This document shows, in pieces, positions 1 through 64,000 of a DNA stretch of 64,000 bases; within the stretch, counting starts at the first letter, position 1; every line of letters starts with the position of its first letter. Below the pieces are notes generated by a model. That model worked only from the letters and a program-made list of their open reading frames with translations, made no database searches and had not been told where the DNA came from. The position numbers and the translations under genes are program-made. The stretch comes from Caballeronia concitans (GTDB taxonomy: Bacteria > Pseudomonadota > Gammaproteobacteria > Burkholderiales > Burkholderiaceae), in the NCBI RefSeq assembly GCF_001544615.1, contig NZ_FCNV02000003.1:124001-188000 (forward strand), in the 5' to 3' direction.

Positions 1-69
1 CCCGTAAGCAGGAGCATTCGTCGAGGCAGAGCAGTAGCCAGATGAATGTCACTTGCAGGAGCCGCATTT

Positions 70-309
70 ATGGAACTGATCGCATCGTCTAACCCAACGC
101 TACACGTCTTCCATCAGGAAGGCGGGTGGCATTGGGGCATCACCATTGAACGCGCAGCCGGCGGCGGCATGAAAGTGGTCGCCTATAGCGACGAGGGTTT
201 CGACTCGGAAGACGAAGCGCGCGAGGACGGCGAACAGGTCCTGCGCTCGGAAGACTGGCGCTCGCGCCAGAGCTTCAGCCGCAGCGAACGCCGTCCCGGT
301 TGCACCTAG
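70..309 (+). CDS. Hypothetical acidic protein, 79 aa
   Basis: This is a small soluble protein of unknown function with an acidic middle (EDEAREDGE, near residues 46-54) and no signal peptide or membrane segment. An in-frame ATG lies further upstream at 46, but AGGAG at 57-61 sits 8 nt before the ATG at 70, so 70 is the likelier start. It stands alone, 118 bp before a GNAT gene. I do not recognise a domain. Confidence 0.6.
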   Translation: MELIASSNPTLHVFHQEGGWHWGITIERAAGGGMKVVAYSDEGFDSEDEAREDGEQVLRSEDWRSRQSFSRSERRPGCT

Positions 310-427
310 GCGAAGCGATAGTCGTCCTTCAATCGCTTCGTTCTTCTCCTTTCCTCCTTCTCACCTTTTCCCCGACTCGCAAACGCTCGACACTGCATGC
401 ACCGCCCATTCGAATAAGGCGCGCAGC

Positions 428-1309
428 ATGTCATCTGCTTCCCTCCACGTATCTCCCGATAACGCTCGCTTCGCCATCCGCCGCATGAGTCTGGCCGATC
501 TCGGCACGGCGCTCGACTGGGCGGCGGCGGAAGGCTGGAATCCCGGCATCGACGATGCCCGCTGTTTTCTCGCCGCCGACCCGCATGGCTTTTTCATGGG
601 CACATGGGACGGCGAGCCCATCGGCTGCATTTCCGCTGTGGCCTATGACAACGCGTTCGGCTTCATCGGCCTATATATCGTGCGGCAGGAATGGCGCGGC
701 AAAGGCCTGGGCATGCGCTTGTGGAATGAAGGAATGGCGTATCTGGGCGAGCGTAACGTCGGGCTGGATGGAGTCATTGCGCAGCAAGCCAACTACCGCA
801 AATCCGGTTTCGTGCTGGCGTATCGCAACGTGCGTTATCGAGGCGTTGCGGCGGATTGCGTCGAATCGTTGGCGGATATGACCGTTGTGAATGCGTCGAG
901 CGTGCCGTTCGATCGCCTGCTCGCCTACGACACGCGCTGCTTCATATCAGTGCGCGAGGCATTCCTGCGCGCGTGGCTCACGCAAGAGCACGCGCGGGCA
1001 TTCGCCGCGCTCGATGGCGATGAAGTGCGCGGATACGGCGTGATTCGCCGCTGCCGTAGCGGATACAAGATCGGACCGCTCTTCGCGGATGACTTACGCA
1101 TTGCACGCGCGCTGTATCAAAGGCTCGTTTCATCGATTAAAGGCGAGACTGTCTTTCTCGATGTGCCCGAAAGCAATGCGTCAGCCGTCGCGCTTGCGAT
1201 CGAGCACGACATGACGAGCGTCTTCGAAACGGCGCGCATGTACACGCGGGCGCCACTCGCGGCGCCGCTCGATCATGTCTTCGGCGTGACGACTTTCGAA
1301 CTCGGTTAA
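428..1309 (+). CDS. GNAT-family N-acetyltransferase, two-domain (YitH-like)
   Basis: A 293-residue cytoplasmic protein. Residues about 15-140 form a GNAT fold with the acetyl-CoA loop visible as QEWRGKGLGMRLW (the R/Q-x-x-G-x-G/A pattern). The C-terminal half (about 155-290) looks like the second domain found in YitH-type acetyltransferases, with YGVIRRCRSGYKIGPLFAD resembling the family's conserved block. The acceptor substrate cannot be read from sequence. It is a single gene with a weak AAGG ribosome site. The GNAT family call is firm; the subfamily is inferred from length and two-domain layout. Confidence 0.8.
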   Translation: MSSASLHVSPDNARFAIRRMSLADLGTALDWAAAEGWNPGIDDARCFLAADPHGFFMGTWDGEPIGCISAVAYDNAFGFIGLYIVRQEWRGKGLGMRLWNEGMAYLGERNVGLDGVIAQQANYRKSGFVLAYRNVRYRGVAADCVESLADMTVVNASSVPFDRLLAYDTRCFISVREAFLRAWLTQEHARAFAALDGDEVRGYGVIRRCRSGYKIGPLFADDLRIARALYQRLVSSIKGETVFLDVPESNASAVALAIEHDMTSVFETARMYTRAPLAAPLDHVFGVTTFELG

Positions 1310-1324
1310 TGCGTTACTTATAGG

Positions 1325-1534
1325 TTATGCGCTTGGCCTGTCGATTGGCGGCGTGCCGTCATGAAAGAGCTTTCTGAGCGCCGAGCGCAATTCCGGCGAA
1401 TCTTCATGCCGATGAACGCTTACCGCGTGTTGCACGGCGGCTTCCATCAATTCGTCTTCGGAGTCGGCGGACAGCGCCACCGTGCAATTCGTGTCGCTTG
1501 GAAACTCGCGGCAATCGATGAATTTGCGTGCCAT
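1325..1534 (-). CDS. DUF1059 family small protein
   Basis: A 69-residue protein that begins MARKFIDCREFPSD and carries CTVALSADSEDELMEAAVQHAVSVH, the pattern of DUF1059 (conserved CREFP-like start, then a helix with E-x-E-L-x-E-A-A-x-x-H). The frame stays open upstream to 1657, but AGGAGG sits just before the ATG at 1534, so the longer form is rejected. Function is unknown. DUF1059 proteins are common small soluble proteins in Burkholderia-like genomes. Confidence 0.8.
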   Translation of the reverse strand: MARKFIDCREFPSDTNCTVALSADSEDELMEAAVQHAVSVHRHEDSPELRSALRKLFHDGTPPIDRPSA

Positions 1535-1633
1535 GGCATCCTCCTCGCATGAGACGCTGAATTCAGTATAGGCAATGTCCGGCGCTTCAAGGCTGCGTTT
1601 GCGTGCGTCTGCGTGTTTGGGTAACGTGTCGCC

Positions 1634-2086
1634 ATGAACCCACTTTTTCCGGTGCATTCGATTCCCGTTGAGACGCTCGCCGCCTATCGTTCGGCCATTT
1701 ATCGCATCGACGATGAGCCGCCAATCGACATGATGATCGACACAAGGAATGACGCTGCCGCGTCGCTGCTAGCGCGGCATGATGTGACGGGCGCCGTGTT
1801 CGTGACGGCATTCAATCCATTCGGACGAACATTGGAGCAAGACGAAAACGCCACGAGGCAGCAGGCGCTCGCCGCGCTCGTCGCGCAAACGGGACTGCAC
1901 GCGTTGCCGGGCGCGGGCATCGATCCGAAGGGCGCATGGAAAGCCGAAACGAGCCTCCTTGTGCTCGGCGCCGACAAAGAGACCGCAGATGAACTCATGA
2001 TCGCATTCGAACAGAATGCGGTCGTCATATTGGACGCGGATGGTGTGCCTCGCTTGCGATTGCATCCGCGATATCGCCACGCATGA
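1634..2086 (+). CDS. DUF3293 domain protein
   Basis: A 150-residue protein. The block VFVTAFNPFGRTLEQDEN, a later GAGIDPKGAWKAETSLLVLG and the tail AFEQNAVVILDADGVPRL match the order of conserved blocks in DUF3293. Function is unknown. It lies 12 bp upstream of the tautomerase gene and probably shares a transcript with it and the following phosphopantetheinyl transferase. Confidence 0.75.
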   Translation: MNPLFPVHSIPVETLAAYRSAIYRIDDEPPIDMMIDTRNDAAASLLARHDVTGAVFVTAFNPFGRTLEQDENATRQQALAALVAQTGLHALPGAGIDPKGAWKAETSLLVLGADKETADELMIAFEQNAVVILDADGVPRLRLHPRYRHA

Positions 2087-2098
2087 AGGAGAAAACCG

Positions 2099-2485
2099 AT
2101 GCCGCTCGTTCGAATCGATTTGATGCAGGGAAAGGATGCGACTTATCGCGCGACGATTGGGGAAGTGGTGTACGACGCCATGCGCGCCACGCTCGATGTG
2201 CCGGAAAATGACCGCTTTCAAATCGTCGCGGAACACGGCGCGGGGGACTTCATCGTCGATCGCGGTTATCTCGGCATTACGCGCACGGACGAGTGCATCA
2301 TTATTCAAGTGACATTGAACGAAGGGCGCGATCTGGCAAAGAAGCGCGCGTTTTATCGAGCCGTCGCCGATGGCCTGCACGAGCGCCTTGAATTACGTCG
2401 CGAAGACGTCTTTATCGGTCTCGTCGAAGTGAAGAAGGAAAACTGGTCCTTCGGAAACGGCGAAGCGCAATACGCGGCAACGTAA
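2099..2485 (+). CDS. Tautomerase-superfamily protein
   Basis: A 128-residue protein with proline directly after the initiator methionine (MPLVRIDL), which becomes the N-terminal catalytic base in this superfamily. Length and the segments RGYLGITRTDECIIIQVTLNEGR and KKRAFYRAVADGL fit the longer 4-oxalocrotonate-tautomerase-like group rather than the 60-residue enzymes. AAGGAGA precedes the ATG at good spacing. It sits between the DUF3293 and phosphopantetheinyl transferase genes. The substrate is unknown. Confidence 0.8.
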   Translation: MPLVRIDLMQGKDATYRATIGEVVYDAMRATLDVPENDRFQIVAEHGAGDFIVDRGYLGITRTDECIIIQVTLNEGRDLAKKRAFYRAVADGLHERLELRREDVFIGLVEVKKENWSFGNGEAQYAAT

Positions 2486-2490
2486 TACGA

Positions 2491-3198
2491 ATGCAGATGC
2501 ACTCGCTTGCAGTCGATGCGCCCGCGGACGTGCATGTGTGGCGCGTCGATATCGATCTCGATGCGCCGCTCGAAGGGGCCGGCGCGGGACTGCTCGACGC
2601 GAATGAAATCGCGCGGGCGCATCGCTTCATGCGTCATGAGGATGCCGCGCGCTTCATCACCCTGCGAGCATGTTTGCGCCGTTTGCTTGCTGCCGAACTC
2701 GATATCGAGCCGCCGCAGCTCCAGCTCGACGTCGATACAAACGGCCGTCCTTCACTCGCAATGCCTCATGCCCCCGACTTCAACGTGTCGCATTCGGGCG
2801 CGCATGGATTGATCGCCATTTCATTCAAGCGGCGCGTAGGCGTGGATATCGAAGAAGCGCGGCCGTCGTTCGACTGGCGCGAACTCGAAGCCTCGGTGCT
2901 GCACCACGCGGACAAGCGCGTTATCGACGCTACGCCGGAAGCTCAACATAGCGGCGCTTTCCTTGCGTGCTGGACGGCGAAGGAAGCGTTGCTCAAGGCG
3001 CACGGCGAAGGCATCGGCGGAAAAGCACTAACAATGACCAGCTTTTCCGTCTTGCCGCGCAATGGCGTGCGTTATGCGGTATCGGCCGAAGCGGGGGCAT
3101 TCGAAGCCGTATCGATCGAAGCGCCCGAGGGTTATGCAGCGGCGCTCGCGTGGTCTGCCGTTAGTCGGTCTTCGTGCGAATCAAATCACGATGCGTGA
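2491..3198 (+). CDS. 4'-phosphopantetheinyl transferase superfamily protein
   Basis: A 235-residue Sfp/AcpT-type enzyme expected to move phosphopantetheine from CoA to a serine of a carrier protein. The two hallmark motifs are present: GVDIEEARP (Mg-binding Asp and Glu) and WTAKEALLKAHGEGI (the W-x-x-K-E-A-x-x-K motif). The N-terminal region has FNVSHSGAHGL, the CoA-binding His motif. No synthase with carrier domains lies in the window, so the partner is elsewhere. No clear ribosome site precedes the first ATG (a second in-frame ATG is 6 nt on). Its 3' end overlaps the convergent YgjP gene by 38 bp. Confidence 0.85.
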   Translation: MQMHSLAVDAPADVHVWRVDIDLDAPLEGAGAGLLDANEIARAHRFMRHEDAARFITLRACLRRLLAAELDIEPPQLQLDVDTNGRPSLAMPHAPDFNVSHSGAHGLIAISFKRRVGVDIEEARPSFDWRELEASVLHHADKRVIDATPEAQHSGAFLACWTAKEALLKAHGEGIGGKALTMTSFSVLPRNGVRYAVSAEAGAFEAVSIEAPEGYAAALAWSAVSRSSCESNHDA

Positions 3199-3667
3199 GA
3201 TAAAGCCGCAGATCGAATTCGATCTGATGGTAGCCGGGCTGCATCGTTTCGCACAGTCGATAGAACGCCTTGTTGTGCTCGCTTTCCTTCAGATGCGCAA
3301 GCTCGTGGACCATGATCATACGAAGAAACTCGGGCGCCGTGTCCTTGAACAATGATGCGACGCGTATCTCTTTCTTCGCCTTGAGTCTGCCGCCTTGCAC
3401 GCGCGAAATCGCGGTGTGGAGGCCGAGCGCGTGGCGCAGCACGTCGAGCTTGCTGTCGTAGAAGACCTTGTCGATGGCAGGCGCCACGCGTAGAAATTCA
3501 TTCTTCAGGTCGGTGCAGTACTGATAGAGCGCGCGGTCCGACTGCACCGAGTGTCGGTTCGGATAGCGTGCGTCGAGGTATGGCCCGAGCTGCTGCTGGG
3601 CGATGAGACGGCGCACCTTGTCCTGCAGCGTGTTCGGATAGGCGCTCAGGTATTTCAGGTGTTGCAT
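3161..3667 (-). CDS. YgjP-like M48-type metallopeptidase domain protein
   Basis: A 168-residue soluble protein with MVHELAHLKESEHNKAFY: HELAH is the HExxH zinc-protease motif, and the downstream HNKAF carries the third zinc-ligand His, as in the YgjP/WUG family (DUF45). No signal peptide or membrane segment. It is convergent with, and overlaps by 38 bp, the phosphopantetheinyl transferase gene. Substrate unknown. Confidence 0.8.
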   Translation of the reverse strand: MQHLKYLSAYPNTLQDKVRRLIAQQQLGPYLDARYPNRHSVQSDRALYQYCTDLKNEFLRVAPAIDKVFYDSKLDVLRHALGLHTAISRVQGGRLKAKKEIRVASLFKDTAPEFLRMIMVHELAHLKESEHNKAFYRLCETMQPGYHQIEFDLRLYLTHRDLIRTKTD

Positions 3668-3896
3668 GACGGCGTTGTCATCTAAAGACGGTCTAAGGTA
3701 TCGGTTACGCTGGCCCGCTGCGCAACAGTGCTTCCAATCATTTTAGTCATAGGCGCGCCGCCTCGCCCGCGATGTGCGCGAAAGTGAGTTTCCGCCCCCT
3801 GCATTTGCGTAAGTTTATGTATCCACGTGCAGCAGGAATGCGGGCGCCGTGCGAACATGCGCGGTTTCTTTTGCAAGCGTTCCAAGGCAGGTTCAC

Positions 3897-4403
3897 ATGG
3901 CATCGAGTAAGGCCCATCATGCGACCGGATGGGCAGCGGGCATTATTGCGGCAGCCCTCGTCAGCAAGGCGGCAAGCGCAGGGTATTTGTCATGCGCGCT
4001 TGCGGTCCTTGGAGGCGTGGTGGGCGCAACCGCGCCCGATTGGCTTGAAGTGGCGTGGTGGACGAGAAAGCGCAAGCTGTGGATCACGCATCGAACGCTG
4101 ACGCATTGGGGCATCGGCTGGGCCGCGCTGTTTGCATTGAGCTGGCACTTCCTCGGGCAGCATCCCGCCGTGCCGTTCGCATTCGGCTTTGCTTGCGGCG
4201 GCATCATGCATCTGCTGGCGGATTGGCCGAATCCGCTCGGCGTGCCGTGGATTGCCGGCCGTCATTCGCTCAAGCTATGGACGAGCGGACATTGCGATCT
4301 GTTCATTGTCGGCGGGGCGTGGATGGCGGCGCTTTATGTCGCCGATGGTATCTGGTTTCATCATGAGTATGGCCGCATGCTGCTTCACGCGTTGCGCGCC
4401 TGA
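3897..4403 (+). CDS. YdjM-like membrane-bound metal-dependent hydrolase (DUF457)
   Basis: A 168-residue integral membrane protein with about four hydrophobic segments. It has conserved polar residues typical of the YdjM/DUF457 family: an early SSKAHHATGW, then GATAPDWLE, THRTLTHWG, and HLLADWPNPLGV. The His/Asp pattern suggests a metal site near the membrane. The ATG at 3897 is preceded by AGGCAGG; the earlier ATG at 3849 is poorly supported. Role in the cell is unknown. Confidence 0.7.
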   Translation: MASSKAHHATGWAAGIIAAALVSKAASAGYLSCALAVLGGVVGATAPDWLEVAWWTRKRKLWITHRTLTHWGIGWAALFALSWHFLGQHPAVPFAFGFACGGIMHLLADWPNPLGVPWIAGRHSLKLWTSGHCDLFIVGGAWMAALYVADGIWFHHEYGRMLLHALRA

Positions 4404-4477
4404 GTGATTGTCTAAAGGTTCGCGTCGTTAGAATGTCCGCTGCTTTCTTCATGCCAAACAGAAACAGGATGTCGCCC

Positions 4478-4975
4478 ATGCAATCGAATCACGTGCTTCG
4501 CCGGTTGTTCGTTACGCTTTTCGTATTCGTCACCATGATGACGCTCGGCGGTTGCGCGGGCTTCCTGAATCGCGAGCCCATGCGCGTGAATGTCGCGGGC
4601 ATCGAACCGCTCGAAGGACAAGGCCTGGAAATGCGCTTCGCGGTGAAACTGCGCGTGCAAAACCCGAACGACGCGCCGATCGATTTCGACGGCGTTTCAC
4701 TCGATCTCGATCTCAATGGCCGCCCGTTTGCAAGCGGCGTGAGTCCGCAGCGTGGCACGGTGCCGCGTTTCGGTGAGGCGGTGCTATCGGTGCCCGTGAC
4801 GGTATCGGCGTGGTCGATGGCACGGCAGGCGCTGGGGCTGGCAAGCGGCGATGCATCGACCCGGGTTGCCTATGCGGTGCGTGGCCGGCTTGCAGGCGGC
4901 GCGTTCGGCGGCGCGAGCTTTTCGGATAAGGGCGCGATCGACTTTCCGACTGGCGGCGGCGCTTTCAATGACTAA
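4478..4975 (+). CDS. LEA type 2 domain lipoprotein
   Basis: A 165-residue lipoprotein. The hydrophobic N-terminus ends in MTLGGCAGF, a lipobox with Cys after L-G-G. The mature part has the water-stress/LEA14 pattern: a core such as FAVKLRVQNPNDAPIDFDGVSLDLDLNG, then alternating beta strands. AGGA at 4466-4469 lies 8 nt before the ATG at 4478, which I prefer over the upstream ATGs at 4433 and 4469. These proteins are envelope-attached; their exact function is unclear. Confidence 0.75.
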   Translation: MQSNHVLRRLFVTLFVFVTMMTLGGCAGFLNREPMRVNVAGIEPLEGQGLEMRFAVKLRVQNPNDAPIDFDGVSLDLDLNGRPFASGVSPQRGTVPRFGEAVLSVPVTVSAWSMARQALGLASGDASTRVAYAVRGRLAGGAFGGASFSDKGAIDFPTGGGAFND

Positions 4976-4984
4976 TCGAATTCG

Positions 4985-5194
4985 CTAACGACGTTTTTTT
5001 CGCCGCGATGTTTTTGGGGGCGCCATCGCGGCGGTCCAAAAGTCGACCACTTGCTTTTGCGATTGCCGGGCAGCAGTAGTCGCCTGACGCTTGGCGGCGG
5101 CAGTCGCATGCCCGCGCGCCGATCCCGCGATTGCATTGGCTCCGGAAAGCCACATGCTCAGGAAAGGATTCTTCTTCGTCCAGGGATTCTTCAT
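4985..5194 (-). CDS. Small basic protein, hypothetical, 69 aa
   Basis: A 69-residue protein that starts MKNPWTKKNPFLSMWLSGAN, continues with an Ala/Gln-rich helix and ends in a strongly basic tail (PPKTSRRKKRR). AGGAG lies at good spacing before the ATG at 5194, which favours this frame over the other open frame on the same strand. The basic Ala-rich tail recalls small nucleoid- or granule-binding proteins, but that is only an analogy. It ends 9 bp from the LEA lipoprotein stop (convergent). Confidence 0.6.
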   Translation of the reverse strand: MKNPWTKKNPFLSMWLSGANAIAGSARGHATAAAKRQATTAARQSQKQVVDFWTAAMAPPKTSRRKKRR

Positions 5195-5305
5195 GCCGGG
5201 CTCCTGACGTAATCATCAGGCGTCGGCGGATGCAGATTGTGTGCCTGCGAAGGAAACGAGCGCCGAACGACGCTCGCTTCCTTTACGGCGCTTCAACCAG
5301 GCAGC

Positions 5306-5575
5306 TTAGTGCGTGAATTGCACGCCATTGGCACCGTCGTGATGGAACTCGACGTGCGCGTTGCCCGGCGCTGCGTCGTGATGAGCGATCTCTTCAGCGC
5401 GCTTGTGTTCGTCGCGCACTTCGTGGCGATCGCGCTGTTCACGTTGCTCGAGTTTGAACTTCTCGTGTTGCTCTTTGCGCTCGTGTTGCTCGTAGTGCTT
5501 GTAATCGTGCGACTTGGCATACGCGCCCGCCGAAAGGCAAGCAATGAGAGTGGCGGCAAACAGTTTCTTCGTCAT
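5306..5575 (-). CDS. Small secreted His/Glu-rich protein
   Basis: An 89-residue protein. MTKKLFAATLIACLSAGAYA is a clear Sec signal peptide ending in A-Y-A. The mature part is extremely rich in His, Glu, Lys and Arg (for example YKHYEQHERKEQHEKF), so it should be a highly charged, probably disordered or coiled periplasmic protein. GAAGG precedes the ATG at 5575; the frame runs on upstream but without signal character. His density suggests metal or acid buffering, which is inference. Confidence 0.65.
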   Translation of the reverse strand: MTKKLFAATLIACLSAGAYAKSHDYKHYEQHERKEQHEKFKLEQREQRDRHEVRDEHKRAEEIAHHDAAPGNAHVEFHHDGANGVQFTH

Positions 5576-6029
5576 GGAACGGCCTTCATTTAAAGAAGCA
5601 GGTCGGGATGATCTGCATGCCACACAAACGGCTGCGTTGATCGCACGTTGACCGCTGTCGCTTTGGTGTAAGGACATTCAACATTTCTTGGCAAATCGGT
5701 CCCAAATGCCGGAGTCATTTAAGCGCGTAAGCAGAAGTCACTGACTTTTTAGCGATGCCGAAGTGCGAAAGGCAGCGATCGGAAAACTTGGCCGATGCAT
5801 GCTAGATGCAACGCGTAATTTGGCGGGCGCCGCACTTTACATTCCGCAATGTCGGACCTTTAATCAACGAGCGGACTTCGTTGTCCGCCGTCCTTGTTCC
5901 GCTTTGCTCGAAGCAGCCTGTGACCATTTGTCCAAACTACAAGTAACAGAAGCGGAATCCTCGCGCGCTAGCGTTCCAATTGGCAGGGTCGGGCACGTCG
6001 CGGCGCGTTCTCATGCAGCGAGGTCTTCC
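5576..6029. promoter_or_regulatory. Intergenic region between divergent genes (454 bp)
   Basis: This gap separates the leftward His-rich secreted protein from the rightward flavin oxidase and should hold both promoters. An open frame upstream of the oxidase runs from 5763, but it lacks a ribosome site and family-like sequence before 6030, so I read it as non-coding. I see no RNA gene or clear operator. Confidence 0.4.
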
Positions 6030-7415
6030 ATGAACAACATCCCCGTCGAAGCAATCGATACCCTCAAGACAGCGGTGCGCGGCCGTGTCATCGGCCCGGC
6101 CGATTCCGATTACGACGAAGCGCGCAAGGTCTGGAACGCCACCATCGACAGGCGCCCGGCGTTGATCGTGCGTTGCGCGGGCGCGGCCGATGTCATCGCC
6201 GCGCTCGCGTTCGCCCGCGAAAACGGCGTGCTTCTCTCGATACGCGGCGGCGCGCACAACATCGCCGGAAGCGCGGTCGGCGACGACGCGTTGATGATCG
6301 ATCTGTCCGCGATGAAATCCGTGCGCATCGATCCGCAAGCCAAGCGGGCGTATGTCGAGCCGGGTGCGTTGCTATCCGATTTCGATCACGAAGCCCAGGC
6401 ATTCGGACTGGCGACACCGCTCGGCATCAACTCGACGACAGGCGTTGCCGGTCTCACGCTTGGCGGCGGCTTTGGATGGATCAGTCGCAAGTACGGCGTG
6501 ACGGTGGACAACCTTGTCGCTGCGGACATCGTCACGGCGGATGGCAAGTGGCGGCGTGTGAGCGCGGAGTCGGAGCCTGAGTTGTTCTGGGCGTTACGCG
6601 GCGGCGGCGGCAATTTCGGCGTGGTGACGCTGTTCGAATTTCGCCTGCACGAAGTGGGGCCGCAAGTGTATGGCGGGCTCGTCGTTTATCCGCTGGAGCA
6701 GGCAGATCAGGTGTTGCCTCGCTATCGCGAGTTCATCGAGGCCAGTCCCGATGAGATGACCGTATGGGCGGTCATGCGCCTCGCACCGCCTTTGCCGTTC
6801 TTGCCGGAGAGTGTGCATGGCAAGCCGGTGATCGCACTCGCTTGCTGCTATATCGGCGCGCTCGAGGACGGCCCGAAGGCGCTCGAACCGGTGCGCTCGT
6901 TCGGCACGCCGTATGGCGAACATCTCGGACCCATGCCTTTCACTGCATGGCAAAAGGCTTTCGATCCATTGCTTACACCGGGCGCGCGCAATTATTGGAA
7001 GTCGCATAACTTTGCGCGCCTCTCCGACGAGACCTTCGACATTCTCACGAAGGCGGTACTAGCGGTGCCGTCGCCGCATTGCGAAGTCTTTATCGGCGCG
7101 ATGGCGGGGCAGACGAACCGCGTTCCCGTGGATGCGACCGCGTACGCGAATCGCGATTCGGTTTATACGATCAACATTCATGGCCGATGGACCGAAGCCG
7201 CCGATGACGAGAAGTGCACGCAATGGGCGCGCGACATGTTCTCGGCGATGACGCCGCATGCAATCGGCAGTGTCTACGTGAATTTCCTGACGGGCGATGA
7301 AGGCGATCGCGTGAAGGCCGCCTATGGCCCGAATTATGATCGGCTTGCCGATGTCAAGCGCCGCTACGATCCGGACAATCTGTTCCGCAGCAATCAGAAC
7401 ATCAAGCCGGCGTAA
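6030..7415 (+). CDS. FAD-binding oxidoreductase, berberine-bridge-enzyme family
   Basis: A 461-residue flavin oxidase. The FAD domain has IRGGAHNIAGSAVGDD (the His expected to carry covalent FAD), GINSTTGVAGLTLGGGFGWISRKYG, and LRGGGGNFGVVTLFEF. The C-terminus YDPDNLFRSNQNIKP is the BBE domain signature. There is no Cys where bicovalent enzymes have one, so a single His-FAD link is likely. GAGG precedes the ATG at 6030 and total length fits the bacterial family. Family members oxidise sugars, alcohols or alkaloid-like compounds; the substrate here is unknown. Confidence 0.85.
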   Translation: MNNIPVEAIDTLKTAVRGRVIGPADSDYDEARKVWNATIDRRPALIVRCAGAADVIAALAFARENGVLLSIRGGAHNIAGSAVGDDALMIDLSAMKSVRIDPQAKRAYVEPGALLSDFDHEAQAFGLATPLGINSTTGVAGLTLGGGFGWISRKYGVTVDNLVAADIVTADGKWRRVSAESEPELFWALRGGGGNFGVVTLFEFRLHEVGPQVYGGLVVYPLEQADQVLPRYREFIEASPDEMTVWAVMRLAPPLPFLPESVHGKPVIALACCYIGALEDGPKALEPVRSFGTPYGEHLGPMPFTAWQKAFDPLLTPGARNYWKSHNFARLSDETFDILTKAVLAVPSPHCEVFIGAMAGQTNRVPVDATAYANRDSVYTINIHGRWTEAADDEKCTQWARDMFSAMTPHAIGSVYVNFLTGDEGDRVKAAYGPNYDRLADVKRRYDPDNLFRSNQNIKPA

Positions 7416-7470
7416 CAAGTGCGCGCGCCGCTATGGCGTCTCAGGGAACGCCTGGCGGCGCGCGAAAGAC

Positions 7471-7827
7471 CTAAGGCCGTTCGTGGTGCCGCTGCATGTC
7501 TCGATCGTCCGGCTTCGATGCATCATTGCCTCGTTCCTCATAAACGAGCTTGCGCGTCTCGCCACTCAGATGGTCGCGTAGCAGGCCTAGAAACTGAGGC
7601 TCCACTGCAAGCCGCAAGCGATCGAACCGATGACCCAAGCGGCTATGTTCAAGAAACGCCGCCACCGTTCTGGCGAAATTATCGCGGTCTTTATCGACGG
7701 AATCGGTCATACGCAGCGCAGGGTTCCTGATGTCCTCGATCTGTTGCAGATCGAGCTTCAGGCCTCGCGTTTCGAAGATTCGGACGCGGTTGCCGTCGCC
7801 GGCGACAACCCACGTAATGGCGGTCAT
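7471..7827 (-). CDS. Host attachment family protein
   Basis: A 118-residue soluble protein starting MTAITWVVAGDGNRVRIFE, followed by a conserved body ending RKLVYEERGND. This pattern (WVVxAD-like start, H-x-F-LxxxRLGHRFDRLRLAVEPQFLG) matches the family annotated as 'protein required for attachment to host cells', named from Agrobacterium work. AGGAGGAG precedes the ATG at 7827, so the longer upstream frame is rejected. The biochemical role is not established. Confidence 0.75.
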   Translation of the reverse strand: MTAITWVVAGDGNRVRIFETRGLKLDLQQIEDIRNPALRMTDSVDKDRDNFARTVAAFLEHSRLGHRFDRLRLAVEPQFLGLLRDHLSGETRKLVYEERGNDASKPDDRDMQRHHERP

Positions 7828-7963
7828 GATGCTCCTCCTGTCCGCCCATGTTCGGGCGAAGACATTCAGGCATTGTGCGCCAAATTCACTTGAAGCGGCT
7901 TGCTTGACGTGCTCTGCGAGAGCTTGACGCTCTCGCATTGCAGCAATCGTCGAAGAGTAAGTT

Positions 7964-9460
7964 TCAGGGCAGCATGGAGCCGGTTTGAGCGAAGCGCGTA
8001 TGTAAAGCAAACGCGGCATCGAGACGATGCGGCGTGTGTCCGCCTAGCGCTGCTGCATCGCGATAGTAATCGCGCAAGATGTCGCGATACAGCGGATGCG
8101 CGCAATGCTCGATCACGGTCAACGCACGCTCGCGCGGCGCAAGTCCGGTGAGATTCGCGAGGCCGCGCTCCGTCACGATGACGTCCACATCGTGCTCGTT
8201 GTGGTCGCAATGCGGAACCATCGGCACGATGCTGGAGATGCGGCCATCCTTCGCAATGGACTTCGTTGCGAACACCGCATAGGACGCGTTGCGCGCGAAG
8301 TCGCCGGAGCCGCCAATGCCGTTCATCATGTGCGTGCCGCCGACATGCGTCGAATTCACGTTGCCATAGATATCGGCCTCCAGCGCCGTATTGATGGCGA
8401 TAAGACCGAGGCGCCGAATCACTTCGGGATGGTTGCTGACCTCTTGCGGACGCAGAACCAGGCGATCGCGATAGCGCGCGATATCGTTGAGGACCTGCTC
8501 CTGACGCTTGGCCGATAGCGTCACGGATGCGCCCGATGCAAACGCGAGCTTGCCTGCATCGAAGAGATCGAATGTGGAATCCTGAAGTACTTCCGAATAG
8601 AGCGTGAGCGCTTCGAAGGGCGATGCCGCGAAGCCCGACAGCACCGCATTCGCGATTGTTCCAATGCCCGCTTGCAGCGGCGGCAATTGTTTAGGCAGAC
8701 GCCCGCGCGACACTTCATGCTGAAAGAATTCGACGAGATGGCCGGCAATGAGCGCCGTGTCCGCGTCGGCAGGCAATACGGTAGAAGAACTGTCGGGTTG
8801 ATTCGTGATGACGATGGCCGCGATCTTTTCCGGCGCAATCTGGATGCAAGGCGTGCCCACGCGATCTTCGACGCGCATCAAGGGCAGTGGCGCGCGCCCG
8901 GGCCGCGCGGCGGGCGACCAGATATCGTGCAGGCCTTCGAGCGCGAGAGGCTGCGCAAGATTGATCTCGACGATGACCTTCTGTGCAAGCGCGGCGAACG
9001 TTGCTGAGTTACCCACCGACGTAGTGGGCACGATGCCGCCCGTTTCCGTGATGGCGACCGCTTCGATGATCGCAAGGTCGAGCGCGCCGAGGCGGTTGTC
9101 GCGCAATAACTCGACCGTCTCCGAGAGATGCTGATCGACGAACATGACTTCGCCGCGATTGATCGCGCGGCGCAAGGTGGCATCGACCTGAAAGGGCAGG
9201 CGGCGTTCGAGCGCACGCGCTTCGGTGAGAATGCGGTCGGTGTCGTTGCCAAGCGATGCACCCGTCATGAGCGTGATGCGCAACGGCTCACTTTCCTCGC
9301 GTGCGCGCCGCGCTATTTCCAGCGGCACGGCCTTGGCATCGCCGGCGCGCGTGAAACCGCTCGTACCCACTCGCATGCCATTGCGCACGAGCTGCGCGGC
9401 GTCGGCGGCGGAAGTGATCTTTCCGCGCAGGGCGGCACAACGAATACGGTCATCCAACAT
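7964..9460 (-). CDS. Acetyl-CoA hydrolase/transferase, succinyl-CoA:acetate CoA-transferase type
   Basis: A 498-residue class I CoA-transferase with family blocks VGTSGFTRAGDAKAVP, EAVAITETGGIVPTTSVGNS, PLQAGIGTIANAVLSGF and YSEVLQDSTFDLFDAGKL, where Glu290 is the probable catalytic residue. The C-terminal block VGGTHMMNGIGGSGDFARNA is the CoA-site glycine loop. Such enzymes (AarC/Cat1) move CoA between succinyl-CoA and acetate, linking acetate handling to the TCA cycle. GGAG lies before the ATG at 9460; length fits the family. It is monocistronic as far as I can see. Confidence 0.85.
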   Translation of the reverse strand: MLDDRIRCAALRGKITSAADAAQLVRNGMRVGTSGFTRAGDAKAVPLEIARRAREESEPLRITLMTGASLGNDTDRILTEARALERRLPFQVDATLRRAINRGEVMFVDQHLSETVELLRDNRLGALDLAIIEAVAITETGGIVPTTSVGNSATFAALAQKVIVEINLAQPLALEGLHDIWSPAARPGRAPLPLMRVEDRVGTPCIQIAPEKIAAIVITNQPDSSSTVLPADADTALIAGHLVEFFQHEVSRGRLPKQLPPLQAGIGTIANAVLSGFAASPFEALTLYSEVLQDSTFDLFDAGKLAFASGASVTLSAKRQEQVLNDIARYRDRLVLRPQEVSNHPEVIRRLGLIAINTALEADIYGNVNSTHVGGTHMMNGIGGSGDFARNASYAVFATKSIAKDGRISSIVPMVPHCDHNEHDVDVIVTERGLANLTGLAPRERALTVIEHCAHPLYRDILRDYYRDAAALGGHTPHRLDAAFALHTRFAQTGSMLP

Positions 9461-9804
9461 CGATATCTCCACGAACACTGATTGCCTTGTGCCCTGATTT
9501 GCGTCTCGTCGTATGCGGAACGGATCGGCGCGCAAGGAGGCGCGCACGGTTCATTCAGCGTGCATGTATGCGGCGCGTTGATCGAGTATGTCTTGCGTAG
9601 GCTTCGATGATGTCGCGGCAATGCGCGATGCTCGGATACTGCGGACAGAGACTTGCGGGCAACGGCGCAATTATTAGTTATCCCTTGACGTTTTCATAGA
9701 CGCAACGCTTAAAGGCCATTCCTGACCATGCGACTCTTTGCGCTTTGTCTAATTTCGGCGCGCTAAAGCCGGGCAAGCACGCCGAATAGCGAAGCGCAGT
9801 CGAA
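9461..9804. other. Intergenic region, no gene seen
   Basis: This 344-bp gap lies upstream of the leftward CoA-transferase and should hold its promoter. The open frames through it lack ribosome sites and domain character. I see no RNA gene or strong hairpin. Confidence 0.4.
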
Positions 9805-9984
9805 TCAACTGCCGCCGAAGAATACGGTGCAATAGCTTGCAGGACCGACGCATTCCTGCGAGTCGTGTGACTGACGCGGCGCTTGTGTGGATTGCTCGTC
9901 GGCGGCAGGCGCGGAGGTTTGCGCAATGGCGAGGGATGCACTCGACAACATGATTGCGGCAATGACGAACTTTAACGGCTTCAT
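9805..9984 (-). CDS. Small secreted protein, hypothetical, 59 aa
   Basis: A 59-residue protein: MKPLKFVIAAIMLSSASLAI plus AQ is a Sec signal peptide, and the mature 38 residues end ECVGPASYCTVFFGGS with two Cys that could form a disulphide. GAGGAA precedes the ATG at 9984. It probably belongs to a Burkholderiaceae family of tiny exported proteins with an ECVGPxSxC-type tail (recalled, not searched). Function unknown. Confidence 0.65.
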   Translation of the reverse strand: MKPLKFVIAAIMLSSASLAIAQTSAPAADEQSTQAPRQSHDSQECVGPASYCTVFFGGS

Positions 9985-10110
9985 GATATTTCCTCTATTG
10001 ACGTGTGCCATGCGTCGGATATTCGGGCACGAGAGAACTATAGGATGTGCTGTCGAGCGAATTAATCGCCGCGTGCGGAAGGCACATTTCCAGGCCGAGG
10101 AAGGATCGGC

Positions 10111-12213
10111 CTAGCGGTGCATTCCGAACGGCGCATTGGGGTCGACAAGCGCGCTGCGGATGAAATGCAGGCACGCGAGCATGCGCCGCACGTCGCGCGC
10201 TTCGTGAGGTGCATGCAAGCGTTCGAGCAATGCCTCGGTGGCGAAGATCGACGAGACGACTGCGCTGATCGCACGACGCAGCGTGACAGTGGAGGGCGCG
10301 CGAAACAGCATCGCGATGTCGTGCAGCAATTGCGCAATCGACGATGACCACGCGCTGCGCAACGGCGCGGGCGCGGCATCCATATTCAATGCGGCGCGCA
10401 ACATGCGAAGGTCGATCATCGCCTGACCGACTTCGAGCGTGACGAGCATCCATGCAAGCGCTCTGCGATGTTCGCGCGAGCGCGGCGCCAGCAAGCCGAG
10501 CAGTTGAGACATCAGATCATGCGTGCCCGAATGAAAGCGCTCGTTCAATTCGGGCAACCTTCCTTCGCATGCAAGCGCTGCCTGAGCGCGCAATGCTGCG
10601 AGCGTCTTGCCGACGAGCCACGGCGTATGCGGCGGCACGATCACGGCGCATGCAATCGCCGCGACGAGCATCGATACGACAATCGCGATGCCGTTGTTCA
10701 GCAAGAGGCCGGGGTCGTAGACGATGACGTTGTCGGGCGCGGCGAGCAGGCAGAAGAACACGCAAAAGCCCACGCCATAGCCGGCTGTAGCGGGACGCGC
10801 CGCGACGAAAGCGCCTGCTGCAAGCGGCGGCGCGAGCGCGGCGCACAAGAGCGGGAAGCCGTCGATAGCGGGATAGACATGGCATAGATAAAGGTAGCCG
10901 AGCATCGTTGCGAAGGCCGCGCCCGCCGCCATCTGCGTGACGAACTTGGCCGGTCTCGCCTGTGCCGACGACAATGCGCAAGCGAGCGTCGCCGCGATGA
11001 CCGCGAGGCCGCCGCTCGGCCATGCGGTCGCGATCCAGAACCATGCGACTGCCGCGATGACGATGCCCGAGCGCACGAACGTCGCGGCCACGACGTAGCG
11101 GTGTGTGGTGGCGGCATAGCGCGGGCCTGCACGGTCGTCACGTGAAGAGCGTTGTTGTTCGCCGCTTGCGATGGATGCGCGCATGCGCATGAGACGAGCG
11201 ATATCGCTCGTAAAGCGGCAAAGCAATTCGACGCAAGTGGTGACGTCGATATGCGATGGCTCGGCAAGACGTTCGCTTAGCGCCATTCCAAAGCGCTTGA
11301 GCGCATGTTCGTCGCATCGCGATGAATCGAGCAGGTCCGCGAGTTCGTTGAGGGAGACCGCCAGCCCGGCATGACCGTCAGTCGCGCGCAGTCGCTTGAT
11401 GGCTTGATCGAGCGTATGCAACCGCGCGCACGCATCCATGAAGGCGTTGTTGAGTTGCGCGAGCAGAGTGCGTTGACGGCGCAACGCGGGGTTTTCATAA
11501 GCCGCCACACGCCGCGTCGATTCGAAGCTTACGATCTCATCGACGAGCGATGCATAGCGGCGTTCGCGCGCCCGGCGTTCGAGGCCGCCGCGCAACACGC
11601 TCGCGGCAAACGCATTGAAGCTGGCTTCGCGTTGCGCAAGCGTCGTCATGAGCGTTGCGCTGGCGTGACGCGGCAAGACGAGCGCACTGACGACGCTCGA
11701 GCAAAGAATGCCGATCATCACTTCCGCGCCGCGCGTGAGCGTCGCGAGCAACAGTTGGTCGGGTGCGGTGACGACAGGCACGCCGATCAGCGCAGCCGTA
11801 TATCCCGCAAGCACGAAGCCGTACCAGCGAAATTGACGATGCCGCACAGCAAGCGCCGTGCACGCGGCAACCCAGACCGTGAGTCCGAGTGCATAGAGTT
11901 CTGCTTGTTGTACGAACAGCGCGCCGAGTACGAGCGCCGCGAGCATGCCGAGCGCGGTGCCCGCGAAGCGATAGACGCTTTTTGCGAGTACCATGCCGGA
12001 GAATGGCTGCATCAATACGAAGGTGGTCGTCATCGCGATGCGCGGCTGCGAAAGCTCGAAGCGCATGGCAAGACCCATCGCGATGAACGCGGCAAGAAGC
12101 GTCTTGAAGAGATGCAGCCAGACGGCGCCATCGGTGGCGAGCCAGTCGCGCAGGCCGTCGATGACTTCTCGTGCGAAAGCATTGCCCGCACGCGGCTGAT
12201 CCATGAACGACAT
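10111..12213 (-). CDS. FUSC family inner-membrane efflux protein
   Basis: A 700-residue protein with two blocks of hydrophobic segments (about residues 35-185 and 370-520), each followed by a cytoplasmic helical region. This is the FUSC/AaeB (fusaric acid resistance, aromatic acid efflux) layout. The second block has WFWIATAWPSGGLAVIAATLACALSSAQARP, a typical FUSC stretch. It is transcribed divergently from a LysR gene, like aaeB and aaeR. No adaptor gene (AaeA-like) is adjacent, which is unusual for a working tripartite pump. Confidence 0.8.
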   Translation of the reverse strand: MSFMDQPRAGNAFAREVIDGLRDWLATDGAVWLHLFKTLLAAFIAMGLAMRFELSQPRIAMTTTFVLMQPFSGMVLAKSVYRFAGTALGMLAALVLGALFVQQAELYALGLTVWVAACTALAVRHRQFRWYGFVLAGYTAALIGVPVVTAPDQLLLATLTRGAEVMIGILCSSVVSALVLPRHASATLMTTLAQREASFNAFAASVLRGGLERRARERRYASLVDEIVSFESTRRVAAYENPALRRQRTLLAQLNNAFMDACARLHTLDQAIKRLRATDGHAGLAVSLNELADLLDSSRCDEHALKRFGMALSERLAEPSHIDVTTCVELLCRFTSDIARLMRMRASIASGEQQRSSRDDRAGPRYAATTHRYVVAATFVRSGIVIAAVAWFWIATAWPSGGLAVIAATLACALSSAQARPAKFVTQMAAGAAFATMLGYLYLCHVYPAIDGFPLLCAALAPPLAAGAFVAARPATAGYGVGFCVFFCLLAAPDNVIVYDPGLLLNNGIAIVVSMLVAAIACAVIVPPHTPWLVGKTLAALRAQAALACEGRLPELNERFHSGTHDLMSQLLGLLAPRSREHRRALAWMLVTLEVGQAMIDLRMLRAALNMDAAPAPLRSAWSSSIAQLLHDIAMLFRAPSTVTLRRAISAVVSSIFATEALLERLHAPHEARDVRRMLACLHFIRSALVDPNAPFGMHR

Positions 12214-12372
12214 GCTGTTGCCTGGTACATCCTTCTCTTGAAGGGGCCGATTGTAGGCAACACGGCATCATGGATTAATGAGGGAATCAGGGAACATTCT
12301 TTCCAGATTCAATAACAATCCTTTTAGCCGTTGAGCGGACAATGTCGCTTCTTTGGCAATTGTGAAGGTTTG
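12214..12372. promoter_or_regulatory. Divergent promoter region, FUSC efflux gene / LysR gene
   Basis: The 159-bp space between two divergent genes is the expected site for LysR binding. It contains an AT-rich stretch around 12290-12325. I could not pin down a T-N11-A motif with confidence. Confidence 0.4.
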
Positions 12373-13362
12373 ATGGACACCCTACAGAACATGCGGGTAT
12401 TTGCCCGCGTGATCGAAGCCGGCAGCTTTACCGCCGCGGCCCAGTCGATGAATTCAACCACCGGCGCCATGTCGCGCGCGGTGTCGGAACTTGAAGCCCA
12501 TTTGCGCACTCGCCTGATGAACCGCTCGACGCGGCGTCTTGCGCTCACGTCCGCGGGAGAACGCTATTTGAAGCGCGTCTTGCAGATTCTCGCGGATGTC
12601 GACGGGGCAGAAGAAGAAGCAAGCGGGGCGCACGAGCATCCATCGGGCACCTTGCGCATGTTCAGTTTCGCAAGCGTGGGACAGCACTATATTCTTCCGG
12701 CCATCGCCAAATATCGCGCGCTTCATCCGGACGTGAAGGTGGAATTGACGCTATCGCAGCGCATGCCCGATCTCTTCGAAGGCAGCAGCGATGTCGCCGT
12801 GGTATCGGCGGGGACGTTGTCGGATTCTGAAGTCATTTCGCATCGCCTTGGCAGCACGTTCAGCATTCTTTGCGCATCGCCGGACTATATCGACGCGCGC
12901 GGCACGCCCGCCACGCCCGCCGATCTCGCTAACCACGACTGCCTCACGCTGCAGACGCCCGCGTTTCCCGCGCGCGAATGGACGCTCGAAGGACCGCAAG
13001 GCCGCGAGACGCTGCAAATAAGCGGGCCGGTGCAGGTGAACATTGCCGAATCGCTCGTGGTGGCGATACGCGAAGGCATGGGCATTGGCATGTTGCCGCT
13101 GTATGCGGCCATCGACGGCTTGCGCAACGGTTCGCTCGTGCGCGTGCTGCCGCAACACACGCTGCAGCACACGAATCTCTTCGCGCTGTATGCATCGCGT
13201 AAGTTCGTCGATGCCAAGACGCGGACGTGGGTGGAGTTCTTGCGCGCGCATCTTCCGGATGTCATCGCACGCGATGAAGCGCTGCTCAAGGAAATCACGC
13301 AGCAACAAGCTTCGGGCAAAGGCGCTGCACCATCAGAGAAGAAAGCGCGCGCCAGCCGCTAA
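12373..13362 (+). CDS. LysR-type transcriptional regulator
   Basis: A 329-residue regulator. Residues 1-60 are the winged helix-turn-helix (FARVIEAGSFTAAAQSMNSTTGAMSRAVSELEAHLRTRLMNRSTRRLALTSAG in pattern), and 90-295 the effector-binding periplasmic-binding-protein fold. The C-terminus is Lys/Ala-rich. GAAGG precedes the ATG at 12373. Its position opposite the FUSC gene suggests it controls that pump in response to an aromatic or phenolic compound; this is by analogy with AaeR. Confidence 0.85.
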   Translation: MDTLQNMRVFARVIEAGSFTAAAQSMNSTTGAMSRAVSELEAHLRTRLMNRSTRRLALTSAGERYLKRVLQILADVDGAEEEASGAHEHPSGTLRMFSFASVGQHYILPAIAKYRALHPDVKVELTLSQRMPDLFEGSSDVAVVSAGTLSDSEVISHRLGSTFSILCASPDYIDARGTPATPADLANHDCLTLQTPAFPAREWTLEGPQGRETLQISGPVQVNIAESLVVAIREGMGIGMLPLYAAIDGLRNGSLVRVLPQHTLQHTNLFALYASRKFVDAKTRTWVEFLRAHLPDVIARDEALLKEITQQQASGKGAAPSEKKARASR

Positions 13363-13366
13363 GCGA

Positions 13367-14050
13367 TCACGTCTCGCTCCACATGCGCAGCAGATTGTGA
13401 TAGCAGCCGACGAGCGTGCGCTTCGCGGCTTCATCGCCGTTGGTCGCATTCAGGCGTTGAATGGAGTTGTCGAGGTCGAATAGCAACGCGCGTTGAGCAT
13501 CGTCGCGAACGAGGCTTTGTGTCCAGAAGAAGCTCGCCACGCGCGCGCCACGCGTGACGGGCCGCACCTGATGCAAGCTCGTGGCGGGGTAGACAATGGC
13601 GTGTCCCGCCGGCAGCTTCACTTCCTGCACGCCATAAGTGTCTTCAATGACGAGTTCGCCGCCGTCATAGTCCTCGGGCCGCGAAAGAAACAGCGTGACG
13701 GATACATCGGTGCGAACGCGCGCGCCATGTCCGGGCACGATGCGAATCGCGCCATCCACGTGACTGCCGAAGTGCATGCCGCCTTCATAGCGATTGAAGA
13801 GCGGCGGATAGACGCGGTTCGGCAGCACGGCGCTAATGAAGAGCGGATGCCGTTCGAGCGCACCGACGATCGCGTCGCCCATTTCACGCGCAATGGGCGA
13901 ACCTTCCGCGATCTGCTGATTGCGCTTGACCGGCGCGCCCTGATAGCCGGCGGTCGCGCGACCGTCGACCCATGCGTCGCTTGCTTCCAGACGCTCGCGC
14001 ATGGTGGCGGCGTCTTCGGGACTGAGTACGTTCGGTATCGAGAGAATCAT
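13367..14050 (-). CDS. piuC: PiuC/YbiX-type Fe(II)/2-oxoglutarate dioxygenase
   Basis: A 227-residue PKHD-type hydroxylase. It has the iron triad His97-x-Asp99 (in HFGSHVDGA) and His160 (in SLHQVRP), plus Arg170 for 2-oxoglutarate. The start [14 protein letters not shown] and length match PiuC/YbiX. It lies 81 bp downstream of a TonB siderophore receptor on the same strand, the usual piuA-piuC or fiu-ybiX pairing, so it is probably iron-regulated from the same promoter. Its precise substrate is unproven in the family; a role in handling imported catecholate compounds is assumed. Confidence 0.88.
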
Positions 14051-14131
14051 GGTGCGGGTTTCATCGTGACAGGCGCGCCGCTCATGCACGCATCATGAAC
14101 GATTCAAGCGATGAAGCGGCGCGCGCGTGCA

Positions 14132-16366
14132 TCAACGGAAGCGGTAATTCAACGTTGCGAGGAACGTGCGGCCAATGCCCGGCACCGCGCGTCCGCCATC
14201 GGATGGAATCAGGGCATCGTAGTACTTCTTGTCCGTGATGTTCCACACGTTGAACTGGATATCGTAGCGCTTCTGATGATACGCGGCCATCACGTCCCAG
14301 CGCGTATAACCGCCCACTTTCACGAGGTTGTTGTTCGCCGCATAGCGCGACGACACATACGAAGGCCCGCCGCCGAATTCCCAGTTGGGCGTGAAGTTAT
14401 ACGTGGACCACAGCGTGACCATGTTGTGCGGCGTATTGGCGAGCGTGTTGCCCGCGGTGCCGTCGAGCGCCTTCTCCACGGTGCCGTCCATATACGTGTA
14501 GCCGCCGAAGACCTGCCACTTGTTCGTGATGTGACCCGCCACGCCGAGCTGATAACCCCGCACGCGCACATCGCCATCGAGCGTGTATTCGCCGGTCGAT
14601 ACCTGTGTGCGTGCGTTGGTTTTCTCGATGTTGAAGAGCGACTGCGTCACCGATAGCCCGCCGTTGAGCAGATCCCACTTCGAGCCGATTTCATACGAGC
14701 GGTTCTTCTCGGGCGGCGTGTTTTGCTGATTGTTGGTCAGCGTGAGCGCTTCGAGCGACGGATTGAACGACGTGCCATACGACACGTAATAAGACTGCCA
14801 TTCCGTCGGCTGCCACACGATGCCCGTGCGCACGCTCGTGAAGTAATTCGTTTGCGTGGCATAGCCGGGCGCATTGATCGAATTGTGGATCGATGCTTCA
14901 TAGCGGTCCCAGCGCACGCCGCCAATCCACTTCCATTGATCGCCGAGCGAAATCGTATCGTTCAAATAGAGACCGATGCCGTTGGCACTCGACTCCGCGA
15001 GATTAGTCGCGACCTCGCGATAATTCGACGGACGCGTCGTATAAGCAGGATCCACAAGCGGCACGATAGCGAGCGTATTCGTCGGCAAGCCGGGCGTCGT
15101 CGCGGTGAAGCTCTGATTGCTATAGGTCTCGTGACTCAAATCGACACCGACGAGCATGTCGTGCTTGAGAAAGCCCGTCGCGAACTTACCCTGGAAGTCG
15201 GTCGTGTTATAGACCGAGTGATCGTTGATATTGCGGTCCTTGCCTTGCAGCCGCACATAGAGCGACGAGAGCGGCAGCGTCGTGTAGTTGCCGTTGCTGA
15301 GCGCGGTCGACGTGCCGAGCGGCCCGGTCAGCACGGCCGCCGCATTGGTCGCGCGCGCTTCGGTGCTGTAGTGGCTGAACTGCGTCTGGTTGCGCACCGT
15401 GAACATGTCGTTGAAGCGATGCTCCACGCGCGCGTTCAACGTCTGCACGTCCTGAATGGTGCGGTCGTCGGTGAAGCCGTAGAACGTCTTTCTGTCGACG
15501 GGCGCCGGATGTCCGTTGAGCGGCGGAATGCCGTAGTCGGGTTGATCGCGGTTATGTTGAATGAGCGCGGACAGCGTGATTTGCGTCGGCGTGCCGATGC
15601 CGAATTTCACTTCGGGCGCAATGCCGTAGTCCTTGTTCTTCATCTCGTCGCGCGTGGAGCCGAGCGACTGACCGAACGCGTTGATGCGAAACGCGGAGGT
15701 ATCGGTCATGGGCTGATTGATGTCGACGGTCGTGCGATAGCGGTCATGCGTACCCGCTTGCAACGACACGTCGGCGCGCGGCTTGAGGTTGGGCTGCTTG
15801 CTGACCTGATTGATGACGCCGCCCGTCGATCCGCGTCCGAAGTAAAGCGATGACGGACCGTACAGTACGTCGATCGATTCGAGATTGAACGTGTCGCGGT
15901 AGTACTGGCCGCGATCGCGAAAGCCGTCGAGATAGATATCGGTGCGCGCCGTGAAGCCGCGCAGGTTGATGTTGTTGCCGATCTGCCCGCCTTCGGCTGC
16001 GCCGAGCGTGACGCCCGGCACGTTGCGCAGCGCGTCGGAGAACGAACTCACTGCTTGCGATTGCAGCACCGCCTTCGGCACTACGACGACCGCTTGCGGA
16101 ATGTCGCGCAATGCAGTCGGCACCTTCGCGCCGACGCTCGACATTTCCGGCTGGAAGTCGGCGGCCGCATCGCTTCGGCCGGTCACGGTGACCGCGGGCA
16201 GGGTGGCGATGTCGGGCGCGCCATCGGCGGGAGTGGCTTGCGTTGCGGGCTGCGCTGCTTGTGCGGTTTGCGCGTCTTGTGCGACCGGCTGCGCGTAGAG
16301 CGGCGCGGCCATCGGCACGGCGGCAATGGTGACCAGTGCCGCGGCAAGCGGCGTTTTCCTCAACAT
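14132..16366 (-). CDS. TonB-dependent siderophore receptor (Fiu/PiuA-like)
   Basis: A 744-residue outer-membrane receptor. A signal peptide (MLRKTPLAAALVTIAAVPMA, cut after ...YAQ) is followed by a Pro/Ala/Gln-rich linker, a plug domain (DIPQAVVVVPKAVLQSQ, NINLRGF, RDTFNLESIDVLYGPSSLYF, GSTGGVINQVSK) and a beta-barrel ending in aromatic-rich NYRFR. The plug blocks strongly resemble Fiu/PiuA catecholate receptors, and piuC follows. Such receptors also admit catechol-bearing beta-lactams. The Fur-box-like site upstream predicts iron repression. Confidence 0.88.
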   Translation of the reverse strand: MLRKTPLAAALVTIAAVPMAAPLYAQPVAQDAQTAQAAQPATQATPADGAPDIATLPAVTVTGRSDAAADFQPEMSSVGAKVPTALRDIPQAVVVVPKAVLQSQAVSSFSDALRNVPGVTLGAAEGGQIGNNINLRGFTARTDIYLDGFRDRGQYYRDTFNLESIDVLYGPSSLYFGRGSTGGVINQVSKQPNLKPRADVSLQAGTHDRYRTTVDINQPMTDTSAFRINAFGQSLGSTRDEMKNKDYGIAPEVKFGIGTPTQITLSALIQHNRDQPDYGIPPLNGHPAPVDRKTFYGFTDDRTIQDVQTLNARVEHRFNDMFTVRNQTQFSHYSTEARATNAAAVLTGPLGTSTALSNGNYTTLPLSSLYVRLQGKDRNINDHSVYNTTDFQGKFATGFLKHDMLVGVDLSHETYSNQSFTATTPGLPTNTLAIVPLVDPAYTTRPSNYREVATNLAESSANGIGLYLNDTISLGDQWKWIGGVRWDRYEASIHNSINAPGYATQTNYFTSVRTGIVWQPTEWQSYYVSYGTSFNPSLEALTLTNNQQNTPPEKNRSYEIGSKWDLLNGGLSVTQSLFNIEKTNARTQVSTGEYTLDGDVRVRGYQLGVAGHITNKWQVFGGYTYMDGTVEKALDGTAGNTLANTPHNMVTLWSTYNFTPNWEFGGGPSYVSSRYAANNNLVKVGGYTRWDVMAAYHQKRYDIQFNVWNITDKKYYDALIPSDGGRAVPGIGRTFLATLNYRFR

Positions 16367-16506
16367 GTCGTTCCCCGATACTTGTTAGTGAATTCCGATC
16401 GGCGCGAAGCGGGTTTTCGTCGCCGAGAAGTGAAGACGCGGCGGATACCGCGCATGCCTGCGCTGAATCGAATCCGCGTCGTTGAGTCCGGCTATTCCAC
16501 GCATTA

Positions 16507-16525
16507 AATGCGAATCACTATCATT
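16507..16525 (-). promoter_or_regulatory. Fur-box-like operator upstream of the siderophore receptor
   Basis: On the minus strand the 19 bp read AATGATAGTGATTCGCATT. This fits the hexamer model (AATGAT, AGTGAT, then T and CGCATT) against the Fur consensus of GATAAT-GATAAT-C-ATTATC. It lies 141 bp from the receptor start in the only AT-rich part of that upstream region. Matching to the consensus was by eye. Confidence 0.6.
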
Positions 16526-16843
16526 ACACATCTCAGTAAGATTCGGAAATAAAACCCGGTCAATGGGTAGGGGAACCGGAAGCCGGCGTGATGAACGGGC
16601 GGCAACCCGCGGCGCCGTTTGAATGCTGCATGCAACCGAAAACCTGCACTGCAACGGTGCGGCCGATGCGACATCAAGGGGATGCCCTGCACCACATGCG
16701 GGCTGACAAAGCGAACCGGTGCGCCGGCACTGCACTGATCCGAAGCGTGGCTGCGTCAACGCCAGCACCGATTGCATGCAAAATGCCCCAGCTTGGCCCG
16801 GAACTTGCGAAAAGCGCCGCTTTTTTGAGAAAGCAGCGATCCC
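16526..16843. other. Intergenic region upstream of amt and the receptor gene
   Basis: This gap separates the Fur-box-like site from the rightward ammonium transporter. A stretch at about 16575-16660 has several GC-rich inverted segments and looks structured, but it lacks the conserved blocks of a cobalamin riboswitch or other riboswitch I know. No gene is seen in it. Confidence 0.35.
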
Positions 16844-18046
16844 ATGCAGGCACTTCAATCCGGAACCAACACACTCTTTCTGCTGCTAGGCGCCGCGATG
16901 GTGCTCGCGATGCACGCAGGGTTCGCGTTTCTCGAACTCGGGACCGTGCGGCGCGAGAACCAGGTGAATGCGCTCGTGAAGATCCTCGTGGACTTCGCGG
17001 TATCGACGCTTGCGTACTTTTTCATCGGCTACAACATCGCTTATGGCGTGCAGTTCATGCACGGCGCGGACATCCTCGCCGAGCACAACGGCTATGCGCT
17101 CGTGCGCTTCTTCTTTCTGTTGACGTTCGCGGCGGCGATTCCCGCGATCGTGTCGGGCGGCATCGCGGAACGCTCGAAATTCAATCCGCAACTCTTCGCG
17201 ACGTGCGTGATCGTCGGCTTCATTTATCCGCTGCTGGAAGGCGTGACGTGGAACGAGCGCTTCGGCATTCAGGCTTGGCTGACGCAAACCTTCGGCGCGC
17301 CGTTTCATGATTTCGCGGGATCGGTGGTCGTGCACGCATTCGGCGGATGGGTCGCGCTGCCCGCCGTGCTGTTGCTCGGGCCGCGCCACGGGCGCTATCA
17401 CAAGGACGGCCGCATTGCCGCGCATCCGCCTTCGAGCATTCCGTTTCTCGCGCTGGGCGCATGGGTGCTTGCGGTCGGCTGGTTCGGCTTCAACGTGATG
17501 AGCGCGCAGACCGTCGACAAGATCAGCGGCCTCGTCGCCGTCAATTCGCTGATGGCCATGGTCGGCGGCACGCTCGCCGCGTGGTTCGCGGGCCGCAACG
17601 ATCCGGGCTTCACGTATAACGGGCCGCTCGCCGGATTGGTCGCCGTGTGCGCGGGATCGGACCTGATGCATCCGCTCGGCGCGCTGGTCGTCGGCGCGGT
17701 GGCGGGCGTGTTGTTCGTGCAGATGTTCACTTGCGTGCAGAATCGCTGGCGCATCGACGATGTACTCGGCGTCTGGCCCTTGCACGGCATGTGCGGCGCG
17801 TGGGGCGGCATCGCGGCGGGCGTGCTGGGACAGAAGGCGTTCGGCGGCATCGGCGGCGTGTCGGTGTGGTCGCAATGCATCGGCACGATCGGCGCGGTGT
17901 TGCTGGCGCTCGCGGGCGGCGGCGCGGTGTACGGTGCGATCAAGCTGACCGTCGGCTTGCGGCTTGAACGCGAGGACGAATTCAACGGCGCGGATCTCGC
18001 GATCCATCGCATATCGTCCACGCCGGATCGCGAAATGGCGGGATGA
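16844..18046 (+). CDS. amt: Ammonium transporter (Amt family)
   Basis: A 400-residue membrane protein with about 11 hydrophobic segments and Amt signatures: FAFLELGTVRRENQVNALVK, GGIAERSKFNP, the first pore His in VVVHAFGGWVALPAV, and the second in the later MHPLGALVVGAVAG / PLHGMCGAWGG regions. It conducts ammonium or ammonia across the inner membrane. There is no cleavable signal peptide. Unlike the common glnK-amtB pair, no PII gene is adjacent; a hybrid histidine kinase follows 95 bp later. Confidence 0.9.
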   Translation: MQALQSGTNTLFLLLGAAMVLAMHAGFAFLELGTVRRENQVNALVKILVDFAVSTLAYFFIGYNIAYGVQFMHGADILAEHNGYALVRFFFLLTFAAAIPAIVSGGIAERSKFNPQLFATCVIVGFIYPLLEGVTWNERFGIQAWLTQTFGAPFHDFAGSVVVHAFGGWVALPAVLLLGPRHGRYHKDGRIAAHPPSSIPFLALGAWVLAVGWFGFNVMSAQTVDKISGLVAVNSLMAMVGGTLAAWFAGRNDPGFTYNGPLAGLVAVCAGSDLMHPLGALVVGAVAGVLFVQMFTCVQNRWRIDDVLGVWPLHGMCGAWGGIAAGVLGQKAFGGIGGVSVWSQCIGTIGAVLLALAGGGAVYGAIKLTVGLRLEREDEFNGADLAIHRISSTPDREMAG

Positions 18047-18063
18047 TGCGTTGCTGATGTAAG

Positions 18064-18102
18064 GGCGGGCGCACGGTTCGCTATGCGCCATGCGCGCCCG
18101 CC
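18064..18102 (+). terminator. GC-rich hairpin after amt
   Basis: A perfect 9-bp stem, GGCGGGCGC at 18064-18072 with GCGCCCGCC at 18094-18102, encloses a 21-nt loop. There is no T-run after it, so it may be a weak terminator or simply an mRNA 3' structure between amt and the kinase gene. Confidence 0.4.
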
Positions 18103-18141
18103 GGTTACGATATACGGCCGACTCACCACAAGGCCGAACGC

Positions 18142-20331
18142 TTGAATCCTATCGAGAACGGGACACTGGACTTACCGCTTCCGTCGCGCAACTTCGCGTT
18201 GACGCGGCGTGTGCTCTTGCTCGTGCTCGCAGCATCGGTGCTGGTTCCGCTCGCGTGTTTGTGCATTTACGGCTATTACGACTATCAACGCCGTTTTGCC
18301 GATGCGGAAGAGTTGACCGAGCGTCTTGCGCGCGTTGCGAACGAGCATGCGCTGAAAGTACTGGATCTCAATCAGCAGCTTGAAACGCGCGTCGTCGACA
18401 TGTTGGGCGACAGCGACGATGCCAACATCGCCGGTCGTCAGGAAGCGCTGCATCATGCGCTCGACGCCATGAGCGGCACGCTTGCACAGGTTGCCGCCAT
18501 TTCCGTATTCGGTGCCAATGGCGCATTGCTTGCGAATAGCCGCTGGTATCCGGCGCCGCAAGTATCCATTGCCGATCGCGACGACTTTCTCTCCGCGCGC
18601 GCCGTCGCGCCGGTAACTTACTTTTCATTGCCTTTGCGCGGCAAGGTCGCCAATTCCGATGTCTTCACGACGACCATGGGCCGCATTAGCCAGGGCGGTC
18701 AGTTTCTCGGCGTCGTGTCGATTGCGCTGAAGCGCGATTACTTCACCGATTTCTATCATGAGATCGCTGCGGGCGATAACGCGCTGGTCATCGGCCTCTA
18801 CCGGCGCGACGGCGGCGTGCTGGTGCGCTATCCGCTGATGAAGAACGCTGCGCAGCCCGCCAACGATACGCCGTTCACTAACGCGTTTCGCAACAACGAG
18901 CTGTACGGCCGCTTGCGCATGACATCGACCGTCGATCATGTGGAACGCGTGCTCGCTTACCGCCGCGTCGGCGATTTTCCGCTTTACGTGTCGACGGGCT
19001 ATGCAACCTCCGTCGTGCGAGCGCGCTGGCGGCATAACCTCATGCTCGTTTCGGCCATTGCGGCGCTGCCGTGCATCGCGGTGTGGCTGCTGATTGCATT
19101 CTCGATACGTCGCCTCGACGCGGAGCGCGCCGCATGGGAACGCTGGCAAGCGGAAGTCGCGACGCGCCTTTCCATCGAGGCATCGAGCCGTCAGTTGCGG
19201 CGCATGGGCGCGCTCGGCAACCTCGTGGCGAACGTCGCGCATGACTTCAATAACCTGCTGATGGTCGTGTCGTCGAACATGGCGCTGGCACGTCGCAAGC
19301 ATTTCAATGATGTCGAGAGTGAAGTGCTTGCAGTGGAACGCGCCACGGCCGGCGCGGAGTCGCTTGCGCGCCGGCTGATGAGCGTGGCGCGCAAGCATCC
19401 GCGCAAGCAGGAAGTCATTGACCCCGCTGCATGGGTAAGAAGCGTGCTGGATATCGTGAAGAGCGCGGTGCATCCGTCGATCTCGCTGACAGTCGAATTC
19501 TCCGCCGCCTTGTGGAACGTCATGGCCGATGCCGTCGAGCTCGAACTCGCGCTCGTCAATATCGCGGTGAATGCGAGCGATGCGATGCCGCATGGCGGGC
19601 GCATCGTGATTCGCTGCCAGAACGTGCGCTTGCGCGGCGCGGAAAACGATCTGCCCGATGGCGAGTATGTGCTGATTTCCGTCACGGACAACGGCGAGGG
19701 CATGAGCGAGTCCGTGTTGCGTCGCGCATTCGAGCCGCTCTTCACGACCAAGGAGCACGGCGCAGGCACGGGACTCGGCCTTGCGCAAGTGCTTGCCGCG
19801 TGTGAGCAGGCGGGCGGCACGGCGCGCATCACGAGCGTGCCGGGCGCGGGCACGACGGTGCGTTTATATCTGCCGCATTATCAGGGGCCGGTCGTGTCGT
19901 CGAAGCCTGAAGCGGTCGTGAATCGCGAGCGTCCGACAGCATCGGCGATGATCGATGACGACCATCCGTTGCGCGGAATGTCGGTGCTGCTCGTCGAAGA
20001 TAACGCGGATGTCGCGGCGGGCGTCATGGCGGTGCTCGAAGTCTTCGGCTGCACCGTGCATCACGAAGAAAGCGCGGACGCCGCCTTTGCCTTATTGGGC
20101 GAAGGCTATGGCTTCGACCTCGTGCTCTCCGATGTGCAAATGCCCGGCAGCATGAACGGCATCGACCTGGTGGAGCAGATCACGAAGCGGCTGCCTTCGC
20201 AGAAGGTCGTGTTGATGACGGGCTATGCGGACGAAATCGAACGCGCAAAGCATCTCGGCGTGCCGATCCTCGCAAAGCCCTTCGACATGGACGATCTGCG
20301 CGATCTGATGGCGGACGGCGTGCCGCATTGA
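18142..20331 (+). CDS. Hybrid sensor histidine kinase/response regulator
   Basis: A 729-residue inner-membrane signalling protein. A membrane segment near residues 22-45 is followed by a periplasmic Cache-like sensor (about 50-290) and a second membrane segment (about 300-325). Then come the H-box NVAHDFNNLL with His367, the ATPase domain (NIAVNASDAMPHGG, VTDNGEGM, GTGLGLAQV) and a C-terminal receiver with phospho-acceptor Asp664 in LVLSDVQMPG. It starts at a TTG preceded by AAGG; no ATG is near. The signal is unknown; adjacency to amt hints at nitrogen or a small organic ligand. No separate output regulator is nearby. Confidence 0.88.
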   Translation: MNPIENGTLDLPLPSRNFALTRRVLLLVLAASVLVPLACLCIYGYYDYQRRFADAEELTERLARVANEHALKVLDLNQQLETRVVDMLGDSDDANIAGRQEALHHALDAMSGTLAQVAAISVFGANGALLANSRWYPAPQVSIADRDDFLSARAVAPVTYFSLPLRGKVANSDVFTTTMGRISQGGQFLGVVSIALKRDYFTDFYHEIAAGDNALVIGLYRRDGGVLVRYPLMKNAAQPANDTPFTNAFRNNELYGRLRMTSTVDHVERVLAYRRVGDFPLYVSTGYATSVVRARWRHNLMLVSAIAALPCIAVWLLIAFSIRRLDAERAAWERWQAEVATRLSIEASSRQLRRMGALGNLVANVAHDFNNLLMVVSSNMALARRKHFNDVESEVLAVERATAGAESLARRLMSVARKHPRKQEVIDPAAWVRSVLDIVKSAVHPSISLTVEFSAALWNVMADAVELELALVNIAVNASDAMPHGGRIVIRCQNVRLRGAENDLPDGEYVLISVTDNGEGMSESVLRRAFEPLFTTKEHGAGTGLGLAQVLAACEQAGGTARITSVPGAGTTVRLYLPHYQGPVVSSKPEAVVNRERPTASAMIDDDHPLRGMSVLLVEDNADVAAGVMAVLEVFGCTVHHEESADAAFALLGEGYGFDLVLSDVQMPGSMNGIDLVEQITKRLPSQKVVLMTGYADEIERAKHLGVPILAKPFDMDDLRDLMADGVPH

Positions 20332-20340
20332 GCGGGATGT

Positions 20341-20826
20341 TCAGCGTTTGTTATGCGTCGGCAGGGCTCGCGCGCCGACCAATGGATTGAAGCTCGCAGG
20401 CTTGCTCGATGATGTTTCGCGCTTGTCGTTGCGCTTCGCGTTGCTATTGCCGCCTAGTTGACTGAGCAAGTCTTCATCATCCGTGGGTTCTTCTTCTGCA
20501 TCGTCCGCGGCGCGCGCTTTGGGTTGATTCTCGCCCGCGAGATGCTCGACCACCGATATGAAATCCTTCTGCGCCGAACGTAACGCGCGCCCCGGCATCA
20601 TGATGAGCACGACTGCTTCCTGCACGGTGCGGTCATCGACCGTATGCAACGAACCCGCTTCATTCCAGTCGATGCCGCTATCCGCATAAGCCGCGATTAC
20701 ATGATGCAGCACTGCAGGCGATAACACGCCCGCATCGTAAAGGCCGACTATTTGCCGCTCTGCAAGCGCAAAGAGCGAAGGCTGCGGCGCGGCCTTGGGC
20801 AGTGACTTGGGCTTGCGCGCGGCCAT
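20341..20826 (-). CDS. Hypothetical protein, 161 aa, coupled to the sugar dehydrogenase
   Basis: A soluble protein with a basic start ([11 protein letters not shown]), a helical middle (ALAERQIVGLYDAGVLSPAVLHHVIAAYADSGIDW in pattern) and a charged, disordered C-terminus rich in Ser, Asp and Lys. Its ATG overlaps the stop of the upstream dehydrogenase gene (TAATG), implying translational coupling. I do not recognise a domain. Confidence 0.65.
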   Translation of the reverse strand: MAARKPKSLPKAAPQPSLFALAERQIVGLYDAGVLSPAVLHHVIAAYADSGIDWNEAGSLHTVDDRTVQEAVVLIMMPGRALRSAQKDFISVVEHLAGENQPKARAADDAEEEPTDDEDLLSQLGGNSNAKRNDKRETSSSKPASFNPLVGARALPTHNKR

Positions 20827-22145
20827 TATTTGCCAGCGGGCGCGACCCGCCATATGGTATTGCCGACATCATCGGCGACGAGCAGGCTGCCCGCATGATC
20901 GACCACCACGCCGACGGGTCGCCCGAGCGCGTGGCCATCCGATGAAAGAAAACCGGTCAGCATGTCTTCGGGCGGACCTGAAGGCTTGCCATTTTCGAAG
21001 GGAACGAACACGACCTTATAGCCACTTCTCGGCTTGCGGTTCCACGAGCCATGCTGACCGATAAACGCGCCGTTCCAGTAATGCTGCGGAAACGCCTGGG
21101 CATCGTAAAACGCGAGGCCAAGCGATGCCGTATGTGCGCCAAGCGCATAGTCGGGAACGATGGCCGAATCCACGAGTTCAGGGCGTTGCGGCTTCACGCG
21201 GTCGTCGACGTGTCGCCCGAAATAGCTGTAAGGCCAGCCGTAAAATCCGCCGTCCTTTACCGCCGTCATATAGTCGGGCACGAGCTCATTGCCGAGTTCG
21301 TCGCGCTCGTTCACGGCTGTCCATAACGCGCCGCTTTGCGGTTGCCATGCAAGGCCATTGGGATTGCGCAAGCCCGTTGCATAGAGCCGCGATTCTTTCG
21401 TGGCGATGTCCACTTCCATGATCGCCGCACGGCCGTCTTCCGCGCCGATGCCGTTTTCCGCCGCGTTGCTGTTCGATCCGATCGTCACGTAAAGCCGCTT
21501 GCCGTCGCGACTCGCGATGACGTTCTTGGTCCAGTGATGATTGATCGGTCCCGCTGGCAAGTCGATGAATTTCTCGCCCGGCGATTCGATCTTCGTTTCG
21601 CCGCTGCGATATTTGAAGCGCATGATCGAATCGGTATTCGCAACGTAAAGATCATCGCCGACGAGCGCCATGCCGAACGGCGAGTGCAATTTATCGATGA
21701 ACACCGTGCGCGTTTCCGCGATGCCGTCGCCATCGGCATCGCGCAGCAATGTAATGCGATCGGCACTCGCGCCCGAAGCGCCCGCGCGCTTCATTACCTT
21801 CTTCGCGATCATGCCCTTGATGCCCGCGTTCTCATCATGTTGCGCAGGCGCGTTGGTTTCGGCAACGAGCACGTCACCGTTGGGCAAGGTCGCAAGCCAG
21901 CGCGGATGATCGAGGCCCGACGCAAATGCCGTCACGCTGAAGCCTTCGGGTGCAATGGGCTTTTGCCCTTGCGCCCAGGGCTTCGCAGGCGCGACGTTCA
22001 CCGTCGGCAATAGCGCGCGCTTCGGCGCGGGCAGCGTCGGGTCCGGGCCGAAGCCCGGCGCATAATCCGCGGCGATGACCGCGCTGCTTGCACAGGCGAG
22101 GGCGGCGATCGCCGCTGCTGCGAGACATTCGATGCGGCGCTTCAT
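20826..22145 (-). CDS. PQQ-dependent sugar dehydrogenase, sorbosone-dehydrogenase-like
   Basis: A 439-residue exported beta-propeller. The signal peptide [20 protein letters not shown] ends near VIA-AD. Propeller blocks include [75 protein letters not shown] and [23 protein letters not shown], the layout of soluble aldose/sorbosone dehydrogenases that use PQQ. It acts in the periplasm; the sugar is unknown. It is flanked by TAATG overlaps with the CxxCxGxG gene upstream and a hypothetical downstream. A lone pqqA lies about 14.5 kb away. Confidence 0.82.
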
Positions 22146-22312
22146 TAGCCCCCGCCGATGCCTTGTATTACCTTGCCCGTGCCGTCGCATGTCGGGCAAT
22201 CGGCACCATCGCGCTTGCCGCTGCCGTTGCAATCGGGGCAGATGTCTTCGCCAGTGCCGGGCACGCCGGGCTCGGCTTCATCGCCGGGACTGAGAGGAGG
22301 TTCTTGCGCCAT
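22145..22312 (-). CDS. Small CxxCxGxG zinc-finger protein
   Basis: A 55-residue protein with two DnaJ-type repeats, CPDCNGSGK and CPTCDGTGK, which should bind one zinc. The first 25 residues are acidic and Pro/Gly-rich. AGGAGA precedes the ATG at 22312. Its stop overlaps the sugar dehydrogenase start (TAATG), so the two are co-translated. It may be a mini-chaperone, but this is inference from the motif only. Confidence 0.75.
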
Positions 22313-22372
22313 GATCGTCTCCTGGTGGGTCAACGCATTCGAGCAAAGATTATTCCCGTCTATCAACCGCGG

Positions 22373-22756
22373 TCAGGGCTTGCGCCCGAACGCTTCACGC
22401 AAATGTTTCTTCGCGCGCTCGAGCGTATTGCGGCGCGTCTTGGGAAGATTGCGCCCGGCGCGATTGATGTAGAAGTTCAGCATCGACATGGCCGATTGAA
22501 ACGGCGAACCTTTGCGCCGCTTGCTGCTAGTCGATGAACGCTTGAGTGACTGAGCAATTTCTTCTGCGTTGCCCGTCTTGAAGATATCGCGCTCGATATC
22601 CATTGCATCGCTCGTTTCCATGACGTGATGCGACCAGCGTTTCGATGTTTTCTTCGTGGACTTACTCGTCGTCTTCTTGCAATCGCTGGCAAGCGTATGG
22701 CGTTGCCGCGTGTTGCCGGATTTGCCTGTCTTCGTCGTCTTTCGTGTCGTTGGCAT
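22373..22756 (-). CDS. DUF3175 domain protein
   Basis: A 127-residue basic protein. After a Lys/Thr-rich N-terminus it has KRWSHHVMETSDAMDIERDIF, EEIAQSLKRSS and SAMSMLNFYINRAGRNL, the conserved order of DUF3175. Function unknown; the basic tail suggests nucleic-acid contact. It lies 13 bp downstream of udgX on the same strand, so the two are probably co-transcribed. Confidence 0.8.
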   Translation of the reverse strand: MPTTRKTTKTGKSGNTRQRHTLASDCKKTTSKSTKKTSKRWSHHVMETSDAMDIERDIFKTGNAEEIAQSLKRSSTSSKRRKGSPFQSAMSMLNFYINRAGRNLPKTRRNTLERAKKHLREAFGRKP

Positions 22757-22769
22757 GGCGGGTTCTCGA

Positions 22770-23387
22770 TCAACGTTTTTTCTTGAGCAAACGATGCGCT
22801 TCGCTTAGCGCATCGACAATCGCGCGATACGCGGCCTGGCGCGTCTCCGGATCGGGCGCGCGCAAAACGTATGACGGGTGATAAGTCGCGACGATCACGC
22901 GTCCGTCATGGTCGATGGGATGACCCATCGACGCCTGCAACTTGGCCTTTGAATCGCTCAGAACGGATTTGAGCGCGGTTGCACCCAGCGCGACGATGAC
23001 CTTTGGATCGATATCGGCGGTCTCGCGATCCATCCAGTAATGACAGGCGTCGATTTCGCGCTGCGCGGGTGTCTTGTGCATGCGGCGCTTGCCGCGCGGT
23101 TCCCACTTGAAGTGCTTGACCGCGTTGGTGACGTACACCTCTTTGCGCGCGACGCCGGCTTCTTCGAGCGCACGATCGAGCATGGCGCCGGCCGGACCGA
23201 CGAAAGGCTTGCCTTGCAGATCCTCTTGGTCGCCGGGCTGCTCGCCGACGATCATCAACGGCGCATGACGCGGTCCCGCGCCGGGCACGCCTTGCGTCGC
23301 GTCCTTATAGAGCGCGCAACGGTGGCATGTGTCGAGTGAGTCCGGCGTTTGATCCGGTTCGACGCCGGGATCCTTGCTCGTCGCCAT
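22770..23387 (-). CDS. UdgX-family uracil-DNA binding glycosylase
   Basis: A 205-residue member of the type 4/5-like uracil-DNA glycosylase superfamily. The N-terminal CHRCALYKDATQGV carries cluster-ligand Cys, then GEQPGDQEDLQGKPFVGPAG (motif A), NAVKHFKWEP, and the late HPSYVLR motif. The loop GKRRMHKTP with His104 is the UdgX-specific insertion; in Mycobacterium smegmatis UdgX the matching His links covalently to the DNA sugar after uracil removal. The gene heads a leftward string with DUF3175. Confidence 0.85.
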   Translation of the reverse strand: MATSKDPGVEPDQTPDSLDTCHRCALYKDATQGVPGAGPRHAPLMIVGEQPGDQEDLQGKPFVGPAGAMLDRALEEAGVARKEVYVTNAVKHFKWEPRGKRRMHKTPAQREIDACHYWMDRETADIDPKVIVALGATALKSVLSDSKAKLQASMGHPIDHDGRVIVATYHPSYVLRAPDPETRQAAYRAIVDALSEAHRLLKKKR

Positions 23388-23492
23388 GAGGGTCAGGCGC
23401 TCGCCACGCGGGGCGGTCTAAGCGGAATCGAAGGCATCGCACTCTCCGTGGACTAACGGAAGGTGCGAAGCAATTAACGGACCGCGCCCCGA

Positions 23493-24317
23493 TTACAGTG
23501 CTTCGGTCACTGCGCGCAAGAACTGTCGCGTGCGCTCATGTTGCGGCGCGGAGAAGAACTGTTGCGGCGGCGCCTGCTCGATAATCTTCCCTTGCGAAAA
23601 GAAGCAGACGCGGTCGGCGAACTCCTTGGCGAAACCCATTTGATGCGTGACCATCAGCATCGTGAGGCTGTGTTCGTCGCCGAGTTTGCGAATGACGTTG
23701 AGCACTTCGCCGCAGAGTTCGGGATCGAGCGCGGAAGTGACTTCATCGAACAACATGATCTTTGGCCGCATGGCGAGCGCGCGCGCAATGGCGACACGCT
23801 GCTGCTGTCCACCCGACAATTGCGATGGATAGTGATTGCACTTCTCGGCAAGACCTACCATGGAAAGCAGTTCGCGGCCGCGCTCGGTGGCTTCTTTCTT
23901 CGATAACCCGAGCACGCGCATGGGCGCTTCGATGGTGTTGGCGAGCGCCGTCATATGCGGAAAGAGATTGAAGCTCTGGAACACCATGCCAATCTTGCTG
24001 CGCACCTGACGCACGTGACGTGCGGACGCAGGCACGAGTTTGCCGCCCTGCATTTCGTGCGTGAGCGGTTCGCCGTCGACTTCGATGATGCCATCGCTAA
24101 GCGGATCGAGCGTCATCAACACGCGCAATAGCGTGGATTTGCCGGAGCCGCTCGGCCCGATGATCGCCACTTTCTCGTGAGGCGCGATGTCGAGGTCGAG
24201 TCCGTCGAGCACGGTCAGCGCGCCATAGCGCTTGGTGACATTGCGAAAGCGTACGATCGGCGCATTGGCGCGGTCATCGGCGGCAGTGGACAGCGCCGGG
24301 TCGAGGTCTCGTTTCAT
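23493..24317 (-). CDS. ehuA: Ectoine/hydroxyectoine ABC transporter ATP-binding protein
   Basis: A 274-residue ABC ATPase: Walker A GPSGSGKST, Q-loop FQSFNLFPHMT, signature LSGGQQQRVAIARAL, Walker B IMLFDEVTSALD and H-loop VTHQMGF. This is the polar-amino-acid/compatible-solute type and is the last gene of ehuBCDA. AGGAAC sits before the ATG at 24317, preferred over one 27 nt upstream. It powers uptake of ectoine bound by EhuB. Confidence 0.88.
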   Translation of the reverse strand: MKRDLDPALSTAADDRANAPIVRFRNVTKRYGALTVLDGLDLDIAPHEKVAIIGPSGSGKSTLLRVLMTLDPLSDGIIEVDGEPLTHEMQGGKLVPASARHVRQVRSKIGMVFQSFNLFPHMTALANTIEAPMRVLGLSKKEATERGRELLSMVGLAEKCNHYPSQLSGGQQQRVAIARALAMRPKIMLFDEVTSALDPELCGEVLNVIRKLGDEHSLTMLMVTHQMGFAKEFADRVCFFSQGKIIEQAPPQQFFSAPQHERTRQFLRAVTEAL

Positions 24318-24396
24318 CTGCTGTTCCTTTTCCCTGAGTTCCATTACCGTGCGCCGTCCAGCGAGGTCGGAGTAATCGATACATGAGCGCCGTGCA

Positions 24397-25065
24397 TCAT
24401 GGCAGCCTCACGCGCCGTTCGAGATGACGCACGCCGGATGCGAACGTCACGCTGATGATGAGAAAGAATACGCCGGTCATTGTGATGGGCTCCAGATAGC
24501 GGAACGTCTCCGAGCCGATGTTCTTCGCTTGCTGCATCAATTCGACGACGGTGATCGCGGAGAGCACCGGCGTGTCCTTGAACATGGCGACAAGGTAGTT
24601 CCCAAGCGCGGGAATCACCGGACGAATGGCTTGCGGAAGAATCACGCCGCTATAGGTGCGCCACGGTGAGAGTGAGAGCGCGCACGCCGCTTCCCACTGA
24701 CCGCGCGCAACGCCATTGAGGCCCGCGCGATACACCTCCGACACATAGCACGCATAGTGCACTGCAATGCCGATCGTGCCGGCGGTCAGCGCGGACATCG
24801 TGAGGCCGTAAAGCGGTGCGACATAGAAGAGCACGTACACTTGAATCAAGAGCGGCGTGCTGCGAATGAATTCAATGAAGAAGGCCGTGGTCTTCGCAAC
24901 CGGCGCAAAGTCGCTGCGCCGCATGATGGCGAGCACGAGGCCCAGCACCAACGCGATTGCAAAGCCGACGAGCGTGATGCCGATGGTGTAAGTTGCCGCG
25001 CGTGCAAGCTCGGGAAGAATATGCAGCGCGTATTTAATGTCGAAAAACTGACCTAGAGAATTCAT
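24397..25065 (-). CDS. ehuD: Ectoine/hydroxyectoine ABC transporter permease EhuD
   Basis: A 222-residue inner-membrane permease of the HisM/GlnP type with about five membrane segments and the coupling-helix motif GQWEAACALSLSPWRTYSGVILPQAIRPVIP. Its start overlaps the ehuC stop by 4 nt (ATGA), so the two are translationally coupled. With EhuC it forms the channel for ectoine import. Confidence 0.85.
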   Translation of the reverse strand: MNSLGQFFDIKYALHILPELARAATYTIGITLVGFAIALVLGLVLAIMRRSDFAPVAKTTAFFIEFIRSTPLLIQVYVLFYVAPLYGLTMSALTAGTIGIAVHYACYVSEVYRAGLNGVARGQWEAACALSLSPWRTYSGVILPQAIRPVIPALGNYLVAMFKDTPVLSAITVVELMQQAKNIGSETFRYLEPITMTGVFFLIISVTFASGVRHLERRVRLP

Positions 25066-25745
25066 GACGCAGCCCTCGGAACGACGCGGCGCACGGCGAC
25101 ATGGCCGCTCACGCGACGCTCGAAATAGCGCATCACCGCAACGATGACTTGCGCAAGCACGAAGTAAATCAGCAAGGTCAGCCCGAATATTTCAGCCGTC
25201 TTGAAGGTGGATTCATCGAGCTGGCGCGCACGGAACGTCAAGTCCGAAAGCGTGATGAGCGATACGAGAGACGTGCCCTTCAACAATTCGATCATGAGGT
25301 TCGTGGCGGGCGGCAATGCGTTGATCATCGCCTGAGGCAAGACGATGCGCCGCATGCGCGCCGCGGGCGGCATGTTGAGCGCGAGCGCCGCTTCGAATTG
25401 ACCGCCCGGCACGGAGCGAAGCGCGCCGCGCAGTATCTCCGAGCCATACGCGCCGTAGTGAAGCCCGAGGCCGACGATGGCGACCGTGAACGGCGTCAGA
25501 TGAACATTGAACGGCGGCAGCGGCAGCACGAAGAAAAACCAGAATAACTGGACAAGCAGCGATGTGCCGCGAAAAATCTCGACATACGCATTGGCGGTCC
25601 ATCGCACGATGCGATAAGGAGCGGCGCGCAGCGTCGTGGCGAAACCCGCCATCACGATCGCAAGCAGAATGCTGCACACAGCTATTTCGATCGTGACGAG
25701 CGTGCCTTTCATCAATAAAGGCAAAAGCTCATTGAGGTCACTCAT
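25062..25745 (-). CDS. ehuC: Ectoine/hydroxyectoine ABC transporter permease EhuC
   Basis: A 227-residue permease, sister to EhuD. The EAA-type loop is GGQFEAALALNMPPAARMRRIVLPQAMINALPP. Hydrophobic segments occur near residues 15-35, 55-80, 85-105 and 185-210. It follows ehuB after 50 bp. Confidence 0.85.
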   Translation of the reverse strand: MSDLNELLPLLMKGTLVTIEIAVCSILLAIVMAGFATTLRAAPYRIVRWTANAYVEIFRGTSLLVQLFWFFFVLPLPPFNVHLTPFTVAIVGLGLHYGAYGSEILRGALRSVPGGQFEAALALNMPPAARMRRIVLPQAMINALPPATNLMIELLKGTSLVSLITLSDLTFRARQLDESTFKTAEIFGLTLLIYFVLAQVIVAVMRYFERRVSGHVAVRRVVPRAAS

Positions 25746-25795
25746 GACGGTTCCTCGCTAGTTTCAAGACGCGGTGCGCACGCATTACTCAAGCC

Positions 25796-26647
25796 TTAGC
25801 CGCCGCAAAGCTCGGGCGCTTTCTTGTCGGTCAGGTTCGTCTTGTCGAAGCCGAACGGTCCGACCGTCTTCAGATGATCCTCCGTGCCGAGCCACGCATG
25901 AAGTTCCTTATTCACCGCATCGCGCAAGTCGGTATCTTCCGGCCGGAAGGCGAGTGCGCCGTAGCCGATGTGCTTCGGATCGTCGTTGAACTGACTGACC
26001 GCTTCGACTTGCGGCCCGCCTTTCGATGCAAGACCTTTCATCGTGAGCGCAGTGCCCACGGCGGCATCGGCGCGGCGCGCGCGCACGGCCTGCAGTTGCG
26101 CAGTGGTGTCCGGAACCTGAAGGATCTGATCGTCCTTGATGCCCGCTGCTCGTGCATAGCCCAGTTCCGCCGTGCCGGCCATGATCGCCAGCTTCGTGTC
26201 CGCTTGCTTGGCGACGTCGGCATAGCTGTGAAGGTTCTTCGGGTTGCCCTTCATCGTGAGCAGCGTGTCGGGAATCTGGTATTGCGGATCGGCAAACGCA
26301 ACTTGCTTGCAGCGTTCCGGCGTGATGTACATGCCCGCCGCGATCACGTCGAAGCGGCCTGCCTTCAGGCCCGGAATAAGCGCGCCCCATTCGGTGAGAA
26401 CCGCATCGACTTTCTTGACACCCAGCTTGGCGAAAACCTTCTTGGCGATTTCGGGCGATTCGCCGGTGACGGTGCCATCGGGAGTCGTGTAGGCAAAAGG
26501 CGTTTCGTTCGCATAGCCGATACGCACCTCTCCGGTGCGCTGGATGCGCTGCAACGTCGTTTCCGCACTGGCGCTCGTCGTGACGACGAAGCTCGCTGTA
26601 GCCACACACGCCGCTAAGAGCAATCCGGAGAGTCGTTTGGTCTTCAT
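25796..26647 (-). CDS. ehuB: Ectoine/hydroxyectoine-binding protein EhuB
   Basis: A 283-residue periplasmic solute-binding protein with a signal peptide (MKTKRLSGLLLAACVATASF, cut after SASA). The mature part shows GYANETPFAYTTPDGTVTGESPEIAKKVF and LIPGLKAGRFDVIAAGMYITPERCKQVAF, closely resembling the ectoine-binding EhuB of Sinorhizobium; aromatic residues form the solute cage in that family. First gene of ehuBCDA, divergent from enuR. Confidence 0.88.
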   Translation of the reverse strand: MKTKRLSGLLLAACVATASFVVTTSASAETTLQRIQRTGEVRIGYANETPFAYTTPDGTVTGESPEIAKKVFAKLGVKKVDAVLTEWGALIPGLKAGRFDVIAAGMYITPERCKQVAFADPQYQIPDTLLTMKGNPKNLHSYADVAKQADTKLAIMAGTAELGYARAAGIKDDQILQVPDTTAQLQAVRARRADAAVGTALTMKGLASKGGPQVEAVSQFNDDPKHIGYGALAFRPEDTDLRDAVNKELHAWLGTEDHLKTVGPFGFDKTNLTDKKAPELCGG

Positions 26648-26857
26648 GAGGTTTCCGTTCGTATGGTTCGTTTGTCGTGTGGTCGGGAACGCGATTCAAG
26701 TAAAAACCCTTAAGAACCGCATGCTTGCCGCGCCTGACGCGCAGCCACGAACGCAGAATACAAAGCCATATATTTGTTCCGATTGCTCTAGGACAATTAT
26801 TTTCGCGTGCCGTTTTGCGCCACTATTGCGCATGGACTAGCGGGAAGGGAGCAGCAA
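26648..26857. promoter_or_regulatory. ehuB-enuR divergent promoter region with candidate EnuR site
   Basis: This 210-bp region must hold promoters for the uptake operon and enuR. It contains CTAGGACAAT at 26788-26797, preceded by TTGTTCC at 26774-26780 as a partial inverted half. The same CTAGGACAAT occurs in front of eutB at 28270-28279, so it is a good candidate for the EnuR recognition sequence. Confidence 0.5.
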
Positions 26858-28255
26858 TTGAACGAAAGATGGCGCGAGGCCGTGCGCGCGGTGCAGGGCG
26901 TGCAATCCAAATACAAGCGGCTCGTCAAGGCGATGGCCGGCGATATCGAAAGCGGCGAACTCGCGGAAGGCGCACGCTTGCCGCCGCAACGCGAAGTCGC
27001 GGCGGACCTGGAAATCAGCGTGCAAACGGTGACGAATGCCTATAAGGAACTGGAGCGGCAAGGGCTGATTCGCTGTGAAGTGGGTCGCGGGAGCTTCGTC
27101 GCGGCGCGCGTGACCGAGACCATGTCCAATTACATGCTCGATAACGCCGAGCGCTCCGTCGTAGACTTTTCCATCGCGCGGATCGTGCATACGCCCGAGC
27201 ACGACGCCATGTGGCGCAAGGTCTGCGCGACGCTCGCGACGGTCGAGGACCAGCCGTGGATACGCGCGTTTCGTCCCATTGCGGGCTTCGAGCATCATCG
27301 GCAAGCGGGTGTGACGTGGCTCGAATCGCTCAACATGCCCGCAAGCGTCGACACGTTGCTCGTCACGAACGGCGTGGCGCACGGCATATTTCTGGCGCTT
27401 GCTTCGATCGTCGGCCCAGGAGACACCGTTTTATGCGAGAGCCTGACCGATCATGGCGTGATCGGCTCCGCTAACGTGCTCGGGTTTACGCTTAAAGGAC
27501 TCGAAATAGATGAGCACGGCATACGCCCCGAGCATTTCGAGGAAGTCTGCGATAGCGAGCGCGTGAGCGCGCTCGTTTGCACGCCGACGCTCAATAATCC
27601 CACTGTCGCCGTGATGCCCGATTCGCGCCGTCGTGCGATTGCGCGTATCGCCGAGCGCTATGGCGTGTACGTCATCGAGGACGATGTCTATGGCGCGTTG
27701 CCCGCCAAAGCCCAAACGCCTATTGCGAGCCTGATTCCCGAACTGGCGTTCTACTGTACGAGCATGACGAAGTCCGTATTGAGCGGCTTGCGCACCGGCT
27801 TCATGACGGTGCCGCGCCGGCTTGCGTTGCGTGCCGAAAGCGTATTGCGCGTGTCGAGCTGGATGGCGACGTCGCCGATAGCAGAAGTCACTGCGCGATG
27901 GATCATGGATGGCACCGCGCAACGGCTCGTGCAAATACAACGCGAGCGCGTGGCGGCGCGTCAGAGTGTCGTGCGCGAAATTCTCGGCGAGTACGTTCTA
28001 GGTAGTCATCCCAATGCGCTTTCCGCGTGGCTGCGCGTACCGGATGCCTGGGAGGCGGAACGCATCACGCGCGAGCTGCGCAATCGCAATATCGCGGTGA
28101 CATCCCCCGATCCGTTTCTCGTGCGCGGTGCGGTCAGGCCCAATGCAGTGCGCCTTTGCGTCGGCGCGGAAGTCAACGAGCCCACGTTCCGCACGGCGAT
28201 CGAAACCATTCGCGAAGTATTCGAGCAATATCCGCACGTGCATGACTTCATTTGA
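26858..28255 (+). CDS. enuR: MocR-type regulator of ectoine catabolism (EnuR)
   Basis: A 465-residue GntR/MocR regulator. Residues about 15-85 are a GntR winged helix (ARLPPQREVAADLEISVQTVTNAYKELERQGLI in pattern), and the rest is an aminotransferase-I fold. Lys305 in TSMTKSVLSG is the PLP lysine; in EnuR proteins PLP plus diaminobutyrate-type intermediates of ectoine breakdown relieve repression. The start is taken as TTG at 26858 because AAGGGAG lies just upstream at 26845-26851; an earlier in-frame ATG at 26807 has no such site. First gene of the catabolic side. Confidence 0.88.
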   Translation: MNERWREAVRAVQGVQSKYKRLVKAMAGDIESGELAEGARLPPQREVAADLEISVQTVTNAYKELERQGLIRCEVGRGSFVAARVTETMSNYMLDNAERSVVDFSIARIVHTPEHDAMWRKVCATLATVEDQPWIRAFRPIAGFEHHRQAGVTWLESLNMPASVDTLLVTNGVAHGIFLALASIVGPGDTVLCESLTDHGVIGSANVLGFTLKGLEIDEHGIRPEHFEEVCDSERVSALVCTPTLNNPTVAVMPDSRRRAIARIAERYGVYVIEDDVYGALPAKAQTPIASLIPELAFYCTSMTKSVLSGLRTGFMTVPRRLALRAESVLRVSSWMATSPIAEVTARWIMDGTAQRLVQIQRERVAARQSVVREILGEYVLGSHPNALSAWLRVPDAWEAERITRELRNRNIAVTSPDPFLVRGAVRPNAVRLCVGAEVNEPTFRTAIETIREVFEQYPHVHDFI

Positions 28256-28269
28256 TCGTCTGGATTGAA

Positions 28270-28300
28270 CTAGGACAATGCGATTTGATTTTTTAGGACA
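28270..28300 (+). promoter_or_regulatory. Candidate EnuR operator: direct repeat before eutB
   Basis: TAGGACA occurs at 28271-28277 and again at 28294-28300, 23 bp apart start to start, in the 86-bp gap between enuR and eutB. MocR regulators commonly bind direct repeats about two helical turns apart. The first copy extends to CTAGGACAAT, shared with the ehuB-enuR gap. Confidence 0.5.
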
Positions 28301-28341
28301 TTAGACTCGGTTGCACTGCCATTCGAGATTGCAACCGCGTC

Positions 28342-29307
28342 ATGTCAGAACTCACGCTTGCCGATGTTTATCGCGCGCGACAACGCATTAAAGGGCGCGT
28401 CGTCGCTACGCCGCTCGTGCAATCGATGGCGCTATCGCGCATCGCGGGCGTGCCGGTTTATCTCAAGCTCGAAACGGTTCAGCCTACCGGCAGCTTCAAA
28501 CTGCGCGGCGCGACCAATGCACTTGCTCAACTCGCCGAACAAGGCTGCAAGCGTGTCGTGACGGCATCGACGGGAAATCATGGACGTGCGGTCGCACATG
28601 CTGCACGCGCGCTCGGGATGGAAGCGGCCGTCTGCATGTCGTCGCTCGTGCCCAAAAACAAGGTCGATGCGGTCGATGCGCTGGGCGCGCGTGTCGTCAT
28701 CAGCGGCAAGAGCCAGGACGATGCGCAAGTCGAAGCACAACGTCTCGTGCGAGAGGAAGGCTATGCGTATGTCCCTCCTTTCGACGATCCGCGCGTGATC
28801 GCGGGTCAGGCGACTATAGGCCTTGAAATTCTCGAAACGCTGCCGGACGCATCGACCATCATCGTGCCGCTTTCAGGCGGCGGCCTCTTCAGCGGCGTTG
28901 CGTTTGCGGCCAAATGTGTGCGGCCCGATATCGCGATGATCGGCGTATCCATGGAACGCGGCGCCGCTATGCATGCGAGTCTCGCAGCAGGCAAGCCTAT
29001 CTTCGTCGATGAACTCGAGACGCTTGCCGATTCGCTCGGTGGCGGCATCGGGCTCGATAACCGTCATACGTTCAGCATGACGCGCGAATTGATCGACCAT
29101 GTCGTGTTGCTCGATGAAGTGTCCATTGCGCGCGGCATCGTGCATGCGTATCGCGAAGAGCGGCTCGTTATCGAAGGCGCGGCGGCGGTCGGCATTGCGG
29201 CCGTGCTCGATCGCGCCGTCGAAACGCGCGGCACGAACCCTATCGTCATTGTCATAAGCGGCTGCAACATCGACATCGACGCGCATCGCCGTTTGATCGG
29301 AGCCTGA
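28342..29307 (+). CDS. eutB: Hydroxyectoine utilization dehydratase EutB
   Basis: A 321-residue PLP enzyme of the threonine dehydratase fold. Lys53 in PTGSFKLRGA is the PLP lysine; SGGGLFSG is the phosphate-binding glycine loop, and STGNHGRAVA the substrate loop. EutB is thought to act with EutC in converting hydroxyectoine to ectoine. It stands 3 bp before eutC. EutA, the usual third partner, is not found in the window. Confidence 0.85.
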   Translation: MSELTLADVYRARQRIKGRVVATPLVQSMALSRIAGVPVYLKLETVQPTGSFKLRGATNALAQLAEQGCKRVVTASTGNHGRAVAHAARALGMEAAVCMSSLVPKNKVDAVDALGARVVISGKSQDDAQVEAQRLVREEGYAYVPPFDDPRVIAGQATIGLEILETLPDASTIIVPLSGGGLFSGVAFAAKCVRPDIAMIGVSMERGAAMHASLAAGKPIFVDELETLADSLGGGIGLDNRHTFSMTRELIDHVVLLDEVSIARGIVHAYREERLVIEGAAAVGIAAVLDRAVETRGTNPIVIVISGCNIDIDAHRRLIGA

Positions 29308-29310
29308 TTC

Positions 29311-30321
29311 ATGTCCGCCATCGACCGATCCACTGTTCTCCTGGGCGAAGCGCATTTGCGCACGCTCGTGCCGCTCGATCTCGACGCGATCGAACAAGTG
29401 GAAGCCGCGTTTCGTTCGCTTGCAACGGAAGCTGTCGCGATGCCGCCCATTCTTCGACTCGACATTCCTGAGCACGCAGGCGAAGTCGACGTAAAAACCG
29501 CTTATTTACCGCGCTTTTCCAGCTTTGCAATCAAAGTGAGTCCGGGGTTCTTCAACAACTCATCGCTGGGATTGCCGAGTCTCAATGGACTCATGCTCGT
29601 GTTGTCCGCGCGTACCGGTCTCACCGAAGCCGTTCTGCTCGATAACGGCTATCTCACTGCAGTGCGTACCGCAGCGGCTGGTGCAGTCGCCGCGCGTTGG
29701 CTTGCACGGCGCGATGCGAAGCAGGTCGCGATCATCGGTGCAGGCGAGCAAGCCCGTTTGCAGCTTGATGCGCTGCGTCTCGTGCGCGACATCGAACATG
29801 TGACCGTATGGGCGCGTGAACGCGATCGCGCGCTGCAGTACGCACGTGATTGCGAAGTGCGAGGCATTGCATGCGAACTCGCGGATAGCGTGAGCCATGC
29901 GCTCAAGCGCGCGGATATCGCCATCACGACGACGCCGAGCCGCGAGCCGTTGATTCATGCGCGCGACCTGCATCCCGGCCTTCATATCACGGCAATGGGA
30001 TCGGACGCGGAGCACAAGAACGAAATCGCACCGGATGTATTCAAAGCCGCGCGCTACGTCTGCGACCGCTTGCAGCAAACACGCGTGCTCGGCGAGCTCC
30101 ATCACGCGATCGAGGCGCGAGTCGTCGCAGCCGATGCGACCTTTGCCGAGCTGGGCGAGGTCATTGCAGGACAGGCATCCGGCCGCACGAGCGATGACGA
30201 TGTGACCGTGTGCGACCTCACCGGCACCGGCGCGCAAGACACCGCCATTGCAACGCTTGCACTCGAGCGTGCGCGCAAAGCGCAGGCTGGGACCATTTTT
30301 CATAACGATGTGACGCTCTGA
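29311..30321 (+). CDS. eutC: Ectoine utilization protein EutC (ornithine cyclodeaminase/mu-crystallin family)
   Basis: A 336-residue NAD(P)-binding protein. The Rossmann motif is AIIGAGEQARLQLDAL (near residues 146-161); VKVSPGFFNNSSLGLPSLNGLM-like sequence and AVRTAAAGAVAARWLARRDA match the family's substrate-binding half. It is proposed to reduce the EutB product during hydroxyectoine conversion. It is followed 11 bp later by doeA. Confidence 0.85.
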   Translation: MSAIDRSTVLLGEAHLRTLVPLDLDAIEQVEAAFRSLATEAVAMPPILRLDIPEHAGEVDVKTAYLPRFSSFAIKVSPGFFNNSSLGLPSLNGLMLVLSARTGLTEAVLLDNGYLTAVRTAAAGAVAARWLARRDAKQVAIIGAGEQARLQLDALRLVRDIEHVTVWARERDRALQYARDCEVRGIACELADSVSHALKRADIAITTTPSREPLIHARDLHPGLHITAMGSDAEHKNEIAPDVFKAARYVCDRLQQTRVLGELHHAIEARVVAADATFAELGEVIAGQASGRTSDDDVTVCDLTGTGAQDTAIATLALERARKAQAGTIFHNDVTL

Positions 30322-30332
30322 TAGAGGGGACG

Positions 30333-31550
30333 ATGTCAGAAATCAAGCAAGAGGGCTCAAGCGAAGCGCCTGCCGTGCGCTTGCCGTTCGAGCGCGTTGA
30401 GTACGACGCACGCATTGCAAAGACACGGCGCGCCATGGAGCAGGCGGGCATCGATCTGATGATCGTGACCGATCCGACCAACATGGCGTGGCTCACCGGC
30501 TACGACGGCTGGTCGTTCTATGTGCATCAATGCGTGCTGCTTTCGACGGAAGGCGAGCCGGTATGGTTCGGCCGCGGTCAGGACGCGAATGGCGCGAAAC
30601 GCACTGTGTTCATGGGGCATGACAATATCGTCGGCTATCCGGACCACTATGTGCAATCGCAAGTGCGTCATCCGATGGATTACCTCTCCACCGAAGTGAT
30701 TGCTGCACGGGGCTGGGACAAGAAGCGCATCGGCGTGGAGATGGACAATTACTACTTCAGTGCGAAGGCGTATGCGTCCCTCGTTCAGCACTTGCCGAAT
30801 GCGCAGTTCAAGGATGCGACCGCGCTCGTCAACTGGCAACGCGCCGTCAAGTCGCCGCGCGAGATCGAATATATGCGCATTGCAGCGCGCATTGTCGAGA
30901 AGATGCATGCGCGCATTCTCGACAAGGTCGAGCCCGGCATGAAGAAAAGCGATCTCGTCGCGCATATTTATGAAGCGGGTATCACCGGCGTCGAAGGATA
31001 CGGCGGCGACTATCCGGCCATCGTGCCGCTCTTGCCCACGGGTTCCGATGCAGCGGCGCCGCATCTTACCTGGGACGATTCGCCATTCACCGCGAATGCC
31101 GGCACGTTCTTCGAAATCGCGGGATGCTTCAAGCGATATCACTGCCCTCAATCGCGCACGGTGTATCTCGGCAAGCCGCCGCAGCATTTCATCGATGCGG
31201 AAAAGGCCGTGGTTGAAGGCATCGAGGCCGGGCTTGCGGCCGCGAAGCCGGGCAATCAATGCGAGGACATCGCCAATGCTTTCTTCGCCGTGCTGCGCAA
31301 GTCGGGCATTGAAAAGGACAGCCGCTGTGGTTATCCCATCGGCGCGAGTTATCCGCCGGACTGGGGCGAGCGCACGATGAGTCTGCGTCCAGGGGACAAG
31401 ACCGTCCTCGAACCCGGCATGACTTTTCACTTCATGCCGGGCCTGTGGCTCGACGACTGGGGCCTCGAAATCACGGAGAGCATCCTGATTACCGATACCG
31501 GCGTCGAGACCTTCTGCAATACGCCACGCAAACTGTTCGTGAAGGAGTAG
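30333..31550 (+). CDS. doeA: Ectoine hydrolase DoeA (EutD)
   Basis: A 405-residue member of the M24 creatinase/Xaa-Pro peptidase family. It opens the ectoine ring to N-acetyl-diaminobutyrate. The creatinase-like N-domain (TDPTNMAWLTGYDGWSFYVH) leads into the pita-bread domain with ENUR-linked DoeA features such as GGDYPAIVPLLPTG, FEIAGCFKRYHCPQSRTVYL and ITESILITDTG. Metal ligands of true M24 peptidases are not all conserved, as expected for DoeA. It starts the doeAB pair (4-bp gap to doeB). Confidence 0.88.
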   Translation: MSEIKQEGSSEAPAVRLPFERVEYDARIAKTRRAMEQAGIDLMIVTDPTNMAWLTGYDGWSFYVHQCVLLSTEGEPVWFGRGQDANGAKRTVFMGHDNIVGYPDHYVQSQVRHPMDYLSTEVIAARGWDKKRIGVEMDNYYFSAKAYASLVQHLPNAQFKDATALVNWQRAVKSPREIEYMRIAARIVEKMHARILDKVEPGMKKSDLVAHIYEAGITGVEGYGGDYPAIVPLLPTGSDAAAPHLTWDDSPFTANAGTFFEIAGCFKRYHCPQSRTVYLGKPPQHFIDAEKAVVEGIEAGLAAAKPGNQCEDIANAFFAVLRKSGIEKDSRCGYPIGASYPPDWGERTMSLRPGDKTVLEPGMTFHFMPGLWLDDWGLEITESILITDTGVETFCNTPRKLFVKE

Positions 31551-31554
31551 CACG

Positions 31555-32577
31555 ATGCGCGCGTCACCGATCAGCCCGACCGTCGATTTCGAGGCGGAAG
31601 GCGAACAGCACGGCTTTCTCAAGCTGCCGTACTCGCGCAACGATTCCGCATGGGGCGCGGTGATGATTCCCATCACCGTGATCAAGCGCGGCGATGGTCC
31701 TACCGCGCTGCTCACCGGCGGCAATCATGGCGACGAATACGAAGGGCCGATCGCGCTGGCAAAGCTCGCTTCGACGCTTAAATCGAAGGACGTGAACGGC
31801 CGCGTGATCATCGTGCCGTTCATGAACTATCCGGCGTTCAGGGCGGGCGCGCGCACGTCGCCTATCGATGCGGGTAACTTGAATCGCAGTTTTCCCGGCA
31901 AGCCCGATGGCACCGTGACCGAGAAGATCGCGGACTATTTTCAGCGCCATTTGTTGCCGCTTGCGGACTACGTGCTCGATATTCACGCGGGCGGCCGCAC
32001 GCTCGACTTTCTGCCGTTCGCGGCCATTCATCTATTGCCCGATGCCGCGCAGCAAGCGCGATGCGAAGCCGCGATGCGCGCATTCGGTGCGCCGTATTCA
32101 ATGCGCATGCTCGAACTGGATAGCGTCGGCCTTTACGACAGCGCAGCGGAAGAAGCAGGCAAGGTGTTCGTATCGACGGAGTTGGGCGGCGGCGGAACGT
32201 CCACCGCCGCAAGCGTCGCGATCGCCGAGCGCGGCGTATATGGATTTCTCGCATACGCAGGCGTGATCGACAAGGAAGCTGTGAAAGGCGAAGCGCGCAC
32301 GACGACCTTGCTCGATATGCCCGATGGTTCCTGCTATACGACCAGCGAGCATGCGGGCTTGCTCGAAATGTGCCGTGATCTAGGGGATATCGTGAAGGAA
32401 GGCGATTTGCTCGCGCGCGTCTACGACATCACGCGCTCCGGCGCGGTGCCTTTCGAATATCGTGCGAAGCGCGCGGGACTCGTTGCGGCGCGTCATTTCC
32501 CCGGCCTCGTGCAGACGGGCGATACGGTTGCCGTCGTCGCCGATATCGTCGAGCGCAACATACCTGTCGCCATCTGA
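31555..32577 (+). CDS. doeB: N-acetyl-diaminobutyrate deacetylase DoeB (EutE)
   Basis: A 340-residue zinc deacetylase of the aspartoacylase/succinylglutamate desuccinylase family. GGNHGDEYEGP supplies His and Glu zinc ligands, VLDIHAGGRTLDF the second His, and NLNRSFPG the arginine motif. It releases acetate and diaminobutyrate from the DoeA product. The C-terminal beta domain is normal length. Confidence 0.88.
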   Translation: MRASPISPTVDFEAEGEQHGFLKLPYSRNDSAWGAVMIPITVIKRGDGPTALLTGGNHGDEYEGPIALAKLASTLKSKDVNGRVIIVPFMNYPAFRAGARTSPIDAGNLNRSFPGKPDGTVTEKIADYFQRHLLPLADYVLDIHAGGRTLDFLPFAAIHLLPDAAQQARCEAAMRAFGAPYSMRMLELDSVGLYDSAAEEAGKVFVSTELGGGGTSTAASVAIAERGVYGFLAYAGVIDKEAVKGEARTTTLLDMPDGSCYTTSEHAGLLEMCRDLGDIVKEGDLLARVYDITRSGAVPFEYRAKRAGLVAARHFPGLVQTGDTVAVVADIVERNIPVAI

Positions 32578-32580
32578 CCG

Positions 32581-33054
32581 ATGAAACTCGACCGCTACGA
32601 CGTAGGCATCCTGCGTATTCTCGCCCGCGAGGGGCGCATTACGAAATCGCGCCTTGCGGAAGAGATCAATCTGTCGGTCTCGCCTGCATGGGAGCGCGTC
32701 AGGAAGCTCGAAGAAAGCGGCATCGTGCGCGGCTATCACGCGGATATCGACTGGACGGCCGTGGCGAAGGGCAGCCGTATCGTCGTCGAGGTGACGCTTT
32801 CGCGGCATACCGCGCAGGACATGCGGCGCTTCGAGGAGCGCGTGGCTCAGGCCGATGAGATCGTGCAATGCTTTGCCACGGGCGGCGGCGTCGATTATGT
32901 GTTGCATGTGGTCGCGCGCGATATCGATCACTATCAGCGCTTCATCGACTCACTGCTCGTCGAGGAGCTCGGCATCGAGCGATATTTCACTTATATCGTG
33001 ACCAAGGTCGTGAAGCGTGGCGGCGATGGCGTGCCCGACTGGATCGACGTTTAA
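32581..33054 (+). CDS. doeX: Lrp/AsnC-type regulator DoeX
   Basis: A 157-residue regulator: residues about 4-60 are the AsnC helix-turn-helix (LDRYDVGILRILAREGRITK, then SVSPAWERVRKLEESGI), and 65-150 the RAM ligand domain. In ectoine loci this gene (doeX/asnC) is standard and binds near catabolic promoters. It starts 3 bp after doeB. Confidence 0.85.
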   Translation: MKLDRYDVGILRILAREGRITKSRLAEEINLSVSPAWERVRKLEESGIVRGYHADIDWTAVAKGSRIVVEVTLSRHTAQDMRRFEERVAQADEIVQCFATGGGVDYVLHVVARDIDHYQRFIDSLLVEELGIERYFTYIVTKVVKRGGDGVPDWIDV

Positions 33055-33190
33055 GAAACGCCTTTGTTTTGCCGGGCAAACAGAAAAAACCGCATCGCGC
33101 GATACCGACAACGAAAAATTCATCAGTGGCAAAGGGCTTAAAGTGAGTTCATCGGATCACGAACGAAAGCCCACGCAAGGAATATCGATC

Positions 33191-34669
33191 ATGTTGCTCG
33201 GTCATCCCATTCTCTTCAAATCGCTTTGCTATATCGACAATCGCTGGGTGCATAGCGACAGCGCAGCGTCCATCGCAGTCGTCAATCCCGCCGATCAAAA
33301 GGTGATCGGCCATGTGCCGATGCTCGACCGCGCGCAGATCGAAAGCGCCGTCGATGCAGCGGATCGCGCATTTCAGTCATGGCGCTGGATGCCGCAGCAA
33401 AAGCGCAGTGCATTGCTGCTGCGCTGGCATGAGTTGATCATGCGTCATCAGGCCGACCTCGCCGGCATTCTCTCGCTCGAACAAGGCAAGCCGCTTGCGG
33501 AATCGCGCGGTGAGATTGCCTATGCGGCGAGCTTCGTCGAATGGTTCGCGAACGAAGCCAAGCGTCTTGCTGGCCGCACGATCCCGACGCACATCGACGG
33601 CGCGCATCTCGGCACGGTCATGGAGCCGGTTGGCGTCGCGGCGCTCATCACGCCCTGGAATTTTCCGGTCGCGATGATCACGCGAAAGGCTGCGGCGGCG
33701 ATCGCGGCGGGCTGCACGGTGGTCGTCAAGCCCGCGCACGAGACACCGTTCTCCGCTATCGCACTTGCGCAACTGGCAGAAGAGGCGGGCTTTCCGCCGG
33801 GCGTGTTCAACGTCGTCATCGGCGAACCGCAAATGGCGATGGAAACGCTGGTCAGCGACACGCGCGTGCGCGCAGTGAGTTTTACCGGATCGACGCGCGT
33901 GGGTGGGCTCGTTGCAAAGACTGCGGCGGCATCGGGCATCAAGAAACTCGCTCTGGAATTGGGCGGCAACGCGCCTTTCATCGTGACGGAAGACGCCGAT
34001 CTCGAACAGGCGGTGCGCGTGGCGGTAGGCGCGAAGTTTCAGACGTCGGGACAGGATTGCTGTGCGGCGAATCGCATTCTGGTGGCGCGTCCGCTGTATG
34101 AGCAATTCGTCGAACGCTATACGGAAGCGGTCAAAGCATTGAAAGTGGGAGGCGCATTCGAAGCCAACGTCGATGTCGGCCCGCTGATGCATCAAGCCGC
34201 ATTCGATTCGACTGTCGCACGCGTTGAAGATGCCAAAGCGCAAGGCGCGCGCATCACGACAGGCGGTACGCCGCATGCGCTTGGCGGCTGGTTCTATGAG
34301 CCTACGGTCGTCGCGGATGCCAAGGCGGGCATGCGCATCTACGACGAAGAGAACTTCGCGCCTATCTCCGCTATTTCCCCGTTCGATACGCTGGACGAAG
34401 CGGTCGAACGCGCGAACGAGACCGAATATGGTCTCGCCGCCTATGTATGCGCGACGCGCATCGACACGATCTTTCAACTCGTGCGCCGGCTCGAATTCGC
34501 GATGGTTTCCGTCAACGGCGTCAAATTCACTGGCGCGCCGATTCCCTTTGGCGGCATGAAAGCCTCGGGACTCGGGCGTGAAGGCGGTGCGGAAGGCTTT
34601 GAACCTTTCGTTGAAACAAAATATTTTTGCCTGGGCAATCTCGGCCTGCCGCTGTCAAGCGCGGCCTGA
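33191..34669 (+). CDS. doeC: NAD-dependent aldehyde dehydrogenase DoeC
   Basis: A 492-residue aldehyde dehydrogenase of the succinate-semialdehyde type. It has the NAD-binding PWNFPVAMITRKAAAAIAAGC in pattern, FTGSTRVGGLV, catalytic Glu in ELGGNAPF and catalytic Cys in SGQDCCAANR. In this pathway it oxidises aspartate-semialdehyde to aspartate. AAGGA precedes the ATG at 33191; the open frame extends upstream across the doeX end, but that part is not family-like. Confidence 0.87.
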   Translation: MLLGHPILFKSLCYIDNRWVHSDSAASIAVVNPADQKVIGHVPMLDRAQIESAVDAADRAFQSWRWMPQQKRSALLLRWHELIMRHQADLAGILSLEQGKPLAESRGEIAYAASFVEWFANEAKRLAGRTIPTHIDGAHLGTVMEPVGVAALITPWNFPVAMITRKAAAAIAAGCTVVVKPAHETPFSAIALAQLAEEAGFPPGVFNVVIGEPQMAMETLVSDTRVRAVSFTGSTRVGGLVAKTAAASGIKKLALELGGNAPFIVTEDADLEQAVRVAVGAKFQTSGQDCCAANRILVARPLYEQFVERYTEAVKALKVGGAFEANVDVGPLMHQAAFDSTVARVEDAKAQGARITTGGTPHALGGWFYEPTVVADAKAGMRIYDEENFAPISAISPFDTLDEAVERANETEYGLAAYVCATRIDTIFQLVRRLEFAMVSVNGVKFTGAPIPFGGMKASGLGREGGAEGFEPFVETKYFCLGNLGLPLSSAA

Positions 34670-34711
34670 ACGAACTACTCTCAAGATACGCAAAGGAACA
34701 AGGAGAAGCAC

Positions 34712-36121
34712 ATGAGCCAACAGAACCAATCGCTCGAACAAAAGTTCGCTGAAGACCGCGCGCACTTCATGCATCCGTCGACGCATGCGCACGATCACGC
34801 AAGTGGCGCATTGCCGGGCAAGATCGTGACGGGCGCCAAGGGCATCCGCATCGAAGATCATCAAGGCAAGCGTTATATCGATGCATTCGCCGGCCTTTAT
34901 TGCGTGAATATCGGCTATGGACGCACTGAAGTCGCCGATGCCATTTACGAGCAGGCGAACAAGCTCGCGTATTACCACACGTATGTCGGCCATTCGACGG
35001 ATGCGATCATCGAACTGTCGTCGCGCATCATCGACTGGTCACCGGAAGGCATGAAGAAGGTGTACTACGGCATGTCGGGATCGGATGCGAACGAAACGCA
35101 GATCAAGATTGTCTGGTACTACAACAACGTACTGGGCCGTCCGAACAAGAAGAAGATTATCTCGCGCGAGCGCGGCTATCACGGTTCGGGCATCGTCACG
35201 GGTAGCCTGACCGGTTTGCCGAGCTTTCACCAAAACTTTGATCTGCCGATCGATCGCGTCAAGCACACCGTCTGTCCGCATTGGTATCGCAAGGCGCCAG
35301 CCGGCATGAGCGAAGCGCAATTTACTGCGTATTGCGTCGAAGAACTGGAGAAGCTGATCGCGAAGGAAGGCGCGGATACAATCGCCGCATTCATCGCCGA
35401 ACCGGTCATGGGCACGGGCGGCATCATTGCGCCGCCCCAAGGCTACTGGGAAGCCATCCAGCAAGTGCTCAGGAAGCACGACATCCTGCTCATTTCCGAC
35501 GAAGTGGTGTGCGGTTTCGGTCGTCTTGGCTCGAAGATGGGTGCGCAGCATTTCGGCATCAACCCGGATCTCATCACGGTTGCAAAGGGTCTGACGAGCG
35601 CGTATGCGCCGCTGTCGGGCGTCATCGTGCATGAGCGCGTATGGGACGTGATCGAGAAAGGCTCGCAGGAATACGGCGCAATGGGTCACGGCTGGACCTA
35701 CTCGGGCCACCCGATTTGTGCTGCCGCAGCGCTGGCGAACCTCGATATCCTCGAACGCGAAAATCTCACGCAAAATGCGGCGGATGTGGGCGACTATTTG
35801 AATGCGCAATTGCACGCTGCATTCGACGCGCATCCGCTCGTCGGTGAAGTGCGCGGCGCGGGCATGCTTGCAGCGCTCGAATTCATGGCGGACAAGGAAG
35901 GCCGCAAGCCTTTCGATGCCGCGTTGAAAGTCGGCCCGAAGGTGTCAGCCGCGGCGCTCGAACGCGGCGTGATTGCGCGCGCCATGCCGCATGGCGATAT
36001 CCTCGGCTTCGCGCCGCCGCTGGTCACGACGCGCGCAGAAGTGGATGAGATCGTCGGCGTCGTGAAGCAGGCGGTCGATGCCGTGGCTAACGAAGTGATC
36101 GGCTCGACTGTCACTGGCTGA
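34712..36121 (+). CDS. doeD: Diaminobutyrate transaminase DoeD
   Basis: A 469-residue class III aminotransferase. PLP lysine is Lys292 (VAKGLTSAYAPLSG); LLISDEVVCGFGRLG holds the PLP-contacting Asp, and GMSGSDANETQIK the phosphate loop. It converts diaminobutyrate to aspartate-semialdehyde with 2-oxoglutarate or pyruvate as acceptor. Last gene of the catabolic operon, followed by a terminator. Confidence 0.87.
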   Translation: MSQQNQSLEQKFAEDRAHFMHPSTHAHDHASGALPGKIVTGAKGIRIEDHQGKRYIDAFAGLYCVNIGYGRTEVADAIYEQANKLAYYHTYVGHSTDAIIELSSRIIDWSPEGMKKVYYGMSGSDANETQIKIVWYYNNVLGRPNKKKIISRERGYHGSGIVTGSLTGLPSFHQNFDLPIDRVKHTVCPHWYRKAPAGMSEAQFTAYCVEELEKLIAKEGADTIAAFIAEPVMGTGGIIAPPQGYWEAIQQVLRKHDILLISDEVVCGFGRLGSKMGAQHFGINPDLITVAKGLTSAYAPLSGVIVHERVWDVIEKGSQEYGAMGHGWTYSGHPICAAAALANLDILERENLTQNAADVGDYLNAQLHAAFDAHPLVGEVRGAGMLAALEFMADKEGRKPFDAALKVGPKVSAAALERGVIARAMPHGDILGFAPPLVTTRAEVDEIVGVVKQAVDAVANEVIGSTVTG

Positions 36122-36152
36122 CTCACTAAGGCTCGAGTCAGTCGCCGTAACG

Positions 36153-36174
36153 AGGCCCGCCTTTGCGCGGGCCT
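36153..36174 (+). terminator. Terminator after doeD
   Basis: AGGCCCGC at 36153-36160 pairs perfectly with GCGGGCCT at 36167-36174 around a CTTTGC loop, followed by a short T-rich stretch. It begins 32 bp after the doeD stop. Confidence 0.75.
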
Positions 36175-36249
36175 TGGCTTTTGACGCGTGGCATGAAGTG
36201 GAATGCCCGTTGCTCACATTCCGTCAATCAATTCGACAGGAGGCATGCA

Positions 36250-36573
36250 ATGGGCACTGACGATCGCTTGGAAGGACCAGGGAGTACGGACAAGCCGCTC
36301 GGCGAAGCGGGCAGCGGAGCAAGCGGCGGCGGATCGATAGGCAATCTGCCGGGACCGGGCGCAGCTACAGGCGGCGACCCCAAGCAAGGCGTGCGGCAAC
36401 CGAATGCAGGTGAAGTCCAGCCGGAAAACAGGCGTTTGGATCAGCATCCTCATCAGACGGCAGAGGTGCCGCTCGGCTCGGGCGATCGGCCGGACCCGCC
36501 GGGAAAGGGCGGTCTGGGACCGCAAGACGCGCAAGAGAGTACGCAGCAGAACATACCGCCGCGCGGAAATTGA
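36250..36573 (+). CDS. Gly/Pro-rich hydrophilic protein, 107 aa
   Basis: A low-complexity, probably disordered protein (GEAGSGASGGGSIGNLPGPG in style) with no signal peptide. AGGAGG precedes the ATG at 36250; the longer upstream frame is rejected for lack of a site. Function unknown. Hydrophilin-like composition fits a desiccation or stress role, which is inference. Confidence 0.65.
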   Translation: MGTDDRLEGPGSTDKPLGEAGSGASGGGSIGNLPGPGAATGGDPKQGVRQPNAGEVQPENRRLDQHPHQTAEVPLGSGDRPDPPGKGGLGPQDAQESTQQNIPPRGN

Positions 36574-36600
36574 AACGTTAGCAACTGCAAGCCAAAAGCA

Positions 36601-36625
36601 AAGCGGCCGCTCATCGCGGCCGCTT
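36601..36625. terminator. Bidirectional terminator hairpin
   Basis: AAGCGGCCGC at 36601-36610 and GCGGCCGCTT at 36616-36625 form a perfect 10-bp stem with loop TCATC. T-rich sequence follows on both strands. It lies between the Gly/Pro-rich gene and the oppositely oriented pqqA and can end both transcripts. Confidence 0.8.
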
Positions 36626-36636
36626 CTTTATGCCGA

Positions 36637-36711
36637 TTAGCGGGTGGCAATATACATCGTGATTTCAAAGCCAAAACGCATATCGGTGAAGCTAGGGGTT
36701 TCCCACTTCAT
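36637..36711 (-). CDS. pqqA: PqqA, precursor peptide of pyrroloquinoline quinone
   Basis: A 24-codon gene encoding MKWETPSFTDMRFGFEITMY followed by IATR. The Glu16-x-x-x-Tyr20 pair (EITMY) is the pair that PqqE/PqqD/PqqF/PqqC join and cut to form PQQ, and the flanking RFGFE and YIATR are standard for PqqA. AAGGAGG lies 5 nt before the ATG. No pqqB-E genes are adjacent; a terminator begins 11 bp after the stop, so it is monocistronic. It is too short for ordinary gene callers. Confidence 0.88.
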   Translation of the reverse strand: MKWETPSFTDMRFGFEITMYIATR

Positions 36712-36874
36712 AAAGCCTCCTTGTGCGATAAGTGACCTGACGGATGCCGGGCCGTTGCGCAGTGATCTCCTGCAAGCGCCGTGCAAAACTGCGCCCCCAA
36801 ATCGACGCCCTTAAATCCTAGCGGACTTTGTCGCTTGCATGATTGGAAATTGCGTACACGTTCATTTAATTTTT

Positions 36875-37075
36875 TTATAGCGGCCTTGGACGGTTTCCCG
36901 AGTCATCAGGGTTAATGCGTAGTTTGTCCGGATCCGTTGCCTCATCACGCTCCAACGCTTCGCCGGGTCGAGGGATTACCCTGTCGGCTTCGTCTTCGCT
37001 GATGTTGTTCAGATCATTGCCGCCCGGCGCGCGCGGCTTGTCGTGCGTGTCGGGCGCTTCGGGAGTTTGAGCCAT
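36875..37075 (-). CDS. Small acidic hydrophilic protein, 66 aa
   Basis: A charged, Pro/Asp/Glu-rich protein without hydrophobic segments (for example NNISEDEADRVIPRPGEALE). GAGGAA precedes the ATG. It follows the DUF2795 gene by 21 bp on the same strand, so they probably form an operon. Function unknown. Confidence 0.65.
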   Translation of the reverse strand: MAQTPEAPDTHDKPRAPGGNDLNNISEDEADRVIPRPGEALERDEATDPDKLRINPDDSGNRPRPL

Positions 37076-37096
37076 TGCATTTCCTCGTTTGGGTGA

Positions 37097-37330
37097 TCAT
37101 TCGGCGCGCGAGGCTTCGCGCAGCACTGCCGCGTCGCTGTCGTAGTTGTGATCGCGCATCTTCCTGAGCAGCGCGAGAATCTCGCCGTCCGCGCCGTTGC
37201 GTTCTGCCAGCGCCATCAATTTCTCTTTGCCCATTGGATACTCGGCGCCCTTGAGCGCGCGGGCAACGTCTTCCATGCGCGGTTCGTCCTCGTGCCGTTG
37301 ATCTTGCGAATGCGCGGGATGTTGGGACAT
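37097..37330 (-). CDS. DUF2795 domain protein
   Basis: A 77-residue protein. After a hydrophilic His/Gln-rich start it has VARALKGAEYPMGKEKLMAL, AERNGADGEILALLRKM and RDHNYDSDAAVLREA, the DUF2795 pattern. AAGGAGG precedes the ATG at 37330, so the upstream extension of the frame is rejected. Function unknown. Confidence 0.8.
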   Translation of the reverse strand: MSQHPAHSQDQRHEDEPRMEDVARALKGAEYPMGKEKLMALAERNGADGEILALLRKMRDHNYDSDAAVLREASRAE

Positions 37331-37457
37331 AACGCCTCCTTGTTCGATGTGACGATTACTTCGCAAACGCTTGAAGGGCAGCAACGGCCATGCCATCTGC
37401 GGGCGCGATTGATGCTGCGACGCGTGAGTGAGTAACGAAGAAAAGGAGGAAAGGCAC

Positions 37458-37694
37458 ATGACCATAGCCGCAGACCGCTTATCGGACACCGAGGTCAAGA
37501 TAGAGAACACCATCTATACGTTCGACAGCAAGGATAGAGCCGACGCTTTCCAGCAATGCCTGGGCAGCGATAGCATCGAGACGTGCAAGACCGATCACGC
37601 GCCCCTATCGACTCGCGCCGCTGCGAGCGATGGCACGCAAATCGGCGGCGAGCCGGGCAGCATCATTTCGCCGTCGATGGGCGGCATGCCGTGA
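37458..37694 (+). CDS. Small hypothetical protein, 78 aa
   Basis: A soluble protein beginning MTIAADRLSDTEVKIENTIY, with two Cys (FQQCLGSDSIETCK) that could form a disulphide or bind metal. AAAGGAGGAAAGG lies just upstream of the ATG at 37458. It is divergent from the DUF2795 gene. No known domain recognised. Confidence 0.65.
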   Translation: MTIAADRLSDTEVKIENTIYTFDSKDRADAFQQCLGSDSIETCKTDHAPLSTRAAASDGTQIGGEPGSIISPSMGGMP

Positions 37695-37708
37695 GCGTCA
37701 GCCAGCGT

Positions 37709-40606
37709 CTATAACGCTGCGTTGTTCGTCGTGCGCGGCGCGAGGGACGTCCGCGTGAGCGCGTCGAGCGGAAGAGGGTGATCGAAGAAATAGCCTTGCG
37801 CCTGTGCCGCGCCCATCTCGCGCAGCACGGCGAGGGTTGCTGCGTCTTCGACACCTTCCGCAACCAGCGTCAAGTCCAGTGACTCCGCCATGCGCACGAT
37901 CGCCCGGACGATTGCGCGGCTGCGTGCGCTTTCAGTCAGTTCCAGAATGAATGACTTGTCGATCTTCAAGCCGCTGAACTGATATTGGTGCACATAGCTC
38001 AGCGATGAAAACCCCGAGCCGAAATCGTCGAGGACCACGGACATGCCGTTATCGGCAAGCCGCTGCATGGTGCGGCGTGCGAGATCGGGCTCGGCGACCA
38101 GCGCGCCTTCGGTCAGTTCGAGGCACAGACGTGATGGTGAAACGCGATAACGCCGCAGCAGTGAAAGCACGTCATCCGCGAATTCGGGCCGCGTCATGCT
38201 GTAGCTCGAACAATTCACATGCACCGGCGGCCAATGCGCGTAATGCGCATTTGAGAGAATGGCGGCGACGCGTTCGAGCATATAAAGATCGAGCCGGCCG
38301 ATGAGTCGAAGCCCTTCCACCGAGGGCAAGAACTGCCCGGGCCCCACGATGCTTCCATCCGCCTGACGCCAGCGTATGAGTGCTTCGAGTGCGACGATTT
38401 CACCGCTCTTTACATCGACGATAGGCTGAAAATAGGGCAGCAATTCGTCGTCGCGCTTCATTGCATTGCGCAGCGCGCCTTCGCGTTCCACCTGATCCGA
38501 CACTTCACGCCGCAATTCCTGATTGAACACGACAAAGCTGTCGCGTCCCGCATTCTTCACGCGATACATGGCCGTATCCGCATCGCGCAAAAGGTCGACA
38601 GGCTCGGTATGAAACTGACTGTCCGCCGTGACGATGCCGATACTGCACGACGAAAATACGACGTGTTCCTCGATGTGAAACGGCAAATCGAATGCAGCGA
38701 GAATACGCTTGGCGATGCCTACAGCGTCCTGCACCGGCGCGTTTGCAGATAGCACGGCGAACTCGTCGCCGCCGAGACGCGCAAGCAGGTCCGTCGAGCG
38801 CACGCAATCGCGCAAGCGCGCGGCGGCCTGCACGAGCAGCATGTCGCCAAAGTGATGCCCGAGGCTGTCGTTCACGACCTTGAAGCGGTCCAGGTCGATG
38901 AACATCACCGAGAGTTCCTGGCCGCGCGTCCGATAGTCGTTCCATGCGCCGCAAAGCCGCTGCATGAGATGACTGCGGTTAGGCAGGCCGGTCAGCGAGT
39001 CATGAGCGTTTTCGTGGAGAAGACGCGCGTTGGCTTCGTCGAGTTCGTGCGTGCGGGCCTGCACGCGGGCCTCGAGTTCGAGATTGGCCGCGTGCAAGGC
39101 TTCTGCATCGCGGCGGCGCGAAAGGGCCGTGTCGATATGGCGCGATACAAACGTAAGCAATTCCTGGTCGCGCAACGAATAACGCACGAGCGGCGAGTAA
39201 CTTTGCACGGCAAGCACGCCGCGCACGACATCGCCATCGAAAAGCGGAATGCCGAGCCATGAACGCAGCCGCACGCTGCCCGTTTCCGTTTCGAACGCGC
39301 CTTCATCTATGAGGCGCATCGCTTCAGGATGATCGATCAGCCGCGCGCGCCGTTCGCTGATGACATATTCCGTGAGTCCGCGCTGGCCGCGTCGCGGATC
39401 AGGGCGTTCCTGCACGATTTCATCGACGTAATAAGGGAACGAAACCTCGCCCGTTTCGGTTTCGAACAAGGCGATGTAGAAATTGCGCGCATAGAGCAAT
39501 TCGCCGACGATGCCGTGCAAGCTGCGAAAAAACTCCATCATGTCGCCGGGACGGCTCGACAATTCCGCGATCTGGTAAAGCGCTGCCTGCAAGTGTTCGG
39601 AACGCTCCCGCTCCGCAATGCCATGACGCAAGGCCGCGTTGAGTTGCGAGAGTTCGGACGTGCGCCGCGCGACCTGCTCTTCGAGATCCGCACGGTGCAA
39701 GATGCGGTCGAGCGCCATCGCCACGTGCCGCGCGACGACGAGAAATAGCGCGCGATCTTCGGCGGTATAAATGCGCGACACCTCGTAGACCTGCATGGCC
39801 AGCATGCCGAACACTTCGTCGGATGCGTTCTTGAGCGGCGCGCCCATCCAGAACTCGGGGCGGTCGCCAAAGCAAAAGAAGCGCCCCTCGCGTTCGGCGG
39901 CGTTGATGTCGGCGCGCGTGACGAAAAGCGGTTGACCGCTCGTCAGCACGCGGCCGGTCATCGAAAGATGCGAAGGATCGAGAATGTCGTAATTGTCGGC
40001 TTCGAGTACATCGGTATCAATGACGTCGACGTAATACGGGTAAGTAATTTTGCCGGTCTTGCGGTCATAGAGCGCGAGATAAAAATTTTCCGCATCGATG
40101 AGCGTGCCAAGCCGTTCATGCACGCAACGCAAGAATTCGGCGCGGTCGCGCACTGAGCTGGCCAGATAGGCGATTTCATACAGCACGCGCTGTGTCAGTT
40201 GCGCGCGCGCCAATGCCTCGGCTTGTACGCGTTCGCCAAGACGCCGCGCGAGGCTGGCTAGCTCTCTGTTGTGTTTATGCACGGCCGGCGCGAGCAGCCA
40301 GCCGAGCACGCCTTCACTGCGCCCGGTCGGCCAGCGATGCCAGCCATGCGCGGCGCACTGCGCTTCGAACCCTTCTTCCGGGATACTGCGCGGCCAATGC
40401 AACGGCGCGTCGCCACGATGTGCAAGATGCAACTGCTCGCCCGCGCGATACCACGCCCATTCGCGGCAGCAGTTGATCGACGCGGCATCGCGCAGCAGCG
40501 CTTCGACAGGCTGCGCATCGGTCACTTCCGTCACATCCGTCAAAGCCGTATCGGCCGCGGCGGAAGCCGAACCCGGCGTCGCGTTATATGCGGAAAACAC
40601 ACTCAT
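37709..40606 (-). CDS. GAF-GAF-GGDEF-EAL cyclic-di-GMP turnover protein
   Basis: A 965-residue cytoplasmic protein. Two GAF domains (about 135-290 and 340-490), each followed by a helical linker, lead to a GGDEF domain (LGGDEF, motif residues 612-616) and an EAL domain (EAL at 741-743). The GGDEF active site is intact, with an inhibitory RxxD site (RSTD, 603-606). The EAL domain keeps NCSS, ELTE, DDFGSG, KIDKSF, AEGVE and AQGYFF, so both cyclase and phosphodiesterase may be active. The ATG at 40606 has TGGAG upstream; the frame continues 24 codons further without a site. Confidence 0.88.
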   Translation of the reverse strand: MSVFSAYNATPGSASAAADTALTDVTEVTDAQPVEALLRDAASINCCREWAWYRAGEQLHLAHRGDAPLHWPRSIPEEGFEAQCAAHGWHRWPTGRSEGVLGWLLAPAVHKHNRELASLARRLGERVQAEALARAQLTQRVLYEIAYLASSVRDRAEFLRCVHERLGTLIDAENFYLALYDRKTGKITYPYYVDVIDTDVLEADNYDILDPSHLSMTGRVLTSGQPLFVTRADINAAEREGRFFCFGDRPEFWMGAPLKNASDEVFGMLAMQVYEVSRIYTAEDRALFLVVARHVAMALDRILHRADLEEQVARRTSELSQLNAALRHGIAERERSEHLQAALYQIAELSSRPGDMMEFFRSLHGIVGELLYARNFYIALFETETGEVSFPYYVDEIVQERPDPRRGQRGLTEYVISERRARLIDHPEAMRLIDEGAFETETGSVRLRSWLGIPLFDGDVVRGVLAVQSYSPLVRYSLRDQELLTFVSRHIDTALSRRRDAEALHAANLELEARVQARTHELDEANARLLHENAHDSLTGLPNRSHLMQRLCGAWNDYRTRGQELSVMFIDLDRFKVVNDSLGHHFGDMLLVQAAARLRDCVRSTDLLARLGGDEFAVLSANAPVQDAVGIAKRILAAFDLPFHIEEHVVFSSCSIGIVTADSQFHTEPVDLLRDADTAMYRVKNAGRDSFVVFNQELRREVSDQVEREGALRNAMKRDDELLPYFQPIVDVKSGEIVALEALIRWRQADGSIVGPGQFLPSVEGLRLIGRLDLYMLERVAAILSNAHYAHWPPVHVNCSSYSMTRPEFADDVLSLLRRYRVSPSRLCLELTEGALVAEPDLARRTMQRLADNGMSVVLDDFGSGFSSLSYVHQYQFSGLKIDKSFILELTESARSRAIVRAIVRMAESLDLTLVAEGVEDAATLAVLREMGAAQAQGYFFDHPLPLDALTRTSLAPRTTNNAAL

Positions 40607-40786
40607 CGGCGCTCCAGGCCATTCTTTCCAAGGGCGTTGCGGCCGCCTTGCCGGCGGTCCGGGTCGTTGTTCAAGCAATCGTTCCTACCGGGCTAACGGC
40701 AGCGAGGATACAGGCTTGAGCATCGCCGACAAAAAAATGTAAGACGCTTGGAGAAAATGCGTTAATTCGCGACGGTATTTCCTTCG

Positions 40787-41206
40787 TCAGAAGCGCTTTT
40801 GCATGAAATAGCGGGACCGGCCGCTATGGAAATCCTCGAGTTCACCAAACGCCTCATAGCCGCAGCGCGCGTAAAGATTACGCGCTTGCGCGTTGAGCGT
40901 GTCGAGCCAGGCGGCGCGGCAGCCGCGTTGTTTCGCTTCCAGTTCCGCAGCTTCCAGTGCGCGTGCCGCAAGCCCGCGGCCGCGCATATCTTCGCGAATC
41001 CATAGCCATTTGACGAAAAGCCAGTCCCACGCGGTGAATCCGGCAAGGCCGCCGACGAAATCGTCGCCGACATAGAGCGATACGGCCAAGTCCCGATGCC
41101 CGCTCGGTCCGAGTTGCGACGCGTTGAACGCGGCGAGCCCGCCCGCGACATCCGCCTCGAACGATTCGTCGATCCAGTCAGTGACGGATAACGTAACGTC
41201 GGACAT
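40787..41206 (-). CDS. GNAT-family N-acetyltransferase
   Basis: A 139-residue single-domain acetyltransferase. REDMRGRGLAARALEAAELEA is the acetyl-CoA loop and NLYARCGYEAFGE the typical C-terminal block. Its ATG follows the stop of the upstream substrate-binding-protein gene with one base between, so the two are probably co-translated. Substrate unknown. Confidence 0.82.
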   Translation of the reverse strand: MSDVTLSVTDWIDESFEADVAGGLAAFNASQLGPSGHRDLAVSLYVGDDFVGGLAGFTAWDWLFVKWLWIREDMRGRGLAARALEAAELEAKQRGCRAAWLDTLNAQARNLYARCGYEAFGELEDFHSGRSRYFMQKRF

Positions 41207-41207
41207 G

Positions 41208-41948
41208 TCACGCCTGCGAAGGCGGCGCAACCGACGCGCCCTTGATGCCGTGGCGCGACAGCGCGCTTGCGACGAAGCCCGAGCGCTTCACGTCCTCGAC
41301 AAATTCCCTGAGAAAGTGCGCGGCCTCATCGCCACGGCTCTTGGGAAGGCCCATCGCCTGTTGAATAACCATGAAGCGTTGGTCGAGAAGGCGCAGGCCC
41401 GGTGTGCGCGCGGCATCGGCTTCCAATTGCTGTTTGACGCCTGCCGCGACTTCGAGGCCATCGCGCAGGAACGCTTCGACGACCGCTTGCGACGACTCCG
41501 TCCGCACGATCTGCGCGCGCTTTGTTTCGCGCGTGAGAAACAGGTCATACGCGCTGCCCTTGCCGACCATGATGCGGTTGCCTTCGCGGTCCACTTCGTC
41601 GTTACGCGTCAGGGGCGAGTCATCGCGCACGAGATAGTAGCCCTCGATCAGCACGTACGGAGCCGTGAAGGCGATACCCGCGCCACGCAGCGGATCGATG
41701 GCGAAGAAGCCGATATCGGCCGCTTCGTTCGTGACCGTTTCGACGGATTTCGCGGCGGTATCGAAGGCGCTGAACGTGATGCCGACGCCTAGCCGCGACG
41801 CCAGCTCGCGCGCGATATCCACCGATACGCCGCCGGGTTCACCGTCTGACGCATTGCGATGAGCGAGAATCGGATTGCCGAGATTGATCGATGCGCGCAG
41901 CACGCCAGTCGGCGCAAAGGCTTTCTGCAAGGTTGAAGAAAGAGTCAT
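41208..41948 (-). CDS. Amino-acid-type substrate-binding protein without signal peptide
   Basis: A 246-residue periplasmic-binding-protein fold of the polar amino acid family: RASINLGNPILAHRNASDGEPGGVSVDIARELASRLG in pattern, then DIGFFAIDPLRGAGIAFTAPY. No hydrophobic N-terminus precedes the fold at the ATG at 41948, and the upstream frame is not signal-like. It may therefore work in the cytoplasm as a ligand binder. No permease or ATPase is adjacent; a GNAT gene follows. Confidence 0.75.
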   Translation of the reverse strand: MTLSSTLQKAFAPTGVLRASINLGNPILAHRNASDGEPGGVSVDIARELASRLGVGITFSAFDTAAKSVETVTNEAADIGFFAIDPLRGAGIAFTAPYVLIEGYYLVRDDSPLTRNDEVDREGNRIMVGKGSAYDLFLTRETKRAQIVRTESSQAVVEAFLRDGLEVAAGVKQQLEADAARTPGLRLLDQRFMVIQQAMGLPKSRGDEAAHFLREFVEDVKRSGFVASALSRHGIKGASVAPPSQA

Positions 41949-42043
41949 GTTTGCGCGATTCCGGTGGTTGCATGAAGATCTGTCTGCAGCATGAGCATGC
42001 AGAATACGCGAATCGCAAAGGCTCTTGCAAACAAGGAGTGAGA

Positions 42044-42541
42044 ATGCCTGACACCATCGACAGTCACGCGCTGATCGCGCGCCTGCAATTGCAACCGCAT
42101 CCGGAAGGCGGCTATTTCCGCGAGACGTATCGTGCGGATCAACGCGTGATGCGCGATGGATCGAATGAAACGCGCGCCGCTTCCACCGCCATTTATTTTC
42201 TTCTTTGCGATGGCGCGCATTCGGCGTGGCATCGTATTCGCTCCGATGAAGTCTGGCATTTCTATGCCGGCGATCCTGTCGACGTGCATGTGCTCGATGC
42301 AAGCGGTACGCTGCATACGCATCGGTTAGGGAACGCGCTCGTGCGTGCGGGCACCGCATTCCAGGCCGTCGTGAAAGCCGGCGACTGGTTCGCCGCCGAA
42401 TGCCGCGATGCATCGGGCGCGGCGCTGGTCGGCTGCACCGTTGCGCCAGGCTTCGAATTCAGTGAGTTCGCATTGGCCGCGCCGGGGGAATTGCAAGCGC
42501 GGTATCCGCAGCATCAAGAACTGCTTGCGCGGCTCGCTTAA
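42044..42541 (+). CDS. Cupin, DUF985 family
   Basis: A 165-residue beta-barrel protein. LQPHPEGGYFRETYRAD and IYFLLCDGAHSAWHRIRSDEVWHFYAGDPVDVHVL are the DUF985 signature blocks, with His/Glu positions for a cupin metal site. AAGGAG precedes the ATG at 42044. Its end overlaps the convergent mobB stop by 4 nt. Function unknown. Confidence 0.82.
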   Translation: MPDTIDSHALIARLQLQPHPEGGYFRETYRADQRVMRDGSNETRAASTAIYFLLCDGAHSAWHRIRSDEVWHFYAGDPVDVHVLDASGTLHTHRLGNALVRAGTAFQAVVKAGDWFAAECRDASGAALVGCTVAPGFEFSEFALAAPGELQARYPQHQELLARLA

Positions 42542-43062
42542 CCATTCAATGCAATGCCGAGCGTTTCGCAGATGAATGCGCCAATGCGCGGGATGTCGTT
42601 CAGTGGCAAGACGGGAAGCGTCGTATCGAGCGCGGTCGCGTTGTCGGTCGCGACTGCAAGAATTTCCAGATCGGTCTTGTAGAGCGGCTCTCTGGAAACC
42701 GAAGGCCGCACCACTTCGAGCCGTGGCATGGCTTCGCGCGCGAAACCTTCGACGATCACGAAGTCGGCATGCGAAAGACGCGCGGCGAGCGTGGCGAGCG
42801 GCGGCTCGGCTTCATCGTTCAATTCATGGACGATTGCGTAGCGATATGGCGAAGCGATCAACACTTCACCCGCCCCCGCGCGGCGAAAGCGCGCACTGTC
42901 CTTTCCAGGCGGCTCGAGTTCGATGGAATGATGACTATGCTTGATCACGTTGACCGTGAGGCCGTGCGCGCGAAACCAGGGTAACAACGCTTCGATCAAC
43001 GTGGTCTTCCCCTGACCGGAGCGGCCCGAAATGCCGAAGAACGGCGGATGCGGCGAATTCAT
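42538..43062 (-). CDS. mobB: Molybdopterin-guanine dinucleotide biosynthesis protein B
   Basis: A 174-residue P-loop GTPase-like protein. Walker A is GRSGQGKTT near residues 13-21, followed by VIKHSHHSIELEPPGKDSARFRRAGA in pattern and VIVEGFAREAMPRLEV, all standard MobB blocks. MobB assists MobA in attaching GMP to molybdopterin. No mobA or moeA is adjacent here. Confidence 0.88.
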   Translation of the reverse strand: MNSPHPPFFGISGRSGQGKTTLIEALLPWFRAHGLTVNVIKHSHHSIELEPPGKDSARFRRAGAGEVLIASPYRYAIVHELNDEAEPPLATLAARLSHADFVIVEGFAREAMPRLEVVRPSVSREPLYKTDLEILAVATDNATALDTTLPVLPLNDIPRIGAFICETLGIALNG

Positions 43063-43201
43063 GCGATGGTTATAGAGTCATGTGAGTCGGAGCAGGTCAA
43101 GCGAGTTTAGCCGTTCCGTAGCGAGCGCAGTGAAATCGCGCTATCGTCGGGCATCGTGTTTGCGAACGACGGCAAGCCCGCGACATTCCAGAGGAATAGA
43201 C

Positions 43202-45742
43202 ATGGCCGAAGACAATCCGAGCACCGCGCTCGCTCCGCAGCAATTTTCCATCGACGTGATGCTCGAAAAATATGCCAAGGGCGACGAGACGCGCGTGGAA
43301 GACATTCATCGACGCGTCGCGCGTGGCGTGGCCCTTGCTGAGCCCGCCGAATTGCGTGCGAAGGTCGAAGCGGAGTTCGTCGACAACTTCAAACGCGGCG
43401 CGCTGGGCGCCGGACGCATCATGAGCGCGGCGGGCGCGGGCATCGACGCCACGCTCATCAACTGCTTCGTGCAGCCCGTGGGCGATGCGATCCAGGGCGT
43501 CGACGACAACGGCCTGCCGGGCATCTACGTGGCGCTTCTGCAAGCAGCCGAAACAATGCGACGCGGCGGCGGCGTGGGATATAACTTCTCGGCAATCCGT
43601 CCGCGTGGCGCGCGCGTGCATTCGACGGGCTCGGCCGCGTCGGGACCGTGCAGCTACATGGATGTCTTCGATGCATCGTGCCGCACGGTCGAAAGCGCGG
43701 GCGCACGTCGCGGCGCGCAGATGGGCATTCTCGATTGCACGCATCCGGACCTGCTCGAATTCATCGCGGCGAAGCATACGAAGGGGCGCTGGAACAACTT
43801 CAACGTGTCGGTCGCGGTCAGCGACGAATTCATGCAGGCCGTCGCCGACGGTGCAACGTGGCAACTCGTGCACAAGGCCGAGCCGTCGCCGGCGCAGCGG
43901 ACATCGGCGGATATTCGGCAACGCGAAGACGGCCTATGGGTGTATCGCGAGGTCGAGGCGCGCGAAGTGTGGAACACGATCATGCGTTCTACTTACGATG
44001 TCGCGGAGCCGGGCGTCGTGTTCATTTCGCGCATGAACGGGGACAACAATCTGCGCGCGGTCGAATCCATTCGCGCGACGAATCCATGCGGCGAGCAGCC
44101 GTTGCCCGCATACGGCTGCTGCAATCTCGGTCCGATCAATCTCACGCGACTGGTGCTCGATCCATTCGCGCAGATGCGCGGCGGCGTGCCCAGCTTCGAC
44201 TGGGACGGACTCGCCCGCGCAACTAGAACGCAAGTGCGTTTCCTCGATGACGTGCTCGACGTCACGCTCTGGCCGCTTCCGGAACAGGCGCGCGAGGCGC
44301 AGGCGAAGCGTCGCATCGGCGTGGGCTTCACGGGCCTCGGCGACACCCTCGTGATGCTCGGGCTTCGTTACGACACGCAAGAAGGCCGCGATTTCGCGGC
44401 GCGCGTGGGCCGCACGATGCGCGATGAAGCGTATCGCGCATCGGTCGAACTGGCGCGCGAGCGCGGCTCGTTTCCGCTCTTCGATGCGAAGCGTTATCTC
44501 GAGGAAGGGACGTTCGCTTCGCGCCTTCCCGACGATATCAAGAGTGCCATTCGTCTTCATGGCATCCGCAACAGTCACCTGCTTTCCATTGCGCCGACAG
44601 GCACCGTGAGTCTTGCGTTCGCGGACAATGCTTCGAACGGTATCGAGCCCGCGTTTTCATGGACGTATCAGCGCACGAAGCGCATGGCGGACGGCTCGCG
44701 TCAGACCTTTGCCGTCGAGGATCACGCATACCGTTTGTATCGCGAGATGGGCGGCGATGTGAACGCATTGCCGGACTACTTCGTGAACGCGCTGCAAATG
44801 TCCGCGCACGATCACCTCGAAATGATGGCGGCCGTGCAGCCTTTCGTCGATACGTCGATCTCGAAGACGGTGAACGTGCCGGCGGATTATCCGTTCGACA
44901 AGTTTCAGGACCTTTACTTCGAAGCATGGCGACGCGGCCTCAAGGGTCTCGCGACGTATCGCCCGAACGAAACGCTCGGCGCGGTGCTGTCCGTGACGCC
45001 GCAAGAGACGCCGAGCGATTCGCCTGATCCCGAGCTGGACCTCGATCCGTTGCGCATCGCAATCGATCATCGGCCGCGCGGCGAGTTGCCCGCGATCATC
45101 GAGAAGGTCGAATATCTGACGCAGGCGGGAAAGAAGTCGCTTTATCTGGCGGTGTCGTTCATCGAAGTGACGGGGCGCATTGCAGGCGAGGACGTGACGA
45201 TCGAGCGTCCCATCGAGTTCTTCATTCCAACAGGACAGCGCGACGAATCGCAGCAATGGATCACCGCGACGATGCGTTCGCTTTCGCTCGCCGCGCGCGG
45301 CGGATTTGCGGCGCGCACGCTGCAGGATATGCGCAAGGTATCGTGGGATCGCGGGCAAGTGCGTCTTGGCGATGTCGAGCGGATCGACGGTCATCGCAGT
45401 CCGCGTTGGCATGACTCGGAAGTCGCGGCGCTTGCCTACGCGATTCAGCAGATTCTTCATCGCCGTGGATTTCTCGACGCAGAAGGCAATCAGGTGCCTT
45501 CGCGCGTGCTGGCTAAAAGGCGCACCGAGAGCGCGCAGCCGGTGCGCGCGTTGACGGTGGATGACGAAGTCGCAGCCGATGACTCCGATCCACCCGATGC
45601 ATCCGCCAGCGATGCGAACGACGCGAGCGGCCTCGCGCTGATGCACGGGCGCAAATGCGCGACTTGCGGCGCGAACGCCGTCATTCGCAAGGACGGTTGC
45701 GATTTCTGCACCGCATGCGGGGAAATCGGCGCGTGCGGCTAG
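43202..45742 (+). CDS. nrdJ: Adenosylcobalamin-dependent ribonucleotide reductase
   Basis: An 846-residue class II enzyme that makes deoxyribonucleotides without oxygen, using B12. The barrel has INCFVQP with a conserved active-site Cys, GGGVGYNFSAIRP, ATNPCGEQPLPAYGCCNLGPINL with the radical Cys, and APTGTVSLAFADNASNGIEP. A C-terminal TSCPD-like region is followed by an acidic linker and a zinc-ribbon tail (CATCG ... CDFCTACGEIGACG). AGAGGAA precedes the ATG at 43202. No cobalamin riboswitch is visible in the 139 bp upstream. Confidence 0.9.
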   Translation: MAEDNPSTALAPQQFSIDVMLEKYAKGDETRVEDIHRRVARGVALAEPAELRAKVEAEFVDNFKRGALGAGRIMSAAGAGIDATLINCFVQPVGDAIQGVDDNGLPGIYVALLQAAETMRRGGGVGYNFSAIRPRGARVHSTGSAASGPCSYMDVFDASCRTVESAGARRGAQMGILDCTHPDLLEFIAAKHTKGRWNNFNVSVAVSDEFMQAVADGATWQLVHKAEPSPAQRTSADIRQREDGLWVYREVEAREVWNTIMRSTYDVAEPGVVFISRMNGDNNLRAVESIRATNPCGEQPLPAYGCCNLGPINLTRLVLDPFAQMRGGVPSFDWDGLARATRTQVRFLDDVLDVTLWPLPEQAREAQAKRRIGVGFTGLGDTLVMLGLRYDTQEGRDFAARVGRTMRDEAYRASVELARERGSFPLFDAKRYLEEGTFASRLPDDIKSAIRLHGIRNSHLLSIAPTGTVSLAFADNASNGIEPAFSWTYQRTKRMADGSRQTFAVEDHAYRLYREMGGDVNALPDYFVNALQMSAHDHLEMMAAVQPFVDTSISKTVNVPADYPFDKFQDLYFEAWRRGLKGLATYRPNETLGAVLSVTPQETPSDSPDPELDLDPLRIAIDHRPRGELPAIIEKVEYLTQAGKKSLYLAVSFIEVTGRIAGEDVTIERPIEFFIPTGQRDESQQWITATMRSLSLAARGGFAARTLQDMRKVSWDRGQVRLGDVERIDGHRSPRWHDSEVAALAYAIQQILHRRGFLDAEGNQVPSRVLAKRRTESAQPVRALTVDDEVAADDSDPPDASASDANDASGLALMHGRKCATCGANAVIRKDGCDFCTACGEIGACG

Positions 45743-46185
45743 CGTTCTCAGCGAAATTCAGCGTACTCGGGCGTATTGCGCACTGGCCCGACGCACTTTT
45801 CATAGCGCGATCCACTCTCCTCTCACCGCCAGCGATGACCTTTCCCGGGTCACGCTGGCCGGCATCGATCTGCACCTCGGCACGCCCTTAATTTTGCCGT
45901 CAGGCAGGCATTCTTCTAGTATCGATACTCCGAATCAATTATTAAAGAGGCCTTACGAAAATAAGAATAATCGGGTTTAGTTTGTTACAGGTTCCATTCA
46001 GAATCGTGGAAGTTCAACTGGCTGGGACAAAGCTAAACCGAGGGCCGTGCCCCAGGCTGTCTTCGCGACAGCGTCCGGGTGGACGAGATGCGTGATCGGG
46101 CGTCAAGGGTGGTCGAAGCGGCAACTGCATGCGGCGCCACACTCCAAATGAAACCGATTTTTTAAAACTAACTGGAGTCCTAAAA
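45743..46185. promoter_or_regulatory. nrdJ end / pilus operon upstream region (443 bp)
   Basis: An imperfect hairpin at 45829-45858 (CCAGCG-a-TGACC with GGTCA-CGCTGG) may end nrdJ, though no T-run follows. From about 45890 the DNA becomes AT-rich, as expected for a pilus promoter, and holds a perfect 12-bp palindrome, AGTATCGATACT, at 45918-45929. A smaller hairpin (GCTGTC/GACAGC) lies near 46055-46075 in the likely leader. I saw no invertible-element repeats of the fimS kind. Confidence 0.45.
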
Positions 46186-46731
46186 ATGAAGAAATCCCTT
46201 GTCTCGGCACTGATGGCCGCCGTTATGGGTCTCGCCGCTGGCGGTGCGTTCGCATCCGACGGCACCATCAACTTCAATGGCGCGCTCACTGCCACCACCT
46301 GCACGATCAACGGCAACGGCACGTCGTCGAAGAACTTTACGGTCACGCTTCCGACGGTCTCGACGTCGAACCTCAAAGCTTTGGGCGACACCGCGGGCTC
46401 CACGTCCTACAACATCGCGCTGACGAACTGTGCACCGGTGACGAGCACCAGCAAGGCGTCGGTGTTCTATGAAGCGGGTACCACCGTCGATCCGGCGGAT
46501 GGCCGTCTGATGGTTGCGACCGGCGGCGCGCAGAACGTCAAGCTCGAACTGCTGAACCAGGATGCATCGCAGATCAAGGCGGGTTACTCGCGTGATCTTC
46601 AGAACTCGAAGCCGGCTGACATCTCGTCCGGCGCTGCCACGCTGAACTACATGGTCCGCTACTATGCGACCGGCGCAACGAGCGCAGGCGCGGCGAACTC
46701 GTCCGTCGTATACAGCATCGACTACCAGTAA
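46186..46731 (+). CDS. Major type 1 fimbrial pilin
   Basis: A 181-residue chaperone-usher pilin. Signal peptide MKKSLVSALMAAVMGLAAGG is cut after AFA-S. The mature domain has the two Cys (TATTCTIN and LTNCAP) that form the pilin disulphide, and ends VVYSIDYQ, with the penultimate Tyr typical of donor-strand pilins. GGAG precedes the ATG at 46186. Its place first in the operon and the hairpins after it suggest the major subunit. Confidence 0.87.
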   Translation: MKKSLVSALMAAVMGLAAGGAFASDGTINFNGALTATTCTINGNGTSSKNFTVTLPTVSTSNLKALGDTAGSTSYNIALTNCAPVTSTSKASVFYEAGTTVDPADGRLMVATGGAQNVKLELLNQDASQIKAGYSRDLQNSKPADISSGAATLNYMVRYYATGATSAGAANSSVVYSIDYQ

Positions 46732-46746
46732 GCGGTGTCGCGAAAG

Positions 46747-46799
46747 CGGAACTTCCGGTTGTGAAGTTCCGGTGCAAGAGGCGGGCGAAAGTCCGCCTC
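46747..46799 (+). other. Tandem intercistronic hairpins after the major pilin
   Basis: CGGAACTTC at 46747-46755 pairs with GAAGTTCCG at 46763-46771, and GAGGCGG at 46778-46784 with CCGCCTC at 46793-46799. Both stems are perfect. They lie between pilin stop and chaperone start with no T-run, and could stabilise pilin mRNA or attenuate read-through so that pilin exceeds chaperone and usher. Confidence 0.6.
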
Positions 46800-46838
46800 A
46801 CTTTGAATCCGTGCTTCGTTGTGCAATTCGTCGTCAAC

Positions 46839-47582
46839 ATGAAAATCTTCCACCGACTCGTCTCCGCCGCCGTGCTGCTTGTCGCCATCCAGAGCGTTGG
46901 ACAGCAGGCCCACGCGTCAGTTGTCATCGCCGGCACACGTGTCGTGTACAACCAAGGCGATTCCGAAGTCACTGTCAAGCTGACGAACAACGGCAAGCTG
47001 CCGGGGCTCACGAAGGTATGGATCGACAAGGGCGATGCCGACGCGAAGCCCGACACCATCGACGTGCCGTTCACGATCAATCCGCCGATGATGCGTATCG
47101 ATCCGGGCAAGTCGCAGACGTTGCGCATCATGTCCACCGGCGAGCCGATGCCGGGAGACAAGGAGACGGTGCTCTACCTGAACGTGCTGGAAGTGCCGCC
47201 GAAGCCTACGGGCGACGAAGCCAGCGCCAATCAGCTGCAGTTGGCGTTTCGGACGCGTATCAAGTTCTTTTATCGCCCGACGGGGCTCAAAGGGCAGGCT
47301 ACCGACGCGCCGGATGGCATCGTCTGGCATTTGAAACACGAGGGCGGGAAAAATCTGATCGTGGCGGATAACCCCACTCAGTATCACGTATCGTTCGACC
47401 GTATCGAAGTCACCGACGGCGCGCACATCGCAGCGTTCACCGACGGCGGGATGGTCGGACCGGGCGAAAGCAAAGCTTTCCCCGTGAAGGGCGAGTTGCC
47501 CGCAGCCGGCGCGAAAGTTCACTACACGGCAATCAACGACTACGGCGGACCTCAAGCCGGCGACGCGAAGCTCGCGCCCTGA
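46839..47582 (+). CDS. Periplasmic pilus assembly chaperone (FimC/PapD family)
   Basis: A 247-residue exported chaperone with signal peptide MKIFHRLVSAAVLLVAIQSV, cut after AHA. IAGTRVVYNQGDSEVTVKLTN, PPMMRIDPGKSQTLRIM and LYLNVLEVPPKP carry the conserved edge strand; FRTRIKFFYRP is the family signature with a conserved Arg and Lys. It caps pilin subunits and delivers them to the usher. No strong ribosome site precedes 46839. Confidence 0.87.
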   Translation: MKIFHRLVSAAVLLVAIQSVGQQAHASVVIAGTRVVYNQGDSEVTVKLTNNGKLPGLTKVWIDKGDADAKPDTIDVPFTINPPMMRIDPGKSQTLRIMSTGEPMPGDKETVLYLNVLEVPPKPTGDEASANQLQLAFRTRIKFFYRPTGLKGQATDAPDGIVWHLKHEGGKNLIVADNPTQYHVSFDRIEVTDGAHIAAFTDGGMVGPGESKAFPVKGELPAAGAKVHYTAINDYGGPQAGDAKLAP

Positions 47583-47679
47583 GACGCGAAATCCCGTCGC
47601 CGCGTCGTTCCATCATGGGCGGATGCGCATTCTGCGCGCCGCAATGATCCGGTAAAGATGTACTAGCTCGCATACCACG

Positions 47680-47699
47680 CAGCATGCCGGGGCATGCTG
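47680..47699 (+). other. Hairpin in the chaperone-usher gap
   Basis: CAGCATGCC at 47680-47688 and GGCATGCTG at 47691-47699 form a nearly uninterrupted 20-bp palindrome, 25 bp before the usher start. It may modulate usher translation or bind a protein. Confidence 0.5.
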
Positions 47700-47723
47700 T
47701 CTTCGAATAGTTGGTATAACTAA

Positions 47724-50315
47724 ATGAAAACGCACTCCTACAGCGCGCATATGTCCGGCATGCGATTGAAGCCGGTCACGTTGCTCGCCATCCAGGCCTT
47801 CGCCGTCATGGGCGTTAGCGGGCACGCATGGGCAGACGCTTCTCAGCAGCCGGGGCCCGTGCAGTTCAACGAGCAATTCCTGGAGTCGGGTGGCGGCGAG
47901 AAGCTGGACATCTCGCGGTTCAACAACGGACAACCTGTGTTGCCGGGGACGTATCGCGCGGATACCTACGTCAATAACGTATGGCGTGGAAAATTCGACG
48001 TCGACATTCGCGATTCCGCGCAGCATCCGGGCTCGGTGCAGGCGTGCGTCACTACCGACCTGCTCGAGCGGTTCGGCGTGGATCTGCGCAAGCTGTCGCC
48101 GGAATCCGCCGCCAAGCTGGAATCGGCTGGCAATGCGTGCCTGACGGTGGAAGATCTGATTCCGAACGCGACAGCGGTGTTCGACGGCGGCGAGCAACGT
48201 CTCGATGTCAGCATTCCGCAGATCGCCATGAGCACACGGGCGCGCGGCTATGTTGATCCTAAATACTGGGACGACGGCATCAACGCCGCCACGTTGCAAT
48301 ACAACGCGAACGTCTATCACAGCTCGGCCGGCGGGTACGCGAACGATTCCCAGTATCTCGGGCTGATCGGTGGTGTCAACGTGGGTGCCTGGCGGTTCCG
48401 GTACCAGGGCAACCTGACGCACAACAACATCACGGGGCAGCACTATCAGAACGTGCAGACGTACGCGCAGCGTGCGTTCAAGGACATCAAGAGCCAGTTC
48501 ACGGTCGGCGACACCTTTACCGATGGCGCGTTGTTCGACAGCTTCGGTGTGCGCGGCGTGACGCTTGCCACCGACGATCGTATGTACCCGGAGTCGCAGC
48601 GTGGCTATGCGCCGGTGGTGCGCGGCATCGCGAACAGCAATGCGCGGGTGCAGGTCCGGCAGAACGGCAACATCATCTACGAAACGACGGTCGCGCCCGG
48701 CGCATTCGAGATCGACGATCTGTACCCGACGGGTTACGGCGGCAACCTCGATATCATCGTGACCGAAGCCGACGGCTCGCAGCATATCTCGACCGTGCCG
48801 TACGCGGCGGCGGTGAATGCGCTGCGTCCGGGAGTGCTGCGTTACAGCGCGATGGTCGGCCAGTATCGCGATCCGACCATCGATATTCATCCGTTCGTGT
48901 CGCAGTTCACCGTGCAGCGCGGCATCAACAATCTGTTGACGCTCTACGGCGGCGTGACCGGCGCCGACATGTACTTCTCGTCGATGATCGGTGCGGCGCT
49001 GAATACGAGCGTCGGCGCGTTCGGCCTCGATGTGACAGATGCGATCGCCAGTTTCAAGGGCTACGGCACGCGTAACGGCGCCAGCGTTCGGCTCAGCTAT
49101 TCACGCCTCTTCGAACCGACGAACACGAACATTGCGATCGCGGCGTACCGCTATTCGACGAACGGCTTCTTCACGCTGCCCGACGCGATGATGATGCGGC
49201 AACTCAACGAGGATCATCAGCCGGGTTTGATGACTTCGCTTCAGAAGTCGCGCTTGCAGTTCGTGCTGAATCAGAGCCTCGGCGAGGGCGGACGATACGG
49301 CGCTATCTACGCGATGGGCTCGTTGCAGACTTACTGGAATCGCTCCGACCACGATACGCAGTTCCAGATCGGCTACAACAACAGCTGGAAACGCATGACG
49401 TATGGCGCGTCACTGGTGCGGCAGTATCAGGTGAACACGAACCGGTGGGACAACCGGATCATGCTGAACATGTCGATCCCGCTCGGCTTCGGCGCGCATG
49501 CACCGTTGTCGTCGACCAACTTCCAGCACGACACGAGCGACGGCCGCTCAACGATTCAGCAGTCCGTCACCGGGACGCTGGGCGTGGACAATGCATTCAG
49601 CTATGGCGTCAATGCGACCCTCACCGACGGCGGCCACGACGAAAGCGGCTCGGTCGGCGCAGGCGGCAACATCGGCTATGTGTCGCCGTTTGCGTTGCTC
49701 ACGGCGAACGCGAGCGTCGGGCGGAATTATTCGCAGGTCGGCGCAGGCGTGTCGGGCGGTGTGGTGGCGTGGCGCAACGGCGTCGCATTCACGCCGAACA
49801 TGGGCGACACCGTGGCCGTCATCGAGGCCAAGGACGCGGCGGGCGCCAGACTGGCGAGCGGCGCGGGCTTGCGTGTCGATCGCTGGGGACATGCGGTCGT
49901 ATCCGGCATCCAGCCGTATTCGAACAATGACATCGAACTCGATCCGAAGGGCCTGCCGATCAACGTTTCGCTGAAGTCCACTGTGCAGCGCACCGCGCCT
50001 ACGGCTGGAGCAGTCGTGCGCGTGCAGTTCGAAACGGAGAACCTCGGTAAGCCGGCCGTTATGCGGGTCATGCAAGCCGATGGCAAGCCCTTGCCGTTCG
50101 GTGCCGAAGTGTTCGATGGCGAAAGCCACACGGTGGGCACGGTGGCGCAAGGCAGCCGCATCATCGCGACAGGCCTCAAGGCCGATGCCGGCACGTTGAA
50201 CGTGAAATGGGGCGATGCACCCGAGCAGCGGTGCGCGGTGCGGTATCAACTACCGCCGAGTGTGGACGCCTCGAAGCCGAATTCGATCAGCGTTTCGGAC
50301 GCGGTCTGTCAGTGA
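47724..50315 (+). CDS. Outer-membrane fimbrial usher (FimD family)
   Basis: An 863-residue usher. The signal sequence ends near HAWA-D. Then come the N-terminal domain (VQFNEQFLESGGGEKLDISRF), a 24-strand barrel with middle plug (RGIANSNARVQVRQNGNIIYETTVAPGAFEIDDLYPTGYGGNLDI in pattern) and C-terminal domains (PFGAEVFDGE, CAVRYQLP). Length is normal. The N-terminus could begin at 47724 or at the in-frame ATG 47751; neither has a strong ribosome site. Confidence 0.87.
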   Translation: MKTHSYSAHMSGMRLKPVTLLAIQAFAVMGVSGHAWADASQQPGPVQFNEQFLESGGGEKLDISRFNNGQPVLPGTYRADTYVNNVWRGKFDVDIRDSAQHPGSVQACVTTDLLERFGVDLRKLSPESAAKLESAGNACLTVEDLIPNATAVFDGGEQRLDVSIPQIAMSTRARGYVDPKYWDDGINAATLQYNANVYHSSAGGYANDSQYLGLIGGVNVGAWRFRYQGNLTHNNITGQHYQNVQTYAQRAFKDIKSQFTVGDTFTDGALFDSFGVRGVTLATDDRMYPESQRGYAPVVRGIANSNARVQVRQNGNIIYETTVAPGAFEIDDLYPTGYGGNLDIIVTEADGSQHISTVPYAAAVNALRPGVLRYSAMVGQYRDPTIDIHPFVSQFTVQRGINNLLTLYGGVTGADMYFSSMIGAALNTSVGAFGLDVTDAIASFKGYGTRNGASVRLSYSRLFEPTNTNIAIAAYRYSTNGFFTLPDAMMMRQLNEDHQPGLMTSLQKSRLQFVLNQSLGEGGRYGAIYAMGSLQTYWNRSDHDTQFQIGYNNSWKRMTYGASLVRQYQVNTNRWDNRIMLNMSIPLGFGAHAPLSSTNFQHDTSDGRSTIQQSVTGTLGVDNAFSYGVNATLTDGGHDESGSVGAGGNIGYVSPFALLTANASVGRNYSQVGAGVSGGVVAWRNGVAFTPNMGDTVAVIEAKDAAGARLASGAGLRVDRWGHAVVSGIQPYSNNDIELDPKGLPINVSLKSTVQRTAPTAGAVVRVQFETENLGKPAVMRVMQADGKPLPFGAEVFDGESHTVGTVAQGSRIIATGLKADAGTLNVKWGDAPEQRCAVRYQLPPSVDASKPNSISVSDAVCQ

Positions 50316-50351
50316 ACGGCCATCAAAGCTAATTCATCGGGAAAGAAACAA

Positions 50352-51434
50352 ATGAATAACATGAACCGGCTTGCACTTGCGCTCTTGCGGCGCGTGATGT
50401 GCTGGCTTGCGATGCTGATCTTCGTGCCTTCTTCCGCATGGGCGACCGCGAGCTGCACGGCGAATTACACATCCTTCACACTAACGCTGCCCCCCACCGT
50501 GGCGGTGGCGCGGGACTTGCCTAATGGCTCGGTTCTGACGACATGGTCGTTGTCGCCGTCGAAGAACGATTACTGGACCTGCATCGTTTCGGGAAGCGTC
50601 TATAACGGAACCGACTTCGAAACGGCGGGCATCACCACAGCGGGGCCAACGACCTATAACGCGACGTACCAGGGCGTTGCGTTTCAAGTCTATCCGACGA
50701 ACGTTCCCGGCGTAGGCATTGCGATGGGCGGCTATACCATCCCGGACAGTACGCCCTATGGTCCTCAGACATTTCGCACCATGGGCCGTCAATGGAATAG
50801 GAATGGCACCATCCAGAATGGGGGCCAGTTGATCGTTGCATTGGTCAAGACCGGTGACATCACGCCGGGCACAGCGACAGGCATGATCGCACAGGCGTTC
50901 TCGTGGCAAACGCTGACGCCGCCGCCTGCGGGGAATGTGCCATCAGCGGGCATCATCAATTTCTATATCACGCCGGTTGTAATCACCGTGCTCACCTGCC
51001 AGACGCCTGACGTCAACGTTCCAATGGGCATCCAGGGACCAGCGGATCTGCCGAACGTGGGGCCCGCTCCGAGCAAAGTCGCATCGTTCAACCTGAGTCT
51101 GAACAACTGTCCAGGCGGCTTGCCGGTAGCAGGGACATCCGCAGGCCAGATTCACAACATTCAGTATCAGATCGATCCATCGAACGGTCAGGTGCCCGGC
51201 TTCAGCAACGTTGCGGCGTTAAGCGGTAGCCCGAGTGCGGGCGGCGTGGGCGTCCAACTTTATGACAACACTGGGGCCGTGTTTCCGTTCGGTACCCTTC
51301 GGACGCTGAGCGGCTTCGATAGTGCAAACGGCGGCAGCTATGCCATACCAATGACGGCGCGATATTACCGCACCGGCACGCTGACCGCCGGACCCGCAAA
51401 CTCAACCATGACGATGACCGTCTCATACCAGTGA
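50352..51434 (+). CDS. Two-domain fimbrial tip adhesin
   Basis: A 360-residue exported protein. Signal region to about residue 32 (PSSAWA-TASC). Residues about 33-210 form an N-terminal receptor-binding-like domain with no obvious match to FimH, and 215-360 a pilin domain (LTCQTPDVNVPMG, LNNCPGG with paired Cys, ending TMTVSYQ). This two-domain form is the tip adhesin of a type 1-like pilus. The receptor is unknown. Confidence 0.8.
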   Translation: MNNMNRLALALLRRVMCWLAMLIFVPSSAWATASCTANYTSFTLTLPPTVAVARDLPNGSVLTTWSLSPSKNDYWTCIVSGSVYNGTDFETAGITTAGPTTYNATYQGVAFQVYPTNVPGVGIAMGGYTIPDSTPYGPQTFRTMGRQWNRNGTIQNGGQLIVALVKTGDITPGTATGMIAQAFSWQTLTPPPAGNVPSAGIINFYITPVVITVLTCQTPDVNVPMGIQGPADLPNVGPAPSKVASFNLSLNNCPGGLPVAGTSAGQIHNIQYQIDPSNGQVPGFSNVAALSGSPSAGGVGVQLYDNTGAVFPFGTLRTLSGFDSANGGSYAIPMTARYYRTGTLTAGPANSTMTMTVSYQ

Positions 51435-51509
51435 TTGCTGCGGTGGCAGTCTGCGCGAGGGGCGGACTGCTATCAAATTGGGACCACCACGAAACAAAGG
51501 AGCAGAAAC

Positions 51510-52028
51510 ATGAAAAGGCTAATAAGCGGGCTGGCGGTGCTTGGGCTCATGAGCGCGGGCCCGGCATTCGCCGTCGATGCCACGCTGAATTTCACCGGCA
51601 CGATCATATTGCCTACGTGCACCGTCGATTCGGGTTCCGTCTCGCAGACGATTGATCTAAAGACGGCCAAGACAACGGACTTCCTTTCAGTGAATTCGAC
51701 GAACAATGCAACGCCGTTCAGTCTGTTGTTGAAGAGCTGCGCGGTCAACACGAACGTTTCGATGACCATTTACGGAACCGTCGACACCGTGCAGAGCGTG
51801 CTCAAGAACACGGGGACAGCGAGTCAGGTTGGCGTGCAATTGTTGAAAGCGGTCAATGTCGGCGACACGACGGGAACGCCGTTCCCGCTCAACACGCAGA
51901 CGACTATCGGTGCCGTGGATGCCACCAATACCATGACCATTCCGATGGTCGCTCAGTTCTACCGGCTCGGAACCATGACTGGCGGCACGGTTACCGCAAC
52001 GGCGACGGTGAACTTCGGATACAACTGA
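51510..52028 (+). CDS. Second fimbrial pilin subunit
   Basis: A 172-residue pilin with signal MKRLISGLAVLGLMSAGPAF, cut after FA-V. Paired Cys occur in LPTCTVD and LKSCAVN, and the tail is TATVNFGYN with the penultimate Tyr. AAAGGAG precedes the ATG at 51510. Being last after the adhesin, it may be a minor/adaptor subunit or an alternative major pilin. Confidence 0.83.
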   Translation: MKRLISGLAVLGLMSAGPAFAVDATLNFTGTIILPTCTVDSGSVSQTIDLKTAKTTDFLSVNSTNNATPFSLLLKSCAVNTNVSMTIYGTVDTVQSVLKNTGTASQVGVQLLKAVNVGDTTGTPFPLNTQTTIGAVDATNTMTIPMVAQFYRLGTMTGGTVTATATVNFGYN

Positions 52029-52153
52029 GTCCCGGCAATACATCCGAGAATTCCGATTGAATTCGGCTCGGGCTATTGGATAGGATGACGAAGCGAACAA
52101 ACAAAACCGTTCGTATTTGTTTGATTTATCTCAAGGATTTGGCAGAGCAGAAG

Positions 52154-52294
52154 ATGAAAAAGATCGACCGTAATGCATTGAAATATTCCCAACTGGCGGG
52201 CGGAGCTGCGAAGGCTTCATCGAGCAGTTCGACGTCAACGACTGTGAAGATCTCCGGGTCTTTCGTCCAGGTCAACAACAACCAGAAACAATAA
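52154..52294 (+). CDS. Double-glycine leader peptide precursor 1 (46 aa)
   Basis: A tiny precursor: leader MKKIDRNALKYSQLAGG (17 residues, ending Gly-Gly) and a 29-residue core, AAKASSSSSTSTTVKISGSF then VQVNNNQKQ. Hydrophobic leader residues Ile4, Leu9 and Leu14 are spaced by five, with Leu14 at position -4, fitting recognition by a C39 peptidase. The leader matches that of the second precursor at 52726. The core is Ser/Thr-rich, then beta-prone. A terminator follows 39 bp later. An upstream extension of the frame (to 52076) is rejected because the conserved leader starts here. Confidence 0.72.
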   Translation: MKKIDRNALKYSQLAGGAAKASSSSSTSTTVKISGSFVQVNNNQKQ

Positions 52295-52333
52295 TACTTC
52301 GCCGCTGTTGGTTTGACCTGACTCGTCAATCAG

Positions 52334-52356
52334 GGCCGCCTCAGTCCAAGGCGGCC
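52334..52356 (+). terminator. Terminator after peptide precursor 1
   Basis: GGCCGCCT at 52334-52341 and AGGCGGCC at 52349-52356 make a perfect 8-bp stem with loop CAGTCCA, followed by TTTCCGTTTT. It separates precursor 1 from the second precursor and the export genes, so precursor 1 can be made in excess. Confidence 0.82.
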
Positions 52357-52725
52357 TTTCCGTTTTGATCGATAAGATCGTCGGCAAAGGCCCGTTTCAT
52401 CGGGAACGGTGACTGAGTAGGGTGCAGGCGCATAAGCTTGTCAAGCGACAGATGAGGCAGGTGCATGCTTGTTTACTTGCCGATGTTTTTCCGGTTCTCG
52501 CGCGAGCCTTTCGCTGCCAGTTTGATTTGAATGACCAAGCGCTACTGCCAACCGTCTCTAATTTAGGAGTTTTCGCGGTTTACCGGCACCGGGAAAGAAC
52601 CTAACATCCTTCCCGTCTTGAGGTATTCAACTTAAGACGGACTCCTGAGTTAATCAGGAAAGTGACCGCGTCGGCTCATGACGAGCTGCGCAGTTTTTAT
52701 TGAAAGAAACATCGGGAAAATCAAA
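52357..52725. promoter_or_regulatory. Intergenic region upstream of peptide precursor 2
   Basis: This 369-bp stretch has lower GC than its surroundings. It holds an inverted repeat, CCGTCTT at 52613-52619 with AAGACGG at 52634-52640, and a small CCTGA/TCAGG hairpin near 52643-52657. These could mark a regulated promoter for precursor 2. The open frame from GTG 52422 has no leader-like or family sequence and is not called. Confidence 0.4.
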
Positions 52726-52842
52726 ATGCAAAAGATCGAACGCACTGCTTTGGCTCAGGCATCGCTGGCTGGTGGTTGCCACAAGGCTAGCAGCCAGTCT
52801 TCGTCGACCACGACCGTCATCATTAACCTGAAGCAAGGTTAA
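52726..52842 (+). CDS. Double-glycine leader peptide precursor 2 (38 aa)
   Basis: A 38-codon gene, below usual length cut-offs. Leader MQKIERTALAQASLAGG has 17 residues like precursor 1 and shares Lys3, Ile4, Arg6, Ala8, Leu9, Leu14 and AGG. The 21-residue core is CHKASSQSSSTTTVIINLKQ plus G. Cleavage after GG would expose an N-terminal Cys, which precursor 1 lacks. The shared leader, shared KASS...TT(T)V core pattern and position before a C39 exporter argue for a paired-peptide system. Confidence 0.7.
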   Translation: MQKIERTALAQASLAGGCHKASSQSSSTTTVIINLKQG

Positions 52843-53151
52843 GGCGTTTTGTCATTAGCCGGATTCAGCGCTGGGTCCGGTCAATGAAACTGCCAAGGAG
52901 GATCGCGTAGCGGCATAAGCGTTGATTGTTAAGGCGATTTTGTCGGTTACGCGGTCCTCTCAGTTCAGGGCAGCTTCCCACGTGAATCCACCTTGAACTG
53001 AATGATGAAGATGATCGAGTCTCGATGCCGAGCGGCTCAGGCGCCCCAATGCTCACGCATCGATCGATTGCTCTAAGAAGTCGGTGAGTAAGTGCCGGAT
53101 CCACCGTAGTCCGGAAGACTCATCGATGTCCTGCCATTTCCACGAGAATCA
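52843..53151. other. Intergenic region between precursor 2 and the acyltransferase
   Basis: 309 bp without a convincing gene. AAGGAGG occurs near 52894-52900 with no start codon at usable distance. It may be decayed coding sequence or a leader for the export genes. No clear terminator separates precursor 2 from the downstream genes. Confidence 0.35.
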
Positions 53152-54087
53152 ATGCCCGCTCTGCGTTCCGCGCTAAAAAAGTGGCTCGCGCTGCGAAAGC
53201 ATCGCGTGCGGCGTAGCTTCTACGGTCGAATTCCAATGAGTTCGGTGGAAACACTCGCTCGTTGTGCTTGGCGCACGCGCAGCATATATGACGCAACATG
53301 TAGAGCAAGCGGTCGAGTGCGATCGGAAATTGGCCGCGACGTCCTGAACCTGCCTCAAGCGAGAGCGCGTCGTGCGTGCGTGGGCGCGTATATCGAGAAG
53401 CTGATCGATCAGCGCATCTACTTCGGCCGCGACATTCGAAAGCATGAAGCGTGGCCTGACCTCGAACAAATCGCGCGAACGCTTACAGCCGAAGTCGAAA
53501 AGCTGAGAAGGGAAGCGCCCGGACGGCCGGTGTTCATTTCCCCGTTCCACTTCGTATCGCAGTACGCGAACATTTATATCGTCGAGCGCGTGGCCGCGTT
53601 GCTCGGCTTGCAGTCCATGTCGGTGGTGTCCGGCGTGCCGAGGAATCAATATGGCGACGACCACGCGCTCATTCCCGGCATCAAGGTGCTCTACACCTAT
53701 GGCGACACGAATCGCAATGGGCTCGGCGTGCGCGTCGCGCGCTCGCTGAAACGCGATGGCGTCGCCGTGCTCTTCTCCGATGTCCCGCCTTTCACCATGC
53801 ATCGCTATCCGATGGAAACGGTCGAGGTATCGATGTTCGGCAAGAGCGCGCGCATCCATAACGGCGTGTTTCGCGTGGGCGAGACCTTCGGCGCCGTCCT
53901 CCTGCCGTTTTACCTGCGCTTCTCGCGCGGACACTTCGAGGCGCGGCTCTTCGATGCTCTCCCGCTCGACGCGGCCGAGTCGCCGCAGCGGCTCGCCGGT
54001 TATATCGAGACGGCGCTTCTCGACAATTATGAACAGTGGCTTCCGGCCGGGCATCCCGCAATGTACGCATTCGCCCCGTCGAAATAG
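53152..54087 (+). CDS. LpxL/HtrB-like acyltransferase in the peptide-export locus
   Basis: A 311-residue protein resembling the lysophospholipid/lipid A acyltransferase fold: ISPFHFVSQYANIY, then VAVLFSDVPPFTMHRYP, VEVSMFGKSARIHNGVFRVG and GAVLLPFYLRFSRGHFEARL line up with LpxL-family blocks. The usual H-x4-D/E catalytic motif is altered: His133 is present, but position 138 is Tyr. There is no clear N-terminal membrane anchor. It lies between the peptide genes and the HlyD adaptor (31-bp gap), suggesting it acts on the peptides, the exporter or a local lipid. The start is uncertain; no good ribosome site. Confidence 0.6.
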   Translation: MPALRSALKKWLALRKHRVRRSFYGRIPMSSVETLARCAWRTRSIYDATCRASGRVRSEIGRDVLNLPQARARRACVGAYIEKLIDQRIYFGRDIRKHEAWPDLEQIARTLTAEVEKLRREAPGRPVFISPFHFVSQYANIYIVERVAALLGLQSMSVVSGVPRNQYGDDHALIPGIKVLYTYGDTNRNGLGVRVARSLKRDGVAVLFSDVPPFTMHRYPMETVEVSMFGKSARIHNGVFRVGETFGAVLLPFYLRFSRGHFEARLFDALPLDAAESPQRLAGYIETALLDNYEQWLPAGHPAMYAFAPSK

Positions 54088-54118
54088 CCGAATGCAACAG
54101 CCGACCACGTAAGACTTC

Positions 54119-55348
54119 ATGCAACCGACCGATCTTCCCCAATTCAGGGACGTGCCATGGCGCTGGATCGCCTATGCCACGTCCGTGTTCACCATCGCGG
54201 CGCTGGCCTTCGGCTTCGTCCACCAGATCGAGCTCAAGCAGGACGTCTCGGGCGAGATCGTGTCGCCGTCGGAGGTGAAGATTCAGGGCTTGAACGGGAT
54301 GGTGTCCGCGATCTATGCGCGGCCGTCGGAACATGTCGAACCGGGAACGCCGTTGTTTCGCTTGCAGCGCGATTTTTCGCTCACGACAGACGGCCTGCGC
54401 CGGCAAGTGTTCGACGAGAAGGTGCGCGACGATCAGATCCATGCCATCGACGAGCAATACAACGAGCGTCGCGCGCAATTGAACGCGCAGCGCGAGACCG
54501 CGCGTGTCACCGAAGCCAGCCGTCGCGCGGAACTTGGGTCGCTCGATGCGCAGATCGCGCAAAACGGTCAGTTGGTGGGGGAGTTCGAACAACGGCTCGC
54601 GCGGCTCAACGCGGTGTCGGAGTATGTGACTGCGGACAAGGTGGAGCAGGCGCGCGCGGATATCCACCAAGGCAAGGTGACGGTCGCGCAGGGCGTGGCG
54701 CGGCGACAGCAATTGGCCGGCGAGATCGGCGCATCCAATGGCACGCAAGCCGATCTGGAAGCACAACTGCGCGAACTCGATGCCCGTCGCGCACGCGACA
54801 TTCAGGACGTCCGCGCGCGCTTCGAACGCGAACGCCAGGACGCGACCGTCTCCGCGCCGAAGGGCGGCGTGGTCACGTTTTCGGGGCTGGTCGCAGGCCG
54901 CATGCTCGCAGCGGGCGATGTCGCCATGGTCATTTCCACGAAAGACAGCGTCCCATTGCGCGCGGCGTTGAGTATCCCGTCGCGGCGACGCGGCTTCGTC
55001 AGAGAAGGCCAGATCGTGCGGCTCAAATTCGACGCCTTCCCCTACGCCAAGTTTGGCACCTACGAGGCGCGCATCGATTCGATATCCGGCACCACCGTGC
55101 TGCCCGCGAGCCCGCTCGGCTTGCCCGGCACGCCCGGTGCGCCCGATCCGTCCGAGCAGACAGAAAGCGCCAAGGAATCCGAGGGCGATTACCTGGCGTG
55201 GGCCACGCTGCGCGGCAACACGTTCGAATTCGAGGGCCAGCATTTCAAGATCCTGCCCGGAATGCGGGCGACGGCGAGCATCGTCGTCGAACGAAGGACG
55301 CTCGCCGAATGGGTGCTGGCGCCGTTGTATCGAATGCTAAGAGGTTGA
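54119..55348 (+). CDS. HlyD-family membrane fusion protein
   Basis: A 409-residue periplasmic adaptor. One membrane segment (WRWIAYATSVFTIAALAFGF, near 15-34) is followed by a lipoyl half (GEIVSPSEVKIQGLNGMVSA), long coiled-coil helices (about 90-240) and the second half (TVSAPKGGVVTFSG). It has the colicin V/CvaA-type layout. It joins the inner-membrane ABC exporter to a TolC-type channel. The next gene starts one base after its stop. Confidence 0.85.
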   Translation: MQPTDLPQFRDVPWRWIAYATSVFTIAALAFGFVHQIELKQDVSGEIVSPSEVKIQGLNGMVSAIYARPSEHVEPGTPLFRLQRDFSLTTDGLRRQVFDEKVRDDQIHAIDEQYNERRAQLNAQRETARVTEASRRAELGSLDAQIAQNGQLVGEFEQRLARLNAVSEYVTADKVEQARADIHQGKVTVAQGVARRQQLAGEIGASNGTQADLEAQLRELDARRARDIQDVRARFERERQDATVSAPKGGVVTFSGLVAGRMLAAGDVAMVISTKDSVPLRAALSIPSRRRGFVREGQIVRLKFDAFPYAKFGTYEARIDSISGTTVLPASPLGLPGTPGAPDPSEQTESAKESEGDYLAWATLRGNTFEFEGQHFKILPGMRATASIVVERRTLAEWVLAPLYRMLRG

Positions 55349-55349
55349 T

Positions 55350-57470
55350 GTGCGGATCATCTATCAGAACGAAGTCGCCGAATGCGGCTATGCATGTTTG
55401 GCGATGGTGCTCTCGCATCTCGGGCGGGCCACGGAAGTGCGGGAACTGTCGTCGTATAAGCCGATCTCGGCGAATGGCCTCTCGCTGATGGACTTGTACG
55501 ATGTCGCCGTCGATTTCGGTCTGGAAGTGCAGGCGTATCGTTTCGACGCGTCCGATCTGTCGGCGGTCAAGAAGGGCTCCATTCTCCATTTCGGCGGCGC
55601 GCACTTCGTCGTGTTCGAGAAGGCGGGGCATGGTTACGTGCGCGTGATCGATCCCGCGACCGGCCGTCGTCGCGTCTCGATGGACACGTTCCGCTCAGCC
55701 GTGTCCGGCTTTCTGCTCGAATTCGCGCCGACGCCGCAGATGCCGCGCATTCGCGCCAAATCGCGCGTGCCGGCTGCGCTCAAGCGCGTACGCGCGTTGA
55801 GTCCGCAGTTGAAGGCGCACATCGGCAAGATATTGTTCGTCGCGCTCGGCAGTCAGTTCGCTATTCTCGCGATGCCGTATTTCGGCAATCTCGTGCTGGA
55901 TTACGTGGTCGCGGCCGACAACCGCAATCTGCTGAACGTGCTCGTGGTCACGTTCGCGAGCATCTTCATCCTCGGCGCGTTGAGCGAGTTCGTGCAGAAG
56001 TACCTCACGGAATTGCTCTACAACCTCACGCAGATCAATTCCACCGAAGGCTTGTTGCGTCACTTGTTGCGCAATCCGATGTCGTGGTTCGAGAAGCGTC
56101 ACGTCGGCGACGTGTTCGCCCGCGTGAAAGCGCAGGACGAAATCAGCGTGTTCGCCACGCGCACCAGCGTGTCGCTGTTCGTCGATCTGACGGTAGGCAT
56201 CATCGCGCTCATTCTGATGCTGATTCAAAGCCGCCAGCTCGCGGGCGTCGCGTTGCTCGTTTTTCTCGTGTATATCGGGCTCGCCATCAGCATGTTCGCC
56301 GCCATGCGCGACAACCATGCGCTCGTGCTCGAAACGTCCGCACGCTGCGACGACTCGCTGATCGAAACCATACGCGCCGCATCGCTCTTGAAGCTCGCGC
56401 AAGGCGAGACGCGGCGCACGGCCATCTACATGACCATCTACAAGGCGTACGCGGCGGCGCTGCTGAAGAGCAGCCGCCTCACGTGTACGCGCGACGGGCT
56501 GCTCAAGCTCGTCACTTACGCCGATACCATCATCATCACGTGGCTTGCGGCGCGTCTGATGCTCGGCGGCAGGGTGTCGGTGGGCGTGTTCTATTCGTTT
56601 CTCATCTATAAGTCGCTGATGTCCGAGAGGCTCGCGAGTGCCATCAACGCCACGTTCCAGTACTTCATGCTGAGCGTGCCGACCGCACGCGTGGACGATA
56701 TCGTCGAAAGCGAGAACGAACGCTATACGCCGCTCGCCGATACGCAGCGCGCGACGGAAGTGCGCGTGTTCGATCACATCGACGTGCGCGACGTGACGTT
56801 CAGCTACGGCATTTCGGATCAACCCGTGCTGAAGAATGCGAGCTTCCAGATTCGCAAGGGCGACAAGTTCGCGATCACCGGTCCTTCGGGCAGCGGCAAA
56901 TCCACGCTGTTCAAGCTGCTGTCGGCGGCGGAACCGCTGCAGGAAGGGCATATCGCGCTGAACGGCATCGCATGGCCCAATCTGGCTGTCGATGAAATCC
57001 GCCGGCATCAGGCGCACATGCGGCAAGGCGACATCATCCTGCACGGATCGATTGCGGATAACGTCACGTTGTTCGCCGCGCAGACCGACGAGGACCGCAT
57101 CCACAAGCTGCTCGATCAGGTCGGCTTGCTCGACGACATCATGCGCTTGCCGATGCGCACGCGCACCGTCATCAGCGACACCATCGCGAACATCTCGGCG
57201 GGGCAGCGTCAGCGGCTTCTGCTTGCGCGCGCGCTGTATCAGCAACGTGAATTGCTGCTGCTCGACGAGCCGACCTCCAATCTCGATCCCGCTTCCGTGC
57301 GGAACATCGCAGGGTTGCTGCAAAGCCTGGATCGTACGGTCGTGGTGATCACGCACGACATGTCGCTGGCTTCGTCGTTCGACGTGCGTTACCGATTCGA
57401 AGGCGGCGGACTCGTGCGCGACCGCATCGGGCAGACCGACACCACGCCGGACGAAGCGCTCCATGCTTAA
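55350..57470 (+). CDS. Peptidase-containing ABC exporter (C39 leader peptidase, CvaB-like)
   Basis: A 706-residue exporter. Residues 1-130 are a C39 peptidase with Gln6, catalytic Cys12 (AECGYAC), His85 (GGAHFVVFE) and Asp101 (VIDPATG) all present, so it should cut after double-glycine. Six membrane segments (about 165-440) and an ABC domain follow (Walker A GPSGSGKST, ISAGQRQRLLLARAL, LLLLDEPTSNLDP). The start is GTG at 55350 after AAGAGG. It would cleave and export both precursors above. ABC signature ISAGQ is slightly variant. Confidence 0.88.
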   Translation: MRIIYQNEVAECGYACLAMVLSHLGRATEVRELSSYKPISANGLSLMDLYDVAVDFGLEVQAYRFDASDLSAVKKGSILHFGGAHFVVFEKAGHGYVRVIDPATGRRRVSMDTFRSAVSGFLLEFAPTPQMPRIRAKSRVPAALKRVRALSPQLKAHIGKILFVALGSQFAILAMPYFGNLVLDYVVAADNRNLLNVLVVTFASIFILGALSEFVQKYLTELLYNLTQINSTEGLLRHLLRNPMSWFEKRHVGDVFARVKAQDEISVFATRTSVSLFVDLTVGIIALILMLIQSRQLAGVALLVFLVYIGLAISMFAAMRDNHALVLETSARCDDSLIETIRAASLLKLAQGETRRTAIYMTIYKAYAAALLKSSRLTCTRDGLLKLVTYADTIIITWLAARLMLGGRVSVGVFYSFLIYKSLMSERLASAINATFQYFMLSVPTARVDDIVESENERYTPLADTQRATEVRVFDHIDVRDVTFSYGISDQPVLKNASFQIRKGDKFAITGPSGSGKSTLFKLLSAAEPLQEGHIALNGIAWPNLAVDEIRRHQAHMRQGDIILHGSIADNVTLFAAQTDEDRIHKLLDQVGLLDDIMRLPMRTRTVISDTIANISAGQRQRLLLARALYQQRELLLLDEPTSNLDPASVRNIAGLLQSLDRTVVVITHDMSLASSFDVRYRFEGGGLVRDRIGQTDTTPDEALHA

Positions 57471-58793
57471 GCGAAGCCTCTCGATATGCGCGCTGGCGAG
57501 TGCGCTCGTGTTCGTGGATGCAGCCCGCGCCGACGATCTCATCGCCATCGTTCAGCAGGCGCTCGATCACGACGCCGAACTCGGTCAGGCACGCGCCGGC
57601 TACGAGGCCGCGAAGCAGGCGGTGCCCATCGCGCGCGCGGCGCTGTTGCCGCAGATCGTCGGTGGCTGGGGCGCGCATACAACCGTATCGACATGGACGG
57701 CTTTCCGCGTCAGAAGTATTGGCAGAACGGCTGGATGGTGACCGTATCGCAGCCGCTTTTCGACTGGAGCAAGTGGACTGCTTACAGGCAGGCGGATTTC
57801 GTCGTGGCGCAGGGCGCGGTGGATTTCGCAGGCGCGCAACAGGCGTCGATTCTGCGAGCGGTGCGGGCGTATTTCGACGAACTCGCCGCCGAGGATGAAG
57901 TCAAGCGTGCCGCCGACTATCTCGCCGCGATACAGGCGCAGGTCGATCAGGTCCGCCGCAAGCGCGCGGCGGGCGAGGCGACGGTCATCGACCAATACGA
58001 AGCCGATACCGCGCTCGAACAGGCGCAGCTTCAGCAAGTGGACGCGGCGCAGGAATTGGCCGTGAAGCGTCGCGCCGTCGAGCAAGTCACCGGGCGGCCG
58101 TTCGCGGCGCTGGCGCAGTTGCCGCCTGAGATGGCGTTGCCGAAGCTCGCCGAGGGCGAGGAGAGCTGGATAGAGCAGGCGAAGACGCGCGGTTATGAAG
58201 TGCAGTCGAAGCAGCTCGGCCTGGAAATCGCCAGGTTCGATACGTCGAAGGCGCGCGCGGCGAATTATCCGGTCGTCAGCGTCACCGGCAGCTACACACC
58301 CGCGGGCGCGGCCTCGGGCTACGCGCGCCCGACGACGACCACGACCGGCATGTTGCAGATCCAGATTCCGCTCTTTTCCGGTGGCGAAATTCAGGCGCGC
58401 GTCGGGCAGTCGCTTGCGCTGGAGGACAAGGCGAAGCAGGGCTATCTGCTGGCATCGACACAGGCCGAGGCGTCCGCTCGCGACAACTACGCGAAGTACA
58501 TCCGCGAGCAGCAGAAGACCGGTTCGCTGAGGCATCTCGTCGAAAGCGCACGCGAAACCTTGCAAGCCACGCAAGTCGGATTCAAAGTGGGCAGCCGCGC
58601 GAGCAGCGACGTGCTGCGCGCGCTCGATACCTTGTACACCGCGCGCCGCGATCTGTTGCGTTCGCGCTATGCGGCGCTCGTCGCCTTCCTGCAACTCAAA
58701 GCCGATGTCGCCACGTTGAGCGAGGAGGACATCGCCGAGATGAGCGCGAAGCTGTGTTGCAAATTGCAGATGGCCAAGGCGGACGCGCGCTGA
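57463..58793 (+). pseudogene. TolC-family outer-membrane protein, frameshifted
   Basis: The gene starts at 57463 overlapping the exporter stop by 8 nt, with signal peptide MLKRSLSICALASALVFVDA. The frame then fails near 57668-57671 (GGGG): the start frame ends at 57741, while the rest of the protein continues in another frame from AYNRIDMDGFPRQKYW to KADAR at 58793. Adding one G to the run restores GGWGRAYNRIDMDGF. The restored protein of about 443 residues has normal TolC repeats. This is either a real inactivating indel or a sequencing error in a G run. Confidence 0.8.
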
Positions 58794-58799
58794 AGCGCA

Positions 58800-59399
58800 T
58801 TACTCCGTACTCGCGCCGCGCCGATGTGTGGAAAGCGCACGCACCAGGCGGGCGAGCGCTTTCAGCGCATCGGCGGGGGCATCGGCGAATTGCGCGGCGA
58901 CGATCGCGCCATCGACGGCAAGCGCGAGCGCCTGCGCGTCGGCCTTCGCGGTGCGCGACGCCGGCATCAGCGCACGAATGGCGGCGGTCATGTCGCGCTT
59001 GTGCCGCCGCGCGATATCCACCGCTTGCGGCAGCGTGCCGCCGACTTCCACCACCGAATTAATGAACGCGCAACCGCGATAAGTCTCGCCGCCGAACCAC
59101 TCGGCAAGCGCCGGCACCAGCGCGGAAAGCGTGCCGCCGTGACGCGAGAGCGCGTCGCGGAACCATGCCATCCAGTTCTCGTGCCGAAACTCTAGGAACG
59201 CGACGATCAAATCATCCTTGCTCGGAAAATAGCGATAGAACGTCTTCTTCGCGACACCCGATTCCGCAATCACGCGGTCGATGCCGGTCGCGCGAATGCC
59301 GTCGCGATAAAACAGGTCGTGCGCCGTGCGCAGAATGCGGGCATCGGGGGAAAGCTCCGCCGCATTCGCCGCATCCGCCGAATAGTCGATGATATTCAT
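58800..59399 (-). CDS. TetR/AcrR family regulator
   Basis: A 199-residue repressor. Residues about 18-65 are the TetR helix-turn-helix (ILRTAHDLFYRDGIRATGID, then GVAKKTFYRYFPSKDDLIVAF); the rest is an all-helical ligand domain containing YRGCAFINSVVEVGG. It is divergent from the DUF1348 gene, with two operator-like repeats between, so it should control that gene and itself. Convergent with the TolC gene. Confidence 0.88.
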   Translation of the reverse strand: MNIIDYSADAANAAELSPDARILRTAHDLFYRDGIRATGIDRVIAESGVAKKTFYRYFPSKDDLIVAFLEFRHENWMAWFRDALSRHGGTLSALVPALAEWFGGETYRGCAFINSVVEVGGTLPQAVDIARRHKRDMTAAIRALMPASRTAKADAQALALAVDGAIVAAQFADAPADALKALARLVRALSTHRRGASTE

Positions 59400-59409
59400 G
59401 CCGCCGATT

Positions 59410-59427
59410 GTAGACAGGTTCGTCTAC
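59410..59427. promoter_or_regulatory. TetR operator-like inverted repeat 1
   Basis: GTAGACAGGTTCGTCTAC: half-sites GTAGAC and GTCTAC, 18 bp in all, next to the TetR start. A second copy with the same half-sites lies 38 bp further on. Together they cover both promoters. Confidence 0.75.
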
Positions 59428-59447
59428 CTGCGCTAGAGTGCGTGCAG

Positions 59448-59465
59448 GTAGACAGACCTGTCTAC
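59448..59465. promoter_or_regulatory. TetR operator-like inverted repeat 2
   Basis: GTAGACAGACCTGTCTAC, a nearly perfect 18-bp palindrome, 17 bp before the DUF1348 start. It has the same half-sites as the repeat at 59410-59427, so the regulator probably overlaps the target's promoter and leader. Confidence 0.78.
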
Positions 59466-59482
59466 ATCAACCAGGAGCCGAC

Positions 59483-59950
59483 ATGGAAAGCAGACCGCCT
59501 CTTCCGCCGTTCGATGCAGACACCGCCGCACAGAAGGTTCGCCTGGCCGAAGACGGCTGGAACACGCGCGATCCGAAGCGCGTCGCACTGGCTTATAGCG
59601 AGGACACGCGCTGGCGCAATCGCGCGGAGTTCGTCACGGGCCGCGCGCAAGTCGAAGCGTTCTTGCAGCGCAAGTGGGTGCGCGAGCTGGACTATCGGCT
59701 CATCAAGGAGCTGTGGGGTTTTACCGGCAATCGCATCGCGGTGCGATTCGCGTATGAATGGCACGACGATTCGGGCAACTGGTATCGCAGCTATGGCAAC
59801 GAGAACTGGCAGTTCAACGAAGCGGGGCTGATGACGCATCGTCACGCGTCCATCAACGATCTGCCGATCAAGGAGTCCGACCGCAAGTATCATTGGCCGC
59901 TCGGCCGCCGGCCCGACGATCATCCCGGCCTGAGCGACCTCGGGCTGTAG
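59483..59950 (+). CDS. NTF2-like protein, DUF1348 family
   Basis: A 155-residue protein. [25 protein letters not shown] and [41 protein letters not shown] in pattern, then [16 protein letters not shown], are the DUF1348 (SnoaL-like) hallmarks. AGGAG precedes the ATG at 59483. The target of the adjacent TetR. Role unknown; small-molecule binding is likely from the fold. Confidence 0.85.
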
Positions 59951-59970
59951 GCAAAAAGCGCATCACACCA

Positions 59971-60993
59971 TCACATATCGCGCCGCCGCCGGAAGGCCCA
60001 CCATCCGGCGAGCACGGTGAAGCTCGCGACAATCAGCACGAGCAACCAGAAGCCGTGATGATTTTCCGCGAGCGGTATGCCGCCCACGTTCATGCCGAAG
60101 AAGCCGGCCACGATGTTGATCGGAAGCGCGAGCACCGTGACGAGCGTCAGCGTGAAAAGCGTGCGGTTGCTTTGCTCGTCCATCCGCGTCGCGATTTCTT
60201 CCTGCAACAGCTTGATGCGTTCTACGAGGCCTGCCAGATCGTTCAACACAAGGGAGAACTCTTCGGTCGCGTCGCGCAAATCCTGAATGTCCTGCGCATG
60301 AAGCCAGCGCGGCGGCCGCGCGAGCAGGCGGAATACGGAGCCGGGCTCGGGCGCGAGCAGACGCTGAAGCCGCACGAGCACGCGCCGCAGCGCGCCGAGA
60401 TCGGAGCGCGTTCGCGATGAATGCGTCGACAGAAAGCGATCCTCGATGCCGTCCACTTCCACGCTGGTTCGCCGCACGATCTCTACGAGGAGATCGGCCT
60501 GATCGCGCAGCAGATGCGCGAGCAATTCCGCAGGCGATCGAAACAGCTCGCCGCGCCGCACCGATTCACGCAGCGAATCCACCGAACGCAGCGGCTTCAT
60601 GCGCGCCGTGATGAGCAGCTTCTGACGCGTGTACACCCAGAGCGTCGCGATTTCCGAGGGCGTCAGTTCGAAGTTGAACATCACGTCGTTGATGACGGCG
60701 AAGAGCGCGCCTTCCTGATGCTCGATGCGCGTCGAGTGCGAGCCTTCATGCAGCGTGTCGAAGAATTCGTCGGGCACGCCGAGGCGCGTGCGCATCCAGC
60801 GCTCGCATGCGCTGTTGGCAAGATCGAAGTGCAGCCAGATGAACTCCTTCACGGTATCGTCGCGAGCGAGCCAGGCGCTGGCCGCTTCGGCATCGATTGG
60901 CTCGCCCGGCTGGTCGACGCGGAAGCGAAAGCCGCAGACGAGGCCGGTGAAGTCGGAACCATAGGGCGGTCGTTGCAGGGTAGCGGGATTCAT
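59971..60993 (-). CDS. CorA-family transporter, ZntB-like
   Basis: A 340-residue membrane protein with a large N-terminal cytoplasmic domain (about 1-275) and two C-terminal membrane segments. GFFGMNVGGIP holds the Gly-Met-Asn selectivity motif between them. Sequence in the N-domain (WLHFDLANSACERWM, DEFFDTLHEGSHSTRIE) and length fit the ZntB branch, which moves Zn2+ rather than Mg2+, though ion specificity cannot be read off directly. Confidence 0.82.
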   Translation of the reverse strand: MNPATLQRPPYGSDFTGLVCGFRFRVDQPGEPIDAEAASAWLARDDTVKEFIWLHFDLANSACERWMRTRLGVPDEFFDTLHEGSHSTRIEHQEGALFAVINDVMFNFELTPSEIATLWVYTRQKLLITARMKPLRSVDSLRESVRRGELFRSPAELLAHLLRDQADLLVEIVRRTSVEVDGIEDRFLSTHSSRTRSDLGALRRVLVRLQRLLAPEPGSVFRLLARPPRWLHAQDIQDLRDATEEFSLVLNDLAGLVERIKLLQEEIATRMDEQSNRTLFTLTLVTVLALPINIVAGFFGMNVGGIPLAENHHGFWLLVLIVASFTVLAGWWAFRRRRDM

Positions 60994-61175
60994 GCGCGCT
61001 TCGTGCGGGAGTCGGATGCAATGGCGCTAGTGTGCCATCGGTCGAAGGCGAAACGAACGGCGGGTCCGGCGCTCATCGCGCAAAAAATGATTGTCATATT
61101 GGCGGCGTATGATGGCGCGATGCAAGGTGGCCCGGACGAAGACGCCGGCTTCGCGTCAACTAGGGGAGAAAGGCA

Positions 61176-61520
61176 GTGGACGACCAAGACGATCTGGATG
61201 GCGTGACGCAAACGACGGCAACGGGCCTGATACGCCTTGCATCGGTGATTGCTGCGCTCGCGCGCGACGGCGCGGTCGACACGCGCTTCGGCGGAAAGCT
61301 GTGCAAGCGGCTCGACAAGGAAGCGCGCCGCGTGGCCGAGCGCGACGGCGGAACGTCCGACGAATCGTCCCGCGATGCGCTTTTCGCGGCGATCGGCGAA
61401 CTCGATCTGGCGCTGCGTCAGCGCGACGCGGCCTCGCTCGTCGAAGCCAACGCGCGGCTGCGCGAAAGCGAAGAAGCGCCCGCGAAACGGCGCAAAGGCA
61501 AGAAGGAAGACAACGCCTGA
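61176..61520 (+). CDS. Hypothetical helical protein, 114 aa
   Basis: A soluble, mostly helical protein (LIRLASVIAALARDGAVDTR, then a Leu/Ala/Arg helix) with a basic tail (AKRRKGKKEDNA). It starts at GTG 61176 after GGGGAGAAAG. It precedes a single-domain receiver gene by 62 bp. No domain recognised. Confidence 0.6.
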   Translation: MDDQDDLDGVTQTTATGLIRLASVIAALARDGAVDTRFGGKLCKRLDKEARRVAERDGGTSDESSRDALFAAIGELDLALRQRDAASLVEANARLRESEEAPAKRRKGKKEDNA

Positions 61521-61582
61521 AAGGAAATCGAAGTCAGGCGCGAAACGTGCTGATAGGCGGGCGATCTATTCATCGAACCGCC

Positions 61583-62014
61583 ATGTCCGTGAACTTGCAT
61601 TCCCCTCATTGCGCCGTCTGGACCAACCGTAGTGTCGATGTGGAAGTCCAAAGCTGGCGCATTCTGGTCGTCGATGACAACGCATCCAGCGCCGAAGCGC
61701 TCGCCGCCGCCCTGAACGCGGACGGATTCGAAACGCGCGTCGCGCTTTCCGGCGTCGATGCGCTCCACGCGGTCGACGGCTGGGCGCCTCACATCGTCAT
61801 TCTCGATATCAGCATGCCGGAGCACGACGGCTTCGCGACCGCGCGGGTCTTGCGGCGCATCGCCCGGACGCGCGATGCGGGAATCATCGCGTTTACGGCG
61901 CTCGGCGAGGAACTGGTGCGCACGAAGGGCCTGCACGCGGGCTTTGATGCGTACTGCCAGAAGGGCAATTCGCCGGCCACGCTGGTCACTCTGATGCAGC
62001 GGCTCGCTCACTGA
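61583..62014 (+). CDS. Single-domain response regulator
   Basis: A 143-residue protein that is only a receiver domain after about 25 residues: ILVVDDNASSAEALAAALNADGF, phospho-acceptor Asp in IVILDISMPEHDGF, Thr in IAFTALGEEL, and Lys in YCQKGNSP, though Lys lies in an unusual CQKG rather than xKP context. It has no output domain, so it may act by protein contact like CheY or in a phosphorelay. The ATG at 61583 has no strong ribosome site. Confidence 0.8.
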   Translation: MSVNLHSPHCAVWTNRSVDVEVQSWRILVVDDNASSAEALAAALNADGFETRVALSGVDALHAVDGWAPHIVILDISMPEHDGFATARVLRRIARTRDAGIIAFTALGEELVRTKGLHAGFDAYCQKGNSPATLVTLMQRLAH

Positions 62015-62306
62015 TCCCGCCGATCCGCACAGTCGTGCGCAAAACTATTGTTCTGTCCCCGCGAATCGACACTGCTCGATGCGGCGTCGGTCACTCCCTT
62101 GAACGCCTTACACGGCATGCGTGCGCGCGATCCAGGCACGATCGTGCGGCCAATGATTGTTGGCGCACAGCGAAAAGTGAATTGAAATATATTGAGATAA
62201 AAAAACGATAGTAGGGGTATACACTGCTTTCCATCGACGTAGCAGACAGTTTCTCGCAATCAAGCGGCGCTTCTGATACGAACGTCAACCGTCCTTGGAG
62301 CACACC

Positions 62307-62582
62307 ATGAAACGCAATCTCATCGCTACCCTTCTTATCGCTGCTTCCGCCTCGATCGCCGCACCCGCTTTCGCAAGCGGCTACGGTCCGGCTCCGTCGT
62401 ACCGTCCGGCCGTCGGCGCACCGGCATCGCAACAAGGCCCGAGCGCGCAAACCATCGCCGCTGAAGAAAGCGCGCATGGCACCGACGCCCGCGCTTTCGG
62501 CGGTTCGCGTGACTCGCTGGCCCAATCGGGCGGCCGTGCGCAAGCTGCAAACAACACGAACTCGATCTACTTCGGTCACTGA
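62307..62582 (+). CDS. Small secreted protein, hypothetical, 91 aa
   Basis: A 91-residue protein with signal peptide MKRNLIATLLIAASASIAAP, cut near AFA-S. The mature part is Ala/Gly/Ser/Gln-rich (PSYRPAVGAPASQQGPSAQT) and ends NNTNSIYFGH. Such short exported proteins with this tail are common in Burkholderia. GGAG precedes the ATG at 62307. Function unknown. Confidence 0.65.
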   Translation: MKRNLIATLLIAASASIAAPAFASGYGPAPSYRPAVGAPASQQGPSAQTIAAEESAHGTDARAFGGSRDSLAQSGGRAQAANNTNSIYFGH

Positions 62583-62688
62583 TCGAACCAGTTTGGCCGG
62601 GCATCTCTCCGGCCTTCAAGACTGAGCGACCTTTCGGCGCCCGCTGCAGCAGACTCACGAGGTCTGCCCGCACCGGGCGCCGATGCGT

Positions 62689-63648
62689 TTACTCCGCGCT
62701 GACGAGCGCGCCGCGCATCACGCTGGCAAGCTCGGACGCCACGAACTTCGAAACATACGCGTTCGCGCCGACCTTGCGCACGTGCTGCTCGTTCGCCGAT
62801 CCCGACAGCGACGAGTGGATCACGACCGGAATATGCTGCAAGCCGGTATCGGACTTGATGCGCCGCGTGAGCGTGAAGCCGTCCATCTCAGGCATTTCCA
62901 GGTCGGTGAGCACGAGCGCGATTTCATCGGCGACTTCGGTGCCGTCTTCCTTCGCTTTCTTGAGCGCCGCTTCCAGCACGTCCCACGCTTCCTGACCGGT
63001 CTTGGTCATCACGAAGGGCACGCCCATCGCGGTCAGACTTTGCTCGATGAGCGCCCGCGCGACGCCCGAATCGTCCGCCGCCAGCACGCGCGCGCCGGGC
63101 TTCAGCTGCAGCCGGCCGGTGCTCGCCTCGCTGATATTCGCGTCCTGCCCCGGCAGCACGTCACGGACGATGCGCTCGACATCCAGCACTTGCGCGAGCC
63201 GCGTCCCGTCGACGTTGCCGTCGAGCCGCGCGAAGCTCGTCACCGTGCGCCCGCCCGAATGCGATTCCGCCGAGAGCACCTGATTCCACTCGAGCCGCAC
63301 GATATCGTCGACTTCCTCGACCGCGAAGCCTTGCGTCGTGCGCGCGAATTCGGTGACGAGCAGAATCTTCGGCCCGTTCTTCGGACGGCAACCGGTGATG
63401 CGCGCAAGGTCGATCACCGGAATGATCTGGCCGCGAATATCCGCGACGCCGAGAATCTCTTCGCTCGATCCCGCGACGGCGGTAATCGCGGGCATCGCCA
63501 AAATCTCGCGCACCTTGAACACGTTGATGCCGTAAAGCTCGCGCTGCTCCGACCCCGGCGCCTCGCCGAGCCTGAACAGGAGCAACTCGAACATGTTGTT
63601 GCCCGCGAGCCGTACGCGCTGCTCGATATCCTGCTGTGAACTGCTCAT
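62689..63648 (-). CDS. cheV: Chemotaxis protein CheV
   Basis: A 319-residue CheW-receiver fusion. Residues about 15-165 are CheW-like (ELYGINVFKVREILAMPAIT, GVADIRGQIIPVIDLARI). The receiver (about 185-315) has ADDSGVARALIEQSL and phospho-acceptor Asp in LVLTDLEMPEMDGFTL, with Ser-Ser (HSSLSG) where Thr is usual and Lys in YVSKF. It couples receptors to CheA and adjusts with phosphorylation. No other che gene lies in the window. Confidence 0.9.
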   Translation of the reverse strand: MSSSQQDIEQRVRLAGNNMFELLLFRLGEAPGSEQRELYGINVFKVREILAMPAITAVAGSSEEILGVADIRGQIIPVIDLARITGCRPKNGPKILLVTEFARTTQGFAVEEVDDIVRLEWNQVLSAESHSGGRTVTSFARLDGNVDGTRLAQVLDVERIVRDVLPGQDANISEASTGRLQLKPGARVLAADDSGVARALIEQSLTAMGVPFVMTKTGQEAWDVLEAALKKAKEDGTEVADEIALVLTDLEMPEMDGFTLTRRIKSDTGLQHIPVVIHSSLSGSANEQHVRKVGANAYVSKFVASELASVMRGALVSAE

Positions 63649-63944
63649 TTTTGTCCTCTATTCGGTGCGCCTCTGGCGCTGCGTGCTTTCGCGGATCGCC
63701 ACGTTGTTTCCACGCGATGCCTGAATAGCGGCAACAATCCGCGAAACTGAAGTCGGGGAAAGCGCATATCCCGCCGCCGGGCGTGTCCTATACTTTTTGC
63801 GAATGGTCGGGTTAATGCCGATGAAGGCATCGCGCGCGAAGCCTTACGCTCGATAGCAGCGCAGCAACGTTTTCCGGATACAACGAAGCGCGCGCTCATC
63901 GGCATAGACGCCCGGCGAGCACGCGAAGCCCACGGAGGCGCTTG

Positions 63945-64000
63945 ATGGCAACAGTCGCAGAAGTCCTGAATTCGAAGCCCGACCAGACGGTCTATACGGT
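63945..64000 (+). CDS. Start of a probable CBS-domain protein (cut by window end)
   Basis: GGAGG at 63934-63938 precedes ATG 63945; the visible 18 codons read MATVAEVLNSKPDQTVYT, like the start of a CBS-domain protein in this group (VAEILxxKPDxxVYTI). Only the first 56 bases are in the window, so the call is tentative. Confidence 0.45.
   Translation, partial: MATVAEVLNSKPDQTVYT

Follow-up and report, generated by a model that had tools for sequence, protein, structure and literature searches.

Short double-glycine peptides encoded beside an LpxM/PatA-fold acyltransferase and a C39 exporter in Caballeronia concitans: a possible ribosomal lipopeptide export system

Two short double-glycine precursor genes in Caballeronia concitans, together with the four genes that follow them, may form a ribosomal lipopeptide export system, a tentative reading that we place just short of even likelihood. 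In the window, the whole stretch of 64,000 nucleotides analysed here, the precursors are followed by genes for an acyltransferase, a HlyD-family adaptor, a C39 exporter and a TolC-type channel, an order proposed in a first-pass annotation and confirmed from open reading frames and Pfam. The four module genes are co-oriented on the + strand, with intergenic distances of 31 bp and 1 bp and then an 8-bp overlap (ORF coordinates). Although both annotated precursors are present at the locus, a profile search finds six in the genome, and the exporter probably also serves precursor genes elsewhere in it. The features are as follows.

46129..52028, + strand: chaperone-usher fimbrial genes (fimbrin, chaperone, usher, adhesin, fimbrin), given as context; ORFs, PF00419, MrkD-like domain, usher PF00577
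52154..52294, + strand: precursor A, 46 aa, 17-residue leader and 29-residue core AAKASSSSSTSTTVKISGSFVQVNNNQKQ; translation, with counterparts in the same place in Caballeronia relatives
52332..52358, + strand: terminator-like hairpin 3' of precursor A, 10 pairs and then a T-rich tail; consensus scan (weak)
52562..52588, + strand: candidate regulatory block 5' of precursor B, kept with changes in seven Caballeronia loci; alignment
52726..52842, + strand: precursor B, 38 aa, 17-residue leader and 21-residue core CHKASSQSSSTTTVIINLKQG; translation, with counterparts in relatives
53152..54087, + strand: acyltransferase of LpxM/PatA fold, 311 aa, His133 kept and the usual acid replaced (H-F-V-S-Q-Y)
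54119..55348, + strand: HlyD-family adaptor, 409 aa; TIGR01843 E 1.7e-24 (under the curated cut-off), PF13437 (HlyD_3) E 4.7e-12
55350..57470, + strand: ABC exporter with N-terminal C39 peptidase, 706 aa; PF03412 (Peptidase_C39) E 1.6e-24, PF00664, PF00005 (ABC_tran)
57463..58793, + strand: TolC-family outer-membrane channel, in two reading frames in the assembly; TIGR01844 on each piece, searched apart, and Pfam OEP

The route would begin with synthesis of the short precursors in the cytosol. Both translated precursors carry the shared 17-residue leader that had been described for them (M-K/Q-K-I-D/E-R-x-A-L ... L-A-G-G). Relatives were retrieved via the acyltransferase, which biases the sample, and 62 non-redundant loci were counted after removal of nine that repeat named ones (L029, L032, L034, L035, L037-L041). 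Like precursors are found in 61 of the 62, 58 by leader pattern and three by looser searches; in the remaining, degraded locus (L061) neither the pattern nor the looser searches found one. The pattern itself in part requires the leader R, L and GG, and it matched 0.51 times per locus in 355 shuffled loci; leader-bearing precursors are beyond chance. The first-pass annotation had made its reading depend on a leader conserved among homologues, and this leader is kept; its pairing of the acyltransferase with the peptides also holds. Support independent of that retrieval is drawn from the same 398 genomes. The Fisher values computed in the analysis take no account of kinship. The gene set occurs in some Burkholderia-related soil and symbiont bacteria; viral contigs held no relative of the acyltransferase, and plasmid records held one, on a 1.3-Mb Caballeronia replicon.

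The cores were compared in a set of 104 peptides, from which chance leader matches had been taken out by eye, as well as one core of >100 aa from L201 and one ORF each from L195 and L206; precursors of L093, L096 and L159 were entered by hand, and the GA-type peptides of L086 lie outside the set. What the family shares is a lysine two or three positions past Gly-Gly (+2/+3), in many cases with one or two cysteines ahead of it. This candidate lysine is found in 101 of the 104 peptides and is absent from 3. The leader pattern used for loci does not require the lysine; the 22 peptides found outside loci are biased towards it, because their search profile includes that position. The conserved lysine is a feature missing from the first-pass annotation. 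Median core length is 23-24 residues, and the window cores, of 29 and 21 aa, correspond by length to about 2-3 kDa. Cores with a Ser/Thr run and an alternating beta-prone tail, as annotated here, are typical of Caballeronia (49/57) and not of the family (6/47 elsewhere), where tails are often Cys/Pro-rich; Ser/Thr-richness was therefore rejected as a defining trait.

Once made, a precursor would receive a fatty-acyl group from the LpxM/PatA-fold enzyme on the lysine 2-3 residues past the double glycine, the neighbouring cysteine being an alternative. Because a lysine is kept near Gly-Gly, the predicted though unproven lipid modification gains a candidate site. We consider acylation of the peptides somewhat probable, and acylation on the lysine in particular about evenly balanced. 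It is unlikely that acylation takes place on cysteine alone, since only 57 of the 104 cores start with Cys (14/57 in Caballeronia, 43/47 elsewhere) and the core of precursor A has none.

The closest solved folds to the acyltransferase are LpxM and PatA, which use envelope lipids as substrates, and the profile link to LpxL/LpxM/PatA acyltransferases spans its C-terminal third. The label "LpxL-like" thus stands for the LPLAT fold; it does not extend further, since the window enzyme matched no Pfam family, did not reach the PF03279 gathering score, and has Gln137 and Tyr138 in place of the acid of the H-x4-D/E motif. Among 36 acyltransferase sequences, H133 and Q137 are invariant and Y138 nearly so; PF03279 at E up to 10 matches 3 of these 36, with a best value of 0.0065. 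By sequence, the acyltransferase profile matched no solved structure at E up to 1. With the LpxL catalytic acid replaced, activity is not assured. The enzyme also differs from LpxL/LpxM/PatA acyltransferases in being encoded beside a peptide exporter.

Such an enzyme might instead remodel envelope lipid, for self-protection or to provide a surface suited to the peptides, with the lysine needed for leader docking, cleavage or exporter passage. This is improbable in our judgement, although it would fit the substrates of LpxM and PatA and a distant acyltransferase + C39 system whose peptides lack Lys +3. Against it, the genome already has two PF03279 acyltransferases of its own. The best 19-residue hydrophobicity mean in the first 75 residues is also lower than in LpxL homologues (0.94, range 0.16-1.85, n 36, vs 1.74, range 1.07-2.75, n 13); the ranges overlap, so that this weakly suggests a soluble acceptor. 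That the lysine might serve cleavage or transport was counted against acylation.

Following acylation, the C39 domain is expected from its family to cut the leader, and the peptide to exit via HlyD and TolC. Residues Q6, C12, H85 and D101 are present in the window exporter (by eye), and the C39 Q..C motif is found in 57 of 61 exporter matches, the other four stopping short of the motif region. By sequence, the nearest solved chain is the bacteriocin transporter 4ry2. The window TolC belongs to the annotated family (TIGR01844) and lacks a single open frame: its first about 70 residues lie in another frame than the rest, through either mutation or assembly error. Among 54 loci with both parts found, TolC is a single open frame in 51 and split in the window, L030 and L095. 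Double-glycine export with a C39 domain, as annotated, is supported, and we judge export and cleavage very probable.

The double-glycine leader, C39 ABC exporter with Cys/His/Asp, adaptor and (here frame-split) TolC are those of class II microcins of the colicin V type, as far as the available text of PMC9746304 describes them. The peptides could accordingly be small microcin-like inhibitors, lipidated or not, with the acyltransferase boosting potency or shielding the producer, and several diverse cores per genome would suit weapons. Class II microcins are about 5-10 kDa when mature, whereas cores here are mostly 20-30 residues; the module also has a dedicated acyltransferase and a conserved Lys past the cleavage site, the annotated unlikeness of the cores to classical microcins is upheld. 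A neighbouring immunity protein of 51-216 aa, in many cases with a membrane helix, would be expected. Around the module, 163 ORFs of 51-216 aa occur in 54 of 58 loci; no candidate is common to the 58, those with a membrane-like stretch vary by locus, and the distance between the final precursor and the gene that follows it has a median of 130 bp. Tempering this argument, 23 of the 62 loci encode, upstream, a lineage-limited protein of about 88 aa with a signal-like start. With no family-wide immunity gene found, an inhibitor role is disfavoured, and we regard it as unlikely. Lipopeptide pheromones are very improbable: small, exported peptides in several variants and competence-pheromone exporters (ComA) among the exporter's solved relatives would fit, but no recurring receptor or two-component gene was seen (within flanks of <=9-10 kb, only the four module genes are present in >40/62 loci, other clusters being judged by position and strand alone), and low-complexity cores are uncommon among specific ligands.

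The lipopeptide reading has parallels in part. In HlyC-HlyA-HlyB-HlyD type 1 secretion, lysine is acylated in the cytosol and export follows, the logic proposed here; the exported product there is a large protein whose signal is C-terminal, in place of tiny leader peptides and a C39 domain with its catalytic residues, and the enzyme has another fold. Selidamides (phaeornamide, kamptornamide, nostolysamides) are ribosomal peptides in which a fatty acyl chain is attached to the side chain of Lys or Orn, Lys1 of the core in nostolysamides (available portions of PMC13060382, PMC9505594). Acylation here is predicted, with an LpxM/PatA fold in place of their GNAT enzyme and a short double-glycine leader in place of an NHLP/Nif11-type one, and no lanthionine synthetase gene was seen. 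Compared by export logic alone, EbfG1-4 / PteB of Synechococcus elongatus also sends several small double-glycine proteins through a C39-peptidase exporter, with a biofilm role and amyloid-prone EbfG1-3; the mature proteins are 6-7 kDa, and the accessible parts of PMC4997328 and PMC9981879 report no acyltransferase. Open-licence literature yielded no description of precursors, acyltransferase and C39 export combined, in line with the annotation's statement that no named system has this set. Counted against the lipopeptide reading are the replaced acid, the distant system without Lys +3, the 3/104 peptides without lysine, the window TolC split, the 43/62 loci near which no usher was seen and nostolysamide activity without need of acylation (PMC13060382, as far as available).

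After export, the acyl end would anchor or assemble the peptide and leave the variable tail on display. The products may thus act on the cell surface or within the matrix, a role we consider possible but somewhat doubtful. Fibres cannot be the role of the whole family, because beta tails are rare outside Caballeronia. In the distant system (L153, L154), tails read NTT-(V/I)-V-N-V-Y-V, which hints at more than one origin for the pairing of acyl chain and beta tail. An usher precedes the module in the same orientation in 19 of the 62 loci, with none seen near the other 43, and the fimbrial genes are perhaps functionally linked to the peptide module. The idea of beta tails as fimbrial donor-strand mimics was set aside, as one orphan precursor matched nothing in the PDB significantly (best E 0.26). 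The fullest version, a new ribosomal lipopeptide class in which an acid-less LpxM-fold enzyme acylates a leader-adjacent lysine, amphiphiles (acyl anchor, Ser/Thr spacer, and beta-strand tail in Caballeronia) form short surface fibres beside fimbriae, and a genome-wide precursor pool shares one exporter, is unlikely to hold in every part. If true, a lipid A-building enzyme fold was recruited for lipidating secreted ribosomal peptides, by a route separate from selidamide GNAT enzymes, and many Burkholderiaceae that associate with plants and insects would have a component of their surface or matrix that is easily overlooked because its genes are <80 codons.

PADLOC gave no match for the precursors, acyltransferase or HlyD and eight for the exporter, those placeable being ATPase-type. 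Rfam over 46000-60000 gave zero matches at gathering score. Consensus scans of the region found 3 terminator-type sites vs 1.8 (sd 1.3) expected in shuffles, and one promoter site vs 1.2 expected. A 10-base pattern from the block at 52562..52588 was absent from 11 orphan-precursor stretches; upstream of precursor B, the block is a possible regulatory element.

The window's source genome belongs to the Caballeronia group, and the sole plasmid-record match to its acyltransferase is in Caballeronia sp. M1242 (83%). Two short precursors follow a set of fimbrial genes and are succeeded by the acyltransferase, HlyD adaptor, C39-ABC exporter and TolC genes, in that order. The precursors share the leader M-[KQ]-K-I-[DE]-R-x-A-L ... 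L-A-G-G and have cores of 29 and 21 aa. The fimbrial genes and the TolC gene lie at:

Window 46129-52028: chaperone-usher fimbrial genes, upstream of the two precursors
Window 57463-58793: TolC gene, whose parts fall in different reading frames in this assembly

Among 54 loci, the window and the stretches L030 and L095 are the exceptions in having this TolC frame split. A block 5' of precursor B (window 52562-52588), conserved in seven Caballeronia loci, is possibly a regulatory element.

The acyltransferase is present in 16 of 58 genus genomes (the window's genome counted) and in 50 of 398 family genomes, with 46 strong and 4 weak matches (E 1e-10 to 1e-13). A scan of named genomes yielded 55 loci, in Caballeronia, Paraburkholderia, Burkholderia, Cupriavidus, Rhodanobacter and Dyella. 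Matches were seen in 4 genomes of a phylum-wide set of 398, two within the family and two (one strong, one weak) in gamma-proteobacteria; the family of the strong gamma-proteobacterial match carries the acyltransferase in 2 of 99 genomes. After nine duplicates were dropped, gene content was counted across 62 loci. HlyD and ABC genes were each found in 61 and TolC in 58 (acyltransferase in 62 by construction), while the remaining ORF clusters occur in at most 40 loci each, those in more than 23 being overlapping or antisense frames as judged by position and strand. The acyltransferase gene is first in 57 and last in 6 of 63 loci (the 62 plus L159, a further stretch), and the protein distances of the module genes correlate (r 0.930-0.949, 56 loci). 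A search of those 398 family genomes with the exporter as query (E at most 1e-160) found it in 47, of which 45 also hold the acyltransferase; exceptions to the pairing are genomes G056 and G057, with partial exporter matches, and G018, whose acyltransferase has a stop. Leader peptides (E under 1e-3) were detected in 49 of the 398 genomes, 44 of them carriers, and four extra genomes had leader-peptide matches only at E 0.006-0.008.

Decayed loci with stop codons in the acyltransferase are seen in Candidatus Paraburkholderia kirkii (L061, where the exporter is also broken) and Candidatus Burkholderia humilis (L095), both named leaf-nodule symbionts.

Precursors were recovered at 61 of 62 loci, 58 by the first pattern and 3 by looser searches. 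In all 79 leaders of 17 residues, position -12 is R, position -9 is L and positions -2/-1 are GG; the pattern permitted R/K/H/Q and L/M/I/V at the first two, respectively, and required GG. The curated set comprises 104 distinct peptides (82 from loci, 22 from elsewhere), and lysine occupies +3 in 98 and +2 in 3, against a background of 4.4% at +4 to +20 of cores; the three peptides with neither come from L074, L078 and L204. The cores fall into two styles. Those of Caballeronia have at least three alternating hydrophobics in 49 of 57 and are 46% Ser/Thr/Asn, whereas those from elsewhere alternate in 6 of 47, start with Cys-Cys in 42 of 47 and contain 15% proline. Overall, 55 of 104 cores alternate, compared with 6.5 (sd 2.4) in shuffles. 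The window's genome holds four additional same-leader precursors remote from the exporter locus, three in tandem on the window's contig at a distance of ~379 kb and one on a different contig, all with x-A-K after Gly-Gly:

L194 4066-4566, minus strand, and L195 4155-4346, plus strand: the four additional precursors

Similar orphan precursors were observed in other Caballeronia genomes (L196-L200, L203-L205, L207-L209).

The leader, exporter, co-occurrence and conserved lysine are observed at the sequence level, and the acyltransferase fold is predicted. In the most likely mechanism, the core lysine would be acylated in the cytosol and the peptide then exported, possibly to act at the surface or in the matrix. 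A side chain is the likelier acyl site, since a free core N-terminus arises only after C39 cleavage. Excerpts of published work offer precedents in selidamides and nostolysamides (PMC9505594, PMC13060382) and in EbfG/PteB (PMC4997328, PMC9981879). An usher lying 5' on the same strand in 19 of 62 loci, although these are non-independent, also points to a surface role. Usher matches number 0-6 per genome (15 genomes), some being fragments of one gene. In G016 (L156 5617-7026), the front of an usher gene abuts the rear part of hlyD, and the acyltransferase lies at a distance of 710 kb; in G057 (L158 11022-7400) the exporter gene adjoins an usher. Fimbrial and exporter genes have been rearranged differently in the two genomes.

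Class II microcins are defined, in excerpts of two papers, by an adjacent immunity protein and a mature size of ~5-10 kDa (PMC9746304, PMC10233263). Window-type loci differ in mature size, and no family-wide candidate for an adjacent immunity protein was found in 58 loci, with the reservation of an 88-aa protein in 23 loci. This ~88-aa protein has a signal-like start and lies ~1-1.5 kb 5' of the precursor in 23 of 62 loci, for example:

L057 7455: ~88-aa upstream protein
L080 7374: ~88-aa upstream protein

No description of the gene set was found in searches of an open-licence library as judged on titles and abstract starts, which does not prove absence. One prior double-glycine peptide screen, of 79 Gram-negative genomes, is cited in the excerpted text of PMC9746304. 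The excerpted text of a Caballeronia competition study (PMC12632191), whose strains may or may not carry the locus, describes no clear culture antagonism and does not report such a system.

A second, distant acyltransferase + C39-ABC system was located in five stretches:

L152 6101-9562: second system
L153 6770-10135: second system
L154 6607-9962: second system
L155 4981-8341, minus strand: second system
L160 7408-10809: second system

It accounts for the weak acyltransferase matches, which come from one gamma-proteobacterium and from four genomes belonging to a different genus within the family. The acyltransferase lies directly 5' of the exporter, which is 27-30% identical to that of the window; its profile probability is 99.1% to the window family and 97.1% to LpxL, its motif is H-x-x-S-D (3/3 aligned), and the gamma-proteobacterial member scores above the PF03279 cut-off. 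MacA-like and MacB-like genes in L160 score under curated cut-offs. Double-glycine peptides are encoded 5' of these acyltransferase genes and lack Lys at +3, an argument against lysine being the rule throughout. Even so, the peptide tail reads NTTVVNVYV in L153 and NTTIVNVYV in L154, resembling Caballeronia tails such as NTTVVIYI.
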